64,000 nucleotides of DNA from Rhodocollybia butyracea (Eukaryota > Basidiomycota > Agaricomycetes > Agaricales > Omphalotaceae): the NCBI GenBank assembly GCA_015501585.1, contig JADNRY010000074.1:124001-188000 (forward strand), given 5' to 3'. Below are positions 1 to 64,000 of this stretch, one piece after another. Below the pieces are notes generated by a model, which was given only the letters and a program-made list of their open reading frames with translations, was not told the origin of the DNA and did not search any database. Every line of letters starts with the position of its first letter. Position 1 is the stretch's first letter. Both the position numbers and the translations under genes were made by a program.

Positions 1-221
1 TATTTGTCGAGCTATCTCCAAATAATAACTTCTGTGAGTTTCGTATTACAAACTAGTTACTAACTTTACTTGAGCCTAGTTGTTTGAGTATATATTTTTT
101 GCCTAGCGGTTTCAACGAATGGAAAGGCTTGCTCTATAATCTCATTAATTTCTCTTATCATTTTTACTGCCGAGTTACGTACTGTGAAGGTTTGGACGAG
201 ACTATTGATCGAGTCATAACA
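1..221 (+). mobile_element. 3' end of a 1.2 kb LTR (cut by window start)
   Basis: These bases match 42542-42762 almost perfectly (two differences, both at CpG sites), that is, the last fifth of the solo LTR described at 41550-42762. The copy ends at the same terminus, TCATAACA, followed by CCTCA. The upstream part lies outside the window, so it cannot be told whether this is a solo LTR or the end of a full element. Element polarity is not known from this copy; + is the orientation in which it matches the other copy. Confidence 0.9.
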
Positions 222-474
222 CCTCACCTTGAGTGAGATGAATCAAAGAACCCAGGCGTAAGAAGACATTTCATCCTATAGAAATAGGTTGGTTAATTAG
301 CAGTGAAAAGCAAATCAGCAAGTAGCAAGACATACCTCGCTGTTAGCCCTACTCCTTGCTTTTATCTTGCTTTATCTTGATTCTGCCCGCTGCAACTATC
401 TGGCAGATGTTGCCACTGAAGACATGATCCACATAATCAATATCAGCACAAAATTCTGATCAAGGACATCTGGC

Positions 475-1205
475 TTACATTTTCGCGTATCCCATATCCC
501 AAAGCAAGTAGAATCTTCCAGTCCAGGGTGCAATCCACCCTTTATAAGTTATCATGATAAAGGCGCATGCACCAAGAAGGGTAATGACCGAGACCCTCAA
601 AAAGTCCTGGAACTGCTTTGAGCTCAAGTGACTCCTCACTAAGCTTACAAAAGCAACAATCTGCAACAAACCAAAGATTCCTAGCACACCCCCCATTGTG
701 CATCGAGGACAATGTCCAATAGCCTACCACAAGTGGTAGGCTACTCCGCTAAACCGTCAGGACTAGTGCGTGAATGTGAATCATGTTGGTAATGTTAATT
801 AATGTGTATCCACCCCACGCAGCAACCGTGTAGATGTAGAACAAGGGTGTTGTAGAGTGCAGGGATCCAGGAGCGAGCAGGACACAGATTATTCCTGATA
901 TTGACAGGGAGGTCAAAGTTGGTTGTAAATGACACTGGTGGCCATGAGTCCAGGATAGACTGTACAGCCGACGACACAGCCAAGAGGATACTTGTTGGGT
1001 TGAACCAATTCCAGATTCCTGTTGAAAAAATGAGATAGAAAGAAGTAGAAAAAAGTCCAGATGCACTGAGATAAAAGAGATTTCCTATCCTCCTAGCCAA
1101 ACTCCTAGATGCTGACGCCGAAGAGACCATGTATGCTGCAGCTGAGTGTAGGTTGGTGTCTAAAGGTAAACTCTTGAGTTCTGGGTGTATTTCAAAGTTT
1201 GGCAA
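475..1205 (-). pseudogene. STT3: STT3 oligosaccharyltransferase pseudogene, N-terminal half
   Basis: STT3 is the catalytic, multi-spanning ER membrane subunit of oligosaccharyltransferase, which moves the glycan from dolichol to Asn in N-X-S/T sequons. Reading the minus strand in three alternating frames gives, in order, an STT3-like WNWF-P-T segment, a YPLG--VG-T-YPGLM segment, a VNIRN/ICVLLAPG segment, the VAAWGGY loop, LGIFGLLQIVAFV and WTGRFYLLWDMGYAK near 480-560. The order is correct but the frame changes several times, and the stretch between VLLAPG and VAAWGGY, which holds the conserved acidic loop, is deleted. It is a decayed copy, not a functional gene. The C-terminal half of an STT3 copy lies at about 32.9-33.6 kb on the other strand. 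Identification by eye; no alignment was run. Confidence 0.8.
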
Positions 1206-2430
1206 TAAGGTTGGGAATATATTTGCCGGTCAAAGCATGGTTTGAGAGCTGAAATTGCTTGTGGTTGTGGTAATAGTACTAGTGGTTGTAAGTCGAGAGC
1301 GCTCACGTAATGCAGTCATGTGACTCTGTTGAAACGACTTGTCTTTCAAGACTCTTCAAACAAAAATTTGTTATCACAAACATGAAACTGCCTATCCTTT
1401 TGGGAAAATTTGGTTCTGAAACCTCATTTATTGTACAATTCAATGAAAGGAAAAAATTAGTCAAAGCTGAACCCAACTTTACAGTAACAGGATGGACAGT
1501 ACTAATCTTGTGCTCTACTGATTATGCTAACTATGTAGGACATGCTAGAGCTGCTCAAGGTTGAGTTTGTCATGCCCTAGGCATATACAGACTGCCGACG
1601 TTTCCCGCTTACCATTACATAACCCGCTTCCGCCGCATTTCCAGTTCCGATACACTTCCACTTTGCTTCCATTTTACTTTTTCCTTCACTGTACACTTTC
1701 TATGATCCCGTCAATCCATTCTCCATCATTCTTACAATCATACATATGCTTTATGCTCATCCCGCCGCTTCCGCTTATGTTCATTGTTGTCTTTCATCCC
1801 TTGTACTTCTTTTGGCTATTCTTGTCTTTTCTACTCTCAGATTATTACCTATCGCTACTCCGGTCCTCGAGTACCCTTTATATAGTTCCATACCATGTCA
1901 AGTACAATAGATTGGAAATATTGCTTAACCCCTTGACTCGTGTGCTCTTGTGTGTTCTGGTTTCTCGCTTTATCTGTTTCTTTAACTCTGTTTCTTTACT
2001 CCATTGTTTTCACAACCTCTGCAATCTACTATCATCTATTTGGTTCCGCTCTGTTTGCGCCGCATCAGGTCAGCTACCACTTGACCTTCCGCTTCTGCTC
2101 ATATTGCTATCAAAGCCGCTTGCACTTAGTGGGTCCTACCCTTCAAGTTGGAAACTCATCTACTCTTAGGCTTACTCGCCGAGTTCATTCTATCGCCTGT
2201 ACAGACCTGCCGTCCTTACATTAGTCCCTTGGACGATCCCGACACGAGTCTTACATCCCATAGGCACTTCGGAACTGTGCTACACTCACATCCTTTCACA
2301 TCTCAAACCAACTTTCCCAGTTCGGCTGAACAACGGCAGTACGGAGCGTATCCGCACTTTGGTTTCCAGGTTTGTAACCCACGCTCGAAGGATTCCGCCT
2401 AGATCCTTACAGAGTTTAACCATCCAAAAG
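1206..2430. other. No recognisable gene
   Basis: Open frames of up to about 200 codons occur on the + strand (1561-2169), but the translations are low-complexity Phe/Leu/Ser-rich, lack any family resemblance and have no supporting splice pattern. I treat them as chance frames in pyrimidine-rich DNA. Confidence 0.5.
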
Positions 2431-2439
2431 ACTGCCTGC

Positions 2440-2941
2440 CCCTCTTGATCATCAGCTCGCTGCGTGGTTATGAAGGAGAGGGTGAAATTAAGTTGACGGA
2501 GGGAACGTACAACAGTTCCACTGTCAGAGATGTGGTGGACAAATTGAAACTCAAAATCAACCAGGAAGGTAAGCTTGTACTCATTTAGATATACCAGCTA
2601 TCAGACTTTGAGAAACACTCCAGATGATGAAGATGCTGTTGCTAGCCCTAGCCCTGGTTTAAAAGGATCATCTAGATCAAGCAAGGTAAGTCATATCAAA
2701 CCTTAAACTGATATTAGTGTAAGCTAAAGCTGACTGGCAGCAGGGGTGTGATGAACATCCAGAATTGGGTAAGCACACTTGGAAACATTGTCATATGAAC
2801 CAACAAGAACAGGCGGGGGAAGCACCAAATCAAAGATCGCTGGCCCAATGTGAAAGGCGCCGCAGAGAAAGATTAGCCAAAGAGAAATTGGCAGAAGCAG
2901 AATTGTCAGAAGAGGAGGAGGATGGTGTTGTTGACCAGTGA
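2440..2941 (+). CDS. 3' end of an unknown spliced gene (partial)
   Basis: A consistent exon chain can be read. An exon ending near 2569 encodes EGEGEIKLTEGTYN followed by a Val/Lys-rich stretch. GT-AG introns (about 2570-2624, 2687-2740 and a short one near 2769-2807) then join a Ser/Pro-rich exon, a short exon and a last exon ending in a TGA at 2939-2941. The C-terminus is charged (RRRRERLAKEK, then a run of Glu) and looks like a coiled or disordered tail. No start codon was found; upstream sequence is repeat-like, so the 5' end may be lost. I do not recognise the family. The third intron would be only about 39 bp, which is short, so the splice model is tentative. It could be a remnant of a transposon-associated gene. 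Confidence 0.4.
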
Positions 2942-3339
2942 GGTATCTGTAGTGGCCACAAACTCTTCTGTCTTATTAGTTTGGCTAGTGCCAGGCAGGT
3001 GGTTTACATGATGTGTGGTGCTTATTATCCATGAAATGCTACATATTGAAACAATAAAAGCACTTAGGCAGAAGGATTCTTTGAAATCTTACAGACCATT
3101 GGTAATCTGATAAAGTCAATGTTCAAGGCTTAACTCACCACGCAGTTTACATTACAAGAAGATCAAAATTGTTGGTCACCTGTGATGTAATAATGGTGAT
3201 AAACCAGCATCATAGGGAAGGCTGCAACGCAACATTATCTTGCTTGTCAAGGTCTTTCAATTTTCATAATTCAGCCAACGGAACTAACACTGCAAATAAG
3301 TACAAACAATCTCTTTTGTCAGTATTTGGGTATTTACGT
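2942..3339. other. Nothing recognised
   Basis: AT-rich sequence without a convincing coding frame or repeat. Similarity to the Ty3-like element at 46 kb begins only at about 3340. Confidence 0.5.
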
Positions 3340-5900
3340 GTAGGTGTGCGAAAGGTGCTATAAAACAACCTAACAAAAACACCACCGCACCTAACCAGAC
3401 TATCAATATGTAAGGAAGCGAGGGCGGGTTGTCAGAGATTCCCTGAGGGGAAGTCTTGTAATATCGGATGTATGCGCGCGACTGCTCCAGGTTCAAGACT
3501 GTAGCGCTAACGTGGATAACTAAGCTTAGACAACTCTTAGAACTAAGTCAAGAGAAGCCTAGTTGGGGTGTACGAGTGTACGAGGGAACCAGATGTGTAT
3601 GTCCAAATCAATTAACCAAAACCAAAACCAATACAACGAAACTAAGATTCTACTAGGCAAACTCTGGCTCTAGCTAGAATAGTAATCTCGAGGTTTGTCA
3701 ACAACCCTAGGCAAACTCTGGTACTAGCTGCTGTGAGGCTGTAAAGTCCTTGACCAAACTCTGGGCCAAGCTACAATATTGTGAGTGAACTTAATCACTA
3801 GGAACTTGTACCACAATCTTAGTGGCTCATCTAACTTCGTGAAGAAGTCAACTAAGGAACCCTCACTCTGGAGCCAAATAATCCCTTACTAGAAACCGTC
3901 CCCTCTAAGGAAGCAACTAGATTTGAGTTGATCTGGAGTTCGAGAGAACTCTACACACTTAAATTTGATCAAGATATAAATGGGCTTTGCGAAGCATGTG
4001 AAGTTAGATTACTTTCTAAAGATCACCAAGTCAGGAGGCGTCACGCTACTGATCACGTGGGGACATTCTACAGAGCACTGGTCTTAGCAGTCAAGTCGAG
4101 GGCAAGAAACTTGTCTTATTGAATGAATATGTCTGGCTTATATACTGAGTAGAGAGAGTTTAATACAAAAAATAGATGAAACAGATACGGAGAGAGATGG
4201 AAAGAGAGTGGAACAGAGGAATCTGGCTCGGAAAGGAAACTCCAGCCTATATATGGTACACACAATAAAGAAATAGTCCATTCTTGGGTATATATCAGAG
4301 GTAAAATATGATTTCGTGAGGATTAACATAGTTTTAAAGTGTTTTGATCCGAGCGAGGTTTCTCCGATTACTCCACAATTCTCCGGGGTCAGGAGTACCT
4401 TTATGCTTCATGATCACTTGCCGCCCGGTTTCCCTTGGGTGAGTTTCATTCTATTCCTCAGATAGTTCTGTCCATCCTGAGTGTAATTAACATTCTCTCA
4501 AGAAGGCCTGTTGGCTAGCTTTCCAACAACACCACTTATGATATTCTTGAGCAGCTGCGCTGAGTATGTACAAGTGATTCCCGATAGTCGGCTTTAACGG
4601 ATAAGACCTCCCGTGTATGATTTCTAAGATCAAATGTTTCGATTTGCCAAGGCTATTCCGGTGCGTAGCTTTCCATAGGACCGCTAAGCATGTTTCTACC
4701 ATCCTCATGGTTACAACCGGTGCTGCAAATAGACCTCTACAGTTTCCTCGGGATCATTCTGGTCCATTGTTATGGACTGTAAAGTAGGGTTTGAAGGTCC
4801 AATTCAATTCAGTTTATTTACCAAAAATTCAATGAATCATGAATTGGACTGGTCCATAAAAAACCTAAATCTGTATGAACCATGCTGCACTGATTGCACT
4901 GGTCCACTGGTCCAATTCATCCTGGTTCATGCAGTTTAAATCAGTGCAAATTTAAACTGGTGCAGACCGGTTTAAACTGATTTAAACTGCACATGCATGA
5001 AAGATATTCAGATATGTAACAAGTGAGACCATGTAAGAAACTACTATAAAACAATATAAAACATTCAATATATGCTCTAGGCTGCCTTACACTGCTCTTT
5101 TACCATGCAGAAATGCTTTCTAGGTTTGGCAGTCATTGGTCATCTGTTAAAACAGACCATGGATAGTGTATTGTATCATGTCAGGCTCTCAGACTTGTTG
5201 CATGGTACTGTTCAATAGGTTATGAGTAATCTTTCCAGTCTTGTATTAGCTTATTGCTTGAGACCATTAGAAAATATAAACTTATTGATCAAAATTGGAG
5301 AAAATATACTCATTTATCTAAATTATTTTTGCTATGTGGCTGTACCAGCTTAGACCGGTTTAAACTGATTCTTTGTGGTTCACTTTTTTTCTGAGATTTT
5401 GATGAACCATGAACTGGACCAGGTTTAAATCATGGACCGGTCCATCTATCATCAGTACATTTTGCGGTTCAGTTCAGTGCAATTCATCAGTTTTTTGCAG
5501 TCCATTGAATTGGACCTTCAAACCCTACTGTAAAGTCCACATCTTAACATAGCTCGTTGGGGGTCTTAGTGCAAGTGATGCCTTCCCTTGAGTAACGCTT
5601 TGGCTTAGTACTTATCCCGCTTCGAGATGTCCTGTAGTTTAGAGAGTATGCACTCTTGGGTATAACTAGATTGACAATCTAGCATTACATCTCCGGGCAG
5701 CCCAGGTATCCTTGCTAGCTTGGCTCTAGGCTATGCTTGTGGGCGTACCCTCACGGCTCGCTGAGTATTATTGTTAAGTTCTTTGCCTCGGCAACAGCTA
5801 TCATGCTCGGGCTCTGTATAACTCTCTTATTGCATTGTATAACACGTACAAAATGTCAAAATGTATGGTTACATGCCTTAGGCTGATTTTAGGCCTAATA
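3340..5900 (-). mobile_element. Ty3-like LTR element fragment: leader plus 5' LTR
   Basis: The region matches two other places in the window: 46.2-48.1 kb (leader plus LTR) and 53.05-54.14 kb (solo LTR). Read on the minus strand, an LTR of about 1.1 kb runs from about 5900 to about 4090 (interrupted by an inserted hAT element). It is followed by a leader with repeated GGCAAACTCTGGCTC words (3650-3770) and then the start of an upstream coding region with a hydrophobic IVWLGAV-FLLGCF stretch near 3400. The element stops at about 3340, before gag. LTR ends were not resolved exactly: the outer end is near the GGCCTAATA at 5892-5900. No target duplication could be assigned. It is a truncated relic. 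Confidence 0.7.
4785..5527. mobile_element. Non-autonomous hAT-type element, 743 bp
   Basis: The element is absent from the two other copies of the same LTR, so both borders are exact. It starts TAGGGTTTGAAGGTCC and ends with the inverse, GGACCTTCAAACCCTA. It is flanked by the perfect 8-bp duplication CTGTAAAG (4777-4784 and 5528-5535). An 8-bp duplication with TAGGG ends is diagnostic of the hAT superfamily. There is no coding capacity. The interior holds many inverted subterminal words related to GACCGGTTTAAACTG, possible transposase binding sites. It would need a hAT transposase from elsewhere in the genome. Confidence 0.92.
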
Positions 5901-5973
5901 TCGGAACATTTACATTCATTCACAACTGATAATCTTCAAGTCCATTCCAACTACTCTTTTGCACTTCACTCCC

Positions 5974-6265
5974 CTAAATTTTTGTCTTCTTGTTCAACTC
6001 TTCCAATCCACCATCCTCCTGGAGCAATTCTGCTGAATGTTCCTGTAAAAATATCAGCTGTATTGCTTTTCTACCTGAACTGCATGAAAGTCCAACATAT
6101 ATTTTGAATAGGTCTAAGTGCCCCCTGGGTGGCCTTGCAATATCCACCTATGGTTTGTCCCTGTGACCTATAATCTGCACAGTTGATATCCATGATGATG
6201 TGTTTGTCCACCACCTTGTCTTGCTTCACCCTGGAAGGGTCATATAGCTGCTCTTCATCCCTCTT
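5974..6265 (-). pseudogene. PIF1-like DNA helicase C-terminal remnant
   Basis: The minus strand encodes DYRSQGQTI, the conserved segment of PIF1-type superfamily 1B helicases. After a one-base frameshift it continues as VDIARPPRGHLDLFKIYVG, LSCSSGRKAIQL and LLQEDGGLEELNKKTK to a TAG stop (cta at 5974-5976). In intact proteins the YVALSRS segment is part of the helicase core; here it reads YVGLSCS. PIF1-like helicases occur both as Helitron C-terminal domains and as stand-alone genes spread with fungal transposons. The Helitron N-terminal region seen at 51-53 kb is not contiguous with it. The upstream exon, starting after an acceptor near 6270, fits, but further exons were not traced. Decayed. 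Confidence 0.75.
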
Positions 6266-6654
6266 CTCCTGAAAAGAAGTGCCATATTTCAGAAGTAAAC
6301 CAATAGTATTTTCATTATATCTTTTGTATATTCTTTATGAGTACTCTTTGTCATACTTTCAATTCAATACCTATTGCCCTGATACTCAAGCAAGGTGGTC
6401 TGCTGTGGGCACATGGCACTTCCCGAGTACATAATCAGATTTAAATTTTACCCTAGGACCATCATCGTGCAAAAATACCACCACGTTGTACTACCTAAGC
6501 TGAATTTTACAAAAATTGCCATAATATAATGCGCAATACATGTGGCTGGAATTCACATCTGTTATACTACCACTACTTGAGCATTTACATTTAATTGAAC
6601 TCCCGCATCACTTGTACTCAGCCATTGAATTGGCAAGTACCTGAACATAAAGAG
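6266..6654. other. Nothing recognised
   Basis: AT-rich stretch between the helicase remnant and the copia insertion. No convincing coding frame or repeat seen. Confidence 0.5.
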
Positions 6655-6659
6655 AATTA
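6655..6659. repeat. Target site duplication of the copia element (left)
   Basis: AATTA directly before the LTR; the same five bases follow the other LTR at 12103-12107. Five bases is the usual copia duplication length. Confidence 0.9.
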
Positions 6660-6933
6660 TATTGAAAGGTGATAAGCTTAACTAAATATTGGTGGGGGAA
6701 AAAGTGCTCTTAGCGATAGAGAATAGGTTCTCTGAGCCTGTATTTATACTAACATTTGATACATGAGAATATTCTACTATATAAGTTTACTGACTAGAAA
6801 TGACTCATATTGACTAGAGTCATGACTTGTAATGACTTTCCTCCATTACTACCGACATGAGTCTGTATGACTCGATATGACTCAGAATGACTAAGCATGA
6901 GTCTGAATATGACTCCGCTTGTATATTCCAACA
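6660..6933 (-). repeat. copia 3' LTR
   Basis: 274 bp. On the minus strand it begins TGTTGGAATATACAAG, a typical copia start, and ends CCTTTCAATA, so the terminal CA is TA here in both copies. It is dense in TGACT and GAGTCA words (about ten in 150 bp), some of them complete TGACTCA sites. Confidence 0.95.
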
Positions 6934-6943
6934 CTCCTCCTCA
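6934..6943 (-). promoter_or_regulatory. Polypurine tract of the copia element
   Basis: On the minus strand GAGGAGGAG lies directly before the TGTTGG of the 3' LTR, the place where plus-strand synthesis is primed. It overlaps the last codons of gag-pol, which ends at 6941. Confidence 0.85.
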
Positions 6944-9900
6944 AGCGGGAGATAGTCCAAGACTCATTGCAAAATGTTTTGCTTTCGAGCTTGGTAATGC
7001 CTTGGTTAAGGCGTCAGCAACCATGTCCTCAGTGGGACAATAAAGTAATTGAATACTACCATTTTCAATGCAGTAGCGTATGAAATGGTATCTGATATCA
7101 ATATGCTTGGTGCGCGCATGGAATTGACCTGCTTGAGAATGTGCAAGTGCAATTGCAGATTGATTGTCACCATAGAGTGTGAATGGTTCATTGATGGGAC
7201 CAAATAATTCTTCCAGGAATTGGCGCAGCCACTGAGCTTCCTTAGCTGCATGCGTAAGTGCCACATATTCTGCCTCAGTGGTAGACAGAGTGACAAGTTC
7301 TTGTTTCTTGGAACTCCATGAGATGGCACCACCATCCAATAAAAATGCATAGCCTGAAACTGCTCTGCGTGTCTCGTGTGACATTCCGTCTGCATCAGAG
7401 TATCCTTCTAGGCCATGTTTTCTGTCTGGCCCTCCAAAGACTAATTTCCAATGCTTTGTTCCCTGTAAATACCGGAAAAGACGCTTCAGTGCTTCCCAAT
7501 GCACATGTCCTGGATTTCCAAGATATTGGGAGATATCTGAAACCGCGTAAGATAAATCTGGGCGTGTCCCAATGGACACCCAATTAATTTTTCCTGTTCC
7601 TTTGCGGAAGGGCAAATGTGCCATTTCTGCAATTTTGATGGGATCAGTTGGACATTGATCCTTTGACAAATGCACATTTGGATCCATAGGCATGGCTAAT
7701 GGCTTACAATCAGCCATGTTCATCTCCTTCAATGCTGATTTAATAAAGGCTTCCTGTGAGAGTGAGATGGTGCGGTTGGCCCGGTCCCTTGTTACTTTCA
7801 TTCCCAGTAACCAATCAATAGGTCCTAGGAAGGTAACCTCATATTCCTTGGATATTTCAACTTTGGTTTCCTGAATAAGAGTTGGTGAGCTTCCAGTGAT
7901 TGTAACATCATCAACATGGATAGCAAGAATAATAATGTTATCTCCAATAATTTTCTTGAAAACTGCATGATCTTTCTCAAGAGGAGAAAATCCAAGTTTC
8001 CCGAGACTGCTGGTTAGCATCTCATACCATTTCCGGCTTGATTGCCGAAGTCCATATAAAGTTTCCTTGAGCTTGAGAACATATTTGTTTCTGCCTGCAA
8101 GTTCAATGTCCGGAGGTTGTTCCATAAATATTTCTTCATTATCTTCGAAAGTGGCATTAAGAAATGCACCATGAAAATCAAAAACTTCTATGTCCCAATC
8201 ATTCCTTGCTGCAATCGCAAGGATTGATCTCAATGATGCCAACTTTGCAACTGGTGCAAAAGTCTCAAAGAAATCCACTCCTTCTACTTGTGTGAAGCCC
8301 TTGGCAACTAACCTAGCCTTATATTTATCAACAAGACCATTCTTCATTTTGATCTTCAAAGCCCATTTACAGTCAAGAACATTTTGATTGTCAGGTCTTG
8401 GTAAAATTTCCCAAGTTCCTGCATCTAACAATGTTTTTAATTCTGTATCTCTGGCTTCTTTCCATTTGGGCCAGTCAACTCTGGTCTTAGCCTCCTCATA
8501 GGAGGGCTCAAGACCTTTGGCTTCAATTGCTGCTGCTGCCAGCCCAAATTCAATTTGGATGTCTTGTGCCTGTTCACCAGGTTCATTCTCTGGAATTGTA
8601 GTTGGAAGTTGAATGCCTGGGGTTACAAGTGGTGCTGATGGTCGGCTATCTGTGTGTCCTTCTCCAGTAAGTAGATCCTGTACTTTCCTTGTTGTTGTCC
8701 TTCTGCGAGAACCTTCTATAATATTCTGGTGACTGAGTTCTGAGTTTAATGTTCCAAGATGATTATTTCTTGGTAACACAGGTTTGGGGATAGTTGGTGT
8801 AATTGGACCTGTGGGTGCTACAGATGGCTTTGTTGGTGTAGGTACTGGATTTGGAATCTGTAATGTTTCCAGTTCAATGGGATTTGGCATGAATCCTTCA
8901 TCCTCCTCCTCATGCCTAATTCCACCTGGAACAAATGTTGGTGCATCCTTGTCAAATTTTATACTCCTTTCTACTGATATTGTCTTGGTCTCAGGCCAAT
9001 AAATTCTATGACCACTGGATACAAGATCAAATCCAAGCCAATGTCCAATCCGTGCCCGCGCATCAAGTTTTGACTTGCTATCACGGTCATTATGGACCCA
9101 AACCTTTGCTCCCCACTCCCTAATGTTGGATAAATTTGGTTTCTCACCAAACATTACCTCATATGGAGTTGTATTTCCGAGTGCCTTTGTCCCACTCCTG
9201 TTCTTCAGCCAGATTGCATGCTTCAATGCCTCACCCCATAAATTCTTGGGTAATCCACTGGCATATAGCATAGCCCTAATGCGTTCCAGTAGGGTCCTGT
9301 TCAATCTTTCAGACACTCCATTGTGCTCTGGTGTATCATGAACAGTGAGATTCCGTTGAATCCCTTCTTCAGCCAGATATTGGCTGAATAAATTGCTCAG
9401 GTATTCACCTCCTCTGTCTGAGCCTAACACCTTTATGCGTATCTCCTTCTGAGTCCAGAACCATGCACAAAATTGTTTGAAAGCATCATAAGTTTCATCC
9501 TTGGTTGCAAGAATATATGCTGTTGACCATCTTGAATGATCATCTGTAAAAGTGCAATAATACCTCTTGTGGCTTGGAGTTTGTACTGGGGCTGGTCCCC
9601 ATACATCTGAGTGTACTAAATCTCCAATCTTTGCTGCTCGGTCAAGCTCCCGCTCCTTGTTAATTGGTTTGCGTGTCTTCTTGGCATATTCACAGGTGTC
9701 ACATGACTTGACTGGTTCTGATTCATCCAGTTCTATGCCCTCAATCAGGCCATCCTTTACCATTTGTCGGCAAGCTTCCGGTGCAATATGACCAAGTCGG
9801 CGGTGTAATTCATTCACAGTCACTTTTTCTGGTCTTGCAGCCATTCCATACACATTATCAGGTTTGTAGGTGACCTGATACAATCCATTTGTACTGTTGA

Positions 9901-11698
9901 TTTGACCCAATACTTTGTCTCCTTTGCCATATATTCGGCAAAAATTGTCCCGAAACATTATGGAACATCCTGCTGCAGTAATCCGGCTTATTGATATGAG
10001 TGTCACACTCAACTTTGGTGCATACAACACATCCTTAATTAGGACTGTAGTTGTTTTCTTCTTTCCAGGTATGGTAACGTGCATATCACCTCTCCCAATT
10101 GCATCAAATGTTCCACTATCAGCAGATCTAATACTTTTTGGTGCAATAGAGGTGAAGTTGATAAATTTATCCCTATATGGGGACATGTGGCGTGATGCAC
10201 CTGAGTCATAAAGCTCTGTGACACCATCCGGAATCTTGTCAGCATTTGCAAGAAAAATACTGTTATACCTAGTGTATGCCTTTCCAAAATCATCCACATT
10301 GATTTCTTCATAATCAATGTCTTGTAATTGCTGTCCTTGTATAGCATCTGGGTCTGGAATGCTGAGTTCCACTAAAATAGGTCCATTTGAGGAGGTTTCC
10401 AGGGGTCCTTCCTCATTATCCGAGTCTTCTACCTCTTGTAGGTCCGGAACTTCGAGTTCATCAATATCGCTGAACCAGGATTCATCATCCCAAATCTCTT
10501 CTGTTCTCCAGTTGTCTGGGGCATCCAATGATGTAGACACACTCTGAAGGTCTGGCATTGAATTACCATCATCAGAGTCACTGTCATGGGGAAGTTCAAA
10601 CTCTTTTATTGACTGAACACTGGATCTATTGGACTCATTATTGGAGTCCCACAAGTACTCATCATTCACATAGATGGCTCCCAACCCTTCCAGTTGTTCA
10701 TCAATCTCATTTTTAGGTTCTTGATAACCTGATATATTCTCCTGAACTTTTAATTCCCATACATCATCTGAGAGTGCATGTGCATACCATGCAAAATCTT
10801 CATTGTTGGTGGTGGCTGTGTTTGCTTGAGTTGATTTGCCTTTGCCTTTCCAGTGTTTAGGCCATTGACCAGCCTTTCCACCTCCCTCAGCAAAGCAATC
10901 CTTCTTCATATGCCCCGTCTTTCCACAGTTATAGCATTTAACTGACTTCTTGTTTCCAAACTTCTTTGAAGGTCCAGCATTATATGCTGCTTCCTTTGCT
11001 CCACTTTTGGAGTTCCGGTTTCCAAGTTTCCGGCGGTCAGATTCATCCAAGATACCTCTAGTATAGGTATCCACACTGAGTTGTTGGTTTACAAGTGTTG
11101 CAGTTGCAGTGAGTGCTGCCAGGTATGGATCATATGATGGAGGAAGTGCAGACATAATAATTGCAACAAAGTTGTCATCACCAGGGTCTGCATTCATAGA
11201 GACTAGATCCTCCCTGATAGTAATTACACGGGTTATGTAATCCCGCACATCTTCATCGCTCTCACAGCGTTCATTCTGAAGCTTACGCCGTAAGTCCACT
11301 ACCATCATTCTTGACTTTCCCTGATGTTCATCAACTAATTTCTTCCACATTGCTCCAACAGTCTTCTCTCCTTTAACCTTCAAAAATAATGAATCAGGTA
11401 TAGTGCTTGGTATACCCTGCTTCAGTATTGCTGACTCTGAATTCCATGTTTTCATCTGCTTCTCCCAAGCCTCAATGGCAGTTTTCTCAGATGAAGTTGG
11501 CCCAGCATTCGGATCAGCTACAGAAGGCTTAGTAGGTGGTTTGCTGGACTCAGGGATATAATCCTCAAGACCAGCAGCCTCTGCTGCAAATATGAATCGA
11601 TCCTTATAAATTACCCAATTGGACCCATCGGCATTAAGCTTGGGTAGCCGTAAAAAGTAATCACCGAGTTTGGAGTTACTGGAGTTTGCTGACGACAT
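6941..11698 (-). CDS. copia gag-pol polyprotein, 1585 aa, intact
   Basis: A single uninterrupted frame. Gag (about residues 1-300) contains the copia-type LVDEHQGKSRMMVV region and a CCHC zinc knuckle, CYNCGKTGHMKKDC, near residue 254. The aspartic protease has LYDSGAS near 497. Integrase follows with an HHCC zinc-binding region (HRRLGH near 634, then CDTCEYAKK) and the catalytic triad: Asp in VHSDVWGP, Asp in LGSDRGGEY and Glu in HNGVSERLN near 796, with 35 residues between the last two. Reverse transcriptase has KARLVAKGFTQ and the catalytic HVDDV near 1263. RNase H has GYSDAD and TTEAEYVAL near 1476. Protease-integrase-RT-RNase H is the diagnostic copia order. Gag and Pol are in one frame without a frameshift or stop, so Gag excess must come from another mechanism. 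The ATG is 130 bp inside the 5' LTR boundary. Nothing essential is missing by eye, so it is probably active or very recently so. Confidence 0.97.
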   Translation of the reverse strand: MSSANSSNSKLGDYFLRLPKLNADGSNWVIYKDRFIFAAEAAGLEDYIPESSKPPTKPSVADPNAGPTSSEKTAIEAWEKQMKTWNSESAILKQGIPSTIPDSLFLKVKGEKTVGAMWKKLVDEHQGKSRMMVVDLRRKLQNERCESDEDVRDYITRVITIREDLVSMNADPGDDNFVAIIMSALPPSYDPYLAALTATATLVNQQLSVDTYTRGILDESDRRKLGNRNSKSGAKEAAYNAGPSKKFGNKKSVKCYNCGKTGHMKKDCFAEGGGKAGQWPKHWKGKGKSTQANTATTNNEDFAWYAHALSDDVWELKVQENISGYQEPKNEIDEQLEGLGAIYVNDEYLWDSNNESNRSSVQSIKEFELPHDSDSDDGNSMPDLQSVSTSLDAPDNWRTEEIWDDESWFSDIDELEVPDLQEVEDSDNEEGPLETSSNGPILVELSIPDPDAIQGQQLQDIDYEEINVDDFGKAYTRYNSIFLANADKIPDGVTELYDSGASRHMSPYRDKFINFTSIAPKSIRSADSGTFDAIGRGDMHVTIPGKKKTTTVLIKDVLYAPKLSVTLISISRITAAGCSIMFRDNFCRIYGKGDKVLGQINSTNGLYQVTYKPDNVYGMAARPEKVTVNELHRRLGHIAPEACRQMVKDGLIEGIELDESEPVKSCDTCEYAKKTRKPINKERELDRAAKIGDLVHSDVWGPAPVQTPSHKRYYCTFTDDHSRWSTAYILATKDETYDAFKQFCAWFWTQKEIRIKVLGSDRGGEYLSNLFSQYLAEEGIQRNLTVHDTPEHNGVSERLNRTLLERIRAMLYASGLPKNLWGEALKHAIWLKNRSGTKALGNTTPYEVMFGEKPNLSNIREWGAKVWVHNDRDSKSKLDARARIGHWLGFDLVSSGHRIYWPETKTISVERSIKFDKDAPTFVPGGIRHEEEDEGFMPNPIELETLQIPNPVPTPTKPSVAPTGPITPTIPKPVLPRNNHLGTLNSELSHQNIIEGSRRRTTTRKVQDLLTGEGHTDSRPSAPLVTPGIQLPTTIPENEPGEQAQDIQIEFGLAAAAIEAKGLEPSYEEAKTRVDWPKWKEARDTELKTLLDAGTWEILPRPDNQNVLDCKWALKIKMKNGLVDKYKARLVAKGFTQVEGVDFFETFAPVAKLASLRSILAIAARNDWDIEVFDFHGAFLNATFEDNEEIFMEQPPDIELAGRNKYVLKLKETLYGLRQSSRKWYEMLTSSLGKLGFSPLEKDHAVFKKIIGDNIIILAIHVDDVTITGSSPTLIQETKVEISKEYEVTFLGPIDWLLGMKVTRDRANRTISLSQEAFIKSALKEMNMADCKPLAMPMDPNVHLSKDQCPTDPIKIAEMAHLPFRKGTGKINWVSIGTRPDLSYAVSDISQYLGNPGHVHWEALKRLFRYLQGTKHWKLVFGGPDRKHGLEGYSDADGMSHETRRAVSGYAFLLDGGAISWSSKKQELVTLSTTEAEYVALTHAAKEAQWLRQFLEELFGPINEPFTLYGDNQSAIALAHSQAGQFHARTKHIDIRYHFIRYCIENGSIQLLYCPTEDMVADALTKALPSSKAKHFAMSLGLSPA

Positions 11699-11812
11699 TT
11701 TCGTATGTTATAATTCAGAGTTTCGGGAATTTCTAGAGCTTATCGTTGGTGGACAGATTGTTGATCAAAGTTGTATTGTCAAGGATAAATGTTGTTGTAT
11801 TATTTAGTTAAG

Positions 11813-11828
11813 GTCGGGGCCCATAACC
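11813..11828 (-). promoter_or_regulatory. Primer binding site matching the initiator-tRNA anticodon arm
   Basis: The sequence next to the 5' LTR reads, on the plus strand, GTCGGGGCCCATAACC. The part GGGCCCATAACC equals the anticodon stem-loop of eukaryotic initiator methionine tRNA (CAT is the anticodon). On the element's strand it is complementary, starting GGTTATGGGCCC directly after the LTR. This is the half-tRNA priming known for Drosophila copia and yeast Ty5, where a cleaved initiator tRNA primes from the anticodon loop rather than from its 3' CCA end. It is not a tRNA gene: only one arm is present. Confidence 0.8.
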
Positions 11829-12102
11829 TATTGAAAGGTGATAAGCTTAACTAAATATTGGTGGGGGAAAAAGTGCTCTTAGCGATAGAGAATAGGTTCT
11901 CTGAGCCTGTATTTATACTAACATTTGATACATGAGAATATTCTACTATATAAGTTTACTGACTAGAAATGACTCATATTGACTAGAGTCATGACTTGTA
12001 ATGACTTTCCTCCATTACTACTGACATGAGTCTGTATGACTCGATATGACTCGGAATGACTAAGCATGAGTCTGAATATGACTCCGCTTGTATATTCCAA
12101 CA
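11829..12102 (-). repeat. copia 5' LTR
   Basis: 274 bp, two differences from the 3' LTR. It carries the element promoter: TATAAATA on the minus strand at about 11910-11917, downstream (in element sense) of the cluster of TGACTC words. These words resemble the Gcn4/AP-1-type site bound by fungal cross-pathway-control bZIP factors; a regulatory role is inference. Confidence 0.93.
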
Positions 12103-12107
12103 AATTA
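12103..12107. repeat. Target site duplication of the copia element (right)
   Basis: AATTA, identical to 6655-6659. Confidence 0.9.
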
Positions 12108-12195
12108 CTATAACTGGGAGACAGACAGGCCAAAACGACTTGGTGTGTGGCCATCTATAAATACACTGTAAGTAGTTGTTGATCCTCAAAGTATT

Positions 12196-13675
12196 TTAAC
12201 TGACACTGTCAACAGTTGGGATGATGTTCCCGTCAGAAAGTACTGCTCTTCCTAGTGATTGGCTTTCTCCATGTCCCTCTGGCCACTGGGAGTAGTTGAA
12301 TTGAGCTTTATTTTCTGATATTGTATTCAATACTTTGGGGGACATGTCAGGAATGTTGGCATTGGAAGCAGTCTCCTCTTGATGCGGGCCTTGGGGGTTC
12401 AAAAGAACACCCTGTTACAGAAAAGAATGTACCAGAGAGAAATCCACAGCGATTGTGAAACAACGGGGGTGGTCAGCAACCAGTTGGAAGAGAGGCAGAA
12501 ACAAATACTGACGTTGAGGGACTCATCAAGGTGGTCTTTCTTCCCATCTCACAAGTACCTGAAATTACTGGGGCTGGCTGTGGTCGCTTGAGACTTGGCT
12601 GTTTTGGTTTGCCTTTGGATGCAGAAAAGAATGAGGAATCAGGCTTAGTGTTCATTGTCAATGGTTTAACTGATGTCGATGATGACTCTTTCTTCAAAGT
12701 TAAAGGTTTTGTAGATTTGGACATAGGAGGAGCTTTGCTTGGGGTTTCCAGCTTTCGTTTTTTTCATTTGATGTCTGAGTTTCTGTTTAGCAGTAAGCAA
12801 ACCAAGATGACCTGCCCTCAGAAGTTGCTTGTCTTGATGCCCTATCAACCAATTTACGCCATTCCTGTTCAATATTTGAAGCCATGTCTTTGATTGCTAG
12901 GGATTGATAAATAATTTGTATAGAAAGAGCAGAAAGGTTGTTTTAGTGTGAGAAAATCCAACTCACCACACATAAAAGGTTCTTTCGTAAATTGAACCAC
13001 AACTTGCCTTAGTTTGCAGACTTCGAGGAACTTTATAGTTAACAGCAGGCAATTGATAATCTAACAACAAATAAGATTTAGCTTTCCATAAAAAAGAACA
13101 AGGTATGCACATGAAGTAAAGGCATAATGGTCTCTGCAAGAGCCGCGTCCAGATTTGTCAAATAAGCTTGCTTTAGCCATTCCCTAGATATCTAGAGTAA
13201 CTGCATTTTCACTCCACTCTGTAAAATAGTGATTGCCAGCTCTGTCCCATATTTTTGTCAAAACTTCCATTTGTAATGAAGCATCAATGTCTGATATTCC
13301 AAAATCATTGAGACACTGAACTAAAGCCTGCACAGCTCCAGCTCCAGTAAAGGTCAAAGCTTGAAGCATTGGCTTAACAACAGCATAAAGCTTCTCAGTG
13401 GGAAAAGGGCCTAATGGCAGGGGCATTGATTGTGATGACAACAGAGTCAAAGAGGATGAAGGAAGTGAATAATGCAACCGAGCAAATGATGGCGAGGTGT
13501 TTGACAGTGGGAAAGAACAAACGGTGCCCTGCGCCTGTAGCTGAGGCACATATTGCCAGAGGAGAGTGGGATGGTGAAATGGGGATAAGGAAGAGTATGG
13601 ATGCTGCGCTTGTTGTTGTGCGGAAGAAGATATTTGCAAATATTGCCCCTGTGGCTGAAAAGATGGTCTGGCCAT
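12196..13675 (-). pseudogene. TFIIS N-terminal-domain protein, decayed copy
   Basis: Several minus-strand segments in order suggest one protein. A Gln/Pro/Ser-rich N-terminus (from 13675) is followed by a helical stretch with LNDFGISDIDASLQMEVLTK and NHYFTEWSEN ending at 13184. After a frameshift come EWLKQAYLTNLDAALAE and MPLLHV, then CLLLTIKFLEV / RQVVVQFTKEP (near 12975-13050), then ASNIEQEWRKLVDRA near 12860 and a basic tail KKRKLETPSKAPPM with DSSFFSASKGK. Helices followed by a W--LVD motif and a basic linker fit the TFIIS-N/LW-domain proteins of basidiomycetes, which bind the transcription elongation machinery in the nucleus. At least two frame changes and a TGA just before KKRK disable it. 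The assignment rests on remembered family features and is moderate. Confidence 0.55.
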
Positions 13676-13772
13676 TGAAGCCGGAATAGAGCTTTAGTGA
13701 TTGGCAGAGTGAACTACGCCTGTCTCTGCAACTGCCTTTCCACTTCCTGACCATTGGATCCTGCATCCAAAG

Positions 13773-14063
13773 TTGGTCAGGATACCAATGAAAGTTAACA
13801 TTAGTGGTGGAGAGCTTGAAACTTTGCAGAAAAAAGATGGCATAATAATAGAAACTGTCTCTGGTGCAGATGAGATCAAGGTCATATATTGGCAATCATC
13901 CAACAAGACTATCAAAGTTCCTTACCATCTAATCCAGTCTTTCCATGAGCAACCAAACCCTTCCAGAGATAAAGGTCTCATGGTTATAGCCCAAAACCAT
14001 CCTGAGCACATTGCACTGCCAGTACCTCAGTATATTACCTCCAAAAAAGGGATAGAAGTATGA
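13773..14063 (+). CDS. Fragment of a basidiomycete protein of unknown function
   Basis: An open frame of 96 codons with ELETLQKKDGIIIETVSG, VPYHLIQSFHEQPNPSRDKG and MVIAQNHPEHI. It breaks off at PEHI where the foldback element begins; the last 14 codons are element sequence. The frame at 22469-22849 contains the piece that would follow (GKLVRKIHHFYNMEKTEENH), so the two look like separated parts of one repeated gene family. No function recognised. Partial and probably not expressed as such. Confidence 0.5.
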   Translation: MVRIPMKVNISGGELETLQKKDGIIIETVSGADEIKVIYWQSSNKTIKVPYHLIQSFHEQPNPSRDKGLMVIAQNHPEHIALPVPQYITSKKGIEV

Positions 14064-14692
14064 TATATTTTTCCCCCGAATTTTAGCAAATTTTTCCAAT
14101 GAAAAAGAGTGAATATTGCCCCGGATTAAGGCATGGGAAAATAAGTACTTTTTCGGCGGCTATTTCACCCGAAATAGGGCGCTAAATATGCCATCAATTT
14201 TGCCTGATTTATTAGTAATTTTTCGGTATATTTTTCCTTTGTAATCTCTTTGATATTTCCTTGGAAATATGAGTAGCAATAGAAAATATATTTCAATTGT
14301 AATATGTTAACTATTTCGGCCGCGAAAAGCAACGGGCATTGAATGCCCGTTGAATGGGCCAAAGAGCCCTTTGACCGGCCCGGGCGGCCCGCCGCTCAAT
14401 GCCCGTTTCTTTTCGCAGCCAAAATAGTTAATATATTTCCATTGAAATAGATTTTCTTTGTCTAAAGAAATATGAAAGAAATTGATGCCAAAAAATTGCT
14501 AATAAATCAGACAAAATTAATGGCATATTTAGCCCCCTATTTCGGGTGAAATAGCCGCCGAAAAAGTACTAATTTTCCCATGCCTATTTCCGGGGCAATA
14601 TTCACTCTTTTTCATTGGAAAAATTTGTTAAAATTCAGGGGAAAAATATATCATACTTCTATCCCTTTTTTTGAGTTAATATACTGATGTAT
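14024..14692. mobile_element. Foldback element with ~290 bp inverted arms
   Basis: The left end CAGTATATTACCTCC with AAAAAAGGGATAGAAG is repeated inverted at the right end (CTATCCC, a T run, then TAATATACTG). Similarity continues inward through a TATATTTTTCCCC segment, a GAGTGAATATTGCCCCGG segment and a CGAAATAGGG segment, for nearly 300 bp per arm. The arms are AT-rich while the centre (about 14321-14420) is GC-rich and itself palindromic (ACGGGCATTGAATGCCCGT). There is no coding capacity and no clear target duplication. A MITE or foldback transposon that could snap into a long hairpin. Confidence 0.8.
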
Positions 14693-14833
14693 CAGAACTG
14701 GAAGCCATTACTGGGAACCGCTGGTAGCCGTCACGTGCGAGACTTTTGGTGGCGGGCCGCTTTTCTGCGTGCAGGCGCTTGATCGCTGGTAACACCTGCA
14801 TCGTCTTGCAGGTTTCACACTGTCCTGTTTCGG

Positions 14834-15086
14834 TGTAACGCCTCCGCCTCTCCATAATCACCACTGACCGTATCCGGCGATACGGTCATCCTAGACACCG
14901 CCGATGGACCAAACGGTCTATCTTATCTTTCTATTTATTATTAATTATATAATAAATCCGTTACTATAAGTATTGTACGATTACTTAAGAGTCTAGTTAG
15001 TCTTTTACACCGTCGTACACACAATAGTATCCTATTTGTCGTGTTCACCGGTGTTCTTAAGGACTTTGCCCATAGGGCGCGTTATA
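14834..15086 (-). mobile_element. Solo LTR of the 253-bp LTR family
   Basis: Same 253-bp LTR as at 27754, 30519 and 34316, but opposite in plus-strand orientation: it starts TGTAACGCCTCCGCC and ends GGGCGCGTTATA. Flanking pentamers are TTCGG and CTCGG, a likely target duplication with one change. There is no internal sequence, so it arose by LTR-LTR recombination. It retains more CpGs than the other copies. The strand given runs opposite to the plus-strand orientation of this copy relative to the minus-strand gag elements; read directly, its TGTAAC start lies on the plus strand. Confidence 0.85.
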
Positions 15087-15389
15087 CTCGGCAATAGCGC
15101 CAATCGAGGCTTTTGACTATCCCTTGTTTGGATCGTTCATGGACTTTGAGGCTTTTTTGACCCGTCGTTTGGCCATTTGAGCTTTTACAAGATCCTTTAT
15201 CACCTCAATCGAGTGATCTCCTGCTCGTTCCTCTCTTCCTCTTGATTATTCTCGTGAAATTTTGTGGTAGAAGTGCAGGATAGGAGTGATACCAGGACTA
15301 TGATGACTTTTACAATCTTAATCTGACCTGAGTGAGCATGGAAAGCCTTGTTCAAAGGTGAAGGGAGTTCAGCAGAATGATGAACCATC

Positions 15390-15575
15390 AAATGGGGATG
15401 CTGCAGGCTCGATTGAGGGGTCTAGAATTGAGAATCCTCGATTGGAGGGGCACAAAATTGAGAACCCTCGATTGAGGCAAGGTCACTTGTACCAACCCTC
15501 AATTGATGGGCAATAATTTGCACTTACCTCAATTGATGCTAGACATGCTCCCGGTAGCATTGATTGAGGGTTTTT
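15390..15575. repeat. Degenerate CTCGATTGAGG repeats
   Basis: Words related to CTCGATTGAGG or CTCAATTGATG recur about seven times at irregular spacing. Each is itself nearly palindromic (CTCGATTGAG, CTCAATTGA). No coding sequence. The family is not known to me. Confidence 0.6.
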
Positions 15576-15657
15576 TTTTTTTGACTCTAGCTCTCAAACG
15601 AGGCATGGCGACTAATCTCTCAAGTGATCTGCCTCCGTTTGAGGGGTCTGAGTCTTA

Positions 15658-16023
15658 GAGGCTGTTCAGCTGCCCGCGAGTGATCACTCGCGAGCACTTT
15701 TTGCCAGAGATCAATTCCCTAATAAAGTAGCTGGTCGCAAGAGTGACATGACGCCATAAATTAGCATGGACATAAAGGACTTCCCTGGACTTCCCTGGGC
15801 TGCCGGGCAACGGCTATCCCATTAAAGAAGAGGGTCGACGCCCTTTTCGATTCAGTTTTTGGCCGGCAATCACACCGCATCAAAGATTTTTCAGGGATCG
15901 CAAGAAATCTGACAATTTCAAGGGTTGCTCAAGGGAAGTCATCCCATTGTCACAAGGGTTGTCAGAGTCACAGAAACCAAAAAGTGCTCGCGAGTGATCA
16001 CTCGCGGGCAGCTGAACAGGCTC
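15658..16023. mobile_element. Tourist-like (PIF/Harbinger) MITE, 366 bp
   Basis: Terminal inverted repeats of about 45 bp: GAGGCTGTTCAGCTGCCC at the left and the inverse of GAGCCTGTTCAGCTGCCC at the right, each containing the palindrome CGCGAGTGATCACTCGCG. Flanked by TTA on both sides (15655-15657, 16024-16026). TTA duplications and GRGCCTGTTC-type ends are the PIF/Harbinger signature. No coding capacity. Its right end is 45 bp before the ATG of the gene at 16069, so it now forms that gene's proximal upstream region. Confidence 0.88.
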
Positions 16024-16068
16024 TTAAGTCTTAACTTTGAACTCTCATTGTCCTGCTGCATAGTTATC

Positions 16069-17866
16069 ATGTCTGAACAAGCCCAGCAAGCCCCGGGAGG
16101 TGCTGAGAGGAATTTTTGCCTGTCAGAGATCTGGTACGTGCTTGGATTGCTGCTGTACACCATTAAAGCTTAGTACTATTTATTTTATTTCTTTTGCAGT
16201 TGTATGACACGAATAAAGCTTCTGGAGATTGCACAAGCTCAGCCACACCTGTGGCCTAGCAATGCAGGATCACTAGGCAGCAAGACTCTAGTCAAGACAC
16301 TTGAAGGAGTGCTTCTGGGCAAAGGTAGTGGGTATACTACTACTGCACCTATGCCAGTGGATACAACGGTTGTTAAAGTAAGTCTCGATGTTCTTTTCTC
16401 ATTTATAATCAAATAAAGGTTATCAGAAGAGACGTGGAGGTCGAGGTCTATCTTCAGCAAAGCCAGGCCCGAATCCGTCAGCTATGATGATGCCGAGTGC
16501 AACCAGTGCAGGCAGTATCAATAGCAGTCATGGTACTGATAACACTGCTAAACCCTATGGTAGTGGCATACAGACTTCCACTCAAGGGCTCATCACCCCT
16601 TGCCAGAATGTATCAAACACAGTGCGTACTTATATCTGCCGCATACTATCTCCCACTAATTGTACATAGTTTCTGCAGCTTTTTACAGTCCGTTTGTTGG
16701 ACAAGAGGGAGACTCCGCCTGCACAGATTGCACTCGATATTCATATCGATCCTATCTATATTTCTCAAGATGGTTGTCCACTTGGGACATGTAAAGTAAA
16801 GACTAACAAAGTCGTGAGGTTACTGGATGGAAATTCCGACACAATTAAAGGTTTGTATTGACTTTAAATAATCAGATAAGTTATAACAAGTCTTGTTGTA
16901 TCAGGATTTATCAAACTTTCAACTCCTCATTACCGAATCACAACAGATTATCAACCGTTTCTGTTCTCCAAGCCCGCAACTTCACTTGCCGACACTCCGG
17001 TATCTGTTGAATACCTGCTTGCAAACAATTGGATCATCAATATCATGGTTGAAAATGCAAGCCGTGGATTTTCCATGACTGTGATCCACTCGTTGACTCA
17101 TGAGGTGCTTAGGGTCTCACCAAAAATCAAGTCAGCAACATCCTTCTCTCACTTAAGCGGAAACATGAAGAAGAAGAAGAAGGGATTAATTGTGAGTCTT
17201 TCCTTGTACTTGCAATAAAATCTATTTTGACTGGTTGGTAGATGATGAGGAAGGCTCGGTTCCGGATCCATCCACCTCGGGATTGGATATGGATGCAATC
17301 CCGCTTCATATTGCAAGAAAGCGTGCTAACCTCAACAAAGTCCATCCAGATTCGAAGAAGCAATGCTCAGATGATAAGGCAACAGCTTTGGAATGGATCA
17401 CTGATCAAGTTGTAGCACGCAATGGATACAATCTCTTTAGTCAACTTCGGGGATCCGACAAAGCGCAAAATCCTGAAATTGTTCAACTGTGGTTGTTTGT
17501 TGCGGACTTGTGCACTGAGTTCTTGTCAAAGTCGGTTCGAGCTCCTAATGCATCTGCCAAGGTAAGTACTAATCAGATCTTATCAGAGTTTCCATCTGAT
17601 TGATTGGGCTCTAACGGTAGGTGAAAATCACAAAGAAAATGCTTTGGCAATCTCTAGGCATTCACGAGACTACTCTCAACACAATGATCCATGCAGCCAA
17701 TCTTGTGCGCAAGTACGGCAAAGATGGCCCTCAACCTTTGCCTGAAGTTGTAGCTTGTCTGGATAAATTTGTTCTGATAGATCGCATGGCTAGGCAGATG
17801 CCAGAGGGACGCAAAAGCCTATTGGAATTCCTATACAAGATTGATGCTACTCAACGTTCACAGTAG
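16069..17866 (+). CDS. Intact seven-exon gene of unknown function, 484 aa
   Basis: Exons can be joined without a stop at 16069-16133, 16200-16377, 16427-16621, 16679-16850, 16905-17191, 17250-17561 and 17621-17866, with GT-AG introns of 49-66 bp and matching phases; the sum is 1455 nt. The start MSEQAQQAPGG is the first ATG after the MITE. Visible parts: a leucine-rich stretch (KLLEIAQAQPHLWPS); a basic RGGRG plus Ser/Gly-rich linker (exon 3); a compact middle domain (exons 4-5) with IALDIHIDPIYISQDG and ending in KKKKKG, a possible nuclear signal; a second basic patch with DSKKQ (exon 6); and a helical C-terminus (exon 7, KITKKMLWQSLGIHE, then LLEFLYKIDATQR). It converges on the Crypton recombinase remnant 124 bp away. 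No family recognised. It may be a host gene or cargo of the Crypton. Unlike everything around it, it has no disabling change by this model. Confidence 0.75.
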
Positions 17867-17989
17867 ACAACAAGGACAATATCAATTATGATTGTGTACA
17901 CTAAAGACTTATTGGTATGATTAAAATTCAACTGTACGATTATTCAGAATGTTGTAGTAAGTCAGTAAGCAAGAGTGTGTAACATGCAG

Positions 17990-20966
17990 TCATTCAAAAT
18001 ACGTGTACGAAATGGAGCGCACTGAGCGCAGTTGCTCTATTGGAGATGTTTTCGAGATAGGGAACTGTGCCTCCAGAAAATTTAATGCTTGAAGGTTTGT
18101 CCAATTCCGCTGCTGGGAGATATCTTTCACCAATGCAACTACTCGGTTCCGCCGACTCAAATCTGCACTTGCACCACGATTTCCTTGTCTCCACTTTCCT
18201 TCCACCCTTCCTCGAGCTCAGATACAGATAGATGGCCATCAACACCAACTTCAAGCTCATCCCATAGTTTGCGGACTGTCAAAATCTTCGCCACTTCCCG
18301 CAGCTTGTAAAATAGAACGTAACGTCCATCAACCCAAGCCCATGTATGATTCTGCACTCGTTCAACACTATATTTTTCATTCAAGATTTTAACTGCTTCA
18401 GTTTGATGGGAATGAAGAGCAGGCTCTGATGACAGCTCGAAATTGGCGGGTATGATGCAGGATGGCTGTACATCAGGGGTCGGGAGAGGATGAGATTGAT
18501 GAAGGTCCTCTGACAGTTCCATAGATATGGCGGGAGGTTGAGTTGAAGGGCAGATATGATTACTTTCTAAAGCAGTGGAATTTTGGAGTCGTGGAGGGCG
18601 GCGTTGGGAAGAGGTTTGTCAATCAAAACTGGATGAGAGTGCTGGTCTTGTTGTAGAGTTTTGAACCTCGGAAAATGAAGTCACTGTATCACTAGTTAGA
18701 GTTTATAATAATTATACCCAAAATCAACAGATATAAACGTACTGAATTCTCGTTGTTGAACTTTAGAACCTACCATTGCTGTAAAGGCACCAGTAAGAAA
18801 CTCCATCTTCCGTTCAAGACTACTGAACATGATCTGAGTTTGTGCTTTCTGTGCAACCTGTTCAAGGTGTATAGTAGTAGCAGCGCCACAAAACGACTGC
18901 GCAACATTTTCAGGAATAGCGGCCAAGTCTGCACGTGAGCGTTCTTCTGCAGCTTGAATAAGTTCTGTTGAAGTTTGTGCGAAAGTGTGGAATAATGGAA
19001 GATTGAATGGTGAAAAATTCCACATTGGCCAATCCGGAAATTGAACATAAAGAACAGCAGAGTCTTGAAGAAGGATTCGTCGAAAACAAATCAAGAGGTC
19101 GAGAAATTGATCCAGCGCAAAATCATCTGCAATACGCCCTAAACGATGGCGGCGTTTTTTCAAAGCATCCTTTTCTTCCTCTGCCCAAGGAAAAATTATT
19201 CTGATAAGGTCCAGCGGTGGCTCTAAATTTTTTTTTAGCTATCTTCGTACCATCTTACCATCAAAGAAATCACCTAATGATGCTCGAGCAATGAAATAGC
19301 TGGCAAAATTCCTTGCGTTGAACATTTCCGCTCCCATAAGAGCATCAAGAGGCAACGCTCGATCATAGCAGGCACTAAATGAATCTCCTGCGGACCACCC
19401 AATTGCTTTAACGGACTCTTTGCTAGCACCATGTTGACGCGATGTGTACGCCACATATGATCTACCACCATGTGTTGCCTTGGAAATGGAGATGTCATTG
19501 TCTTTGTGCATTTTTGTAACTCAAGTGTGATGATCTATAGCGGCAATATTATCAGTATGGGTGAAAGCTATTTACAACTCGGCACATACTCTTGTAGCTC
19601 ATTTGCACGTCATCACCCTCTGAACTTGGGAACAGATAGTTCATGTACCAAGAACGGTATCCAAATTCACCATATTCCAGGTCAGAGTGGTCAGGAGCAA
19701 AGTCGGGGCGTAATTTGTGCAGAACATGAAATTGAACCCAGAAGTACCGAGCAAGAGAACCCGGACAGCACAAGAGAACATCTCTGTGGCGCAGTGCCCC
19801 ATGCTCGTCTAGTCGGCCATTGGTGTTTGTCTTGCTTTCGTCAACAAGAAAAACCAGAGCCTAGGTTAAAATATAAGTATAAATGGTTAGTTCACTGACT
19901 GAAGGGATTACCTCAACTATTGCATCTGCTCCAAGCTCGGGAACAGGTAGAGCACACGGAAACATGTCCGACCATAGAGCAGTTCGAATGTTATCCCCCC
20001 GAAACGCTGTACATGTTCATGTAATGAGCATGGACTGGTCACGAGCAGCTAATAACATTCGAGATGGTGTGGTAGCTTTTGCAAAGAAGTACGCTTATGC
20101 ATCACGAAGCTGGTTAGGTGTGTATGTATCTGCGCCAAAGCTAGTCAAAAAAAATATAGACCGGGATATTAAATACGGACTCACCGGCAGAAGTTCCAAC
20201 AGTTTTCCTTGAGTGAGAACTTGCAATAGCATTTGGTCAATCTGCCTTAGCTGCTTTCTCGAAAGTCTTGATTCGCGTATCATCACGCAGCGGAATCTGC
20301 GAGGCTGGATTGGCCTTATAACAAAATTCATGTTTGTGGTTGAACCGATAATATTCAAGGGCGCTGATGCATTGTTTTAAGTGTTCAAATCCAACGCGTG
20401 TTCCTGGTATATCCAGTCCGTTGTGTGTGTGCTGTAAATTAAATTGAAAAGTGCAGCAAAACTGAAGATGCCAAACTCACCTTGGGCCTTTTCCATTCCA
20501 TCTCCAAAAACAGAGCGACTTTTGTAGCTGTTATCGGGATGGCCAGAAGAGTAGGATGTTCTTGTCCCAAGAATGTAGCATAATTTCCAAAATGTCGCTG
20601 ATATGCAGTAGCCAATCCCTTGCCTTCATGCATTGCTTGTTTGAGTTCCTGGCTGGTTTCATGTGTACGTGCCTCCAGTTCCTCCAGCGTTGCAATGACT
20701 GGCTTCATACTCTCGTCATCAGCTGCATCTACATCTTCAGGGAAGGTGAAGAGCTCAGAGTTCATTAGAGCTTGCTCCTTCACCTCAAAGTCTTCAAACA
20801 CGAGAGAAGGGAGAGGCATTGGTTCTAAAAACATTTCCTTCCAAGGAGGGAATTCAAACTCCTCCTGGTCCTGATTATTAGAGTTGGTCCGAGTGCGTTT
20901 TGTTGCTGGAGAGTGTGGATGTGGGTGTTGGATGTGGTCAAAGCGCCGTTTAGAAGATGAGGCCAT
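17990..20966 (-). pseudogene. Crypton-type tyrosine recombinase with GCR1-like C-terminus, decayed
   Basis: Cryptons are DNA transposons moved by a tyrosine recombinase through a circular intermediate. An N-terminal exon (20966-20481) opens with a basic, disordered MASSSKRRF region. Later exons give NGLDIPGTRVGFEHLKQC, DTYTPNQLRDA and FAKATTPSRM. The catalytic region has the first Arg in CTAFRGDNIR (codon at 19999-20001), the HxxR box as THGGR (19461-19472), the Trp of GWSAG that replaces the second His, and the nucleophile Tyr in ACYDR (19365-19367), all in the correct order. The C-terminus (18522 to 17990) matches the GCR1_C DNA-binding type: HTWAWVDG, then KWRQGNRGAS and LSRRNRVVALV. Damage: TAA in LRDA*AYFF, TGA in LIT*TCTAF, TGA in HHT*VTK, a frameshift near 18160 within the GCR1-like part, and a phase mismatch at the first intron. 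Catalytic residues are all kept, so decay is recent. Confidence 0.82.
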
Positions 20967-21261
20967 CTAATGACATGTAGAGTTCAATGAGATCTGCGAA
21001 GAAGATATAGGTTTAAAAGTGAGCATGAGTGTTATACAGTGACTTACAGTCAAGTTCAGTGAAATAGGGGGTTCGAACAAATGAGAGTCAACTGTGATGC
21101 AAAATACACGCAAGTTGAGAATTAAGAAATGATAATTAAATAGATGAGTAAGGCAAAGCGAAACCAAAAGTCAAGTAAAAAGAAGAGGTACGACGAGAAC
21201 ACAACACGTGATTGTGAATTACTCGACAACGATGAGAGCCATAGCCTCGACAACCAGTTAA

Positions 21262-22144
21262 TCATAATTCAGGACATAAGAAAGGAGATTTTGAATTGTA
21301 TACTTGTGAAATACACTTACTGCTATCATAATACTGGTGGATTTTCGTGACAGTATAATACAAAACAGAAAAAATAAGTAAAGTAGAAGAAATCTCCTGC
21401 ATCCCTTGATGGTATGAAGCTATCTCCATATCTCTCACAAACTCGGCCTGACACTCGTTGTCAGCTGCGAATCCAGCGAGGAAGTCAAGGGCACGTGCGA
21501 CACACCAAAAGCGACCCCACGAAAGAAGTGAGGGTATGCCTAGAGCAGAAGCTATGATACAGAAGGCATGAGCAGTAGCAAACAAGGTTACCATTTTTGT
21601 ATAAGACTCAGTAAATTACCTTAACGAGAAGATGACACTCCTGTTCCACAAGGAAAGCGAGCTGTTCTGCAGCGAGATGCATGATCTTCCTCTCATCAAC
21701 AGAAAGTTCAGTTGTGGCTATAGCGGCAGTGTCCGAGCATTCCAGAATTTAGAAGTCACCAACCTCTCTCACAGACAGAGTGTGGAACTGGAGTTTCCGA
21801 GGCTGGAGCATAGGAGCATAGCAGAAGAGACGTGATGACGACAACCAGTGCCTGGAAGAGTAGCATTTGAGCTCTTCATCGGAAAGATAATGAATATGAT
21901 CATTCTGGGTGATACCTGGGTGTTCATGATGATACAAACCACGAGTGTCCCGCATGGCAGGAATCTGGTGTTTAGGTGTCTCTGACGCCGCTACAGCGCA
22001 ACGGTGGCAAAGCAGAATCATTGATTGAGTTTGAGTGAGAAGCGGTCCAACTGATTTTGTGACAGATGTTGTTGAGCATTGATAGGACGTGGAAATGCTG
22101 ATAAAATTCAGAAGGGCAGCAAGAAGGAGGACAGGAGCGTACAA
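21262..22144 (-). other. Unrecognised minus-strand reading frames upstream of the Crypton
   Basis: Two frames may be exons of one gene. The first (22144-21749) begins with a hydrophobic signal-like stretch (MYAPVLLLAALLNFI) and ends near TLSVREVGD; sequence after a frame change reads LAAEQLAFLVEQECHLLVK. After a possible intron (acceptor near 21550) it continues ALGIPSLLSWGRFWCVARAL and ends at 21262. This could be extra upstream exons of the Crypton gene or a separate remnant. No family recognised. Confidence 0.3.
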
Positions 22145-22468
22145 TCTTCCAGTGGCTGCTAACGATGGGCGCCTGGGCCAACTGTAGCCAGCTTCAGGCT
22201 TTCAAGTAACTAAACATAGAACAGTAAGTTCAGGATGAACAGAAACAGCCTAAAACTCACCAAGTTCTGTGCACTCTTTCCAAGCCGTATCCATAAGTCA
22301 ACGTCAGCCAAAGCACTTCAAAACACTTCAAAATCCAGTCTAAAAAGTCTTGAGTAACTGAGATAATGCCTAAGGAAGTTGATATGGCGAGCCAGTGGGG
22401 AGTAAAGCGAGGGAAAAGTTGTAACTAGGCGGCCTGACTACCATTTACAGCACAGCGACTTATTAATA

Positions 22469-22849
22469 ATGATAGAAATGAGCGACGTTAATCGAGGTAT
22501 TCTACTGGTAATGTTACCAGCCCCGTTTGAGGTGTTACTGGTAATGTTACCAGAGCCAGAAAACTATGTGATATACACTCTATGTACTGGCAGTGTTGGC
22601 AAACTGGTGCGCAAAATCCACCATTTCTACAACATGGAGAAGACTGAGGAAAACCACTGGCTCATGTTGCAGAGGGTAGATTGCTTGGGTTCAAAGCAAG
22701 GGGTGGTTTTTGATTATATCAACTGTCATCCAAGCTATCTTGAATATGTAAAGGAGACCACACAGGAACAAAGGTGGGCTACTTTGTTGTTAGAAGCCAC
22801 TAGATTGGATTTTTCATATAGCGGCGTTGATATTAGACATCCTACTTGA
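22469..22849 (+). CDS. Fragment of a basidiomycete protein of unknown function
   Basis: An open frame of 126 codons. The core GKLVRKIHHFYNMEKTEENH is followed by LMLQRVD and LEATRLDFSYSGVDIR. It seems to continue the protein whose earlier part is at 13773-14063. The N-terminal 40 codons are unlike the rest and contain two copies of the perfect palindrome CTGGTAATGTTACCAG (within 22505-22555), so they are probably repeat sequence fused to the fragment. It lies just upstream of the Tnp2-like remnant. Function unknown. Confidence 0.45.
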   Translation: MIEMSDVNRGILLVMLPAPFEVLLVMLPEPENYVIYTLCTGSVGKLVRKIHHFYNMEKTEENHWLMLQRVDCLGSKQGVVFDYINCHPSYLEYVKETTQEQRWATLLLEATRLDFSYSGVDIRHPT

Positions 22850-23931
22850 TACGGTAATAGATTTTTTGCTGTTTTATACTAGTCTGGTCTCATATCCAAT
22901 AAGATATTCACTGCACAGCCTCATCCATTTATAGAATTCTCTGATGCCAGCAGCTCCCAAGCCTGCTGTGTCATCAAGTCAACTGTATTTCGCTTTTTGT
23001 TCCCTTCCATCACTGCTGCTATTTTGACCTCAAAATCTTTCCTTCAAAACTCGGCGACAACAAGGGTTACCATTATCAGTAATGTGTCTGAAATGATGTT
23101 AAACTACTATCAAACTACCCTGAGCCAACTTAGACATCTGTCTGGTTGAGTTCCCTTGTATTCCCAACTTATAACAATGGCCAGAACCAAATGGAGTGAT
23201 CACTAATAATGGTAGCCAAAACTGTCACCACACCTTCCATATTAGCCTTTGTTACTTATAACAATAGCCAAAACCAGAATCTGTCACCATGCCTTCCATA
23301 TGTAGACCTTGTGGTCAAGTGTAAAGTCACATGACTCTGGAAAGACAGCCATGCGCTCCAACTGGACCAAAAGGCCACAATATCAGGTCTGACCTGATAT
23401 GCTTCCCAGACTATATAAATGGTTCACTTCTTGACATCAAGCAGTTTAAATAACACTTGGTGTAGCAAACTTCCTTACCATGTTCTCTTCCTTCAATGCA
23501 ATTTAGAGTCACTACTCTTGACCGACAATCCTGATATGCCTGGAACGTTTCCCCCCCCTATGGTGTGTATCAAAAGCTTTCTACGCATCCTCATTTATAA
23601 TTGTCATAGATTGTGAAACCTTCCCCAAATCATGCCACAGACACCCAGAGTTCTGGACCTATGTCACTGATTGTCGGAGTGCTGGATTCTCTTCACCTGG
23701 ATGTGACAGCTAGTGTCTTTGAAAGCAACAAATCCCTTCATGTGAGAGCCTCCCATACATATTCTGCCAGAAACTCAGTATATACTGCAGACCAAGGAAT
23801 CCCATGCAACACTTGAATCTCTGGAAACCCTTGTCACTGTGGCCACATTGACAAGTCAGGATGTGGATACTTTCAATCATGAAAAGCTTTTTTTGACTTC
23901 ATCCAAGTTCTACCAAAATTGAGGCCCCACA
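22850..23931. other. No recognisable gene
   Basis: Non-coding by eye. Two related CTGTCACCA-type segments with CCTTCCATATTAG / CCTTCCATATGTAG (23225-23310) form a short imperfect direct repeat. Confidence 0.45.
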
Positions 23932-25400
23932 ATGCCTGATACACTGCAATCCTTGGATATGTCCTCTGCAATGCAGACTATTGCCAATGCCAAGAAGCCG
24001 TCATTACTTCCAGCATTCAGACCCGGTCATCAACTTGTCAATTTGGACAGAGAACTATCTCATCACAGCTCTCCCAACACCCAAAGTCACCCTCACCCTC
24101 ACCCCCTGGTAGTGGAGTGGGCAAGGTTGAAGCTGATGAGCTCAAGGCCCTCAGTCGCCTCACTGATACATTGAAACACTATCACACTGAAATATTTGAT
24201 GACAAGTTTGATTATCTATTATCAGATTTGAAATGCAAGAAGTTGGATAATGCCACGGCATTTGTAAAAGATGGTTTGGCTTCTATAGCTCAACTCGAAG
24301 TGAAGTGGAAAGCCAGGCTAAAAATGGCTGCTCAAAGCAGAGAGGTGGATCCAAACACAAGCACAAGTGGCAAGGAAAAGCGAGACACTTTGGTGAAGAG
24401 TCTCAAAGCATTCCATGTTCAGATCTGTGCGCTTTATGCACCCCTTTTGGTTGAACAACCCCTTTTTGTAGATGCAGGTAAGTTTTGTCACTGTACCCAG
24501 TAAACGACACTAATGCATCTGCCCAGCCTACATCTACAAGTCAGAATTATTCCACTATTTGGATCAAACTTGGCATGTCAACTGTTGGCTCTGGCAGTAG
24601 CAACATTTCCCACTCTCTCTCTCAATCACAGAATGAAATCATTAGTGATATGCCTACTTCCCTCCTCGCAGGTGTGAAGAAAGGTCTTAGAGTTTCCTGT
24701 ATGGCTTTCTCCAAGTCAGGAGCAATAGTTGAAGCAGGCATCCATCTCTCAGTAAATGATCTCCCGGCTGCTCGTAAGATAGCTGGTTTCCAAGGAATAT
24801 CTTCTGGGTTTGCCTGTACCATGATCTGTGGATTACAAGGGAAAACTGGTGTATTTAACACCAAACATAGTCATTGGGTCCCCAGAGACAAAGATGAACT
24901 TTGTAGTTGGTCAACAGCATATAGAGATGCACAGACTCTGGCAGAACGGAAGAGCATCTTTGAAAAATATGGCATTTGATGATCCTCATTTTGGCTGTTG
25001 GATTATTGGGATATGTTGGTCATAGATGCCATGCATTGCATCCTGGAGGGAGTTGTTTATTATCATTGTTGCCACATCCTCCGACTCAATGGCTCTGATC
25101 ATGAAACCAGTGTTGATGGAACCAAATATGCTTTTGATTGGCCATGGATCCCCTGAATATGTTCCCAGTAACCTGCGGTTGAATCTGAAACATATATCAA
25201 TGGTTGCAAAGGTTCAAGATGCCCTTTGTCTAGCAATTGAAGGAGACAAATTGTTGCCATTGAATGAACTGTGGACACATATTGACAGGGGTAGTTGTGA
25301 AGAGTTGAACAAGTCTCCTTTGCCAACACTGTATTTTCTATACTCAGATCTGGTTTCACTAGGCAGTAGATTAGCCTTAGGGTTGATATATACTGAGTGA
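23932..25400 (+). pseudogene. Tnp2/Plavaka-like (CACTA group) transposase remnant
   Basis: The plus strand encodes a long-known layout of fungal Tnp2-type transposases: a helical upstream exon (KVEADELKALSRLTDTLKHY, near 24120), then DLPAARKIAGFQG (about 24760) where the family has a D-x-A-A-R--AGF segment, then RDKDELCSWSTAYRDAQT and AERKSIFEKYGI. After two consecutive TGA codons at 24979-24984 the same frame continues LLDYWDMLVIDAMHCILEGV, the conserved LPYWDP---VDSMH box containing a catalytic Asp. A further TGA follows at WIP*, and another frame carries NLRLNLKHISMVAKVQDALC. Family members have R-W where the two TGA codons stand, consistent with CGA and TGG mutated to TGA. Dead copy. The hairpin array directly downstream fits subterminal repeats of this element type. 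Confidence 0.65.
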
Positions 25401-25424
25401 GCTACAATCTCGTTATATGGTTTT

Positions 25425-25600
25425 ATTGGCTGTAAGTATTACTGGAAATACTCAGTAATAGTGTAAGAGGTCGTGAATACTACTGGAAATACTCAGCAGT
25501 AATGTTGTAAGTTGTGGTTATTACTGGAAACACTCAGTAATCTTCACAGGATAAATGTGGGAGCCGTAAATACTACTGGAAAAGCTCAGTAATTTGTCAG
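25425..25600. repeat. Four tandem hairpin units ATTACTGG...CAGTAAT
   Basis: Four units of about 45 bp each contain an inverted pair ATTACTG/CAGTAAT (or TACTACTG/CAGCAGTA) around the loop GAAATACT. The first reads ATTACTGGAAATACTCAGTAAT, split here as ATTACTGGAAAT and ACTCAGTAAT. They lie immediately after the Tnp2-like frame; CACTA-group elements typically carry such subterminal transposase-binding repeats. Confidence 0.7.
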
Positions 25601-25872
25601 GGATGCTGGTAGATTCACTATATTGGAATGGTGCTCAATATAGGCTTCAAAACAATGTACTTATCTGGTATTTGCTCAGTAAGTAGCTAGTTATTGGATG
25701 GATTCTCAAGGTAATGCTCTCAAGATAGTAGTCAGAATGCAGACCAAACAAAGTGGTGGTTACAAAATAAGAAGTCTGGGGACCTGAAATTGAATAGCTC
25801 ACCATTTTATAGTGTTTTGGTAGGCCCCAGTTCCCCAATATGACTTGTTATGTGTAATAATGAATATCTACA

Positions 25873-25972
25873 TGTAAGTATTTAGCGGTACTTAACTACT
25901 GACTATAGATGACTAGATAAACATAGATATGACTTGTTTCTGAGATATGAGTCATTTATACATACTTACGGG
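25873..25972. repeat. ~100 bp sequence with 8-bp inverted ends
   Basis: Starts GTAAGTAT and ends ATACTTAC; the interior has several TGACT/AGTCA words like the LTRs in this window. It may be a tiny MITE or LTR scrap. No target duplication seen. Confidence 0.3.
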
Positions 25973-26032
25973 ACGTCCACAATGCCCAAGAACAGTCCCA
26001 TAGAGCTCTAAATCATAGATTAACATCTTTAA

Positions 26033-26407
26033 TTAGATTGTCGAATTGATTGATGCCAATCTGCTATTTGGATAAGCACTCCTGCACGCTTGTTTCCCTT
26101 CCTTTATGCCTTTCACACTTCCTGACAGTAGTGTTCTTGGCTCTCTGCAGTTCATAGCATTCATATTAGAGTTATCCACTATGCTAGATTGCATAGACCT
26201 GGTCATAACATTGCTATATGTAAAATGTGCAAGGAACAAATTCAAGACAATGGTTCTTTTCCAAGCAACAATCCTAGCTTGCCGACACTTGATGACAACT
26301 TCCTGTGCTTCCAGTGCTTCAGCTAACCAAAAGTACCACGCTACCTGGGTGAAGGGTTTACAAACACTTTTCCTGCATACTTGTGCAGGCCAAATGCATC
26401 CTAACAT
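26033..26407 (-). CDS. Unrecognised open frame, 124 codons
   Basis: The frame reads AWYFWLAEALEAQEVVIKCRQ and continues without low complexity, which gives it some coding character, but no start context, splice partner or family was found. It could be a scrap of a transposon-borne gene or chance. Confidence 0.2.
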   Translation of the reverse strand: MLGCIWPAQVCRKSVCKPFTQVAWYFWLAEALEAQEVVIKCRQARIVAWKRTIVLNLFLAHFTYSNVMTRSMQSSIVDNSNMNAMNCREPRTLLSGSVKGIKEGKQACRSAYPNSRLASINSTI

Positions 26408-26799
26408 CCATGCAGCGGGTCATATATGACTTTCTCCTTCTTTTTGGACCAGTTATGTCTTGGTGATGTTTCCCCTTTGAACACTTGATTGGTGCCATAC
26501 AAAAAGTCAACAGCAGGTACCTGGTAATATTTACTCTTATAATGTACATATACAGTACATTAGAAAGTCCAGAAATCCCCAAGGGGTGACCTGTGAACTG
26601 ACCCGCACCCATGGGAATGGGGACCTGGATCCGCCAGATCCGGGTCAAGTGGGTATTCCCACGGGTCACCCGTAAAGAGCCAGACTCGTGTCCATCCTTA
26701 GCTTAATCTGATCTTATTGTTATCCCAGAGGAATCTCTGACAACTCAACCTTGCTCCTAAATTTGATAGTCTGTCTTAGTGTAGTATTGTTCATTAGCT

Positions 26800-27440
26800 G
26801 TTACAGTTGTTTGGTAATGCATTTCAAAGCTCAGTATATACTAGACCAATTACCATACCATATGAGGATTTCAAAGTTAATTTATGGTTACGGTTATGGT
26901 ACTGCCTTATGCCGTATGCTGACCATATATTCACAGTCGTATGTAGGTACCATATGGCCCGTAAAAATACTTAGAAGCCACCAATGGCAATCAAACTTTA
27001 ACAAGATGCCAGCAGATGCCAGCTGCCAATCTGTGAAAGCAAGCCGCCGATGGAACATGAGGGCAACAAAATTGGAATGAACTGGAACACTTTGATGCGC
27101 CCAGTGTGGTTGCTGTGCGGCATCTCACATGGATCTGGTATGTGCGGAAATCTGAGTATCCTTGTTTGTACCAAATGGCCCACAATGTTGACAAGAATCA
27201 ACTTCTGCTGAAGTATAAAGTGCTTGAGGATACATTAAAAGCCACTACAGATGTGTAAAAGGCAAGTTTGGGGTTTTAGTGATATTCATACAGCCGTATA
27301 CCATAAAAGAACTGTAAAATACCTGTAACTGTACAGTAAGAGGATTTTTGGATCTCTTTACGGTTACAGTTATGGTGCTACCATATACCATAAGTTACCA
27401 TAAATTTTACAGCCGCAACTGTATATGGTTACAGTGCGGA
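26800..27440. repeat. Pair of related palindromic repeats rich in TATGGT/ACCATA
   Basis: Two stretches (about 26820-26965 and 27280-27440) share AGGATTT, TTACGGTTA/CAGTTATGGT and repeated TATGGTA/TACCATA words in the same order. Each can fold on itself. They flank a 300-bp segment without recognised genes and may be the two ends or two copies of a MITE family. Confidence 0.45.
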
Positions 27441-27444
27441 TCCC

Positions 27445-27753
27445 TGTATTCAGTGCCAGTGAAGTATTCAGTAGTGAGGTATTCAGTAGTGAGGTATTCA
27501 GTGAGGTATTCAGTCCCAGTGAGATATTGAAGTGTTAGTGAGGTATTCAGTGAGATGTTCAGTGCCAGTGAGGTATTCAGTGAGATATTCAGTAAGGTAG
27601 TCAGTGCCAGTGAGGTATTCAGTGAGATATTCAGTTCCAGTGAGGTATTCAGTAGTGAGGTATTCAGTGCCAGTGAGATACTGATTAGTGAGGTATTCAG
27701 TGAGATATTCAGTGAGACATTCATTCAGTTCCAGTGAGGTATTCAGTAGTGAG
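27445..27753. repeat. Minisatellite of GAGGTATTCAGT units
   Basis: About 309 bp built from the words GAGGTATTCAGT, GAGATATTCAGT and GCCAGT in varying order, roughly twenty copies. The minus-strand frame through it gives a meaningless Leu/Asn/Thr/Ser repeat, so it is not regarded as a gene. The array stops exactly at the LTR that begins at 27754. Confidence 0.9.
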
Positions 27754-28006
27754 TATAATGTGCCCTATGGGCAAAGTCCTTAAGAACACCGGTGAACACA
27801 ACAAATAGGATACTATTGTGTGTACAACGGTGTAAAAGACTAACTAGACTCTTAAGTAATTGTATGATACTTATAGTAACGGATTTATTATATAATTAAT
27901 AATAAATAGAACAATAAGATAGACCGTTTGGTCTATTGGCGGCATCTAGGATGACTGCGTCGCTGGATACGGTCAGTGGTGACTATGGAGAGGCGGAGGC
28001 ATTACA
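27754..28006 (-). repeat. 3' LTR of the gag-only element (copy A)
   Basis: 253 bp; on the minus strand TGTAATGCCTCCGCC to GGGCACATTATA. Adjacent internal sequence is the purine tract. Confidence 0.9.
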
Positions 28007-28030
28007 CCCTCCCCCACCAGATTAACATCA
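28007..28030 (-). promoter_or_regulatory. Polypurine tract of the gag-only element
   Basis: Minus strand GGTGGGGGAGGG directly before the 3' LTR. It fixes the element's polarity. Confidence 0.8.
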
Positions 28031-28346
28031 GGGATGTGAATCGAAAATGGTAATGACATCATCACCATCCAAACCATTTTAATTTGGTTTAACATAGAAT
28101 GATCCCACATCAAGTACGGGATTTAATTGATGCGGCGCATCATATTTTCGGACTTATCCAAATCAAGCAATAGTGGGGCGTACCACTAGAGCATGATTTG
28201 ATTCAGAAATGTCCGAATGTTCAACACGCAGACTCAGAAGTTTCTGAGTAGCGCTTGAGGGGGACTCTCAGTGAGAATCCGAGTTGAGAATAAGTAGCAA
28301 TGCCCAGGTAAGGCATATCACCTGGGTGTCTGAATCCAATAATAAT

Positions 28347-30488
28347 TTATTCAGAAGGTTTATCCTTTCCGATTTTTAAGGAGGTGTCCTCCTCAATAGG
28401 CTCAAGAACATATCCAATGTTCTCAGTATTTGATTCATTGGGGTATTCTGATGATTGTTTGTAATCTCTATTCCTAGATGAGACATAATAGTTAGTGAGG
28501 GCCATGTGGTCCTCAATGCGCGCAACGGCTCTGACCATCACTTCTAATTTGGCATACTCCGGAACAATCCCCTCATTCGTGAGTTGCCTGATAATATTGA
28601 AGGGTAATCCCTCAATGAACCGTTTCCGCATTGTTGCATCATCCGGTGTTTGGAGCATCCGTGATGCCCATCATGTAAGTGAGGAATAATAATCCCTCAC
28701 ACCTGTATTGGGTGAGTACTCAATAAGGTCAAACTGCCGTGCAGCTTGATGAATGGTCATTGCTTGGATGCAATGATTGAAGACACCAATAATGGCGCCT
28801 TCAGATGTCCACTTAAGGACAGCACGGTGTATACCGGCGACTTTGTTGTTGTACCAGTCAAGGGCTTTGCCCTGGAGAAACATGCCAAGCACAGTGGTCC
28901 GTGTAGTATCATATTCATCACCACACATGCGGTTGACTACCATCCATTGGAGAAGTGACATTAGCCACCTCTTGAAGACATCAACATCCGGAGATCCATC
29001 ATAGACCTCCGGAGATGGAACTTTAAGAGCTTTACAGCTCTCAATGGGAGGGATAGGATTTCCTACCTTATCTCGAATTTGTTTACGGTACACTTTGTGT
29101 ACCTTGTGTTCCCATTGGGAACGACGTTCGTCATCACCTGTTGTTTCTCGCATCTTAGATGCAAGTGAGCGCAGTAATTTACGCTGCTCATTTTTAGTAA
29201 TTTTACCCTTGCGGGTAGCAAATTTGTCTAGCCAAGAGGCATTAGACAACAAGTCAATATTTGACTCAGTGTCACTTGGGTCTGATGATTCATCTGACCA
29301 CGGGCGGCGTTTGTGGCCTTTATATTTAGCACTCTTGTGCTTCCTCCCCCCTTCATGGGTTTTTTTGCTAGGAGCTTTTCAAAAGCTCTGGCGTTGTTGC
29401 TTGGTCCTGGAAAGGACTCGGCGGGTGGGATGTAAAATCAATCCCAGATTTCTCTGGGAGTAGTCAATTTGTCAATGGGTATTCCGTCAACATTATATCC
29501 CACCATTTGGTCAGGAAGCACAGGTGGCGCAAATCCGAAATCTCAGAGACTGGCATTATGTTGGCATTGAATCGCTATGCCACTCACCCAACCTTTAGCT
29601 ACTCCCAACCAAAGCGGCTGTGGTTGTAACTCAGCCGATACCCTTGGTACTGGCATTGGACTTGGCTCTGGCACATTGCTGGGCGGCAATTTGGGCAGTC
29701 TTACAGTAGTGTGTACTACCGGAGGGGCAACACTTTGTGTCACCAGGGCAATGGATATGGTAGACCGTAGTAGGAACTACTGGAAGGGTACCGTGTTGCG
29801 GTCCCATACTGGAGTGATTTCCAGTAGTGTTCAGTACAACTACTGGAGGTGTAATAATAATATTGGGTACCACTGGCGCCCTTGCAGTAGGTAAGTAAAT
29901 TGTACTTCCCTGTGGTGGTATCACTACTACCTGATTGAAGTTACAAGGTAACTTCGGTTCATTGTTAATGTTCACCGCACTCTGTGGTGAGCAAGATTTG
30001 GTCACAGGTAATGGCCTGGGACCTCGCAGTGTCAGAGACGCTGCCTCCGCATTGGGACTCTGTCTCATGCGGGATGTGTTGATGGGTGTCGGTGTAGTTA
30101 CTGACACTGGTGTGTATTCCTGTCGGAATACAGGAACATGACGGAGTGACTTGGTCATCCCTTGTGAATACTGTTTGTCCAACAGTGATTGTTGGACTGA
30201 CGGTGCCTTGGGCACAGTCTCATGCCATTGGCGTACCAAGTTGTTTGTCTCAGTATGAATATATGGTGTTGCGTTGTGCAATACCGGTGGTGTGACGGCA
30301 GGCCATCTCTGTGTGGGTGCAGCAATAGTGATTCTATTGCTGTTTCTCAATGAAGAAGATCTTTCTTCATTAGATTGGATGCTAGATGCATCCCATTTCT
30401 CAGTTATATTGAGAATACAATTGAGTACTTGTGTACTCTTGTCGAGTGATGCCGCTACATCTTGAACTAATAGCTTTGTGTTATTCAC
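28347..30488 (-). pseudogene. Degraded gag of the gag-only element
   Basis: Three minus-strand segments. 30488-29631 is Pro/Thr/Asn-rich with a Cys-His cluster near its end (HCPGDTKCCPSG). 29252-28671 is in the same frame and is the gag core: KVPSPEVYDGSPDVDVFKRW, then GMFLQGKALDWYNNKV and FDLIEYSPNTGVRDYYS. 28658-28347 continues in frame after a single TGA, where related Gag proteins have R-W-A-S-R-M; CGA to TGA explains it. Between 29253 and 29630 a TGA and at least one TAA interrupt the frame, but GYNVDGIPIDKLTTPREIWD is readable there. The W-L-----DWY pattern is typical of retrotransposon gag capsid regions. Not functional as is. Confidence 0.75.
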
Positions 30489-30518
30489 ACAATAGTAATT
30501 TTTTGATGTTCAAAAAAG

Positions 30519-30771
30519 TATAACGTGCCCTATGGGCAAAGTCCTTAAGAACACCGGTGAACACAACAAATAGGATACTATTGTGTGTACAACAGTGTAA
30601 AAGACTAACTAGACTCTTAAGTAATTGTACGATACTTATAGTAATGGATTTATTATATAATTAATAATAAATAGAATGATAAGATAGACCGTTTGGTCTA
30701 TCAGCGGCGTCTAGGATGACCGTATTGCCGGATATGGTCAGTGGTGATTATGGAGAGGCAGAGGCGTTACA
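30519..30771 (-). repeat. 5' LTR of the gag-only element (copy B)
   Basis: 253 bp, TGTAACGCCTCTGCC to GGGCACGTTATA on the minus strand. No convincing tRNA-complementary primer site follows it; the next bases are CTTTTTTGAACATC. Confidence 0.9.
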
Positions 30772-32870
30772 CTTCAACATCATCCCCTCTGTCTTCTGCT
30801 CTATTGCGATCACATACACCTGCATCCCAGCCATCCACTCCATTTACTACACACTCCCCTCGGTTGCCATGGAGGAACTTTATATGCTTGAACACCAAGA
30901 AGCGCCTCAGAGAGCAGAGTATGAAGTTAGGCATGCAGAAGCCATTCAAAGAGCAGACAGACATCAGCATAAACATGAACAGCCCACTGGTCATGATTCT
31001 TCTAAAATGGCTTTGGCTTCCACTCTTACCGCATCTAGCACGTTTGTTGCATCTCTTCCAGCTGGATGCTCATCATGAATCTATGAGGCACTTGTTGTCC
31101 TCCTTGGACTCTGAAGATGGAGGAGATGTGGTACACGGAGGAGATGACCAAGACTGAGGAGAACAAATGGGCCCACCCATGTCACCCAGTCACACAGCCT
31201 TACCTTACCCCCGCACCAGTGTCAATCAATTTTGTATATGCTTCACATTCAAACCATGGTCAGTTATTTTTGTTGAATTTTACTGACTTTGGTTAGTAGA
31301 ATTTTTCAAAGGTGGTAGTTACTTTGGGTCTGGAATGGCGACGGCTGCTGGTACCCCTGCGTATACACCTAGTGGATCACCATTCCTTGGTCCTTTGAAG
31401 GGAATGAATCTACATTCCGCCAACCCACTGAGGGCACCAAGTCCGATTTTGATGCCACAAGTGTGATGGACCCCTAGAGACGACATAAGCCTGCTACCCT
31501 CTCTAGTTCACCACCCTCAATGCATCGTGGGATGGGTTCTCGGAACAAGAGGCTGAGCAAGCTCTCGTCTTTGGTAGGGGGCACCTGGCCATCACCCATA
31601 TTGCGATATTTGAGGAGTATCATTCGCATCATGGAGCACTGTTGGGAAGGATACAAAGAGTACTCGGGTGCCCGGGAAGTAATGGGCCAATTGTGTCTCT
31701 TCAATAAAAATGGTAAATAACTCTACAAGGACACAATAAATTTGAATGAAACAACACATAGGCCTGATATACTTGGTAGAAACTCTTAGCTTTGCATATC
31801 CATAAGAGGAAAGCGTGGTAATTTCTTGCATGAAATAGATGATAAGTTTCATCTAAACTTTACTTTAACTTCTTATAGTAGAGTGTATTCTTGACTGAAA
31901 ATTATGAAAAAAATGTATTTCCCCATTTTCAATGTCTGGCTTTCCATTAGTGAGGAGCTTTAGGCGCAGAACTTGATATTTATTGCTGCACTGTGTGAGA
32001 CTTCAATTTGGTTTGCACTTGTATTGAAGAATCGAGTTCAGTGGGAGACCTGCTTGAGATTTAGCCAGTCCCTATGCGTCTCAGGGATTTCCGAGGCGCT
32101 GTGATGGTCGGAAAGAAAGGACTGCATTTGTCTCAGAACAAGTATGGAGTTAATATACTGTAAAATAGTTAAGTAATATGACGAGGTTCATACGTAGATT
32201 TGTATGAAGCTCGACAACTGTTTTGAAACATTTTTTAAATTTTATAATAAGCTAAACATAGCAACTAATTCACAGAGGAAGTTCACAAGTTTATAATTTA
32301 GATCTAGTAAAAATATGAGCTAGTTCAAAAGTTATGGGCAAAACAGCAGTGGACTGTTACTTTCTGTGGACCCGAGTACCTTCATTGACTTGGCCACGCT
32401 CATCAAGTTACTACACCTTACAGGTACATATGCTTTCCAGTTGTCATAACAAGCCCCACAGTCCTCAGCACCATAGTCACCTTGCCCACTCTGTCCATGA
32501 CACCCATTCATCTTTCTCCTATGGGATTCTTGTCTCATTTACATACATCCACTACGACACCTGCATCTGCATCAATAATAGGTAAATTGTCACTGCATCC
32601 TATGCATTCAACATACCTCTCCTCTCCCTTGCCTCTTCTCCAACCCGGAAGCCCTGACGGGGGATTGGGGCTTGGCTATGCAAGTTGTGGGTTGTCAAGA
32701 CCCAACTCTCCTCCAATAACCCTCGCACCCCTGCAACTACCTAGTACTGTGGATAGGAACATTCCTGGTGCACGCCAAGCTACTAGTATTGAGGATGTGA
32801 TAAGATCACAGCAGTCTACTCCAACTAATACACAGCCTGCGAGTCGTCTTATGTTTCTGTGACCTCTGCG
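30772..32870. other. Unrecognised frames, probably gene debris
   Basis: Plus-strand frames at 30741-31157 (begins inside the LTR, so its start is not native) and 32482-32862 (Ser/Thr/Pro-rich, GARQATSIEDVIRSQQ near the end) are the longest. EEMWYTEEMTKTEENKW near 31120 resembles the MEKTEENHW segment at 22.6 kb, hinting at the same unknown family. Nothing else recognised. Confidence 0.35.
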
Positions 32871-32874
32871 ACAA

Positions 32875-33580
32875 GCACATTTTTGCCATCACCTATGCCA
32901 TTGTCACATCATACTTTGCTGGTGTCATGGTCCATCTTATACTCACACTCACTCTGGTCGTTTGTGTCAGTGCAGCGGTTGTGTTGTCCACTTTGCTGGA
33001 TATCTATGTTGATGTTGCTGAACCTGACATGCCAGAAAACAAAAGAATGGTACTGGAGCTGCTGTTGTGGGTTTACAAGCTGGCCCCAATGCCGCCGCCA
33101 TTGCCTTATCAATTTTGAACGACATTGTCAACACTGCTAAATCTTGCTCAAAATCTCCCCCAAAACAAAAGCAGATCTGGGGCATCGACACTTGTCTTGT
33201 CATTATCCTCAACACTATTGGAATGCTTGTCTACTTTGTTTTCCACTGCACCTGGGTAACCGCCAACCCATCCCCTCTGTTATCCTCGTGTCCTCGAATC
33301 CTGATGGTAGCCAGCATCTTATTGATGATTACCAGGAGGCGTATTACTGGCTGAGCATGAACACTCCACAAGATGTGGTCATGATGAGCTGGTGGGATTG
33401 CAGGTATCAGAATGCTGGTAGTACGGCAGATAGAGGGATGTAGATAACAACACCTAGAATAATAGTAAGTTTTCTCATCTCATTGACCTTACTTCCTGGT
33501 TCTAATCTTGTGTTCAAGCCACATCGCCACCGTAGGCAAAGCCATGTCTTCCCCTGAGGAAATCGCCTACCCAAACCTGC
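32875..33580 (+). pseudogene. STT3: STT3 oligosaccharyltransferase pseudogene, C-terminal half
   Basis: The plus strand encodes HIFAITYAIVTSYFAGVMV and LTLTLVVCVSAAVVL (a membrane span pair of STT3), LLDIYVD, then FVFHCTWVTAN and, after a frame change, NPDGSQHLIDDYQEAYYWL with NTPQDVVMMSWWD. The catalytic WWDYG motif reads WWDCR (33390-33401), so a key residue pair is lost. VDNNTW is interrupted where the Trp codon is TAG (33455-33457). After a plausible intron comes HIATVGKAMSSPEE, which again matches STT3. Frame change, stop and motif loss make this a pseudogene. It begins about 40 residues after the point where the fragment at 475-1205 ends, so the two may be halves of one broken copy. Confidence 0.85.
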
Positions 33581-33844
33581 GACAATCTAATGTTCAATTT
33601 CTTTTTACCTCTTCAATTGCGTCTGCACAATGGGATGCACAAAAGGGACCATTCAGAGGAAGTTGTTATGGATGCAGCTTTTGCTGTTGGTGATACGGCC
33701 CAGAATTGTTTGGGCATAAACATGCAGTATATGCGTGTTTTTGGCACCAAGTCATGCTGTATTAGACATATGCACTGTACAAAGTATTCCAGAATCCGCC
33801 GTTACCGCGCGGCATCATTAAAAGACACAGATGTTAATTGTTGA

Positions 33845-34315
33845 TGACATCAAAACTGAGTCTCGGCAACAGAACACAGTTGTAATCAATGATAGTGCAA
33901 AGAATACTGAAACCCACCACAAATATGACTTATATTCAGACTATTGAAGCGATCCAAAAGGTATCTTATTACAACTAGAAGACTACTAGACAGAAGGAAC
34001 AAGTATCAATGCTAAACGGTCCAAGCGGGACTTCCCATCAGAAATTGATGTGAGGAGATTAATACATCGCCGACCCCGAGGAGATTGATGCGAGGAGATT
34101 GATGTGCCGAGGTTCCGGGATCATATCAAGATCATGCCGCGGCGTCCCGCAGATTTAAGACAGCGCATGAAATAAATATTTCATGAGCTGTTTATTGAAT
34201 AACAAGAGCATATGTACTCCCGCACAACTCGTATGGTGTATTTACACTGTGATATTGAAATACAGTATATAAGAAGGTGTTCCAGACGAAATGGAGGGAA
34301 GCACTTTCCTCCCCC
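33845..34315. other. LTR-like relic without coding sequence
   Basis: No gene. The segment holds GAGGAGATTGATG repeated three times (34047-34115) and GATCATGCCGCGGCGTCCCG, a word I associate with basidiomycete copia LTRs. It ends in a C-rich run (CCTCCCCC) directly at the next LTR. Ends not resolved. Confidence 0.3.
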
Positions 34316-35128
34316 TATAACACGCCCTATGGGCAAAGTCCTTAAGAACACCGGTGAACACGACAAATAGGATACTATTGTGTGTACGACAGTGTAAAAG
34401 ACTAACTAGACTCTTGAGTAATCGTACGATACTTATAGTAACAGATTTATTATATAATTAATAATAAATAGAATGATAAGATAGACCGTTTGGTCTATCG
34501 GCGGCGTCTAGTATGACCGTATCGCCGGATATGGTCAGTGGTGATTATGGAGAGGCGGAGGTGTTACACCCTCCCCCACCAGATTAACATCAGGGATGTG
34601 AATCGAAAATGGTAATGACATCATCACCATCCAAACCATTTTTAATTTGGTTTAACATAGAATGATCCCATATCAAGTACAGGATTAATTGATGCGGCGC
34701 ATCAGATTTTCGGACTTGTCCGAATCAAACGATAGTGGGGCGTACCACTAGAGCATGATTTGATTCGGAAATGTCCGAATGTTCAACGCGCAGACTCGGA
34801 AGTTTCCGAGTATTGCTTAATGAGGATTCTCAGTGAGAATCCGGGCTGAGGATAAGTAGTGATGCCCAGGTAAGGCATATTACCTGGGCGTCGGAATAAA
34901 CCAATAAATCATTCGGAAGGTTTATCCTTTCCAATACTTAAGGAGGTGTCCTCCTCGATTGGCTCAAGAACATTTTTAATGTTCTCAGTGTCCGACTCAT
35001 CAGGGTGTTCTGATGATTAAAGTTCATTGTCTCTATTCCTAGAAGAGACATAATATTTAGTGAGGGCCGTGTGGTCCTCAATGCGTGTGACGGCTCTGAC
35101 CATCACTTCTAATTTGGCATACTCCAGA
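34316..35128 (-). mobile_element. Second copy of the gag-only element: 3' LTR and gag end
   Basis: The 253-bp LTR (34316-34568) is followed by sequence matching 28007-28565, including the purine tract and the end of gag (AKLEVMVRAVTRIEDHTALT at 35030-35127). Similarity stops abruptly at about 35128 in the middle of gag. This copy keeps more CpGs than the one at 28 kb (for example GTCCGAATC against ATCCAAATC), so it is less mutated. Confidence 0.85.
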
Positions 35129-35950
35129 CATCCGGAAAAACACCCCTTTGCCAAGGATGATTCACATCTTCCTGAGGAGCTACCAGGTGCTCCCAATGAC
35201 CTGGAAGCTCTAGATTTCATAGGCTGCCAGGGGACGAGCTATAATTCCCTCCGTTTCTAGGCAACAAAGGAGAGCCAGGAGAGTACTTTTAGGCTATCCT
35301 CAAGATGTCCCTCAAGTAGCTTTTGTAAGCTTCAGGTGTGGCTAAAGAACAGTCAAGGAGCCCGGAGGATAATTAGAATACCTCTGAGATATCTCTTGAG
35401 AGGACAACACCTATCAGAGGTTACAGAGAAACATCCTTTGATTATTACAAAGGTTCCATGTAGAGCTTTCAAAATGACTTCGGAAAATTCTTAATACTCT
35501 GTGAGCAGTTGAGGTTTGTGAAGAAGTAACTGACTTGCCTCCTGTCCTGCCCAGGAATGCCCTGGGCTGTCCCAGGAATGTCTCTGGATGTTCCTAGGCT
35601 GTCCCAGGGATGTTGTGGTCTGCCTTCAGGCTGTCGCAGAACGTCTCTTCAAACCCCCAGACATACCTCAGAACAGCTATGGCTGAGCCCCGACTTTCAA
35701 ACAATGACCCAAGGAAGCTCAACAGAGCTGCTGGCAGTTTTAAATTTAGTTCTGAAATCATTTTTGCTTTCCTGAAATAAGCGACAGCGGGATTATTCCT
35801 GTACTCAAATAATATTTGATAGGACAATATATATACAGCAGAATGAGCAAATGCAGATATGAAAGGCAAATAAAGCAAATGATGAATGGAGCAGACAGTG
35901 AATGAAGCGAATGGAAGATGCAAAGAGTAGCGAAAAACGACTGAATATTT
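35129..35950. other. No gene; short CTGTCCCAGGAATG-type repeats
   Basis: Between about 35535 and 35645 words such as GGCTGTCCCAGGAATGT recur with changes, roughly every 36 bp. The rest is AT-rich with no convincing coding frame. Confidence 0.5.
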
Positions 35951-35954
35951 TGTG

Positions 35955-36639
35955 TCACCGACCCTCATTGCTTCCAGCCATTGTCTTGGATCTTAGATTT
36001 CTCTGCACCCCAGTGTTCCCGGCGCTTTTTGCTCCTCTGGTGTTTTTTTGCCCTTTGGGTTTCTTCCCTCCTACGTCTTGTTCTTCCACCTTGCCAGAAT
36101 TCCTGCTCATGCTTGGGGATTGTATATTTCCCTCCTTTCCATCCGCATCGTCGTCACTGTCAAGCTCTATCATGTCTTCTAAATCCGTTATCCCCATCTT
36201 GCTCCCAATTTCCTTCCTAACGTCCAGTTTTGGGCTATTGTCTGGGCGATGATCTGATCCCTCCGCTTTCGACTCAATGCTGATAGCTCCACCTTCCTCC
36301 GCACCGACAATGGGCACCTTGGGAGTTCCTGTGTCTTCACTGTTGAACACCGCGCTAAACCCCTTGTCTCCAGCATTGGACCTGCGGCTGCCACTGTCGC
36401 CAGGCCCCTTACTATCGCGGTTGAACCCTTTGTCGAACCCCTCACCCTCATGGCTGGACTTTCCATCCGAGTCCTTGTGTTTGAGCTTGGAGCCCTCGTT
36501 GTTGTTGTCGTTTCCGCTGCCATTGTTGCTGCCGTTGCTGTTGTTGCTGTTGTTGTCGCCGTTGCTGTTGTCTTCACCGTTGTCTTTGCCGTTGTCGTTG
36601 CCGTCGCCATTGTTGTCGCCATTGTCGCCGTTGTTGCCG

Positions 36640-36679
<40 letters not shown>

Positions 36680-38944
36680 CGCCGCCGGACGCATGGTCAA
36701 AGCCCTCGCTGTCTCGGTTGGGCGCTTCATCGGACTCAGCGCCCTCACTGTCACGGTTAGACTCTGCGTCAGACCTCTCGCCATTGCTTGAGTTTACCAC
36801 GCTCCTCCGCTTGGGATCCGGTTCCCCCTTCTTGATCTTAGCTGCCTTCCTCAAGTTCTCCTCTGTTTCGTTCATCATCTTCCCTGCCGTCTTCACCTCT
36901 TTCGTCGCCTTTAGCTTTATTGCATTCTTGTTCTCTGCCTTCTTCGATGCTATCTCTGGAATCCTCGCCTCTGGCTTCCGCTTTGTCGGCTTCTCCTCCT
37001 CCTCCCTCTTCTTTGCCGGCTTCGCTGGTTTCTTTGCCCCCTCCTTCTTCTTCAGCGGCTTCGTTGCTTTCTTTGTCTCCTCGTTCTTCTTTGCTGGTTT
37101 CTTTGCTGGTTTTTTCGCCTCCTCCTTCTTCTTCTTTGCTTCCTTCTTCTCTGCCGCCTCCTTCTTCTTCTCCTCGTCCTTCTTCTCCTCACTTTCTGCA
37201 AAAGATGACAATGCCTCATAATTGAATGTTTGAACAGAAAGAAGCGAATGACTGGGTGCTCTAAAGCGTCATTACATATGAGGGCCTAGCTAGATAAGTG
37301 CGACCAACAACTTACCTCATTCTTTCATAAGTTTTTTTCTCTAGAAAATCGAAGTATGCCGGAGAGTTCACCCGAATCCTGTCAATGCTTTCCCATATGG
37401 TGTTGTATCTACAGCAAAATTATGATAAAGCAAGTTAGTGACAGTAAACCAATGGACTGTTGTTCACTGACTGATCCCGGAGATTTTTTGCTGAGATATG
37501 TATACTCTGCCTCATTCCACTCGCATGCTCTGTTATACAGTGATAGATCTGCAAATGAGGGTTTGAGCAGGTCAACAAGAAGTTGAAACAAATACCGTCG
37601 CCGTCACTGCAGCTATCAGACGTCCTGGCACACGTTGGAGTCGGTGCAGTTCTGTAGTTATGAGGCAATAAGTTGTCTTATTTTGCGCATTGACTAAGAA
37701 TGCACGAAGGATTTGGGCAATGAGCGAAGAATAGAAAGGCTTTCCCGACTTCCTTTCCTGAATAAAACAAAACCAGTGACGAAAAAGATAGGGAAAAGAC
37801 AAAAGAATTACCTTGAAGTCGACACCTTCACAGTGGTATCGGCCTTTGCCCATCAGCCAGTTGGCCAATTCCGCCTCAAGAAAACATTCTTAGAGCAATT
37901 AAAGGAAATAAAAAGGAAGAAGCCTTTACCTGAGGCCCTCCCTCATCCACTGAGCTAAAACCAAAATAAGGATCCACGAGTGTTCTGGTCTGTTGCGCTA
38001 AGGCATAACAAACATCGGATTCGCTATAACCCATCTGGTAAGAGGGTTTAGAATGGGAGCATTGGAAGAGCAGAAGGAATTCACCCAGTGTAGCAACTTA
38101 TCCAGTGCCTGAGGATCCTTCTTGGTCTCACGTAAATCCTCAAGTATCCGGTTATCATCACCTTGCTGCGAAACCAACTCCTCTTCCAGTGCTTCCCAGG
38201 CAAACATCTTGTCAGAAGGAAACATATCCAGAAGGCAGATCGCCTTTCTCACCGCCTCTTTACTTATCTTTGCAAGCGCATCGGAAGCAAGATTGCTTTG
38301 AAGGACTTTTGCCCTGGTTCCATTCTGTTTGTTCTCCTTTGTCATGTCCTTGATAACCATCTGAAGAAATGGAACATATGTACATTAGTGGAAAAATCAA
38401 AAGATGTAGATTTTCGCTCACATCATCTCCTTCATCTCCATCATCTCCTTTGTCTCCTTCATCTCCATCGTCTCCATTGCCTCCTTCGTCTCCTTCACCG
38501 TATTCCATTTTGTGAGGTAGTAACACCGAACCTGGACCTGTCAGCAACTATTCCGCCTTGGAGCATGGATCACCCACCATTTCCTGAAGTGCCCGCGCGA
38601 AACCGTCGAAGGTAAGCCTGTTCTTGGTCATTAAGTTCTGTGGAGTTGTAGTATGTGCGGTATGGAAACCTTATAAGATGAACCAACCCAATCCATCTTT
38701 TCTCAATTCTAAGCGCTCGCAGAACGAGATAAACTGGCTGGTTCTACAAAGAGGTCCAACAACTTACCTTTCGGTATTGCGCCCTCTGCAGATGCATTGA
38801 ACGTCCTTGCATAGGCTTGGACGTGGCCCACCTGTCTTGGCTTTTCGGGGCCATTTGTTTTTTAGAGGGTTGGGAGCCGGAGGTTTTCGGCTTTTTCTGA
38901 GAATGAACTGAAGCAGAGTTACGACGTTTGTTTCCGCCAGACAT
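35955..38944 (-). CDS. Multi-exon host-like gene with disordered Lys/Asn-rich tail
   Basis: About ten exons join cleanly on the minus strand. Exon 1 (38944-38768) is basic (MSGGNKRRNSASVHSQKK). Small exons follow with LTFDGFARALQEM and VQVRCYYLTKWN. A larger helical exon begins MVIKDMTKENKQ (near 38360), then ESDVCYALAQQTRTLVDPY, ELANWLMGKGRYHCEG, KPFYSSLIAQILRAFLVN, RLIAAVTATIYHC and YNTIWESIDRIRVNSPAYF. The last exon (to 35955) is Lys/Glu/Ala-rich for 120 residues, then acidic, with an Asn/Gly/Asp tract containing 13 consecutive Asn, and ends basic (RNLRSKTMAG). Estimated length about 820 residues. The globular part resembles large uncharacterised basidiomycete families such as DUF6532, but I cannot confirm that; the tail suggests a nuclear protein. 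The plus-strand frames over the tail are shadows of the GTT repeats. No disabling change found. Confidence 0.65.
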
Positions 38945-40044
38945 GAAAGAAGGAAGAAAGACACGAAAATAACCACGTGACGGCGCTTGGAAAAACTCAA
39001 AAGAAATGATGGATCTGCGCCTTCATCAGTCTTTCAGACTGTCTTCTGTACATGAAGAAAGTTTATTAGATGTCCGGAGAGTAGAAGCGGGAGACACTGT
39101 TCTAAGAATTGAACGCAAATCATGGCAACCATCCTTAACCAAAACTACTGGAATACAAGTAATTTACTTAATCACCATCTAAGCATCCTTTGAGTTTGGA
39201 ATGACAAGTAAGATATACTGAAGAATCAGGAGAGCAAGTAGGCGTACAGCAACTAGACGCGCTAGTGTGAACAATGAAAGACAAAGGAAGGATGATGTCA
39301 GAGTCGGAGTTGTAGCGCAATGCTAACGGCAGGCAAGAGTGAGCCAATGCGACAGCAAATCGGAAACAAACAAGCACAGCGAACGAAAGTAGTCAAAACG
39401 GAGGAATGGCGATGCAATATAATCAGATGGTGAATATGAAGCATCGAAGCGGAACAATGGCGATGTAGCGCATTGTGGCGCGCGAAACCGATAACCAGAC
39501 AGCGAATGAGAAGTGTCAAAAAGGAAGAACGACAACAAGGCACTTCGCATGACGATTAGGGTCAGCAAGATGCACAAGAAACAAAAGGGCGAGAGTGAAA
39601 CTGGTCTTGGCAAGAGAACAAAAGGCAGCGCGGAATTAAGGAGAGGCGGGCAGCGAAAGAACCAGCTGCACGGGATATGACACCAAAAAAAAGTCAAAGA
39701 TTTCAAAGAAGACTTGTCTTCACGATGGGTAAGGGCGAGGGACGTGGAGAATCGTCTCATCTCCTTCAAGGTCCAAGGAAATAGCGAAGAAGTTGTTGAC
39801 ACACGTTAGCAGGGTTTAGCAGGGCCCAGAGGCCCTGCTACTTGTAAATTGGGGATGCAAGCACAAAGTACACTGCGTACTCTGCCCTGACTTCCCTTCC
39901 CCTGCCATGCCAAGCAGAGAGCGTTCCGCTGAGCTGGGTGCACTGGGGTAATACGATATGCCGCATTGGTATAGAATATCGCCGCCTCGCACCGGTAGGG
40001 ACAGTAACAGCGGCGCAGTGGCTGCAAATGTTCACCACTCTGTA
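38945..40044. other. Non-coding; degenerate minisatellite at 39360-39545
   Basis: Three to four copies of a unit of about 55-70 bp, with the common words GCGAATGAGAAG, GTCAAAACGGA and AATGGCGATG. The minus frame through them repeats F-R-F-D-x-S-x-S-x-S and is judged non-coding. An uncharacterised spacer follows; GCAGGGCCC--GGCCCTGC at 39816-39838 is a small palindrome. Confidence 0.45.
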
Positions 40045-40324
40045 GGAAGATCGGTTGCATCACCACTGTTCAGGAGTAAACATTGGGTTTCCAAAGAAAC
40101 GATATATTTTGAACTAATTTGAACAAGTCGAGTACGCTCGAGAGTAGCAGCCAGCTGCTTTTCTTGTGCGATGTATGAGGAAATGGAAGATCGGTTGCAT
40201 CATCACTGTTCAGGAGTAAATGTTGGGTTTCCAAAGAAACAATATATTTTGAACTAATCTGAACAAGTCGAGTACGCTCGAGAGTAACAGCCAGCTGCTT
40301 TTCTTGTGCGATGTATGAGGAAAT
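40045..40324. repeat. 140-bp tandem duplication within the SPT16 remnant
   Basis: 40045-40184 and 40185-40324 are two near-identical copies (few single-base differences). A 140-bp unit is not a multiple of three, so it shifts the frame of the pseudogene. Confidence 0.9.
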
Positions 40325-41689
40325 GGACGACGGATCGAGGAGAGGCATCAGAGAAGTTGCTCGCCCCGGCGCTGCTAGCGGACTCCGCCAATTCGTCTGG
40401 TTCGGCCACAAACTCTGAATCTGAATCTGAAGCATCGGATGCTTCGCTCTATGAGATGAGGGTGGCATCAGGGATATTCTCGTTCTTAAGACAGAAGAGG
40501 TACATACCTCCACTCCTTGGGTAGTGCTGCACAGGAAGGTCCAACTCCCTTGGAAAAACTCATACGGTGATTCATTGATATGCTTCATGATAGGATCCCA
40601 GTTCAAGTTGACAGGACCTTCAGCCATCGCAGTGTCCACAGAACTTTTTTTCAAAAGACGCGATTAGCACCGACTCGATGTAGAAAGAAAATCAACTCAC
40701 TCTAGCCAATTTTTGACATTGTCTGTTGACAAGCTTTGAGATTAAGTGGATATGCAATGGTAGCTTGGTAAAATTCTTGAAAATCAAACACAGATCAAAT
40801 TGCTTGAGACTGTACTGCACACGCTCAAGTGAAGCAATCTCTATGTTGGACAGAGTGACAAACAAAAATAGAGGATCCGTGAGATGAATTAAGCAGTCTG
40901 TCGTAGGCTAGTCAAACGGAAGTACGGAAGGGGACACCTTTGAAAGCCAGTTCTCAGAAAAGAATGTCAAGCTCCAGTGTTTCTCCATTCTGCGGAATCT
41001 CAAATGAGATGAAGCAGTGTGCAAGTGAGGGCATGCGACTTACAGATGAGGAAGCGGCTTCTGCGGTCGCCTTAATTTCCTTGTGTAAGATTTACCTTCG
41101 CTTCTGTTCTTGGTGCTACATCTCAATTTCATCCTCATCATCGGTATTTATGCTTCCTGTTTCGTCAAATTGAACATCTGTAGCCTCACGGAAGAGTTGG
41201 ACATCCTGGAACAAAGGTAAGCTATACATAACATAACAGAAAAAATGTAGCTGACAAATGTTTTCTTCTTGTCGACAAGAATTGGGGATCTAAGGTGCAC
41301 ATGAACAATGACGAGGCTGAAAGAAAAGGTGTTTGATATTGTTGAGTAGCACGTCTACACCATATTAAGTTAATAACGTCAAGCGATATTTCAAGGCAAG
41401 TACTCACTGACTTTCTGACCCATTGGAGATTGGTATCGAACGCTGTTCCGATGGATTTCTACTTCGCCCGGAAGCCTTTTACCATCTGGAGCAGACAACA
41501 AGCAATTCTTGCTCGATAACATCGATCACTTCCTTCTTCTGCGCCTCCCTGTTATGACCTGGATCTAAATCCTATACACCCAATCTTTTTTCTTCTGTAA
41601 CCAACTATGAACACTATCATTAATACTTCTACTTAACATTTTACATTCATTAGTTATTCAACACCATTTGGGTTAATGCTGCACACATT

Positions 41690-42065
41690 CTTCCAGAACA
41701 CCAGAATGATCTTTAACAGTCACTGCACAGTCTGCACAGTCATGACATCATTCTAGCTCCACAACTATGATGTCATCTTGCTACTCCACAATCATGATGT
41801 CATTCCATTGCTCCGCAGTTATGATATCACATCACTGCTCCACAGCTATGACATCATTGCATAGCCTCTTTACATCAATGACTCAATATCAGTCATTGCA
41901 CAGCCAGATATCTGAGTCAACTACGGTTCCGCATACATGACTCAATATTAGTCATTGCACAGCATTACATAGTCAGACTGACTCATCCGCAGTATTTCCG
42001 CAGTTATGACTCAAATCTAGTCATTCCGCAGCATTTCCTAACTAGTACACATTGCACAGTATATA
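41690..42065. repeat. Hairpins with TGACTCA / TGATGTCA words in the LTR
   Basis: Three near-identical hairpins have arms ATGACT/AGTCAT around CAATATC, CAATATT or CAAATCT. Upstream are inverted pairs ATGACATCAT/ATGATGTCAT. TGACTCA and TGATGTCA are bZIP (AP-1/Gcn4 and CRE-like) core sequences, so the block may be a transcriptional control region; function is inferred. Confidence 0.65.
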
Positions 42066-42164
42066 AGTAGTCTAGATTTACCAATGTACGTGAGACGTAT
42101 TATTTTTCTTAAATCCAAACCCCCACTTGTTTGCTGTTATCACTTGTGTGAATCACCAGACCAA

Positions 42165-42575
42165 CTCATTGTATATTGTTGAGCTATCTCCAAGTTACAA
42201 TACACATTTATACATCTTGTTGAGCTAACTCCAAGTTGTATCCACTAACATTCACCTGTTGAGCTATCTCCTAGTGAATACTTCTTTAATTGCCACTTGT
42301 TGAGCTATCTCCGAGTTGCAACTTCCTATTACTTGTTGAGCTATCTCCGAGTATTAGACATCACACTCACTATTACTTGTTGAGCTATCTCCGAGTATTA
42401 GACATCACACTCACTATTACTTGTTGAGCTATCTCCGAGTATTAGACACCATACTCACTACTACTTGTCGAGCCATCTCTGAGTATTAGTTCTGATTCAT
42501 ATTACTGCTTGTCGAGCCATCTCCGAGGGTAATCTTATTATTATTTGTCGAGCTATCTCCAAATAATAACTTCTG
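42165..42575. repeat. Array of about ten stem-loops with constant core and changing arms
   Basis: Each unit has the core TTGTTGAGCTATCTCCGAG (GAG-CTAT-CTC pairs inside) flanked by a unit-specific inverted pair: ATTGTA/TACAAT, ATACATCTT/AAGTTGTAT, ATTCAC/GTGAAT, TTGCC/TTGCAA, TATTACT/AGTATTA (three identical units), CTACTACTT/GAGTATTAG, ATTAC/GTAAT and TTATTATTT/AAATAATAA. The arms vary between units but stay complementary or nearly so. The last unit recurs in the partial LTR at 1-35. Confidence 0.85.
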
Positions 42576-42989
42576 TGAGTTTTGTATTACAAACTAGTTA
42601 CTAACTTTACTTGAGCCTAGTTGTTTGAGTATATATTTTTTGCCTAGCGGTTTCAACGAACGGAAAGGCTTGCTCTATAATCTCATTAATTTCTCTTATC
42701 ATTTTTACTGCCGAGTTACGTACTGTGAAGGTTTGGACGAGACTATTGATCGAGTCATAACACTCCCGTTTGTTTACGTCCCTTTTCAGCGCGTTGATTT
42801 GTTTATTGATCGAGTCAAAATGATGTCCATCCGTTGAACGGTATGAGATTGACCGAACAAAGGGAGCATCGGGATCTTCAACGGCTACATTTAAAGGTAC
42901 TTATTACTTACCAACAACTTGACCCGGCGTCTGGAAATAGATTCGAAGGTAGGTAAAATCACCTTCGCTGGATCGTCCTCTGCAAGTAA

Positions 42990-43380
42990 AACGTTTTAGT
43001 CGGATTTTTCAGGCGGATGGATACAAGATTCGAACCTGTGCGGATGGCAGTAGCTTGTGCAACAATTCGGCTCAACGGCTTCGAATTCCACAGCACGCAT
43101 TCCTTCTCGCACAAGGAAAGTGTTGCCATTGTGAACAGGACGATAGGCTTTTGCAAAATTAGTGAAAAATGATTGTTGAAGCGAATACAGCAACGTGCAT
43201 TCACGAAAGTATGGCTTCGAGTACATGTCGAAGAATTTTACGCTCAACCTCTCAATAGAGCCATCAAAAAGTAAGATATGCACACGCTTCCCGTGTATGA
43301 TAACTAGCATAAAGTTGATTCCGTTTAGGAGACACCGAATCTCCCACTTCTTGTAGGTTGCGACCATCATGTCCACCTGT
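42990..43380 (-). pseudogene. CDC48: CDC48/p97 AAA-ATPase N-domain fragment
   Basis: The minus strand encodes GKRVHILLFDGSIERLSV, then FFDMYSKPYF, an intron with a GTGAAT donor, and AYRPVHNGNTFLVREGMRAVEF followed (with substitutions) by an IVAQAT-like segment. In CDC48 the same places read KRVH-LP-DDS-EGL, F--YLKPYF, AYRPV-KGD-FLVRGGMR-VEFKVVE and C-VAQDT, the double-psi/N-terminal region of this ubiquitin-selective segregase. Only this part (about 100 residues) is present. It runs directly, through an AG-like site, into the SPT16 exon at 42985, so two unrelated host genes are fused head to tail on one strand. Confidence 0.8.
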
Positions 43381-43987
43381 GAGCCGAAGACTCATATGAG
43401 ATTTAAGATTGTCAGAGCCTCTAGTCTATTCCGATAAAGCGTTTAAAGGGGAGAAAAGTACTGGTAATTGCGTCAGCTAGGGCGATGGTAATAAGAAAAG
43501 AAATTGTACGCACCTACTAACAAACACTTTTTGCAACATCTATGAGGGAGAAGCACTGGAAGGCGGTGTAACATCCACATTGACAGAGCGCACTAAAGAA
43601 GGATGGAGCTTTTCAGCGATAATGGAGCACAAAAGCAAGAAATACGTACCAAGTCTTGCAGTAGACTCTATTTTTATTTTCATTGGTGAACGGTTTGAAG
43701 CAAGATACAAAACCCAGCGCTTGTTAGTCGTAAGCACGTGATCTATTAACGAGCCCTATCGATGAAAGCCACAACTATGAATTATTTCCTTTTTCATGTT
43801 GAATCATTGTTCTTATGCTTGTCACGCTGCAAACGCACTGCAACATATGTTTTTAAAACTCCTGATACCTTTGAATTTGGGTCTACTATAAATATGGCAC
43901 TGCAAGTGCTGATCACAGCTTAAGTCATAGCTACGCATTGGCTACGCATCCCAGGCAAGTATTTAGCGTGATATGGGGCCCCGTTGG
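43381..43987. other. No recognised gene
   Basis: A minus-strand frame (43737-43540, KIKIESTARLGTYFLLLCSI) has no family resemblance. The segment lies between the CDC48 fragment and the Ty3-like relic. Confidence 0.4.
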
Positions 43988-46286
43988 TTATACTACCGCT
44001 ACCACTACCAATACCGTCAGCAAAATGTACAAAGAAAAAGGCAACTGAATGTTGTCCATCAGAATATAACTTGAAAGTTCCTGCATATCTGGTTCTTCAG
44101 GTACTTCCATACCATCCTTGAGAAGAGTACTAATGAAGGCCTTCTTCCATTTTGTTGAAGAGACCCTCACGTTCCTAGCTTTTCTAGCCATAATTCTCCA
44201 GAGTGCGGGGCTGATAGCGAGAAGTTCCTCCAATGACAATGTTACCGGCGCATGGAACAACTTGTCAGCTACCACCTCTTCAACTCCAGGTAAGTGGAAA
44301 CCACTCCTAATATTGTAACGTGGACCGGTTTTGTCAACTTCACTGAGCTTATTTAAGCTAGTTTTGTCTCTAACATCCGGTTTAGGTAAAATCCAAGGGA
44401 TGGGTTCAACGTCATGTGGTTCAACCATATCAAAGGGTCTTTGAACAGGCTTTGTTGATTCTGGGATAGGAGTCTCACTCCTGACTTCAGCTAGCCTACA
44501 AAGAAAAGCTAGTTCCTTACAAGGAACTTGCTGTGTTTCAATTTTGCTAGAGGAATTTTCGGCCTTATTCACAGGTTTCTTTAATACTGGTACCACAACT
44601 TCCATCCTATTGGTTTTAACACAATGCGTAACTAGATCAATTTGAAGGTTCTGGAGTAGCTTTCATTAAATTCATTAGAGAGGCAATTGCCTTCTGGTGT
44701 GAGTCCAGTAGCGAAGTTGTCTCCTTTTTATTGACCACGATAGTATCTTTAATAGATGCTATCCCCGCTAGAACCTCCGTCCACTGTTCTTGCTTTGGAT
44801 CTATCTTGACAGTAGCCGCAGGAGTTTGAGCTAGTGGTAACTGGGGTGCAAACAGGAAGGAGAATGTACCAAGGCTGTATGACTCAGCTGAGGGTGGTAC
44901 ACCAAAAGGGCCGTTTGGATCAGGTAGGTATCTAAACTAGCTCCAAACTCAGTACTCTCGGCTGCTCCCATTACTTCACTCAAGAGATAAGGATCTTCCC
45001 TACGACAGGACATTTGCTTAGCCGGTGGAACCATCTGAACCAACTGTGCCATTATCGCCTGAATTAACCTTTGGCTCATAGGTAATAAATACACCTTGAT
45101 GGCCTCGGTATTCAACAATATCGCCGGTTGTTTCATCAATTTTGCTGACAAAACTCAAGATTTGTTGTAAGTCTCCAAAATCTAGCATAAAGTTTTTCTT
45201 GATCAAGCATTCTAGTTCTTGTCTTGATCCAAGTTCAGTGTCGACTGACTCAGGGAAGATACCACGTAGCTCCTTGAAGAAGTTCTGAAGGTTCGGAGTT
45301 TTTACAGAGTCTAGACTTTTGTATTCCTCTCTTGTCTCGGGCGTCATCCAGTCCAGCGCTAGAGCTAGCTTAGTCCTATCGCTAGTGATATTTGCGGCAG
45401 CAATGAACCTTCCTGCATCTTCTATCCAATTGTTCAGGGTAGCAGGTTCATCCTTGTTAAATATTGGAGCTACTTTTGACTGCTTAGGTAGATCTTTCGA
45501 GTTGTACTCTTTTAACTCATCTGATGAGAGCCTGATGGTATTTCCAAAGAAACTAACCAAACTACTACTTCCCATGTTTCCGCTAGTTCCAGTGCTCGTA
45601 CTAGAACCCGCGTTCCCACTTCCTCCAGCGTTTCCGCTAGATCCAGAATTGTTTGTAGTGCTCATGTTAAGATTGTTAAGATTGTTTGTTAATGTAGTAT
45701 TTATAGTAAATGTAGTGTGTTGATTAACTGTGGTAGTCAATCAAGGAGAGTCTTCTGGAATAGAAGATAAATCACTGTCCAAGTCGTCTAGTTCACAGGC
45801 TGGAGCACCTCGTGTACTTGAACTAACTTGAATAAAAGTTGTGGGAGTTGCTTTTGCTTTCCCTTTTGGAGACTTCGATGTATGTTCACATTCTGAAGTC
45901 AGACAAACTACAGTAGGTTTAGAACCATGTGTAGGAGGTGTACTAGATCCTGGGCGAGAAACAGTAAACGGTTTGCAAGTATGATCAACTGCAAACTTTA
46001 TTACTGGCTTTGGTACTCTAGCACTTTGTCATGGATCAGATGGTCCAGAAAGGCTCGACTCTAATGTATTATTATCCGGCTGATCACTAATCTTGTGGAC
46101 TAGTGTTCTAAGGACAAAGAAAATGAACTGTACAAATCCAAGAACTAGATCTGTAGTACAATTCGATAAAATAAGATTCCACCCCTTGCGGTGGGCTCCA
46201 GATAATTGGCTTGGTTTGTACTGGTATGTGAAAGGCGCTAGAAAACAACCTAACAAATACAAGACTGCGCCTAACCAGACTATCAA
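43988..46286 (-). pseudogene. Ty3-like gag, degraded
   Basis: One minus-strand frame runs from 46286 to 45018 with two TGA stops (ending at 46029 and near 45742). Its first part is hydrophobic (IVWLGAVLYLLGCFLAPF), then Ser/Thr/Pro-rich. The second (45740-45018) is a typical fungal Ty3 gag: a Ser/Gly-rich N-terminus, then AKVAPIFNKDEPATLNNWIE-like sequence, DRTKLALALDWMTPETREEY and a downstream FFKELRGIFPES. After further disruption the frame 44605-43988 encodes the region before the protease, with PRYNIRSGFHLPGVEE and VTLSLEELLAISPALW, a motif frequent just before the protease of agaricomycete Ty3 elements. Protease and pol are absent. Confidence 0.7.
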
Positions 46287-47034
46287 TTTGTTTAAAGGGA
46301 GCGAGGTTGGGTTGTCAAAGATTCCGCAAAGAAAGTTAAGATATTGAATGTAAGATGATACACCAGCCAGTGTAGTGAAACAACTGAACTAGCGTAGTGC
46401 GACAAGGTCTAGTAAGTTCTATGAACTGAACTAGCGTAGACTATTGTCTAAGTTGTGTGCGTATGTCCGACCGAAAACCCAAATAACCAAATAACCGTGT
46501 GTGTGTGTGTCAAACAATAACCAAAACCAAAACCAATACAACGCGACTAGGACACTCCTGGGCAAACTCTGGCTCCAGCTAGTGCAATAGAAACGAGGTT
46601 GTGAAACACTCCTGGGCAAACTCAGGCTCCAGCTAGCGTAATGCCGTAATGTCCCTGACTTGTACCACAATCTTAGTGGCTCGCTAATACTCGTTAAGAG
46701 CTAGCTAAGGAACCCTCACTCTGGAGCCAAATAATTCCTTACTAGAAGCCATCCCCTCTAAGGAAGCAACTAGATTCACGCAAAAGATCTAACTCAATCT
46801 TAAGCGGGTGCAAAAGCTGTTACAAAGCTTCTATTACACCAATCCAAACTTTATAAGATAGAATATAATATTAACTTTGAAGAGAAAGCTTGACTCCATA
46901 CGCACCCTAAACAAACGCCCAGTTACAGTGTTTGATTGACTCGGTACTTTTAGACCAGGGGGAATTAAGAGGACTAGCGGTGAAGAGACCTTCAACTTCG
47001 TCACAACAGGTGGCTATGAGAGGTGGCAAGATAA

Positions 47035-48116
47035 CTTGATTTATGAGATAAATACATCATGCTTATATACTGGGTCTTTACTAGTTTAATATGAAAAGAA
47101 ATGAACAGAGTCGGAGAGAAACAGAGTAAGATGGAAATTCAAGAAAGAGAGGAATTTAGCTAAGAAAGGAAACTCTAGCCTGGACATATTGTACATTTAT
47201 CTAGAAAACTGTCCCAATTTAGGTACGGTCCCGATTTGGGTATCAAAGTAACAGAAATTAAAATGTGTTAACATATTCTGGTCCTCGCGGAACCTCGTAC
47301 TGCAAATAACCGTTCCTTCCATCGGATGTTTCATGGCTCCACACAGGTACGTGTCCGTATGCTTATCCTTGAGGCCATCTGGTAGATTTGAGCAAGTCCA
47401 GCTCAATCCCTTTAAGATAGTAATAACATCTCCCAGTGATAGTTCACTTTGCTAGCTTTGAGTAGATACCAAGAACCCCAGAGATATGTGTGCTAGCACA
47501 ATGCTCAGAGCTCGTGGATTATCAAAGCTGTGGCTTGGCAATAGCCTATCCACCGTAAGATCATTAAGTTTATTGCAGTAGGACTTTCCTAGTCAATAGT
47601 CGGCCAATAATCAAATATCAAATTTGCCTAGCTTAATCATCTAGCAGCTGTGCCACATCGCAACTCGCAACCCAACTGGTCATTGTAACATGTTAAGATC
47701 TTCCTTCCGGTCCGTAAGGCAATTGTAGATCTTATCCTCCGGCGTCCGTCTTTCCACTAGCGCAGTACAAGGATTGTATTCCCCTTCTGATGCCTTCCCT
47801 GGGTAACGCCGCCGCCAGTACTCATCCCACTTTGAGACATCCAAGTATGTGGATTCGTGTATGCATTGGGGTGGGTAGAACTAGACTGACAATCTAGTGT
47901 TGATGTCTCTGGGCACCTTGAGTATCCTCGCTAGTTTAGTATCAGACTACGCTTGTGGGCATATTGTCACAACTAACTGAGTATTATTGCTGAGATACTA
48001 AGTGTTAGCTACAGTTATCACGTTTGGGCTCTGTATAACCCTCTTATTGTATGTGTAGCACATATACATTGTCAAAATATATGGCTACAAGCCTAAGCGC
48101 AAAATCTGCGTATTAT
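47035..48116 (-). repeat. LTR of the Ty3-like family, copy ii
   Basis: Similar throughout to 4090-5900 and 53048-54138 but more diverged than those two are from each other. The end words are ACTTCGTCACAAC on the inner side and GCGTATTATCG on the outer side. Exact ends not resolved. Confidence 0.7.
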
Positions 48117-48119
48117 CGC

Positions 48120-48375
48120 CATTACTGATTCCAGGGATCCTGAGTCATTTCCTCTCTTGGCATGGCAAAGTAGGCCTTGCCACTCGCACCCTCTCACCCT
48201 GCTCTCTTACACCCAAAACACCAGAAATCAGCACCCACTGCACGGGTGATTAATCCCAGTCAATTTGAACACCTGTGACCTTGCCATGACTGATTCTAGG
48301 GATCTTTAGTCATTTCCGCTCTTGGCATGCCAAAGCTGGCGTTGCCACTCCCTGCCTCTCACTCTCCTCTCTGAT
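48120..48375. repeat. Direct repeat pair, ~90 bp, 162 bp apart
   Basis: Both copies contain ACTGATTC-AGGGATC, AGTCATTTCC and CTCTTGGCATG-CAAAG followed by TTGCCACTC. Non-coding. Confidence 0.75.
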
Positions 48376-48479
48376 GTGGATATAGCACCTGGTAGTCGTT
48401 GAATTCGATTTGAAGACATGTTTCCCAAGTTTTTAGTATGATCTGAGACTTGTAGCACACTCTATGCCTATTTTATTTC

Positions 48480-48905
48480 ATGAAAATCGCATTTTTTGGC
48501 AGAATCCATACAGATCAGGGAATCCCATCGCTTCAGGTGCTGCATAAATCGTTCTTGCATATGGCAAAGACTAATACCATATAGTACAGTCTATATACGA
48601 CGTCTTAGGCCCCTGGCTACTCTTAGGGCCCCAATATTCCATGATAATTCCTCAAAAAATCGAGTTTTGAGGCAAAATCAATAAAGATCAGTGTATACCA
48701 CCGCATCTGGTGCCATATAAATGGTTCTTGGACAAGGATCGAGTGTATACTATGTTGGAGAGTATACTTACCGAGGTTTGAGGTCCTACCTGCGCTTAGA
48801 CACTCATTATTAGTATTTAATTCCTCAAAAATGCGAATTTTGATGGTTACTCACCATTGATCACTCCATGTACATATTCCTGCCCACATATTGTCAAATA
48901 TAACA
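48480..48905. repeat. Three degenerate ~185 bp tandem repeats
   Basis: Each starts near TTCCTCAAAAATCGA--TTTTG, followed by AATC-ATA-AGATCAG, CATC-GGTGC--ATAAAT-GTTCTTG and a TATAC-rich part. The third copy is the most diverged and truncated. Non-coding. Confidence 0.6.
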
Positions 48906-51201
48906 CCTGGAGGACGTAGCTAGTATACTACAGCACTCAGATATATACTCCTGACCTCAGACCTTGAGAGGCCATATACCTGCTTTAATTTTGCTTTAGG
49001 TGCCTACTGTACATCTATAAACACTGTATAGACTGCTATTAGGTAGAATACCCATGCATAAACAAGCTTTTAGGCCGCTTTGCTGGCATTCTAAATATGG
49101 TAATAAAGCAGCTTTGACCGCAGCTATGGCGGTAATTTCGCTTCAGGGACCTATTATATATGTAGAGATACTATCTACACTCTTATATGGCGGAATATCC
49201 ATGTAGAAGCAGGCTTTTTAGGCCGCTTTTACTGTTTTGATGGCATTACCCAATTTGGTAATGCTCAGCCAGCTTTGACCAAATGTCATCTAGATTTTTC
49301 GATGCAATCCATCCCCTTATGGTGCCCAATCTACCTCAGAGTAGTGCTCAAATATTAATACATTATATATAGTCTTTTTTGGGCTAGCTACCATCCCAGA
49401 AATTGCCTAAATAGGCCCGTAAATAACCTATTTTCGTCCAGCCACCCAAAAGCTGCAATGAACGAGTCACATGACCTCATCAAATGCGAACACAGAGGGA
49501 TTAAAATGCCCCTACACTCTTACTGTACAGTAGCTTACTGGGTTTATTATCATATCCACAACAGGTACTGGGGGTATTTAAATAATGCTACTGAAGCGGC
49601 TGTACCAGTAGGGTGTGTTAGAATGAGGAGAGTAGCGGGAGTGACTAGAAGAGTAGCTTCTATAACCGTAATTCCGAGGCGCACTAGGAGGCGTGGGAAA
49701 GGCGTATCTGGGACCGTAACAGTGAATATGAATTGAATATGGAACTGTACCAGGCTCTGCTGGGCTGTAGTTCATATACTAAACTGAATAGAAGACTTTC
49801 AATGAGTAAGTAACAGTGTACTTGAACTATTAATAGAACTATTTACCAGGCTCTTGCTGTACTGAAGCTTACTAACTAATCCAATCAGGATACACTAACA
49901 AGACTTTATTGAGAGTCTAAAAGACTAGACTTAGAGGGGCAGAAAGAACTTTTTATTTCTGTCTACTGGGGGGTTTAAATACTGTACAATTAAATTATTC
50001 TACTGTCTTACTAATGGACCTATTGCATGAATAAGCAAAATATGGGGGACACGCAAGTGTCTATATACGCGTACCTTCGGCAGACATATAGCCTCGGCGG
50101 ACATGCCATTTCATGTGATCATTTGCATATTACTAATTCTAAAGTAGTTGATTAGACACTGCCGGACTTTGAAGCTTTTGATGCGGTTCGGTGAAGTACT
50201 TACCCGGGCGCTTAGATAGCCCATAATCACACTACATTCTCGAAAACCCAACTACTGCCTGACAGTATCTTCCAGCTTTTGCTCAACAAAACATTTATCA
50301 GTACAGTATGTAGCTATAAAACAATTCTTTTGAGGATTTCTCCCAAGGCCAATGCCAATAAATGGTTATTTCTGCCATTTTAATCATTCAAGGGGACATA
50401 GAACCAAGGGGCTTCATGGCTAATGGAAAAGTACCATATAGTAGTGGTATATTAGTCTCTAGGGTCTTACATGTACAAGATCTAATATCAGTTCCAAATA
50501 ATAAGCTCACAGCAAGCCTAGTAGGGGCTAGTAATCTTGCAAGTTACCATTGTGCCCTCCAGACCCCAGGCTTCTTACACCACTGCCAAGCAATTAGTAC
50601 AAGAATTTGGAGCTGCACCCCTTTGAGAATAGTATTTGAGCTTGACAATTGGTGCATCAATTGCAGTGAGTTGTCAAATAATTGGCATGCATAATGATGT
50701 CTGAGATTTTGGCATCAAATGCTGGGCCGGTTGAGGCATGCGGAATTGTTAGCACTCATAACGAGCGGAATCGCAACAACATGGGGGTAAAAATGCAAGA
50801 GTGAATTAGAATCCTTCCTATACTTTAAATCACGACGGTTTAGACGCCGGTCCTTATTACTAATAAGCTAGGCGCGCAGCGCCCATACTAAAGCCGCATC
50901 GCCTCTGCCGGCGCAGCCGGCAGCCTATTGAATAACATTGAATGAACTTTGAATTGATGATGTTATTGTTAAAAAATGCTGCCTCCTCATGTCTGTGCTT
51001 TGCTCTTTGCTCTTTGTTCTCTTCCCTCATCTCTTTTACAAGTGCTACCTCAGTATGATATGCTTTCTTCCTTTATTGCTACCCTATTTATGAAGTTCTT
51101 ACAGCTATAACAACCTTATTTAACTGCTGATCTATGTGTGTGAATAATCAATTAGTCCATGATCATGGACTTTGAATCTTCAAAAAAAAAACTGCTCTTG
51201 A
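48906..51201. other. No recognised gene or element
   Basis: AT-rich DNA. Two related phrases, AGGCCGCTTTGCTGGCATTCT and AGGCCGCTTTTACTGTTTTGATGGCATTAC (each shown here in parts: AGGCCGCTTT then GGCATT), suggest another weak direct repeat near 49070 and 49230. Frames at 50362-50694 and 49458-49736 have no family resemblance. Confidence 0.45.
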
Positions 51202-53047
51202 TTGAACTTTCAAAGGGATTCTCCACATAACACCCCTCAGAGGCATCGTAATACAGAGCGAGAGCGAGAGCGTGATGCACGCATATTGGGAAGTCCAGAA
51301 AACAGACGGGTTCCTCAGCACCTTGCAAATTACCCTCCAGGACCAATACCTTTTCAGCTCCATGTGCCACCTGGATATGTACCGCCATTGCCAGCACCAC
51401 AGAATGACCTTTTTGAGGTTGTCAATCACAATGGCCAGCCTCTTGCTCTCAGCTGCTGCTGTACGTGCCTTACCACCTTTGGTTCCACTTCAATGTCGAC
51501 GTGGTCGAGGTCGTGGAATGCAACCCCCATCTGATGTATCTTCTATTCCTGTTTCTAATGTTAGAATTTTACTGATATACTTATGTAGAATGCTCATCAT
51601 CAAATCCAGGTTTTTTTTTGTTGGCTTTTACCCTTTCAGTAACTGTTCTGATTAGCTTTTTGATTTAATTTGTTCTCCACAGCCACAACCACTCCCTATT
51701 CCCCCCCATCCACATCTTGAAAGGCTACGAGCACCACGTGGTCGTGGTCGTGGTCATGGTCAGATGGCTCATCATGAACATGCTCCAGGTGGGCATAGGC
51801 AGCCTGGGCCTCAGCTTGGACCACAGAATGAGAATGCTCCTGAGAGACTTAATCAAAATATGAATATTGGCCAGGCACATATTCAGGATGAAGCAAATCC
51901 TGCTGGAAACAATCTGGCTCAGAATCAGTTGGGAAATCCTCCTGAGCCTCCTAATCAGGGTCCCCAGTTTCCTCACTTTGACTGGGGCTACTTTAATGAT
52001 ATGCAAGAGCACTTCAACCAGTTAGAACATTTGCAGAACCAGCAGATGCATCAGGAAGGCAATGATGATGACCCTCCTGCTGCTGCTGATGAGCGTGGCC
52101 CTCCTCCTGCTGGCACTATTCCTATTGGTCTTCATCCAGTTGTGGATGAAAAGATATATGACACTTTTGACTTGGGGAAAATGGATGTAGAATGTCCATC
52201 CTGTCATGCTTTGCACTGGGATGCAGAAAGATTGGTCAAGTCTTCTGCTACAAATCCCAAGTTTGGAACATGTTGTAAATCAGGAAATGTACAATTGCCT
52301 ATGTTGCAAAAGCCTCCTGTGGAGCTAGAGAGATTATTTGATGGGAGAGATCATGATTCCAGGCATTTTCTGGAGAATATCCGCAGTTACAATGCTGCTT
52401 TTGCCTTTGTTTCACTTGGGCTGAAGGTTCAGCCACATAACAATCCTGAGCTTCCTAAAACTGGTCCTAGACAGTTCAAAATCAAACGAGAGCTATGGCA
52501 TGCTATGGGTTCTTTATTACCAGAAGTAGGCAAAAACCCTGTGTATGCTCAGCTCTATATTGTAGCTCCTGAAACCGCCTTGGAACAGCGTTTGGCTAAC
52601 AATGCACAACACAGTGGGGGTACAGGTTTAAATCAAACAGTCATGCAAACAATTTCTGACTGCTTGAGTCGTAACAATTGATGGATTGAACTGTATCAAT
52701 CTGCATATGAGCGCATTTCTCAGCTGGAACGAGAAAATCCTAATTCCTTGGAGGCTACCCATGTGCATCTTCATTTTAATCATTGTAATGATGCTCGCCG
52801 CTACAATATGCCCACAGCTGATGAGGTGGCTGTTATTTTGCCTGGACCTGGAGAGCAAGCCACAGACCATCGTGATATAATATTAAAAACCAGAGATGGC
52901 TCACTACAGCGTATTTATCAAACAAATCCAGCATATCAATCTTTGCATTATGTCATGCTATTCCCAAGATGGGAATTAGGATGTCATCCTAAAGTTCCTT
53001 ATGCTGATGGTGCATCATACAATGGAAATAGACATGTCACTCTTAAC
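51202..53047 (+). pseudogene. Helitron Rep/helicase N-terminal region, truncated
   Basis: Helitrons are rolling-circle transposons whose protein joins an HUH nuclease (Rep) to a PIF1-type helicase. Here only the N-terminal part is seen: a charged exon (RERERDARI), Pro-rich linkers, an intron near 51560-51680, then a 305-codon frame with CPSCHALHWDAERLVKSS and FGTCCKSG (the zinc-binding region), LPMLQKPPVELERLFDG, RSYNAAFAFVSLGLKV, NPVYAQLYIVAPETALEQR and NNAQHSGG. One TGA at 52679-52681 interrupts before WIELYQSAYERISQLE. The frame then goes on through ARRYNMPTADEVAVILPG and NPAYQSLHYVMLFPRWELG, the Helitron_like_N signature, until the LTR cuts it at about 53048. There is also a frame change near 51450. 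The HUH motif and helicase are missing. Confidence 0.85.
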
Positions 53048-54138
53048 TTCGTCACAACTTGTGGTTATGAGAGGTGGCAAGAAACTTGTCTTATGGAATA
53101 GATATATCTGGCTTATATACTGAGTAGAGAGAGTTTCATATGAAAATAGATGAAACAGACATGGAGAGAGATGGAAAGAGAGTAGAACAGAGGAATCTGG
53201 CCCGGAAAGGAAACCCCAGCCTATATATGGTGCACATAATAAAGAAATAGTCTGTTCTTGGATATATATCAGAGGTAAAATATGATTTTGTGAGGATTAA
53301 CATGGCTTTAGAGTGTTTTGATCCGAGTGAGGTTTCTCCAATTACTCCACAATTCTCCGGGGTCAGGAGTACCTTTGCGCTTCATGATCACTTGCCGCCC
53401 GGTTTCCCTTGGGTGAGTTTCATTCTACTCCTCGGATAGTTCTGCCCATCCCTAGTGTAGTTAACATTCTCTCGAGAAGGCCTGGTGTCTAACTTTCCAA
53501 CAATACCACTTATGATAGCCTCGAGCAACAGGGCTGAGTATGTACAAGTGATTGTCGATAGTTGGCTTTAATGGATAAGACCTTCTATGTATGATTTCTA
53601 AGATCAAATGTTTTGATTTGCCAAGGCCCTCCCGGCGCGTAGTTTTCCATGGGACCGCTAAGCGTGTTTCTACCATTTTCACGGTTACGACCGGTGCCGT
53701 GAGTAGACCTCTATGGTTTCCTTGGGATTGTTCTGGTTCATTGTTACGGACTGTAAAGTCCACATCTTAACATACCTTGTTGGGGGTCTTAGTGCAAGGG
53801 ATGCCTTCCCTCATAATTCCTTCCCTTGAGTAACGCGTTGGCTTAGTACTTATCCCGCTTTGAGATGTCCTGTAGTTTAGAGAATATACACTCTTGGGTA
53901 TAACTAGATTGACAATCTAGCATCACATCTCCGGGCAGCCCAGGTATCCTTGCTAGCTTGGCTCTAGGTTACGCTTGTGGACGTACCTTCACAGCTTGCT
54001 GAGTATTATTGTTAAGTTCTTTGCCTTGGCAACAGCTATCACGCTTGGGCTCTGTATAGCTCTCTTATTGCATTGTATAACATGTACAAAATGTCAAAAT
54101 GTATGGTTACAAGCCTTAGGCCAATTTTAGGCCTAATA
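53048..54138 (-). mobile_element. Solo LTR of the Ty3-like family, copy iii
   Basis: About 1.09 kb, about 85-90 percent like 4090-5900 by eye, running from ACTTCGTCACAAC to GGCCTAATA. It cuts off the Helitron frame on the left, and a different gene remnant begins on the right. No target duplication could be assigned, so sequence may have been lost next to it. Confidence 0.75.
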
Positions 54139-54140
54139 CC

Positions 54141-54461
54141 ATGCAGGCCTGGTCAAGAAAGCTAAATCCTTCCTGGCGTGTTGACGGTGACAAACCTCTG
54201 CTTCAGTCAGAGGGAGAGGGCAGGGGCAGGCTTCGGTTTCCAGGGATTAATGGCCTCTACAGCGTTTTTATATGTCTGCGCTGGTGGGTTTTAAAGGAGC
54301 AAGAAGGACAGGAGGAGCCTAGCCAGGCTTGGAAGGACCTCTTGGCTGACGTTTCATTTGCGATTCAAGGCCTTCGACACGAGGAGGGAGAGGGAGGGAG
54401 GGAGAAAGAGGGAGAGGGAGAGTCAGAGGAAGGCGAGGCGGAAGAAGGAAAACAAAGCTGA
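54141..54461 (+). CDS. Remnant of a basidiomycete protein of unknown function
   Basis: An open frame of 106 codons. GINGLYSVFICLRWWVLKEQ and WKDLLADVSFAIQGL resemble a recurrent G-x-x-G---L--L-WW motif found in uncharacterised agaricomycete proteins near transposons. The C-terminus is Glu/Gly-rich. The start is right at the LTR border, so the 5' part is probably lost. Function unknown. Confidence 0.4.
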   Translation: MQAWSRKLNPSWRVDGDKPLLQSEGEGRGRLRFPGINGLYSVFICLRWWVLKEQEGQEEPSQAWKDLLADVSFAIQGLRHEEGEGGREKEGEGESEEGEAEEGKQS

Positions 54462-54631
54462 GAGGATAGTGAGGAGGATGCTTTGGAGGCTCCCCCTGCT
54501 AAATGTTTGCATATCAAGTAGGCATACCGTATGCGTATTGTAACCATAGTGGCCCCTTTGTACAGACATTTCCTACTTCAGTCATGTTTCTATGCTTTTG
54601 TTTTTGGGAGGCCAAAGCTAGTAATAAAATA

Positions 54632-55131
54632 TTAAGTGTCATTATTAATAATGCCTTTTGCCTCTACCATCCTACCCTTTCCTTTGGCCAAGACTGAAGC
54701 ATTGCTTCCTTTTTCCAGACCTTTCAAGGTCATCAAGGGTTTGACCATCGAACTAGTTATCACCTTAGGTGTTACAGCCGCCGGCTTGGCCTTGGGCTCA
54801 GTCTTAACCTTGACTTCAGCCTTTGGTGGAGGCGGAGGTTTAGAAGAAACCTTCTTGACAATGGTAGCACTGCGAGTTGAATGACAAAGAACCTTGAGGG
54901 ATTCCAAGGAGTCCTAAAAAGGGGAATATTAAAAGTTAAAATGATAACAATAAAAGTAAAAACAAGAAAGTGTACCTCTGAGTTCATGGAGATAGCTTCA
55001 TCTGTCCTCGGAAGGACCGTCTTCGCCTGATGCTTCATCCTCCTTGTTGTCGGTGGGTTCACCGGTGTCCAGCTGACTGAAGTGGAGATTTTGTTAGTTA
55101 GAACAATATGAGGAATGTCATTAGATTCCAA
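54632..55131 (-). CDS. Small two-exon gene, 145 aa, unknown
   Basis: Exon 1 55131-54976 (52 codons) starts MESNDIPHIVLTNKIS. A 62-bp GT-AG intron follows, and exon 2 54913-54632 (93 codons plus stop) has the Pro/Lys-rich stretch VKKVSSKPPPPPKAE and a Lys/Gly-rich end (LAKGKGRMVEAKG). It is rich in Lys, Thr and Pro with little hydrophobic core, so it is probably disordered and nucleic-acid associated or a scrap of a larger protein. No family recognised. Splice phases match and there is no internal stop. Confidence 0.5.
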
Positions 55132-55169
55132 GAACGGTTCGGGAATCTACACCCAAAAATGAGGATGGA

Positions 55170-55777
55170 GTGGACACAGTCCCGCTTCAGATTACCCTTC
55201 CTAGATGTCGACATCTCTCTGGAGGTTGCACAGGAGCTGTTGCACACAATCCAAAATATGGCATTGTAACTATGGTTTTCCAAAAAGCGTTAAACGCCTA
55301 CCTCTATATCCCCTGGAACTCCTGTCACTCCGAAGACTCCAAACGTGCGTGGGTCAAAGGAGAACTGATTCAATATGTTCAAATCTCGTCAAAAGAGGAG
55401 GATTTCGCGAGAATCCGTAAGGACTTCAGCATACACTTACATGCCCGCGGATACCCTGGAGATCGCTGGAAAATGTCGTTAAGGAAATATCTTACCTGGT
55501 GGAATGCCCCAGAGCGCTCAGCCCTTGTGACAGTAATACCGATGAGGTGGACCCAGTACATGCCCTTAAATTGACCCATAATCCACTCTGGGACGGCGTA
55601 GACCTTGGTCCCTTGTGGCGAGAGTTGGGAGAGGTGTGGGAGGAGCATGGCAGAGGCACGCCAAACCTCCGTTTTCTCGCATCGTTCTCCAAACCAACAT
55701 CCATGGGCGACCAATTGAATAAAAACAATTGGGACATTCTCAGAGCCTATCATAGCAAACTCGCGGCAACTGTTTAG
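55170..55777 (+). pseudogene. C-terminal tail of a fungal retroelement-type reverse transcriptase
   Basis: The plus strand encodes ALNAYLYIPWNSCHSEDSKR, WVKGELIQYVQISSKEEDF and HLHARGYPGDRW, then in another frame LTHNPLWDGVDLGPLW and ELGEVW. The H-S----K-W---EL-RY--------F------L--RGYP arrangement is the segment following the catalytic core in a group of fungal reverse transcriptases often paired with GIY-YIG nucleases. The YxDD core is not present, and one frame change occurs near 55500-55570. Truncated relic; the family assignment is tentative. Confidence 0.5.
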
Positions 55778-57072
55778 TCCTGTTTTTTCCTCCATCCTCT
55801 GTGTAAATCCATTGCGCCGCCCCTCCGGGAGCTCTGCTCAGATTTACAACGTCGGATTATCGGAAAAAAACTGGATTTTAAACTACAGGTTGCCGTCTGT
55901 ACCTACGATAATTAAATTATGATTTCACCTCTTGTCGAAGGTATCCCAACCTCCAAGACATCATACCACTACTGTCAGAACGTCTCTCAATCCCTTGACC
56001 GAGATAATACGCGAAAACAGTATGTATATGAGAAATTATAACTACATTATCAGCCAATACCCCAGTGGGATAATGGCAAGGACAGACTTTAATGAGGAGC
56101 AGTGTACAAGAACCAAAACAGGCACTCCACATCCCATTTCAGCACTGTGAGTCATTATTTGTAAATGACAAACAAATTCGCCGTGACATTGGAGAATAAG
56201 CCGCCTGATGAGTCTCTTACAGACGAAACGTTGCGCCAAACGTCGTGGCCATACCATCGCTCTCTAACACTCTTTGTCTTATCCGCTTCGAAATCACTCC
56301 TCAGACTTGCATATTTGCTCCATGTCATTGTTGTTGCCGAGGTCACTGATGGCGATGTAGAAGAAAGGACCTGAAAGGATGGGATTGATGATGACACGCT
56401 CTTTATGTACGACCTCATACTTTTTTTTTCAGATTTCATTATTATGAAAAGAACTAAAACATCGGAATAATCAAATGAAAATTACTGATTATTATTTTTT
56501 TTGGCTGAAGTTACATGTTGCTGAAATGACAGTCATAATTACACAGTACTCCAAATTCAGCCTACCGACTAAATACCCCCCAAAACTTTGGACAACAACA
56601 CTAGGTTTTCTTTGAGCTGCCAGGGATAGAGGGGAAGTCATGTTTCTGCCTGAATGGTAGAGGAGCTTGTTTTCTAGCAGAAGAATCTGTAATGCTCTGG
56701 TCTACTTTTCCCCAAAATTTGTTCCACTCCGCCTCATGGTTGTCTTCAAACCATCTAGCTAAAGCTACAACATGAGTTTCAAAGCTAACTTGGTTTTTGT
56801 CAGTTTCAATTTTCAGGGTTCCTGGGCTCTTGATATAGATTTGGCTTTCTCAAGCGCCAACTCAATCTTAAAAGCTAGGTCAGATACTTTCCAGTTGCAC
56901 AAGGAAAAGCAGGAGCCATGTCCTCCCATGTAGACAGAAGTAGCCCACCAACCTCGCTTTATCATATTCAAGGTTATCTGCTAATGCAGCAGCAACTGTT
57001 GTAAGACACTCATCTCCCAATTCTGTCCAGTTCAGCTCCCAATCATCACCAGAAGGCTAGAATCAATACATG
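55778..57072. other. No recognised gene
   Basis: Short frames only. Part of the 56.6-57.07 kb segment may be downstream exons of the large minus-strand gene (a YNPEMDWELNWTELGDEC-like reading near 57030), but this was not resolved. Confidence 0.4.
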
Positions 57073-60000
57073 TTAGCTCTTCTCATTAGGTAACACCGAG
57101 AACTTACATTGTAGTTTTTGACCAAATAAATATGGCTTCCTCTCTTCCAGATCCTGCCATTTGTTGAGACCTTCAGGGGTCTGTATATCCCGAGCCAGAT
57201 TATATCCAACAGGAGATAGGATATAGTTATGAGCCTCCAAAAGACCCGGGAGGTAACTTCTCATGAACATATCATGTACATCAACTGCACTAAATCCCTT
57301 GGGTACCTCAACTGTAGCCCCTATAAACTTTTGCACCTCATAACTAAGGGTCATCATTTGAAGTACCTCAGTTTGCATGAAGCCTGTTGCTTCCACATAA
57401 CTATTCCTAGCGTAATTGGTATCACCAGTTTTATCGGTATGCTGAGCCTGACGGTTCATCACTGAAGTACTTGTGGTTGCGCTTGCTAACTGAGGACAAA
57501 CAATTTGGGAAATAGCAAGAAAGATATGCTTCAGCTCCCTGGCCTCAATGTTCAAGCCTGACTCTTTTTAATAGCTCGTTGACAAGTGGGCCATCATAGG
57601 TAAATCCATGACCCAAAGGCTTTGTTAGCCTGACAAAGATGTGGGAATGCAAAGAGGACACCCTTGGTGCCAACAATTTGAGCCTTTGGAGCACACTGAT
57701 TTGAACAGGTCTGATAACCCAAATAAAGATTGTCAGATACCACACATACTCATGAGGAAGACCCCATACACATCTGTACTGGTTGGAGGGTTCTTGTAGA
57801 GCAGACCGCTTATCTCTGGGACTACAGAGAATGAAATAATCCATTTTGAAGTTTTTTTCAAACATTCGCGACAGGCCCTGGTCTGTAGAAAAATAACAGT
57901 TCTTGAACTTGTGAAGCTTTTGAGGGACACCTGTACTGTAGAAAAGCTGGACAACCAGGGCATCCGCAAAATCATCAATCATTTGAAGAAACTCCATGCT
58001 GCTCTTGAATTAAAAGATGTATTCTTAGAACCACCATCCTCCTCCAGAGTCTCAGGATCAAAATGGCCATCATACTTGATGTGCAACTGATTAAGTTCAT
58101 CTTGTAATGCTTGAAGAAAATTTTTCAAAATAAATCTGATTATCTTTGTGGAGAAAAAGAGACTGGCTATCTCCAGCATTATCTTTGATGTCCTCAATTT
58201 TATACTCATTTCTGAGTTTGTGCAAAGCACCAGGTGGCATGAAAGCTTCAAATGAGCTCTTGACATTCTTAATGACTTCTTGCACTGCTGCTTCAAGCTT
58301 ATCCCGAGAAAACTGCTTCCCTTTTGGCTGTCTGACATTCCATATTTTAAATATGGTACTGTTTTGAGATATCTCCACCCGAATTGGGCTAGGCTCGTTG
58401 AGAGAAGGTAGATAAAGGCTCTTCTGTGCTTTTGCAAGTGCCGCAAAAGACATGGTAGATACCAGATGGTCTTTGGACAATGCGGTTTCAATAGACTTTA
58501 AAAGTAAGCTACAAGTATTAGTTAGTCGATGGTATCAGCCAGGGGAGTAAAGTAGGATACATACTCTCCCAATTCACGTGGGTTTTTTGACAAACTACTT
58601 TTGTCCACTGGTATCTTTGCCAAATCATCAAGCTCTGCAGGTTTCAGTGGCACTTCTTTTGCAATTTTAAAAATTGCCACCACTGGGTTTAGAACTGGAT
58701 ATTTCTACATGTTCTTCATCACTACTATCTGACTCCCCATCCCAGAGAAGTCCATGTCCCTCCTCAAGAATATTTTCCACATCACCCAGCTTTTTCTTTC
58801 CCAGGAAGATAGTACTGTTCTTCCCAGCCCCCAGATGTGACACTTAACAGGACAGAAGATGCAATCGAGCGCTGCAATCATAGAACACAGGCCGGAAACA
58901 CGTTTTATTGGTCTGAATCCACCTAATTCAACTGACTGTAGAGCCACCACCTTCTCTAATAAGAGTGGGGTTTTTATTTCAGTGCTCTGTTCCCAGAGAA
59001 TGACTTTGACAAATATATTATGTATAATAGGCGCCAGCTCATCCACATTCCCACAACGCCGTCGATGGATCATCCTGAGAAGAGGGAGGAAGGCCTTCTC
59101 AATTTCAGGGGGAACATTGAGAGGGAGTTTTCTTTGTAGGTCTGTGGTTTTCCACCGCAGATATGTGGTGATGAGGTTGGTGAAGCTCACACGGTATAAA
59201 TCATATGAGTCCAGATCCTTAAAAGTCCGCCAAGTTATACCTGAACTGAATGAAAGGTAAGTTAATCTATTGCATCATTATTTAACACAGGATATCTTAC
59301 CTGGCTTGCATCATCTCTGAAAATTTGGGTATGTCTTTCCCTTTCTCGCCAGCATCAATAAGATACCTCCGTATCAGGAGGTATGACTCATGGCAGATTT
59401 CTTCTCTGACTTTAGCTTCACCTTGAGATGCAGTAACCAGATGTAGGGAGGGATTTTCCACTAAGAACATGATGAGTTTGGGGAAAAACCAGCTTCTTGC
59501 TTCTGTATTGCGGGAGAACGGGTGAAATTTAATCCAACATCATTTGCTAGCCAATCAAACCAGCTTTCTGGAAAACCTTTAGGACACATCTGCTGAACAA
59601 ACATATCTTTGGGCAATAGCTCAAAGCTGTCATATGCTACACTGGGCTTGTCAGGATCATGAACCGGTATCTTTATAGACTGTCCAACTACTTGAACCCA
59701 TTTGATAGGGAACAAATCTGAACCATTCTTAGATGCAGCTGTACTCATTGACTGAGGAAACCCATCCTTTACTGCTGATGTGCAAGTCTGATTATAGTGG
59801 GCTCTAATTGGTGCTCCCAGTGCAAAAAATGCCCACATCGATTGCATCTGATATTTCGGGCTAATTCAACTTCAAATTCCTCCACCGGTTTTGGAAGGAC
59901 AAGGTCAATCTTGTTTATGAAGCTTTTAACATCAGAATTTTCCAAATGGAAATCATCAGTGTGATGCCTTATATGGGCCGATATTGTATATCCCCACCCA

Positions 60001-61228
60001 GATTTGAGTATATCTCCGGATCCCAACCCCTTTGGAAATAATCCGCTATCCTTCCACTGCCCTACAATCTCATCCAACCCAATGACTCTCTGTATAAATA
60101 TTTGCTTTCGTTTAGAAAAACATCGTAGCCCAATGGCTTTTAGGCTTGGGATAAGGAACATATTAAAACATTCCAGAAGGACACATTTGGCTTCTTCATG
60201 GTCACAACAGACCTTGTTCTTGTTGCACGTATAAAGATCAGTTTTGTTATCCCATGATAAACTGGGATGCACCATTCGGTGTGGAGCATTTTCAGGGTTT
60301 TCCCTTTCTACAAATGGAATCCCTTGGCCTTTTCCTTTCCCTTTGTTTTCCAGGACAGGATTTCGCTCAAATTTCGCTCCTTCATCTGACCTAGGCTGGT
60401 CTGAAACTCTTTTTCCCTTCCCTTGGTGGGCTTTGGTTCAATACTCGGGTCAAACCCAACTTCTTCATCTTCAGCAACCATGTTTCCGGTGTTATCAACC
60501 AGCATATGCCTTTCCAATCTTGCTTGAAGATGCTCTATATCTTCAGGTTGCTTTTTTTTTGTTCCCAAGTCCTTGGGCACCTTTGGTTCAGGGTCAGGGC
60601 TGGTCGAATTGACCTGATCACCAATAGCACTGTCAGCGGCATCAAGTGCTATGCTAACTTGTGCGTCTGGACTTGGGTTAACTACCCTGCGCTTGTCACC
60701 TGCCTTGGACTTTCTTTCTGGTTGCTTGTTTTTGGTTTCCAAGTCCTCGGGCACATCGGGTTCAGGGTCAGGGTTGGTCGGATTGGCCTCATTACCAATT
60801 GCACTGTCACCGGTATCAGGTGGTGTGTTTGCTTGTGTGTCGGGACTTGGGTTAACTACCTTGCGTTTGTTACCTGGCTTGCGCTTTCTTCCTAGTAGCT
60901 TGGGCATTAGATGAGGGTCAGGGTATCTCTCTCCAACCTCAGGGTCGTGGTGCTGTGACATGATTTTGCTCAACGCATACGAGTTATATCGGCTATGAAC
61001 CAACTCCCCTTGCGGACACAAGGGGCAAATGAATGGCGAGCAGGGGTCATTTGGGTTGTCGTGCTGAATATTGACTAGCAAAATCGAATAAATTGTCAGC
61101 ATGAGAGGCAAACAATCATCGATCTTACCGCTGTTCCATTTCACGCCAGTATGGTACACCCTCTGGTGGTCAGAACCCCCTTCATAGGGTGCAATACAAC
61201 CCTCGATTTTGCACTTTTTGCCAGTCAT
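57073..61228 (-). pseudogene. Large decayed gene: zinc-finger-like N-terminus, tyrosine-recombinase-like C-terminus
   Basis: The start MTGKKCKIEGC (ATG at 61226-61228) is followed by an intron (GTAAGATC...TTGCTAG) and a C2H2-like FICPLCPQGELVHSRY--- with H at +20. Next are two imperfect 63-residue repeats (KR-VVNPSPD-Q---, DSAIG, NPDPEP-VP-DL), a frame change near 60350, then CCDHEEAKCVLLECF and IRCNRCGHFLHWEHQ. The middle (59.8-58 kb) is broken into frames. The C-terminal part (57997-57073) reads WSFFK, DDFADALVVQLFYSTG, FVRLTKPLGHGFTYDG, then EARELKHIFLAISQIVC and RQAQHTDKTGDTNYARN. LKH-F---- followed by H and, nine residues later, Y copies the spacing of the H/R box and nucleophile of tyrosine recombinases. 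The first catalytic Arg is not seen, and the box reads RELK rather than HxxR. Similar large proteins occur in many basidiomycetes; their role is unknown to me. Confidence 0.5.
60556..60900. repeat. Internal ~190 bp direct repeat in the large gene
   Basis: Two copies in frame encode GDKRRVVNPSPDAQ---DSAIGD and GNKRKVVNPSPDTQ---DSAIGN, with the same NPDPEP and DL-TK-KQPE parts. Length is a multiple of three; spacing fits a disordered linker repeat. Confidence 0.8.
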
Positions 61229-62999
61229 TGATCGTGGTTGGAGTGAAACAAGGAGTAAATGCAAGAGTAAACACGTGTTACAATATGATTAGTGTCACAG
61301 CCTTCGGCCGAGAAAGATGCCTCGTGGGCGCAGTTAGTCGGCGTCCCCGCTTATGTACAAGACTGAAGCGCAATTATGAAGGTCAAAGGTTTAGTGCAGA
61401 CGTTGGTTCTATCCTTCTAGGCAAGTCCTTCATAAAATGGTGGTCCCAGGGACCAGGGTATGCTTTTTGCCCTTGAAGACCAACTTCCAAGAACCTGCAT
61501 TTTGCATCAAAATGCGGGAGATGCGTCTTCTGCGGAGCGAATGAAACGCCTTTCTCCAAGATCAATCGTTTGTGTTCATTTGAATGGAAAGCATTAAGGG
61601 TCCCCTCGGATCATCGATTTTGACGTAGCCGAGCTGATGGAGGACCTCGAGCACCAGTGGCTCGGCTTACTTCCATAGGTCTTTTTTGGTTTGTTATTTC
61701 TAGGTACTATGCTGATGCTGACAGCGGGAGATTGATTAACTCAGGCCTGCCTGTGAGTTGTCAAAATGCTTGCGGACCTTACGACGCAAAATAATAGTGA
61801 CAATATCAATATTCAAGTGCCCGTAATCTGCCGCTTAAACTATATTTGGGCGTATGAATCATTTTAAACCATAAAAGGACAATTACATACTAGCACTGAC
61901 ACAGACTTCCGAGATTCCGAATGAACGCTTCTGGCCCGGACCGGGCGCTTATGCTTGATCAATCGATAACTCTTCCGCATCACTTCTTACTTTCTTGCTT
62001 TTTTACTTCATTATTGCCGTTTTTTCAGACGACTCTCGACCCGCGGGTCATGACCAAAACAGTAAAAGTAAGAGTGCCACATGTGGCTGTTCAACCCACT
62101 TTTACTAACGAAAATTCTGCAGACACTTCTGCAGACACTTACTTTTACTCCCGACATAATCCCCCACCAGCCACATTGCGCCCACTGGCTGCCGCCTGCA
62201 ACTTGAACTTAGCATGTATTGTGGCTTTTTAATGCAATATATCATAAGTACAAATTTGGTAAAACCACATTCTACTCGTGCAGAGCTATAAAATTGCTGC
62301 AAGTGCCATAGATGGCCTCAAAGCGGTCAAATGCCCTATAACTTAGCGTCCTCCAGCTAATTCTGCTGATAAAGTCGGCCGAACCGCATTTAAAGTCGTG
62401 ACTGATCACTAGGTTAGCCTTGAGGAACTCATTAGCAATGTGCAGAGCACAGAACAGTACTATCTTGACTCACTAAAGCGGAACATTGTCCATTGCCATC
62501 TTTGTAATGTCTGTTAGTTCCTCATGAGCAAGGTAATTCACTCTTGCAGACTGCCAGCGCGTTCAAGAGAGCTGATGGCTCGTGATAGTCTAAAAAAAGC
62601 AACATAATATACATTATTGCCGTTTGCAAAAAAGTTGGCGTGACTAGCTCTCACAATGAATTTGAGCCATTTCACAGCAAATTTTGTGAGGACGATAGCT
62701 CAGCGAGATCTCAATGAAATCGCCTAAATTTATGTGCATTCTTCATCGATCTTTGAGGGCTAGGTCGCCCCATATTTAAATTTCCATAATTTCAAAATTA
62801 TTACAACCTCGCTTCAGCCAGGTCTGTTGACTGTGCGTGAATTTTTGCGCCCCGTGTAGGCAATGTAAGTACTTTTCGTACATCTAGGTACTTTTTATGA
62901 TGTCTTCCTGAGGGCGCCCCAAGAAAATTTCGTGAAGTATAGCTACTCTTCAGGTAAATAATAAGTCATGTGCTGATTCGTACTCTGCTTCAAACATCC
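61229..62999. other. No gene; small hairpin at 62066-62157
   Basis: The hairpin has arms AGTAAAAGTAAGAGT and ACACTTACTTTTACT, with an internal direct repeat CTGCAGACACTT. The palindrome GGCCCGGACCGGGC lies at 61933-61946. The rest is non-coding by eye. The 5' end of the Tc1 element at 63 kb may start somewhere in 62.7-63.0 kb, but no terminal repeat was identified. Confidence 0.45.
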
Positions 63000-64000
63000 A
63001 TGACTAGGGGACATCCTCTCTCCGATGACTTACGAAAATTTCTTGTTTCAATGGGTCAAAAGCTGTCAGTAGAGGCCGTTTCTCAATACAGCGGTGTTTC
63101 AGAACGTACACTTCAAAGGTTATACAAGGAGTTCAGGAAGAATGGTCATGCTCTTCGGGTCAAGCCAGCCATCGAGATGCGTGGGGCTTCCCGTAAACTT
63201 TCAGTGGATAATGTTGGAGTACGTCTTTTCTTTATTGCTTCACTTCTTATCAGGCTAAATCTTTGGCATATAGTTTATTGTTGGGCAAGTAAAGCAACGC
63301 AAGGACATCTACCTAGAAGAATTGTATGAGTTGGTTGTACAACGGCTGGGAATTGATGTGGATGAGTCGACAATCTGGAGTTATCTCCAGCGAAAAGGTT
63401 ATACTATGAAAAAAGTACGTCGCCTCAACTCATTGATACTGTCTCTAATATATGGACAGCTCAGCAAAGTGGCCCTTGAAAGAAATGCTCAGAAAAGGAC
63501 AGCATTTCGATTTGAGTATGGCTTGAGATGCCTGCCAGAAAATACCGTTTTTGTCGATGAGAGCTCTTTTGATAGACGAACATCACTTAGAAAGAGGGCA
63601 TAGTCACTACGAGGGCGCAAGGCTGAACGAAAATGGTTCTTTGTTCGTGGTCGAAGGTCTGTGACTTGTAAATCTATCCCCAGAATTATATTCATATGTA
63701 CCAATCAGATACTCTCTTCTCCCTGCACTCTCAACTCAAGGAATGCTCTATGCACGTGTAGTAGAAGGTTCGTTCACTATGCGCCGTTTCCGGTCTTTTA
63801 TTCAAGGACTCTTGGACCGTATGGATCAATCAATGCAACCTGGCTCATATATCATTATGGACAATGCTCGCATACATAAAGACGACAGTATCAGAGCTCT
63901 GATTGAAGGTCGTGGCTATTGTATTATGTATCTTCCTCCATATTCTCCAGACTACAATCCCATTGAGCTTGCATTCTCTGCAATCAAAGCATATGTACGT
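63000..64000 (+). pseudogene. Tc1/mariner DD34E transposase, runs off the window
   Basis: The ATG at 63000 opens MTRGHPLSDDLRKFLVSMGQ, then a helix-turn-helix (SQYSGVSERTLQRLYKEFR). An intron near 63220-63275 (ending CATATAG) leads to YELVVQRLGIDVDESTIWSY. Catalytic residues: Asp in FVDESSF (63556-63558), Asp in IIMDNARIHK (63860-63862) and Glu in YNPIELAFS (63965-63967), with 34 residues between the last two. A second intron is likely at about 63658-63708. A TAG at 63601-63603 stands where this family has Trp (RRRGW), so Trp TGG to TAG inactivates an otherwise good copy, unless an intron removes it. The transposase performs cut-and-paste at TA sites. The C-terminus lies beyond the window. 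Confidence 0.82.

What the first reader, a model, noticed from the sequence alone, without database searches (positions are those of the whole stretch)
42165..42575. Stem-loop array inside an LTR with constant loop and covarying arms
About ten tandem units share the core GTTGAGCTATCTCC, but the flanking arms differ from unit to unit and remain inverted partners (ATTGTA/TACAAT, ATTCAC/GTGAAT, ATTAC/GTAAT, TTATTATTT/AAATAATAA). An ordinary tandem duplication would copy the arms unchanged, as in units 5-7. Changing both arms together indicates selection for, or generation of, structure. In a retrotransposon this could be an RNA element (packaging, translation, reverse-transcription control) or a DNA hairpin target. 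I know no described LTR with such a cassette array.
Basis: partly seen in the sequence, partly recalled or inferred. Interest (0 to 1): 0.88.

Follow-up and report, generated by a model that had tools for sequence, protein, structure and literature searches.

The report
Hairpin array in retrotransposon RNA leader
A family of jumping genes, probably in a fungus, appears to start its RNA with a row of about ten small hairpins that keep the same tip while their stems change in matched pairs, which suggests the RNA shape itself is preserved, perhaps as a tag for packaging the RNA.

Summary
Window 41550-42762 is a 1,213-bp solo LTR (duplication CTCCC). It carries ten tandem hairpins (42168-42569) sharing the tip CUUG-UY-GAG-CYAW-CUC-CRAG on stems that differ between units. 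The true arm assignment is the best of 40,320. In 18 aligned unit variants the outer stems pair in 86% of cells, against 25-61% when slid. In other copies, 15 of 22 stem variants keep the pair through G-U on the sense strand, and two double changes are compensatory.

The LTR belongs to a Ty3/Gypsy chromovirus family that looks Tf1-like: its primer-binding site is complementary to 12-13 nt lying 32-33 nt below the TATA box, the predicted RNA 5' end. The array thus lies in the R-U5 leader. Between subfamilies that leader is conserved while U3 differs by 17-20%, and it almost lacks AUG. Pol-bearing and gag-only elements share it.

Best reading: a sense-strand RNA element under selection (strong), probably a multivalent recognition or packaging signal for element Gag (inferred). 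A compaction role in self-priming was tested by folding and not supported. Five literature searches aimed at such arrays listed no counterpart. One genome, no transcript data.

The parts
41550..42762 (+). Complete solo LTR, 1,213 bp, TG...CA ends with 9-bp inverted ends TGTTATGAC/GTCATAACA
   Evidence: the same LTR flanks elements L061, L077, L078
41545..41549 (.). Target-site duplication CTCCC, left copy
42763..42767 (.). Target-site duplication CTCCC, right copy
42060..42067 (+). TATATAAG, likely TATA box
   Evidence: sequence; spacing to the self-primer site 32-33 nt in three elements
42092..42104 (+). GAGACGTATTATT, complement of the primer-binding site found behind the 5' LTR of longer copies: predicted RNA 5' end and self-primer
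   Evidence: 0 of 500 shuffles reach the 12-13-nt match in each of three elements
42168..42201 (+). Hairpin unit 1 (ATTGTA/TACAAT)
42210..42241 (+). Hairpin unit 2 (ATACA/TGTAT)
42250..42279 (+). Hairpin unit 3 (ATTCAC/GTGAAT)
42290..42321 (+). Hairpin unit 4 (TTGC/GCAA)
42326..42357 (+). Hairpin unit 5 (CTA.TACTTG/CGAGTA.TAG)
42370..42401 (+). Hairpin unit 6, same hairpin as unit 5
   Evidence: in the minimum-energy fold, not in the centroid
42414..42445 (+). Hairpin unit 7, same hairpin as unit 5
   Evidence: in the minimum-energy fold, not in the centroid
42458..42489 (+). Hairpin unit 8
   Evidence: in the minimum-energy fold, not in the centroid
42501..42533 (+). Hairpin unit 9 (ATTAC/GTAAT, stem offset by one base)
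42538..42569 (+). Hairpin unit 10 (TTATTATTTG/CAAATAATAA, full 10-bp stem)
42094..42762 (+). Predicted R-U5 leader, 669 nt, no ATG (10.1 expected)
   Evidence: conserved between subfamilies

Best explanation
The array is a sense-strand RNA structure in the transcribed R-U5 leader of a Tf1-like, self-primed Ty3/Gypsy chromovirus family. Each unit presents nearly the same tip (CUUG-UY-GAG-CYAW-CUC-CRAG) on an interchangeable stem, so the tip is the recognised part and the stem only has to pair. About ten copies give a multivalent site, and recombination between cores changes the copy number. Most likely the tips are bound by an element protein, Gag with its CCHC zinc knuckle being the first candidate, to select, dimerise or package the RNA. 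This would explain why pol-bearing and gag-only elements share the leader while their U3 and internal parts differ. Shown: the hairpins as predicted folds, their pairing, the place in the LTR, the self-primer match, the shared leader. Inferred: transcription start, protein binding, packaging.
For: Arm pairing. Stem variants in orthologous units: 15 of 22 keep the pair; 3 of the other 7 belong to two compensated pairs, G-C to G-U to A-U in unit 4 and U-A to A-U in unit 9. Position below TATA and self-primer. Leader conservation between subfamilies, window LTR against L097, L081 and L061: no substitution in the 72-nt stretch before the array, 1.9-3.0% in the array, 2.6-4.7% after it, against 16.8-19.8% in U3. 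ATG: 0 in 4 of 5 leaders, 1 in the fifth, 9.2-10.1 expected; three of the five are close relatives. A copy with RT, RNase H, integrase, Tf2-1-like SH3 and chromodomain and copies with gag but no pol found carry the same kind of array and the same primer-binding site.
Against: No RNA data and no protein-binding data. Packaging rests on the shared leader and on analogy. The same leader conservation could serve translation or priming, or could reflect replacement of U3 by recombination; against the close copies L077 and L078 the array varies more (1.1-1.4%) than U3 (0.4%). Units number from 7 to 12 in 59 distinct arrays and chimeric units exist, so no single unit is needed. One stem pair is broken in 17 of 50 copies of unit 1. 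Changes next to the core may have spread between units by conversion, so the 15 are not 15 independent events. Shuffle controls do not correct for relatedness. Only one species was available.
Confidence: 0.45

Rival explanations
1. The hairpin array is a translation element of the mRNA leader: hairpins with an AUG-poor sequence tune scanning, shunting or internal entry upstream of gag.
For: Leaders of 626-672 nt hold 0 or 1 ATG against 9.2-10.1 expected; the U3 of the window (15 against 11.6) and the antisense leader (13 against 12.7) show no such lack.
Against: AUG avoidance is expected for any scanned leader and does not need hairpins. It does not explain why the tip sequence is kept while the stems change.
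Confidence: 0.2
2. The array is part of the reverse-transcription architecture: it organises the leader so that the RNA 5' end meets the primer-binding site, or it guides RNase H cleavage and strand transfer.
For: The array lies between self-primer and primer-binding site; the folded L077 leader shows the 12-bp primer helix at its base with the hairpins inside. For Tf1, RNA structures that allow this pairing are described (passage in PMC7175516; reference titles in PMC4600332).
Against: With the array replaced by 80 dinucleotide shuffles in the folding, the primer helix stayed in 80 of 80 minimum-energy folds, and the path between the ends was as short as the native one or shorter in 77 of 80 (native 21, mean 21.2). 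The array is not needed for compaction in this model.
Confidence: 0.15
3. No selection: the paired arms are produced by a mutational process such as template switching within hairpins during reverse transcription, which turns imperfect palindromes into better ones, followed by tandem duplication.
For: Units 5-7 are plain tandem copies; arrays differ in unit number; unit 10 is a full 10-bp stem; core-to-core recombinants occur.
Against: Such correction would make Watson-Crick stems, but G-U pairs are frequent and sense-strand specific. A mismatch is kept at a similar place in many units. One compensatory change has its G-U intermediate in 3 other copies.
Confidence: 0.12
4. The array acts as DNA: a cluster of protein-binding sites, a cruciform or a recombination point in the LTR.
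For: U3 just upstream holds tandem TGACTCA-like motifs, so clustered binding sites are in character; recombination between cores is seen.
Against: In duplex DNA the flanking arms would need no complementarity. The pair-keeping changes are G-U in sense RNA but A-C mismatches on the other strand. The array lies below the predicted start.
Confidence: 0.08

Closest known systems
Tf1/sushi-type self-primed chromoviruses (Tf1 of S. pombe, Tj1 of S. japonicus, Tcn1 of Cryptococcus)
   Same: Ty3/Gypsy pol with Tf2-1-like SH3 and chromodomain; primer-binding site complementary to the predicted RNA 5' end, as described for Tf1 and Tj1 and proposed for Tcn1 (passages of PMC4600332 and PMC7175516).
   Different: A long leader (626-672 nt) with 7-12 tandem hairpins. 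I recall no such array in Tf1, whose LTR I recall as much shorter, and saw none in the passages read. One base separates LTR end and complementarity.
Dispersed packaging-signal stem-loops of small viruses with a shared loop motif (for example the RGAG loops of hepatitis B virus)
   Same: Several stem-loops per RNA that share a recognition motif in the loop (abstract of PMC7612645).
   Different: Here the units are tandem, inside an LTR, in a retrotransposon; binding to Gag is not shown.
Retroviral leader stem-loops (packaging, dimer and U5 structures)
   Same: Structured 5' leader holding primer-binding and packaging elements (recalled; PMC8096270 seen in a search listing with the start of its abstract only).
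   Different: Retroviral leaders hold a few unlike stem-loops, not ten like ones (recalled).
LTR-borne functional RNAs: Cassandra (5S rRNA in the LTR) and retrozymes (hammerhead ribozymes)
   Same: A structured RNA carried by non-autonomous LTR elements (PMC7215508 and PMC4918200 seen in search listings with abstract starts; the 5S detail is recalled).
   Different: No Rfam family reaches its threshold in 41500-42900; the one sub-threshold match lies at 41520-41542, outside the array.
Gag-only non-autonomous LTR elements (TR-GAG or LARD type, names recalled)
   Same: L061 and L077 encode a Retrotrans_gag domain; no pol was found in the frames scanned.
   Different: They share an LTR leader with a pol-bearing relative of the same genome.

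Membership tests
LTR retrotransposon (solo LTR) | TG...CA ends and equal target-site duplication | tested here: met
   window 41550-42762, CTCCC on both sides. Elsewhere: ACAGG at L061 and ATTAT at L078; none at L077 and at the C591 copy
Ty3/Gypsy chromovirus | Pol order RT, RNase H, integrase, with chromodomain | tested here: met
   1,262-aa frame in L096 of the C591 copy; rve itself is just below its cut-off (30.6 against 32.6), the other integrase, SH3 and chromodomain matches are above theirs. The window copy is a solo LTR without genes
Tf1/sushi self-priming group | Primer-binding site complementary to the RNA 5' end | tested here: met
   12-13-nt complement 32-33 nt below TATA in 3 of 3 elements tested, 0 of 500 shuffles each; L077 and L078 have near-identical LTRs and are not independent. 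That this is the RNA 5' end is inferred
Tf1/sushi self-priming group | RNA starts at the self-primer and is cut there by RNase H | not testable with these tools
   no RNA data; the start is inferred from the TATA box and the match
Tf1/sushi self-priming group | Phylogenetic place of the reverse transcriptase | not tested
   no tree was built
Conserved RNA structure | Compensatory pair changes beyond chance | tested here: met
   three of five measures exceed every shuffle, two do not; R-scape was not available and shuffles do not correct for relatedness
Known Rfam family | Match above the gathering score | tested here: not met
   on 41500-42900
Packaging signal | Gag binding and RNA enrichment in particles | not testable with these tools
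   needs binding or particle RNA data

The most novel reading that the evidence does not exclude
A modular, evolvable recognition array: a retrotransposon family has amplified one protein-binding hairpin into a tandem array inside its own LTR, keeping the tip and re-writing the stems by compensatory change. The array would act as a multivalent packaging tag through which gag-only and pol-bearing elements share one machinery, and its unit number would be tuned by recombination.
Probability: 0.3. Interest if true: 0.78.

Novelty: new variant of a known kind. Interest (0 to 1): 0.63.

Why it matters
The cis signals by which fungal LTR retrotransposons select and prime their own RNA are poorly known outside Tf1 and the Ty elements (my own knowledge). 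Here the signal candidate is repeated about ten times per LTR, with 1,845 exact core copies in the genome and natural variants in unit number and stem sequence, so RNA structure, protein recognition and sharing of machinery by non-autonomous relatives become testable. A tandem array whose arms co-vary within one molecule is also a clean natural case for separating selection on RNA from palindrome-making mutation.

Tried and rejected
DNA-hairpin and cruciform reading: lowered, because the tolerated stem changes are pairs in sense RNA only. Compaction for self-priming: tested by folding with 80 shuffled arrays and not supported (a larger version, timed out without output). Loop-to-internal kissing: the longest complement of the 12-nt core in the internal regions of L061, L077, L078 and in L096 is 7 nt, about what simple arithmetic predicts for 4-5 kb; no shuffles were run. 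Known RNA family: none. Other collections, one exact 19-nt pattern: no match in viral contigs; one single match in a Vibrio contig among prokaryote genomes, taken as chance. Pol in the gag-only copies: none in the frames scanned; the frames behind gag in L077, at most 104 aa, were not scanned, and shorter frames in L061 were not listed. The two frames of L078 match no family, so its gag is not shown. The C907 LTR pair was taken for a full element, but the sequence between (L095) shares only LTR sequence with L061, L077 and L078. Host naming: only 'probably a basidiomycete fungus', from 28 Zn_clus and 144 KDZ matches (many KDZ matches are fragments) and recall of where these families abound.

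Literature on a tandem hairpin array in an LTR or leader: plus on self-priming; no such description in the listings, which were read as titles and abstract starts. Two further tries failed on wording.

Full report
What is there. The finding lies in a complete solo LTR at 41550-42762 (1,213 bp, TGTTATGAC...GTCATAACA) with the 5-bp duplication CTCCC on both sides. Ten hairpin units occupy 42168-42569. The core 13-mer TTGAGCTATCTCC occurs 1,845 times in the 95.6-Mb genome that holds the window, against 2 for the reversed control. The first look found 355 and 369 candidate places for two parts of the LTR, of which 40 each were scored. Some copies are young: the two LTRs of L061 are identical over 1,252 aligned bases and those of L077 and of L078 are 99.7% identical.

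Architecture of a unit. In the minimum-energy fold of the + strand all ten units form a hairpin of the same kind: a variable outer stem, in six of ten units one pyrimidine mismatch, an inner stem CUUG/CRAG, and the tip UY-GAG-CYAW-CUC. Unit 10 has an unbroken 10-bp stem, unit 9 is offset by one base, and units 1 and 3 have two mismatched pairs. The centroid structure keeps units 1-5, 9 and 10 only; the near-identical units 5-8 can also pair with each other. The + strand folds better than shuffles (z -2.42, 1 of 100) and the - strand does not stand out (z -1.18, 11 of 100).

Test between units. Collapsing identical hairpins leaves 8 distinct arm pairs in the window. With outer duplex energy as score, and with Watson-Crick count as score, the true assignment of right to left arms is the only one of 40,320 that reaches the observed value; when G-U counts as a pair, 8 of 40,320 reach it. 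The inner stem alone shows nothing (10,080 of 40,320), because it is nearly constant. For a tool-based count I aligned 18 unit variants chosen by hand to represent the types, out of 72 distinct variants kept (92 distinct in all). The unit-9 type was left out because its stem is offset. For six outer pairs, 86.1% of cells pair against 61.5 +/- 2.6 when shuffled and 25.0-61.1% when slid; 27 cells have changes on both sides against 8.4 +/- 2.5; the covariation score is 0.627 against 0.185; 0 of 500 shuffles reach these three. The counts of pairs with double change (41 of 500 shuffles reach it) and of further pair types (78 of 500) are not exceptional. The 14-pair structure gives the same picture: 86.1% against 74.7%, 29 cells against 9.1, with 51 and 191 of 500 for the two weaker measures. 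These shuffles do not correct for relatedness of the units.

Test between copies. 96 array instances in the fetched loci (many overlapping, and chosen from best matches and from the first places listed, not at random) reduce to 59 distinct arrays with 546 unit observations; 29 arrays have 10 units, 17 have 9, 7 have 8, 5 have 7 and 1 has 12. A cut at more than two differences per arm set aside 20 distinct units (27 observations): chimeric, shifted or very diverged ones and three ordinary variants just over the cut. Among the rest, 22 stem-site variants remain: 15 keep the pair, all of them transitions between Watson-Crick and G-U on the sense strand; 7 break it against the majority partner. 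Three of these 7 belong to two compensated pairs: unit 4 has G-C in 52 copies, G-U in 3 and A-U in 1, and unit 9 has U-A replaced by A-U in L062. Four are uncompensated, one of them common (unit 1, 17 of 50). At sites counted as unpaired, which here include the GAG and CUC of the tip, C-to-T and T-to-C are about equal (11 and 10), G-to-A occurs 3 times and A-to-G not at all; this speaks weakly against a plain strand bias of mutation. Independence is limited, since changes next to the core recur in several unit types and may have spread by conversion. Core-to-core recombinants exist, one kind in five distinct arrays, and show that individual units are dispensable.

Where it sits. In three elements (L061, L077, L078) the primer-binding site behind the 5' LTR (TAATAATACGTCT...) is complementary over 12-13 nt to a site 32-33 nt below TATATAAG in the LTR; 0 of 500 dinucleotide shuffles of the LTR match that length in any of them. 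L077 and L078 have near-identical LTRs, so these are two independent cases. [quoted passage not shown] Tj1 passages in PMC4600332). The predicted RNA start is therefore at about 42092-42094 and the array lies in R-U5, between self-primer and primer-binding site. The exact start and the R/U5 border are inferred.

What element it is. The C591 copy has a 1,262-aa frame with RVT_1, RNase H, integrase, Tf2-1-like SH3 and chromodomain (rve just below its cut-off), upstream of it a frame with a CCHC knuckle and a Retrotrans_gag match just below cut-off, the same primer-binding site, and arrays of nine and seven units in its two LTRs. Its two LTRs differ by about 10% and share no duplication, so the copy may be recombinant. 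In C481, C1012 and C1185 an RVT_1 match lies in the same orientation about 4.7 kb behind a primer-binding site, as in C591; those copies were not read. L061 and L077 carry gag (Retrotrans_gag above, Ty3_capsid below cut-off; CCHC in L077) and no pol in the frames scanned; the frames of L078 match no family. 67 places match LTR end plus primer-binding site with up to 2 mismatches, 50 of them exactly; 11 are an internal site with the same two changes.

Constraint on the leader. Between the window LTR and the more distant L097, L081 and L061 the U3 differs by 16.8-19.8% of aligned bases plus 133-152 gap columns. The 72-nt stretch before the array has no substitution, the array 1.9-3.0% (plus 124, 88 and 4 gap columns from unit number) and the stretch after it 2.6-4.7%. 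Against the close copies L077 and L078 the order is reversed (U3 0.4%, array 1.1-1.4%), so the contrast is between subfamilies and could also reflect replacement of U3 by recombination. The leader holds no ATG in 4 of 5 copies and one in the fifth, against 9.2-10.1 expected; U3 and the antisense strand of the window copy show no lack. Three of the five copies are close relatives.

How it may work. The tip is kept and the stems need only pair, so the tip is probably what is recognised. A shared, repeated tip in the leader of elements that use a common machinery fits a multivalent Gag recognition or packaging signal. This is inference; no binding or RNA data exist here. Translation control is the next best reading because of the AUG-poor leader. 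A role in bringing primer and primer-binding site together was tested by folding and not supported: the primer helix stayed in 80 of 80 folds with shuffled arrays.

Novelty. The element type is known. A tandem array of like hairpins with co-varying arms inside an LTR was not met in the listings of five searches aimed at it, nor in Rfam. The library holds open-licence papers only. I therefore call it a new variant of a known kind. Limits: one genome, host unnamed, no transcript data, no phylogeny-corrected covariation test.

Noticed in passing
window 1-222: 3' end of another copy of the same LTR (99.1% identical to 42542-42763); the whole copy, fetched as L075, is a solo LTR with duplication CCTCA.
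   Followed up: partly
window 6660-12102: Ty1/Copia element with a 1,585-aa open gag-pol frame (6941-11698, minus strand) between two 274-bp repeats 99.3% identical, LTR-like, with TATGACTCA-like motifs.
   Followed up: no
window 42575-42647: Directly after the array a possible small intron: GTGAGT (42575), TACTAAC (42599), then CTAG ending at 42620 or 42647; seen also in L081, while in L097 the second site reads TTAG. Splicing there would remove part of U5.
   Followed up: no
window 41735-42040: U3 holds tandem TGACTCA- and ATGATGTCAT-like motifs, as for bZIP factors (motif names recalled).
   Followed up: no
G000, 11 places such as C472:43063, C495:105425, C705:185061: An internal copy of the LTR-end/primer-binding-site junction with the same two changes; in 7 of the 11 it lies about 2.9 kb behind a primer-binding site on the same contig.
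   Followed up: no
window 14023-14691: A 669-bp stretch that matches its own reverse complement at 82%.
   Followed up: no
L072 1440-1714: A second, partial LTR 3' end follows an LTR after 25 bases, a tandem rearrangement.
   Followed up: no
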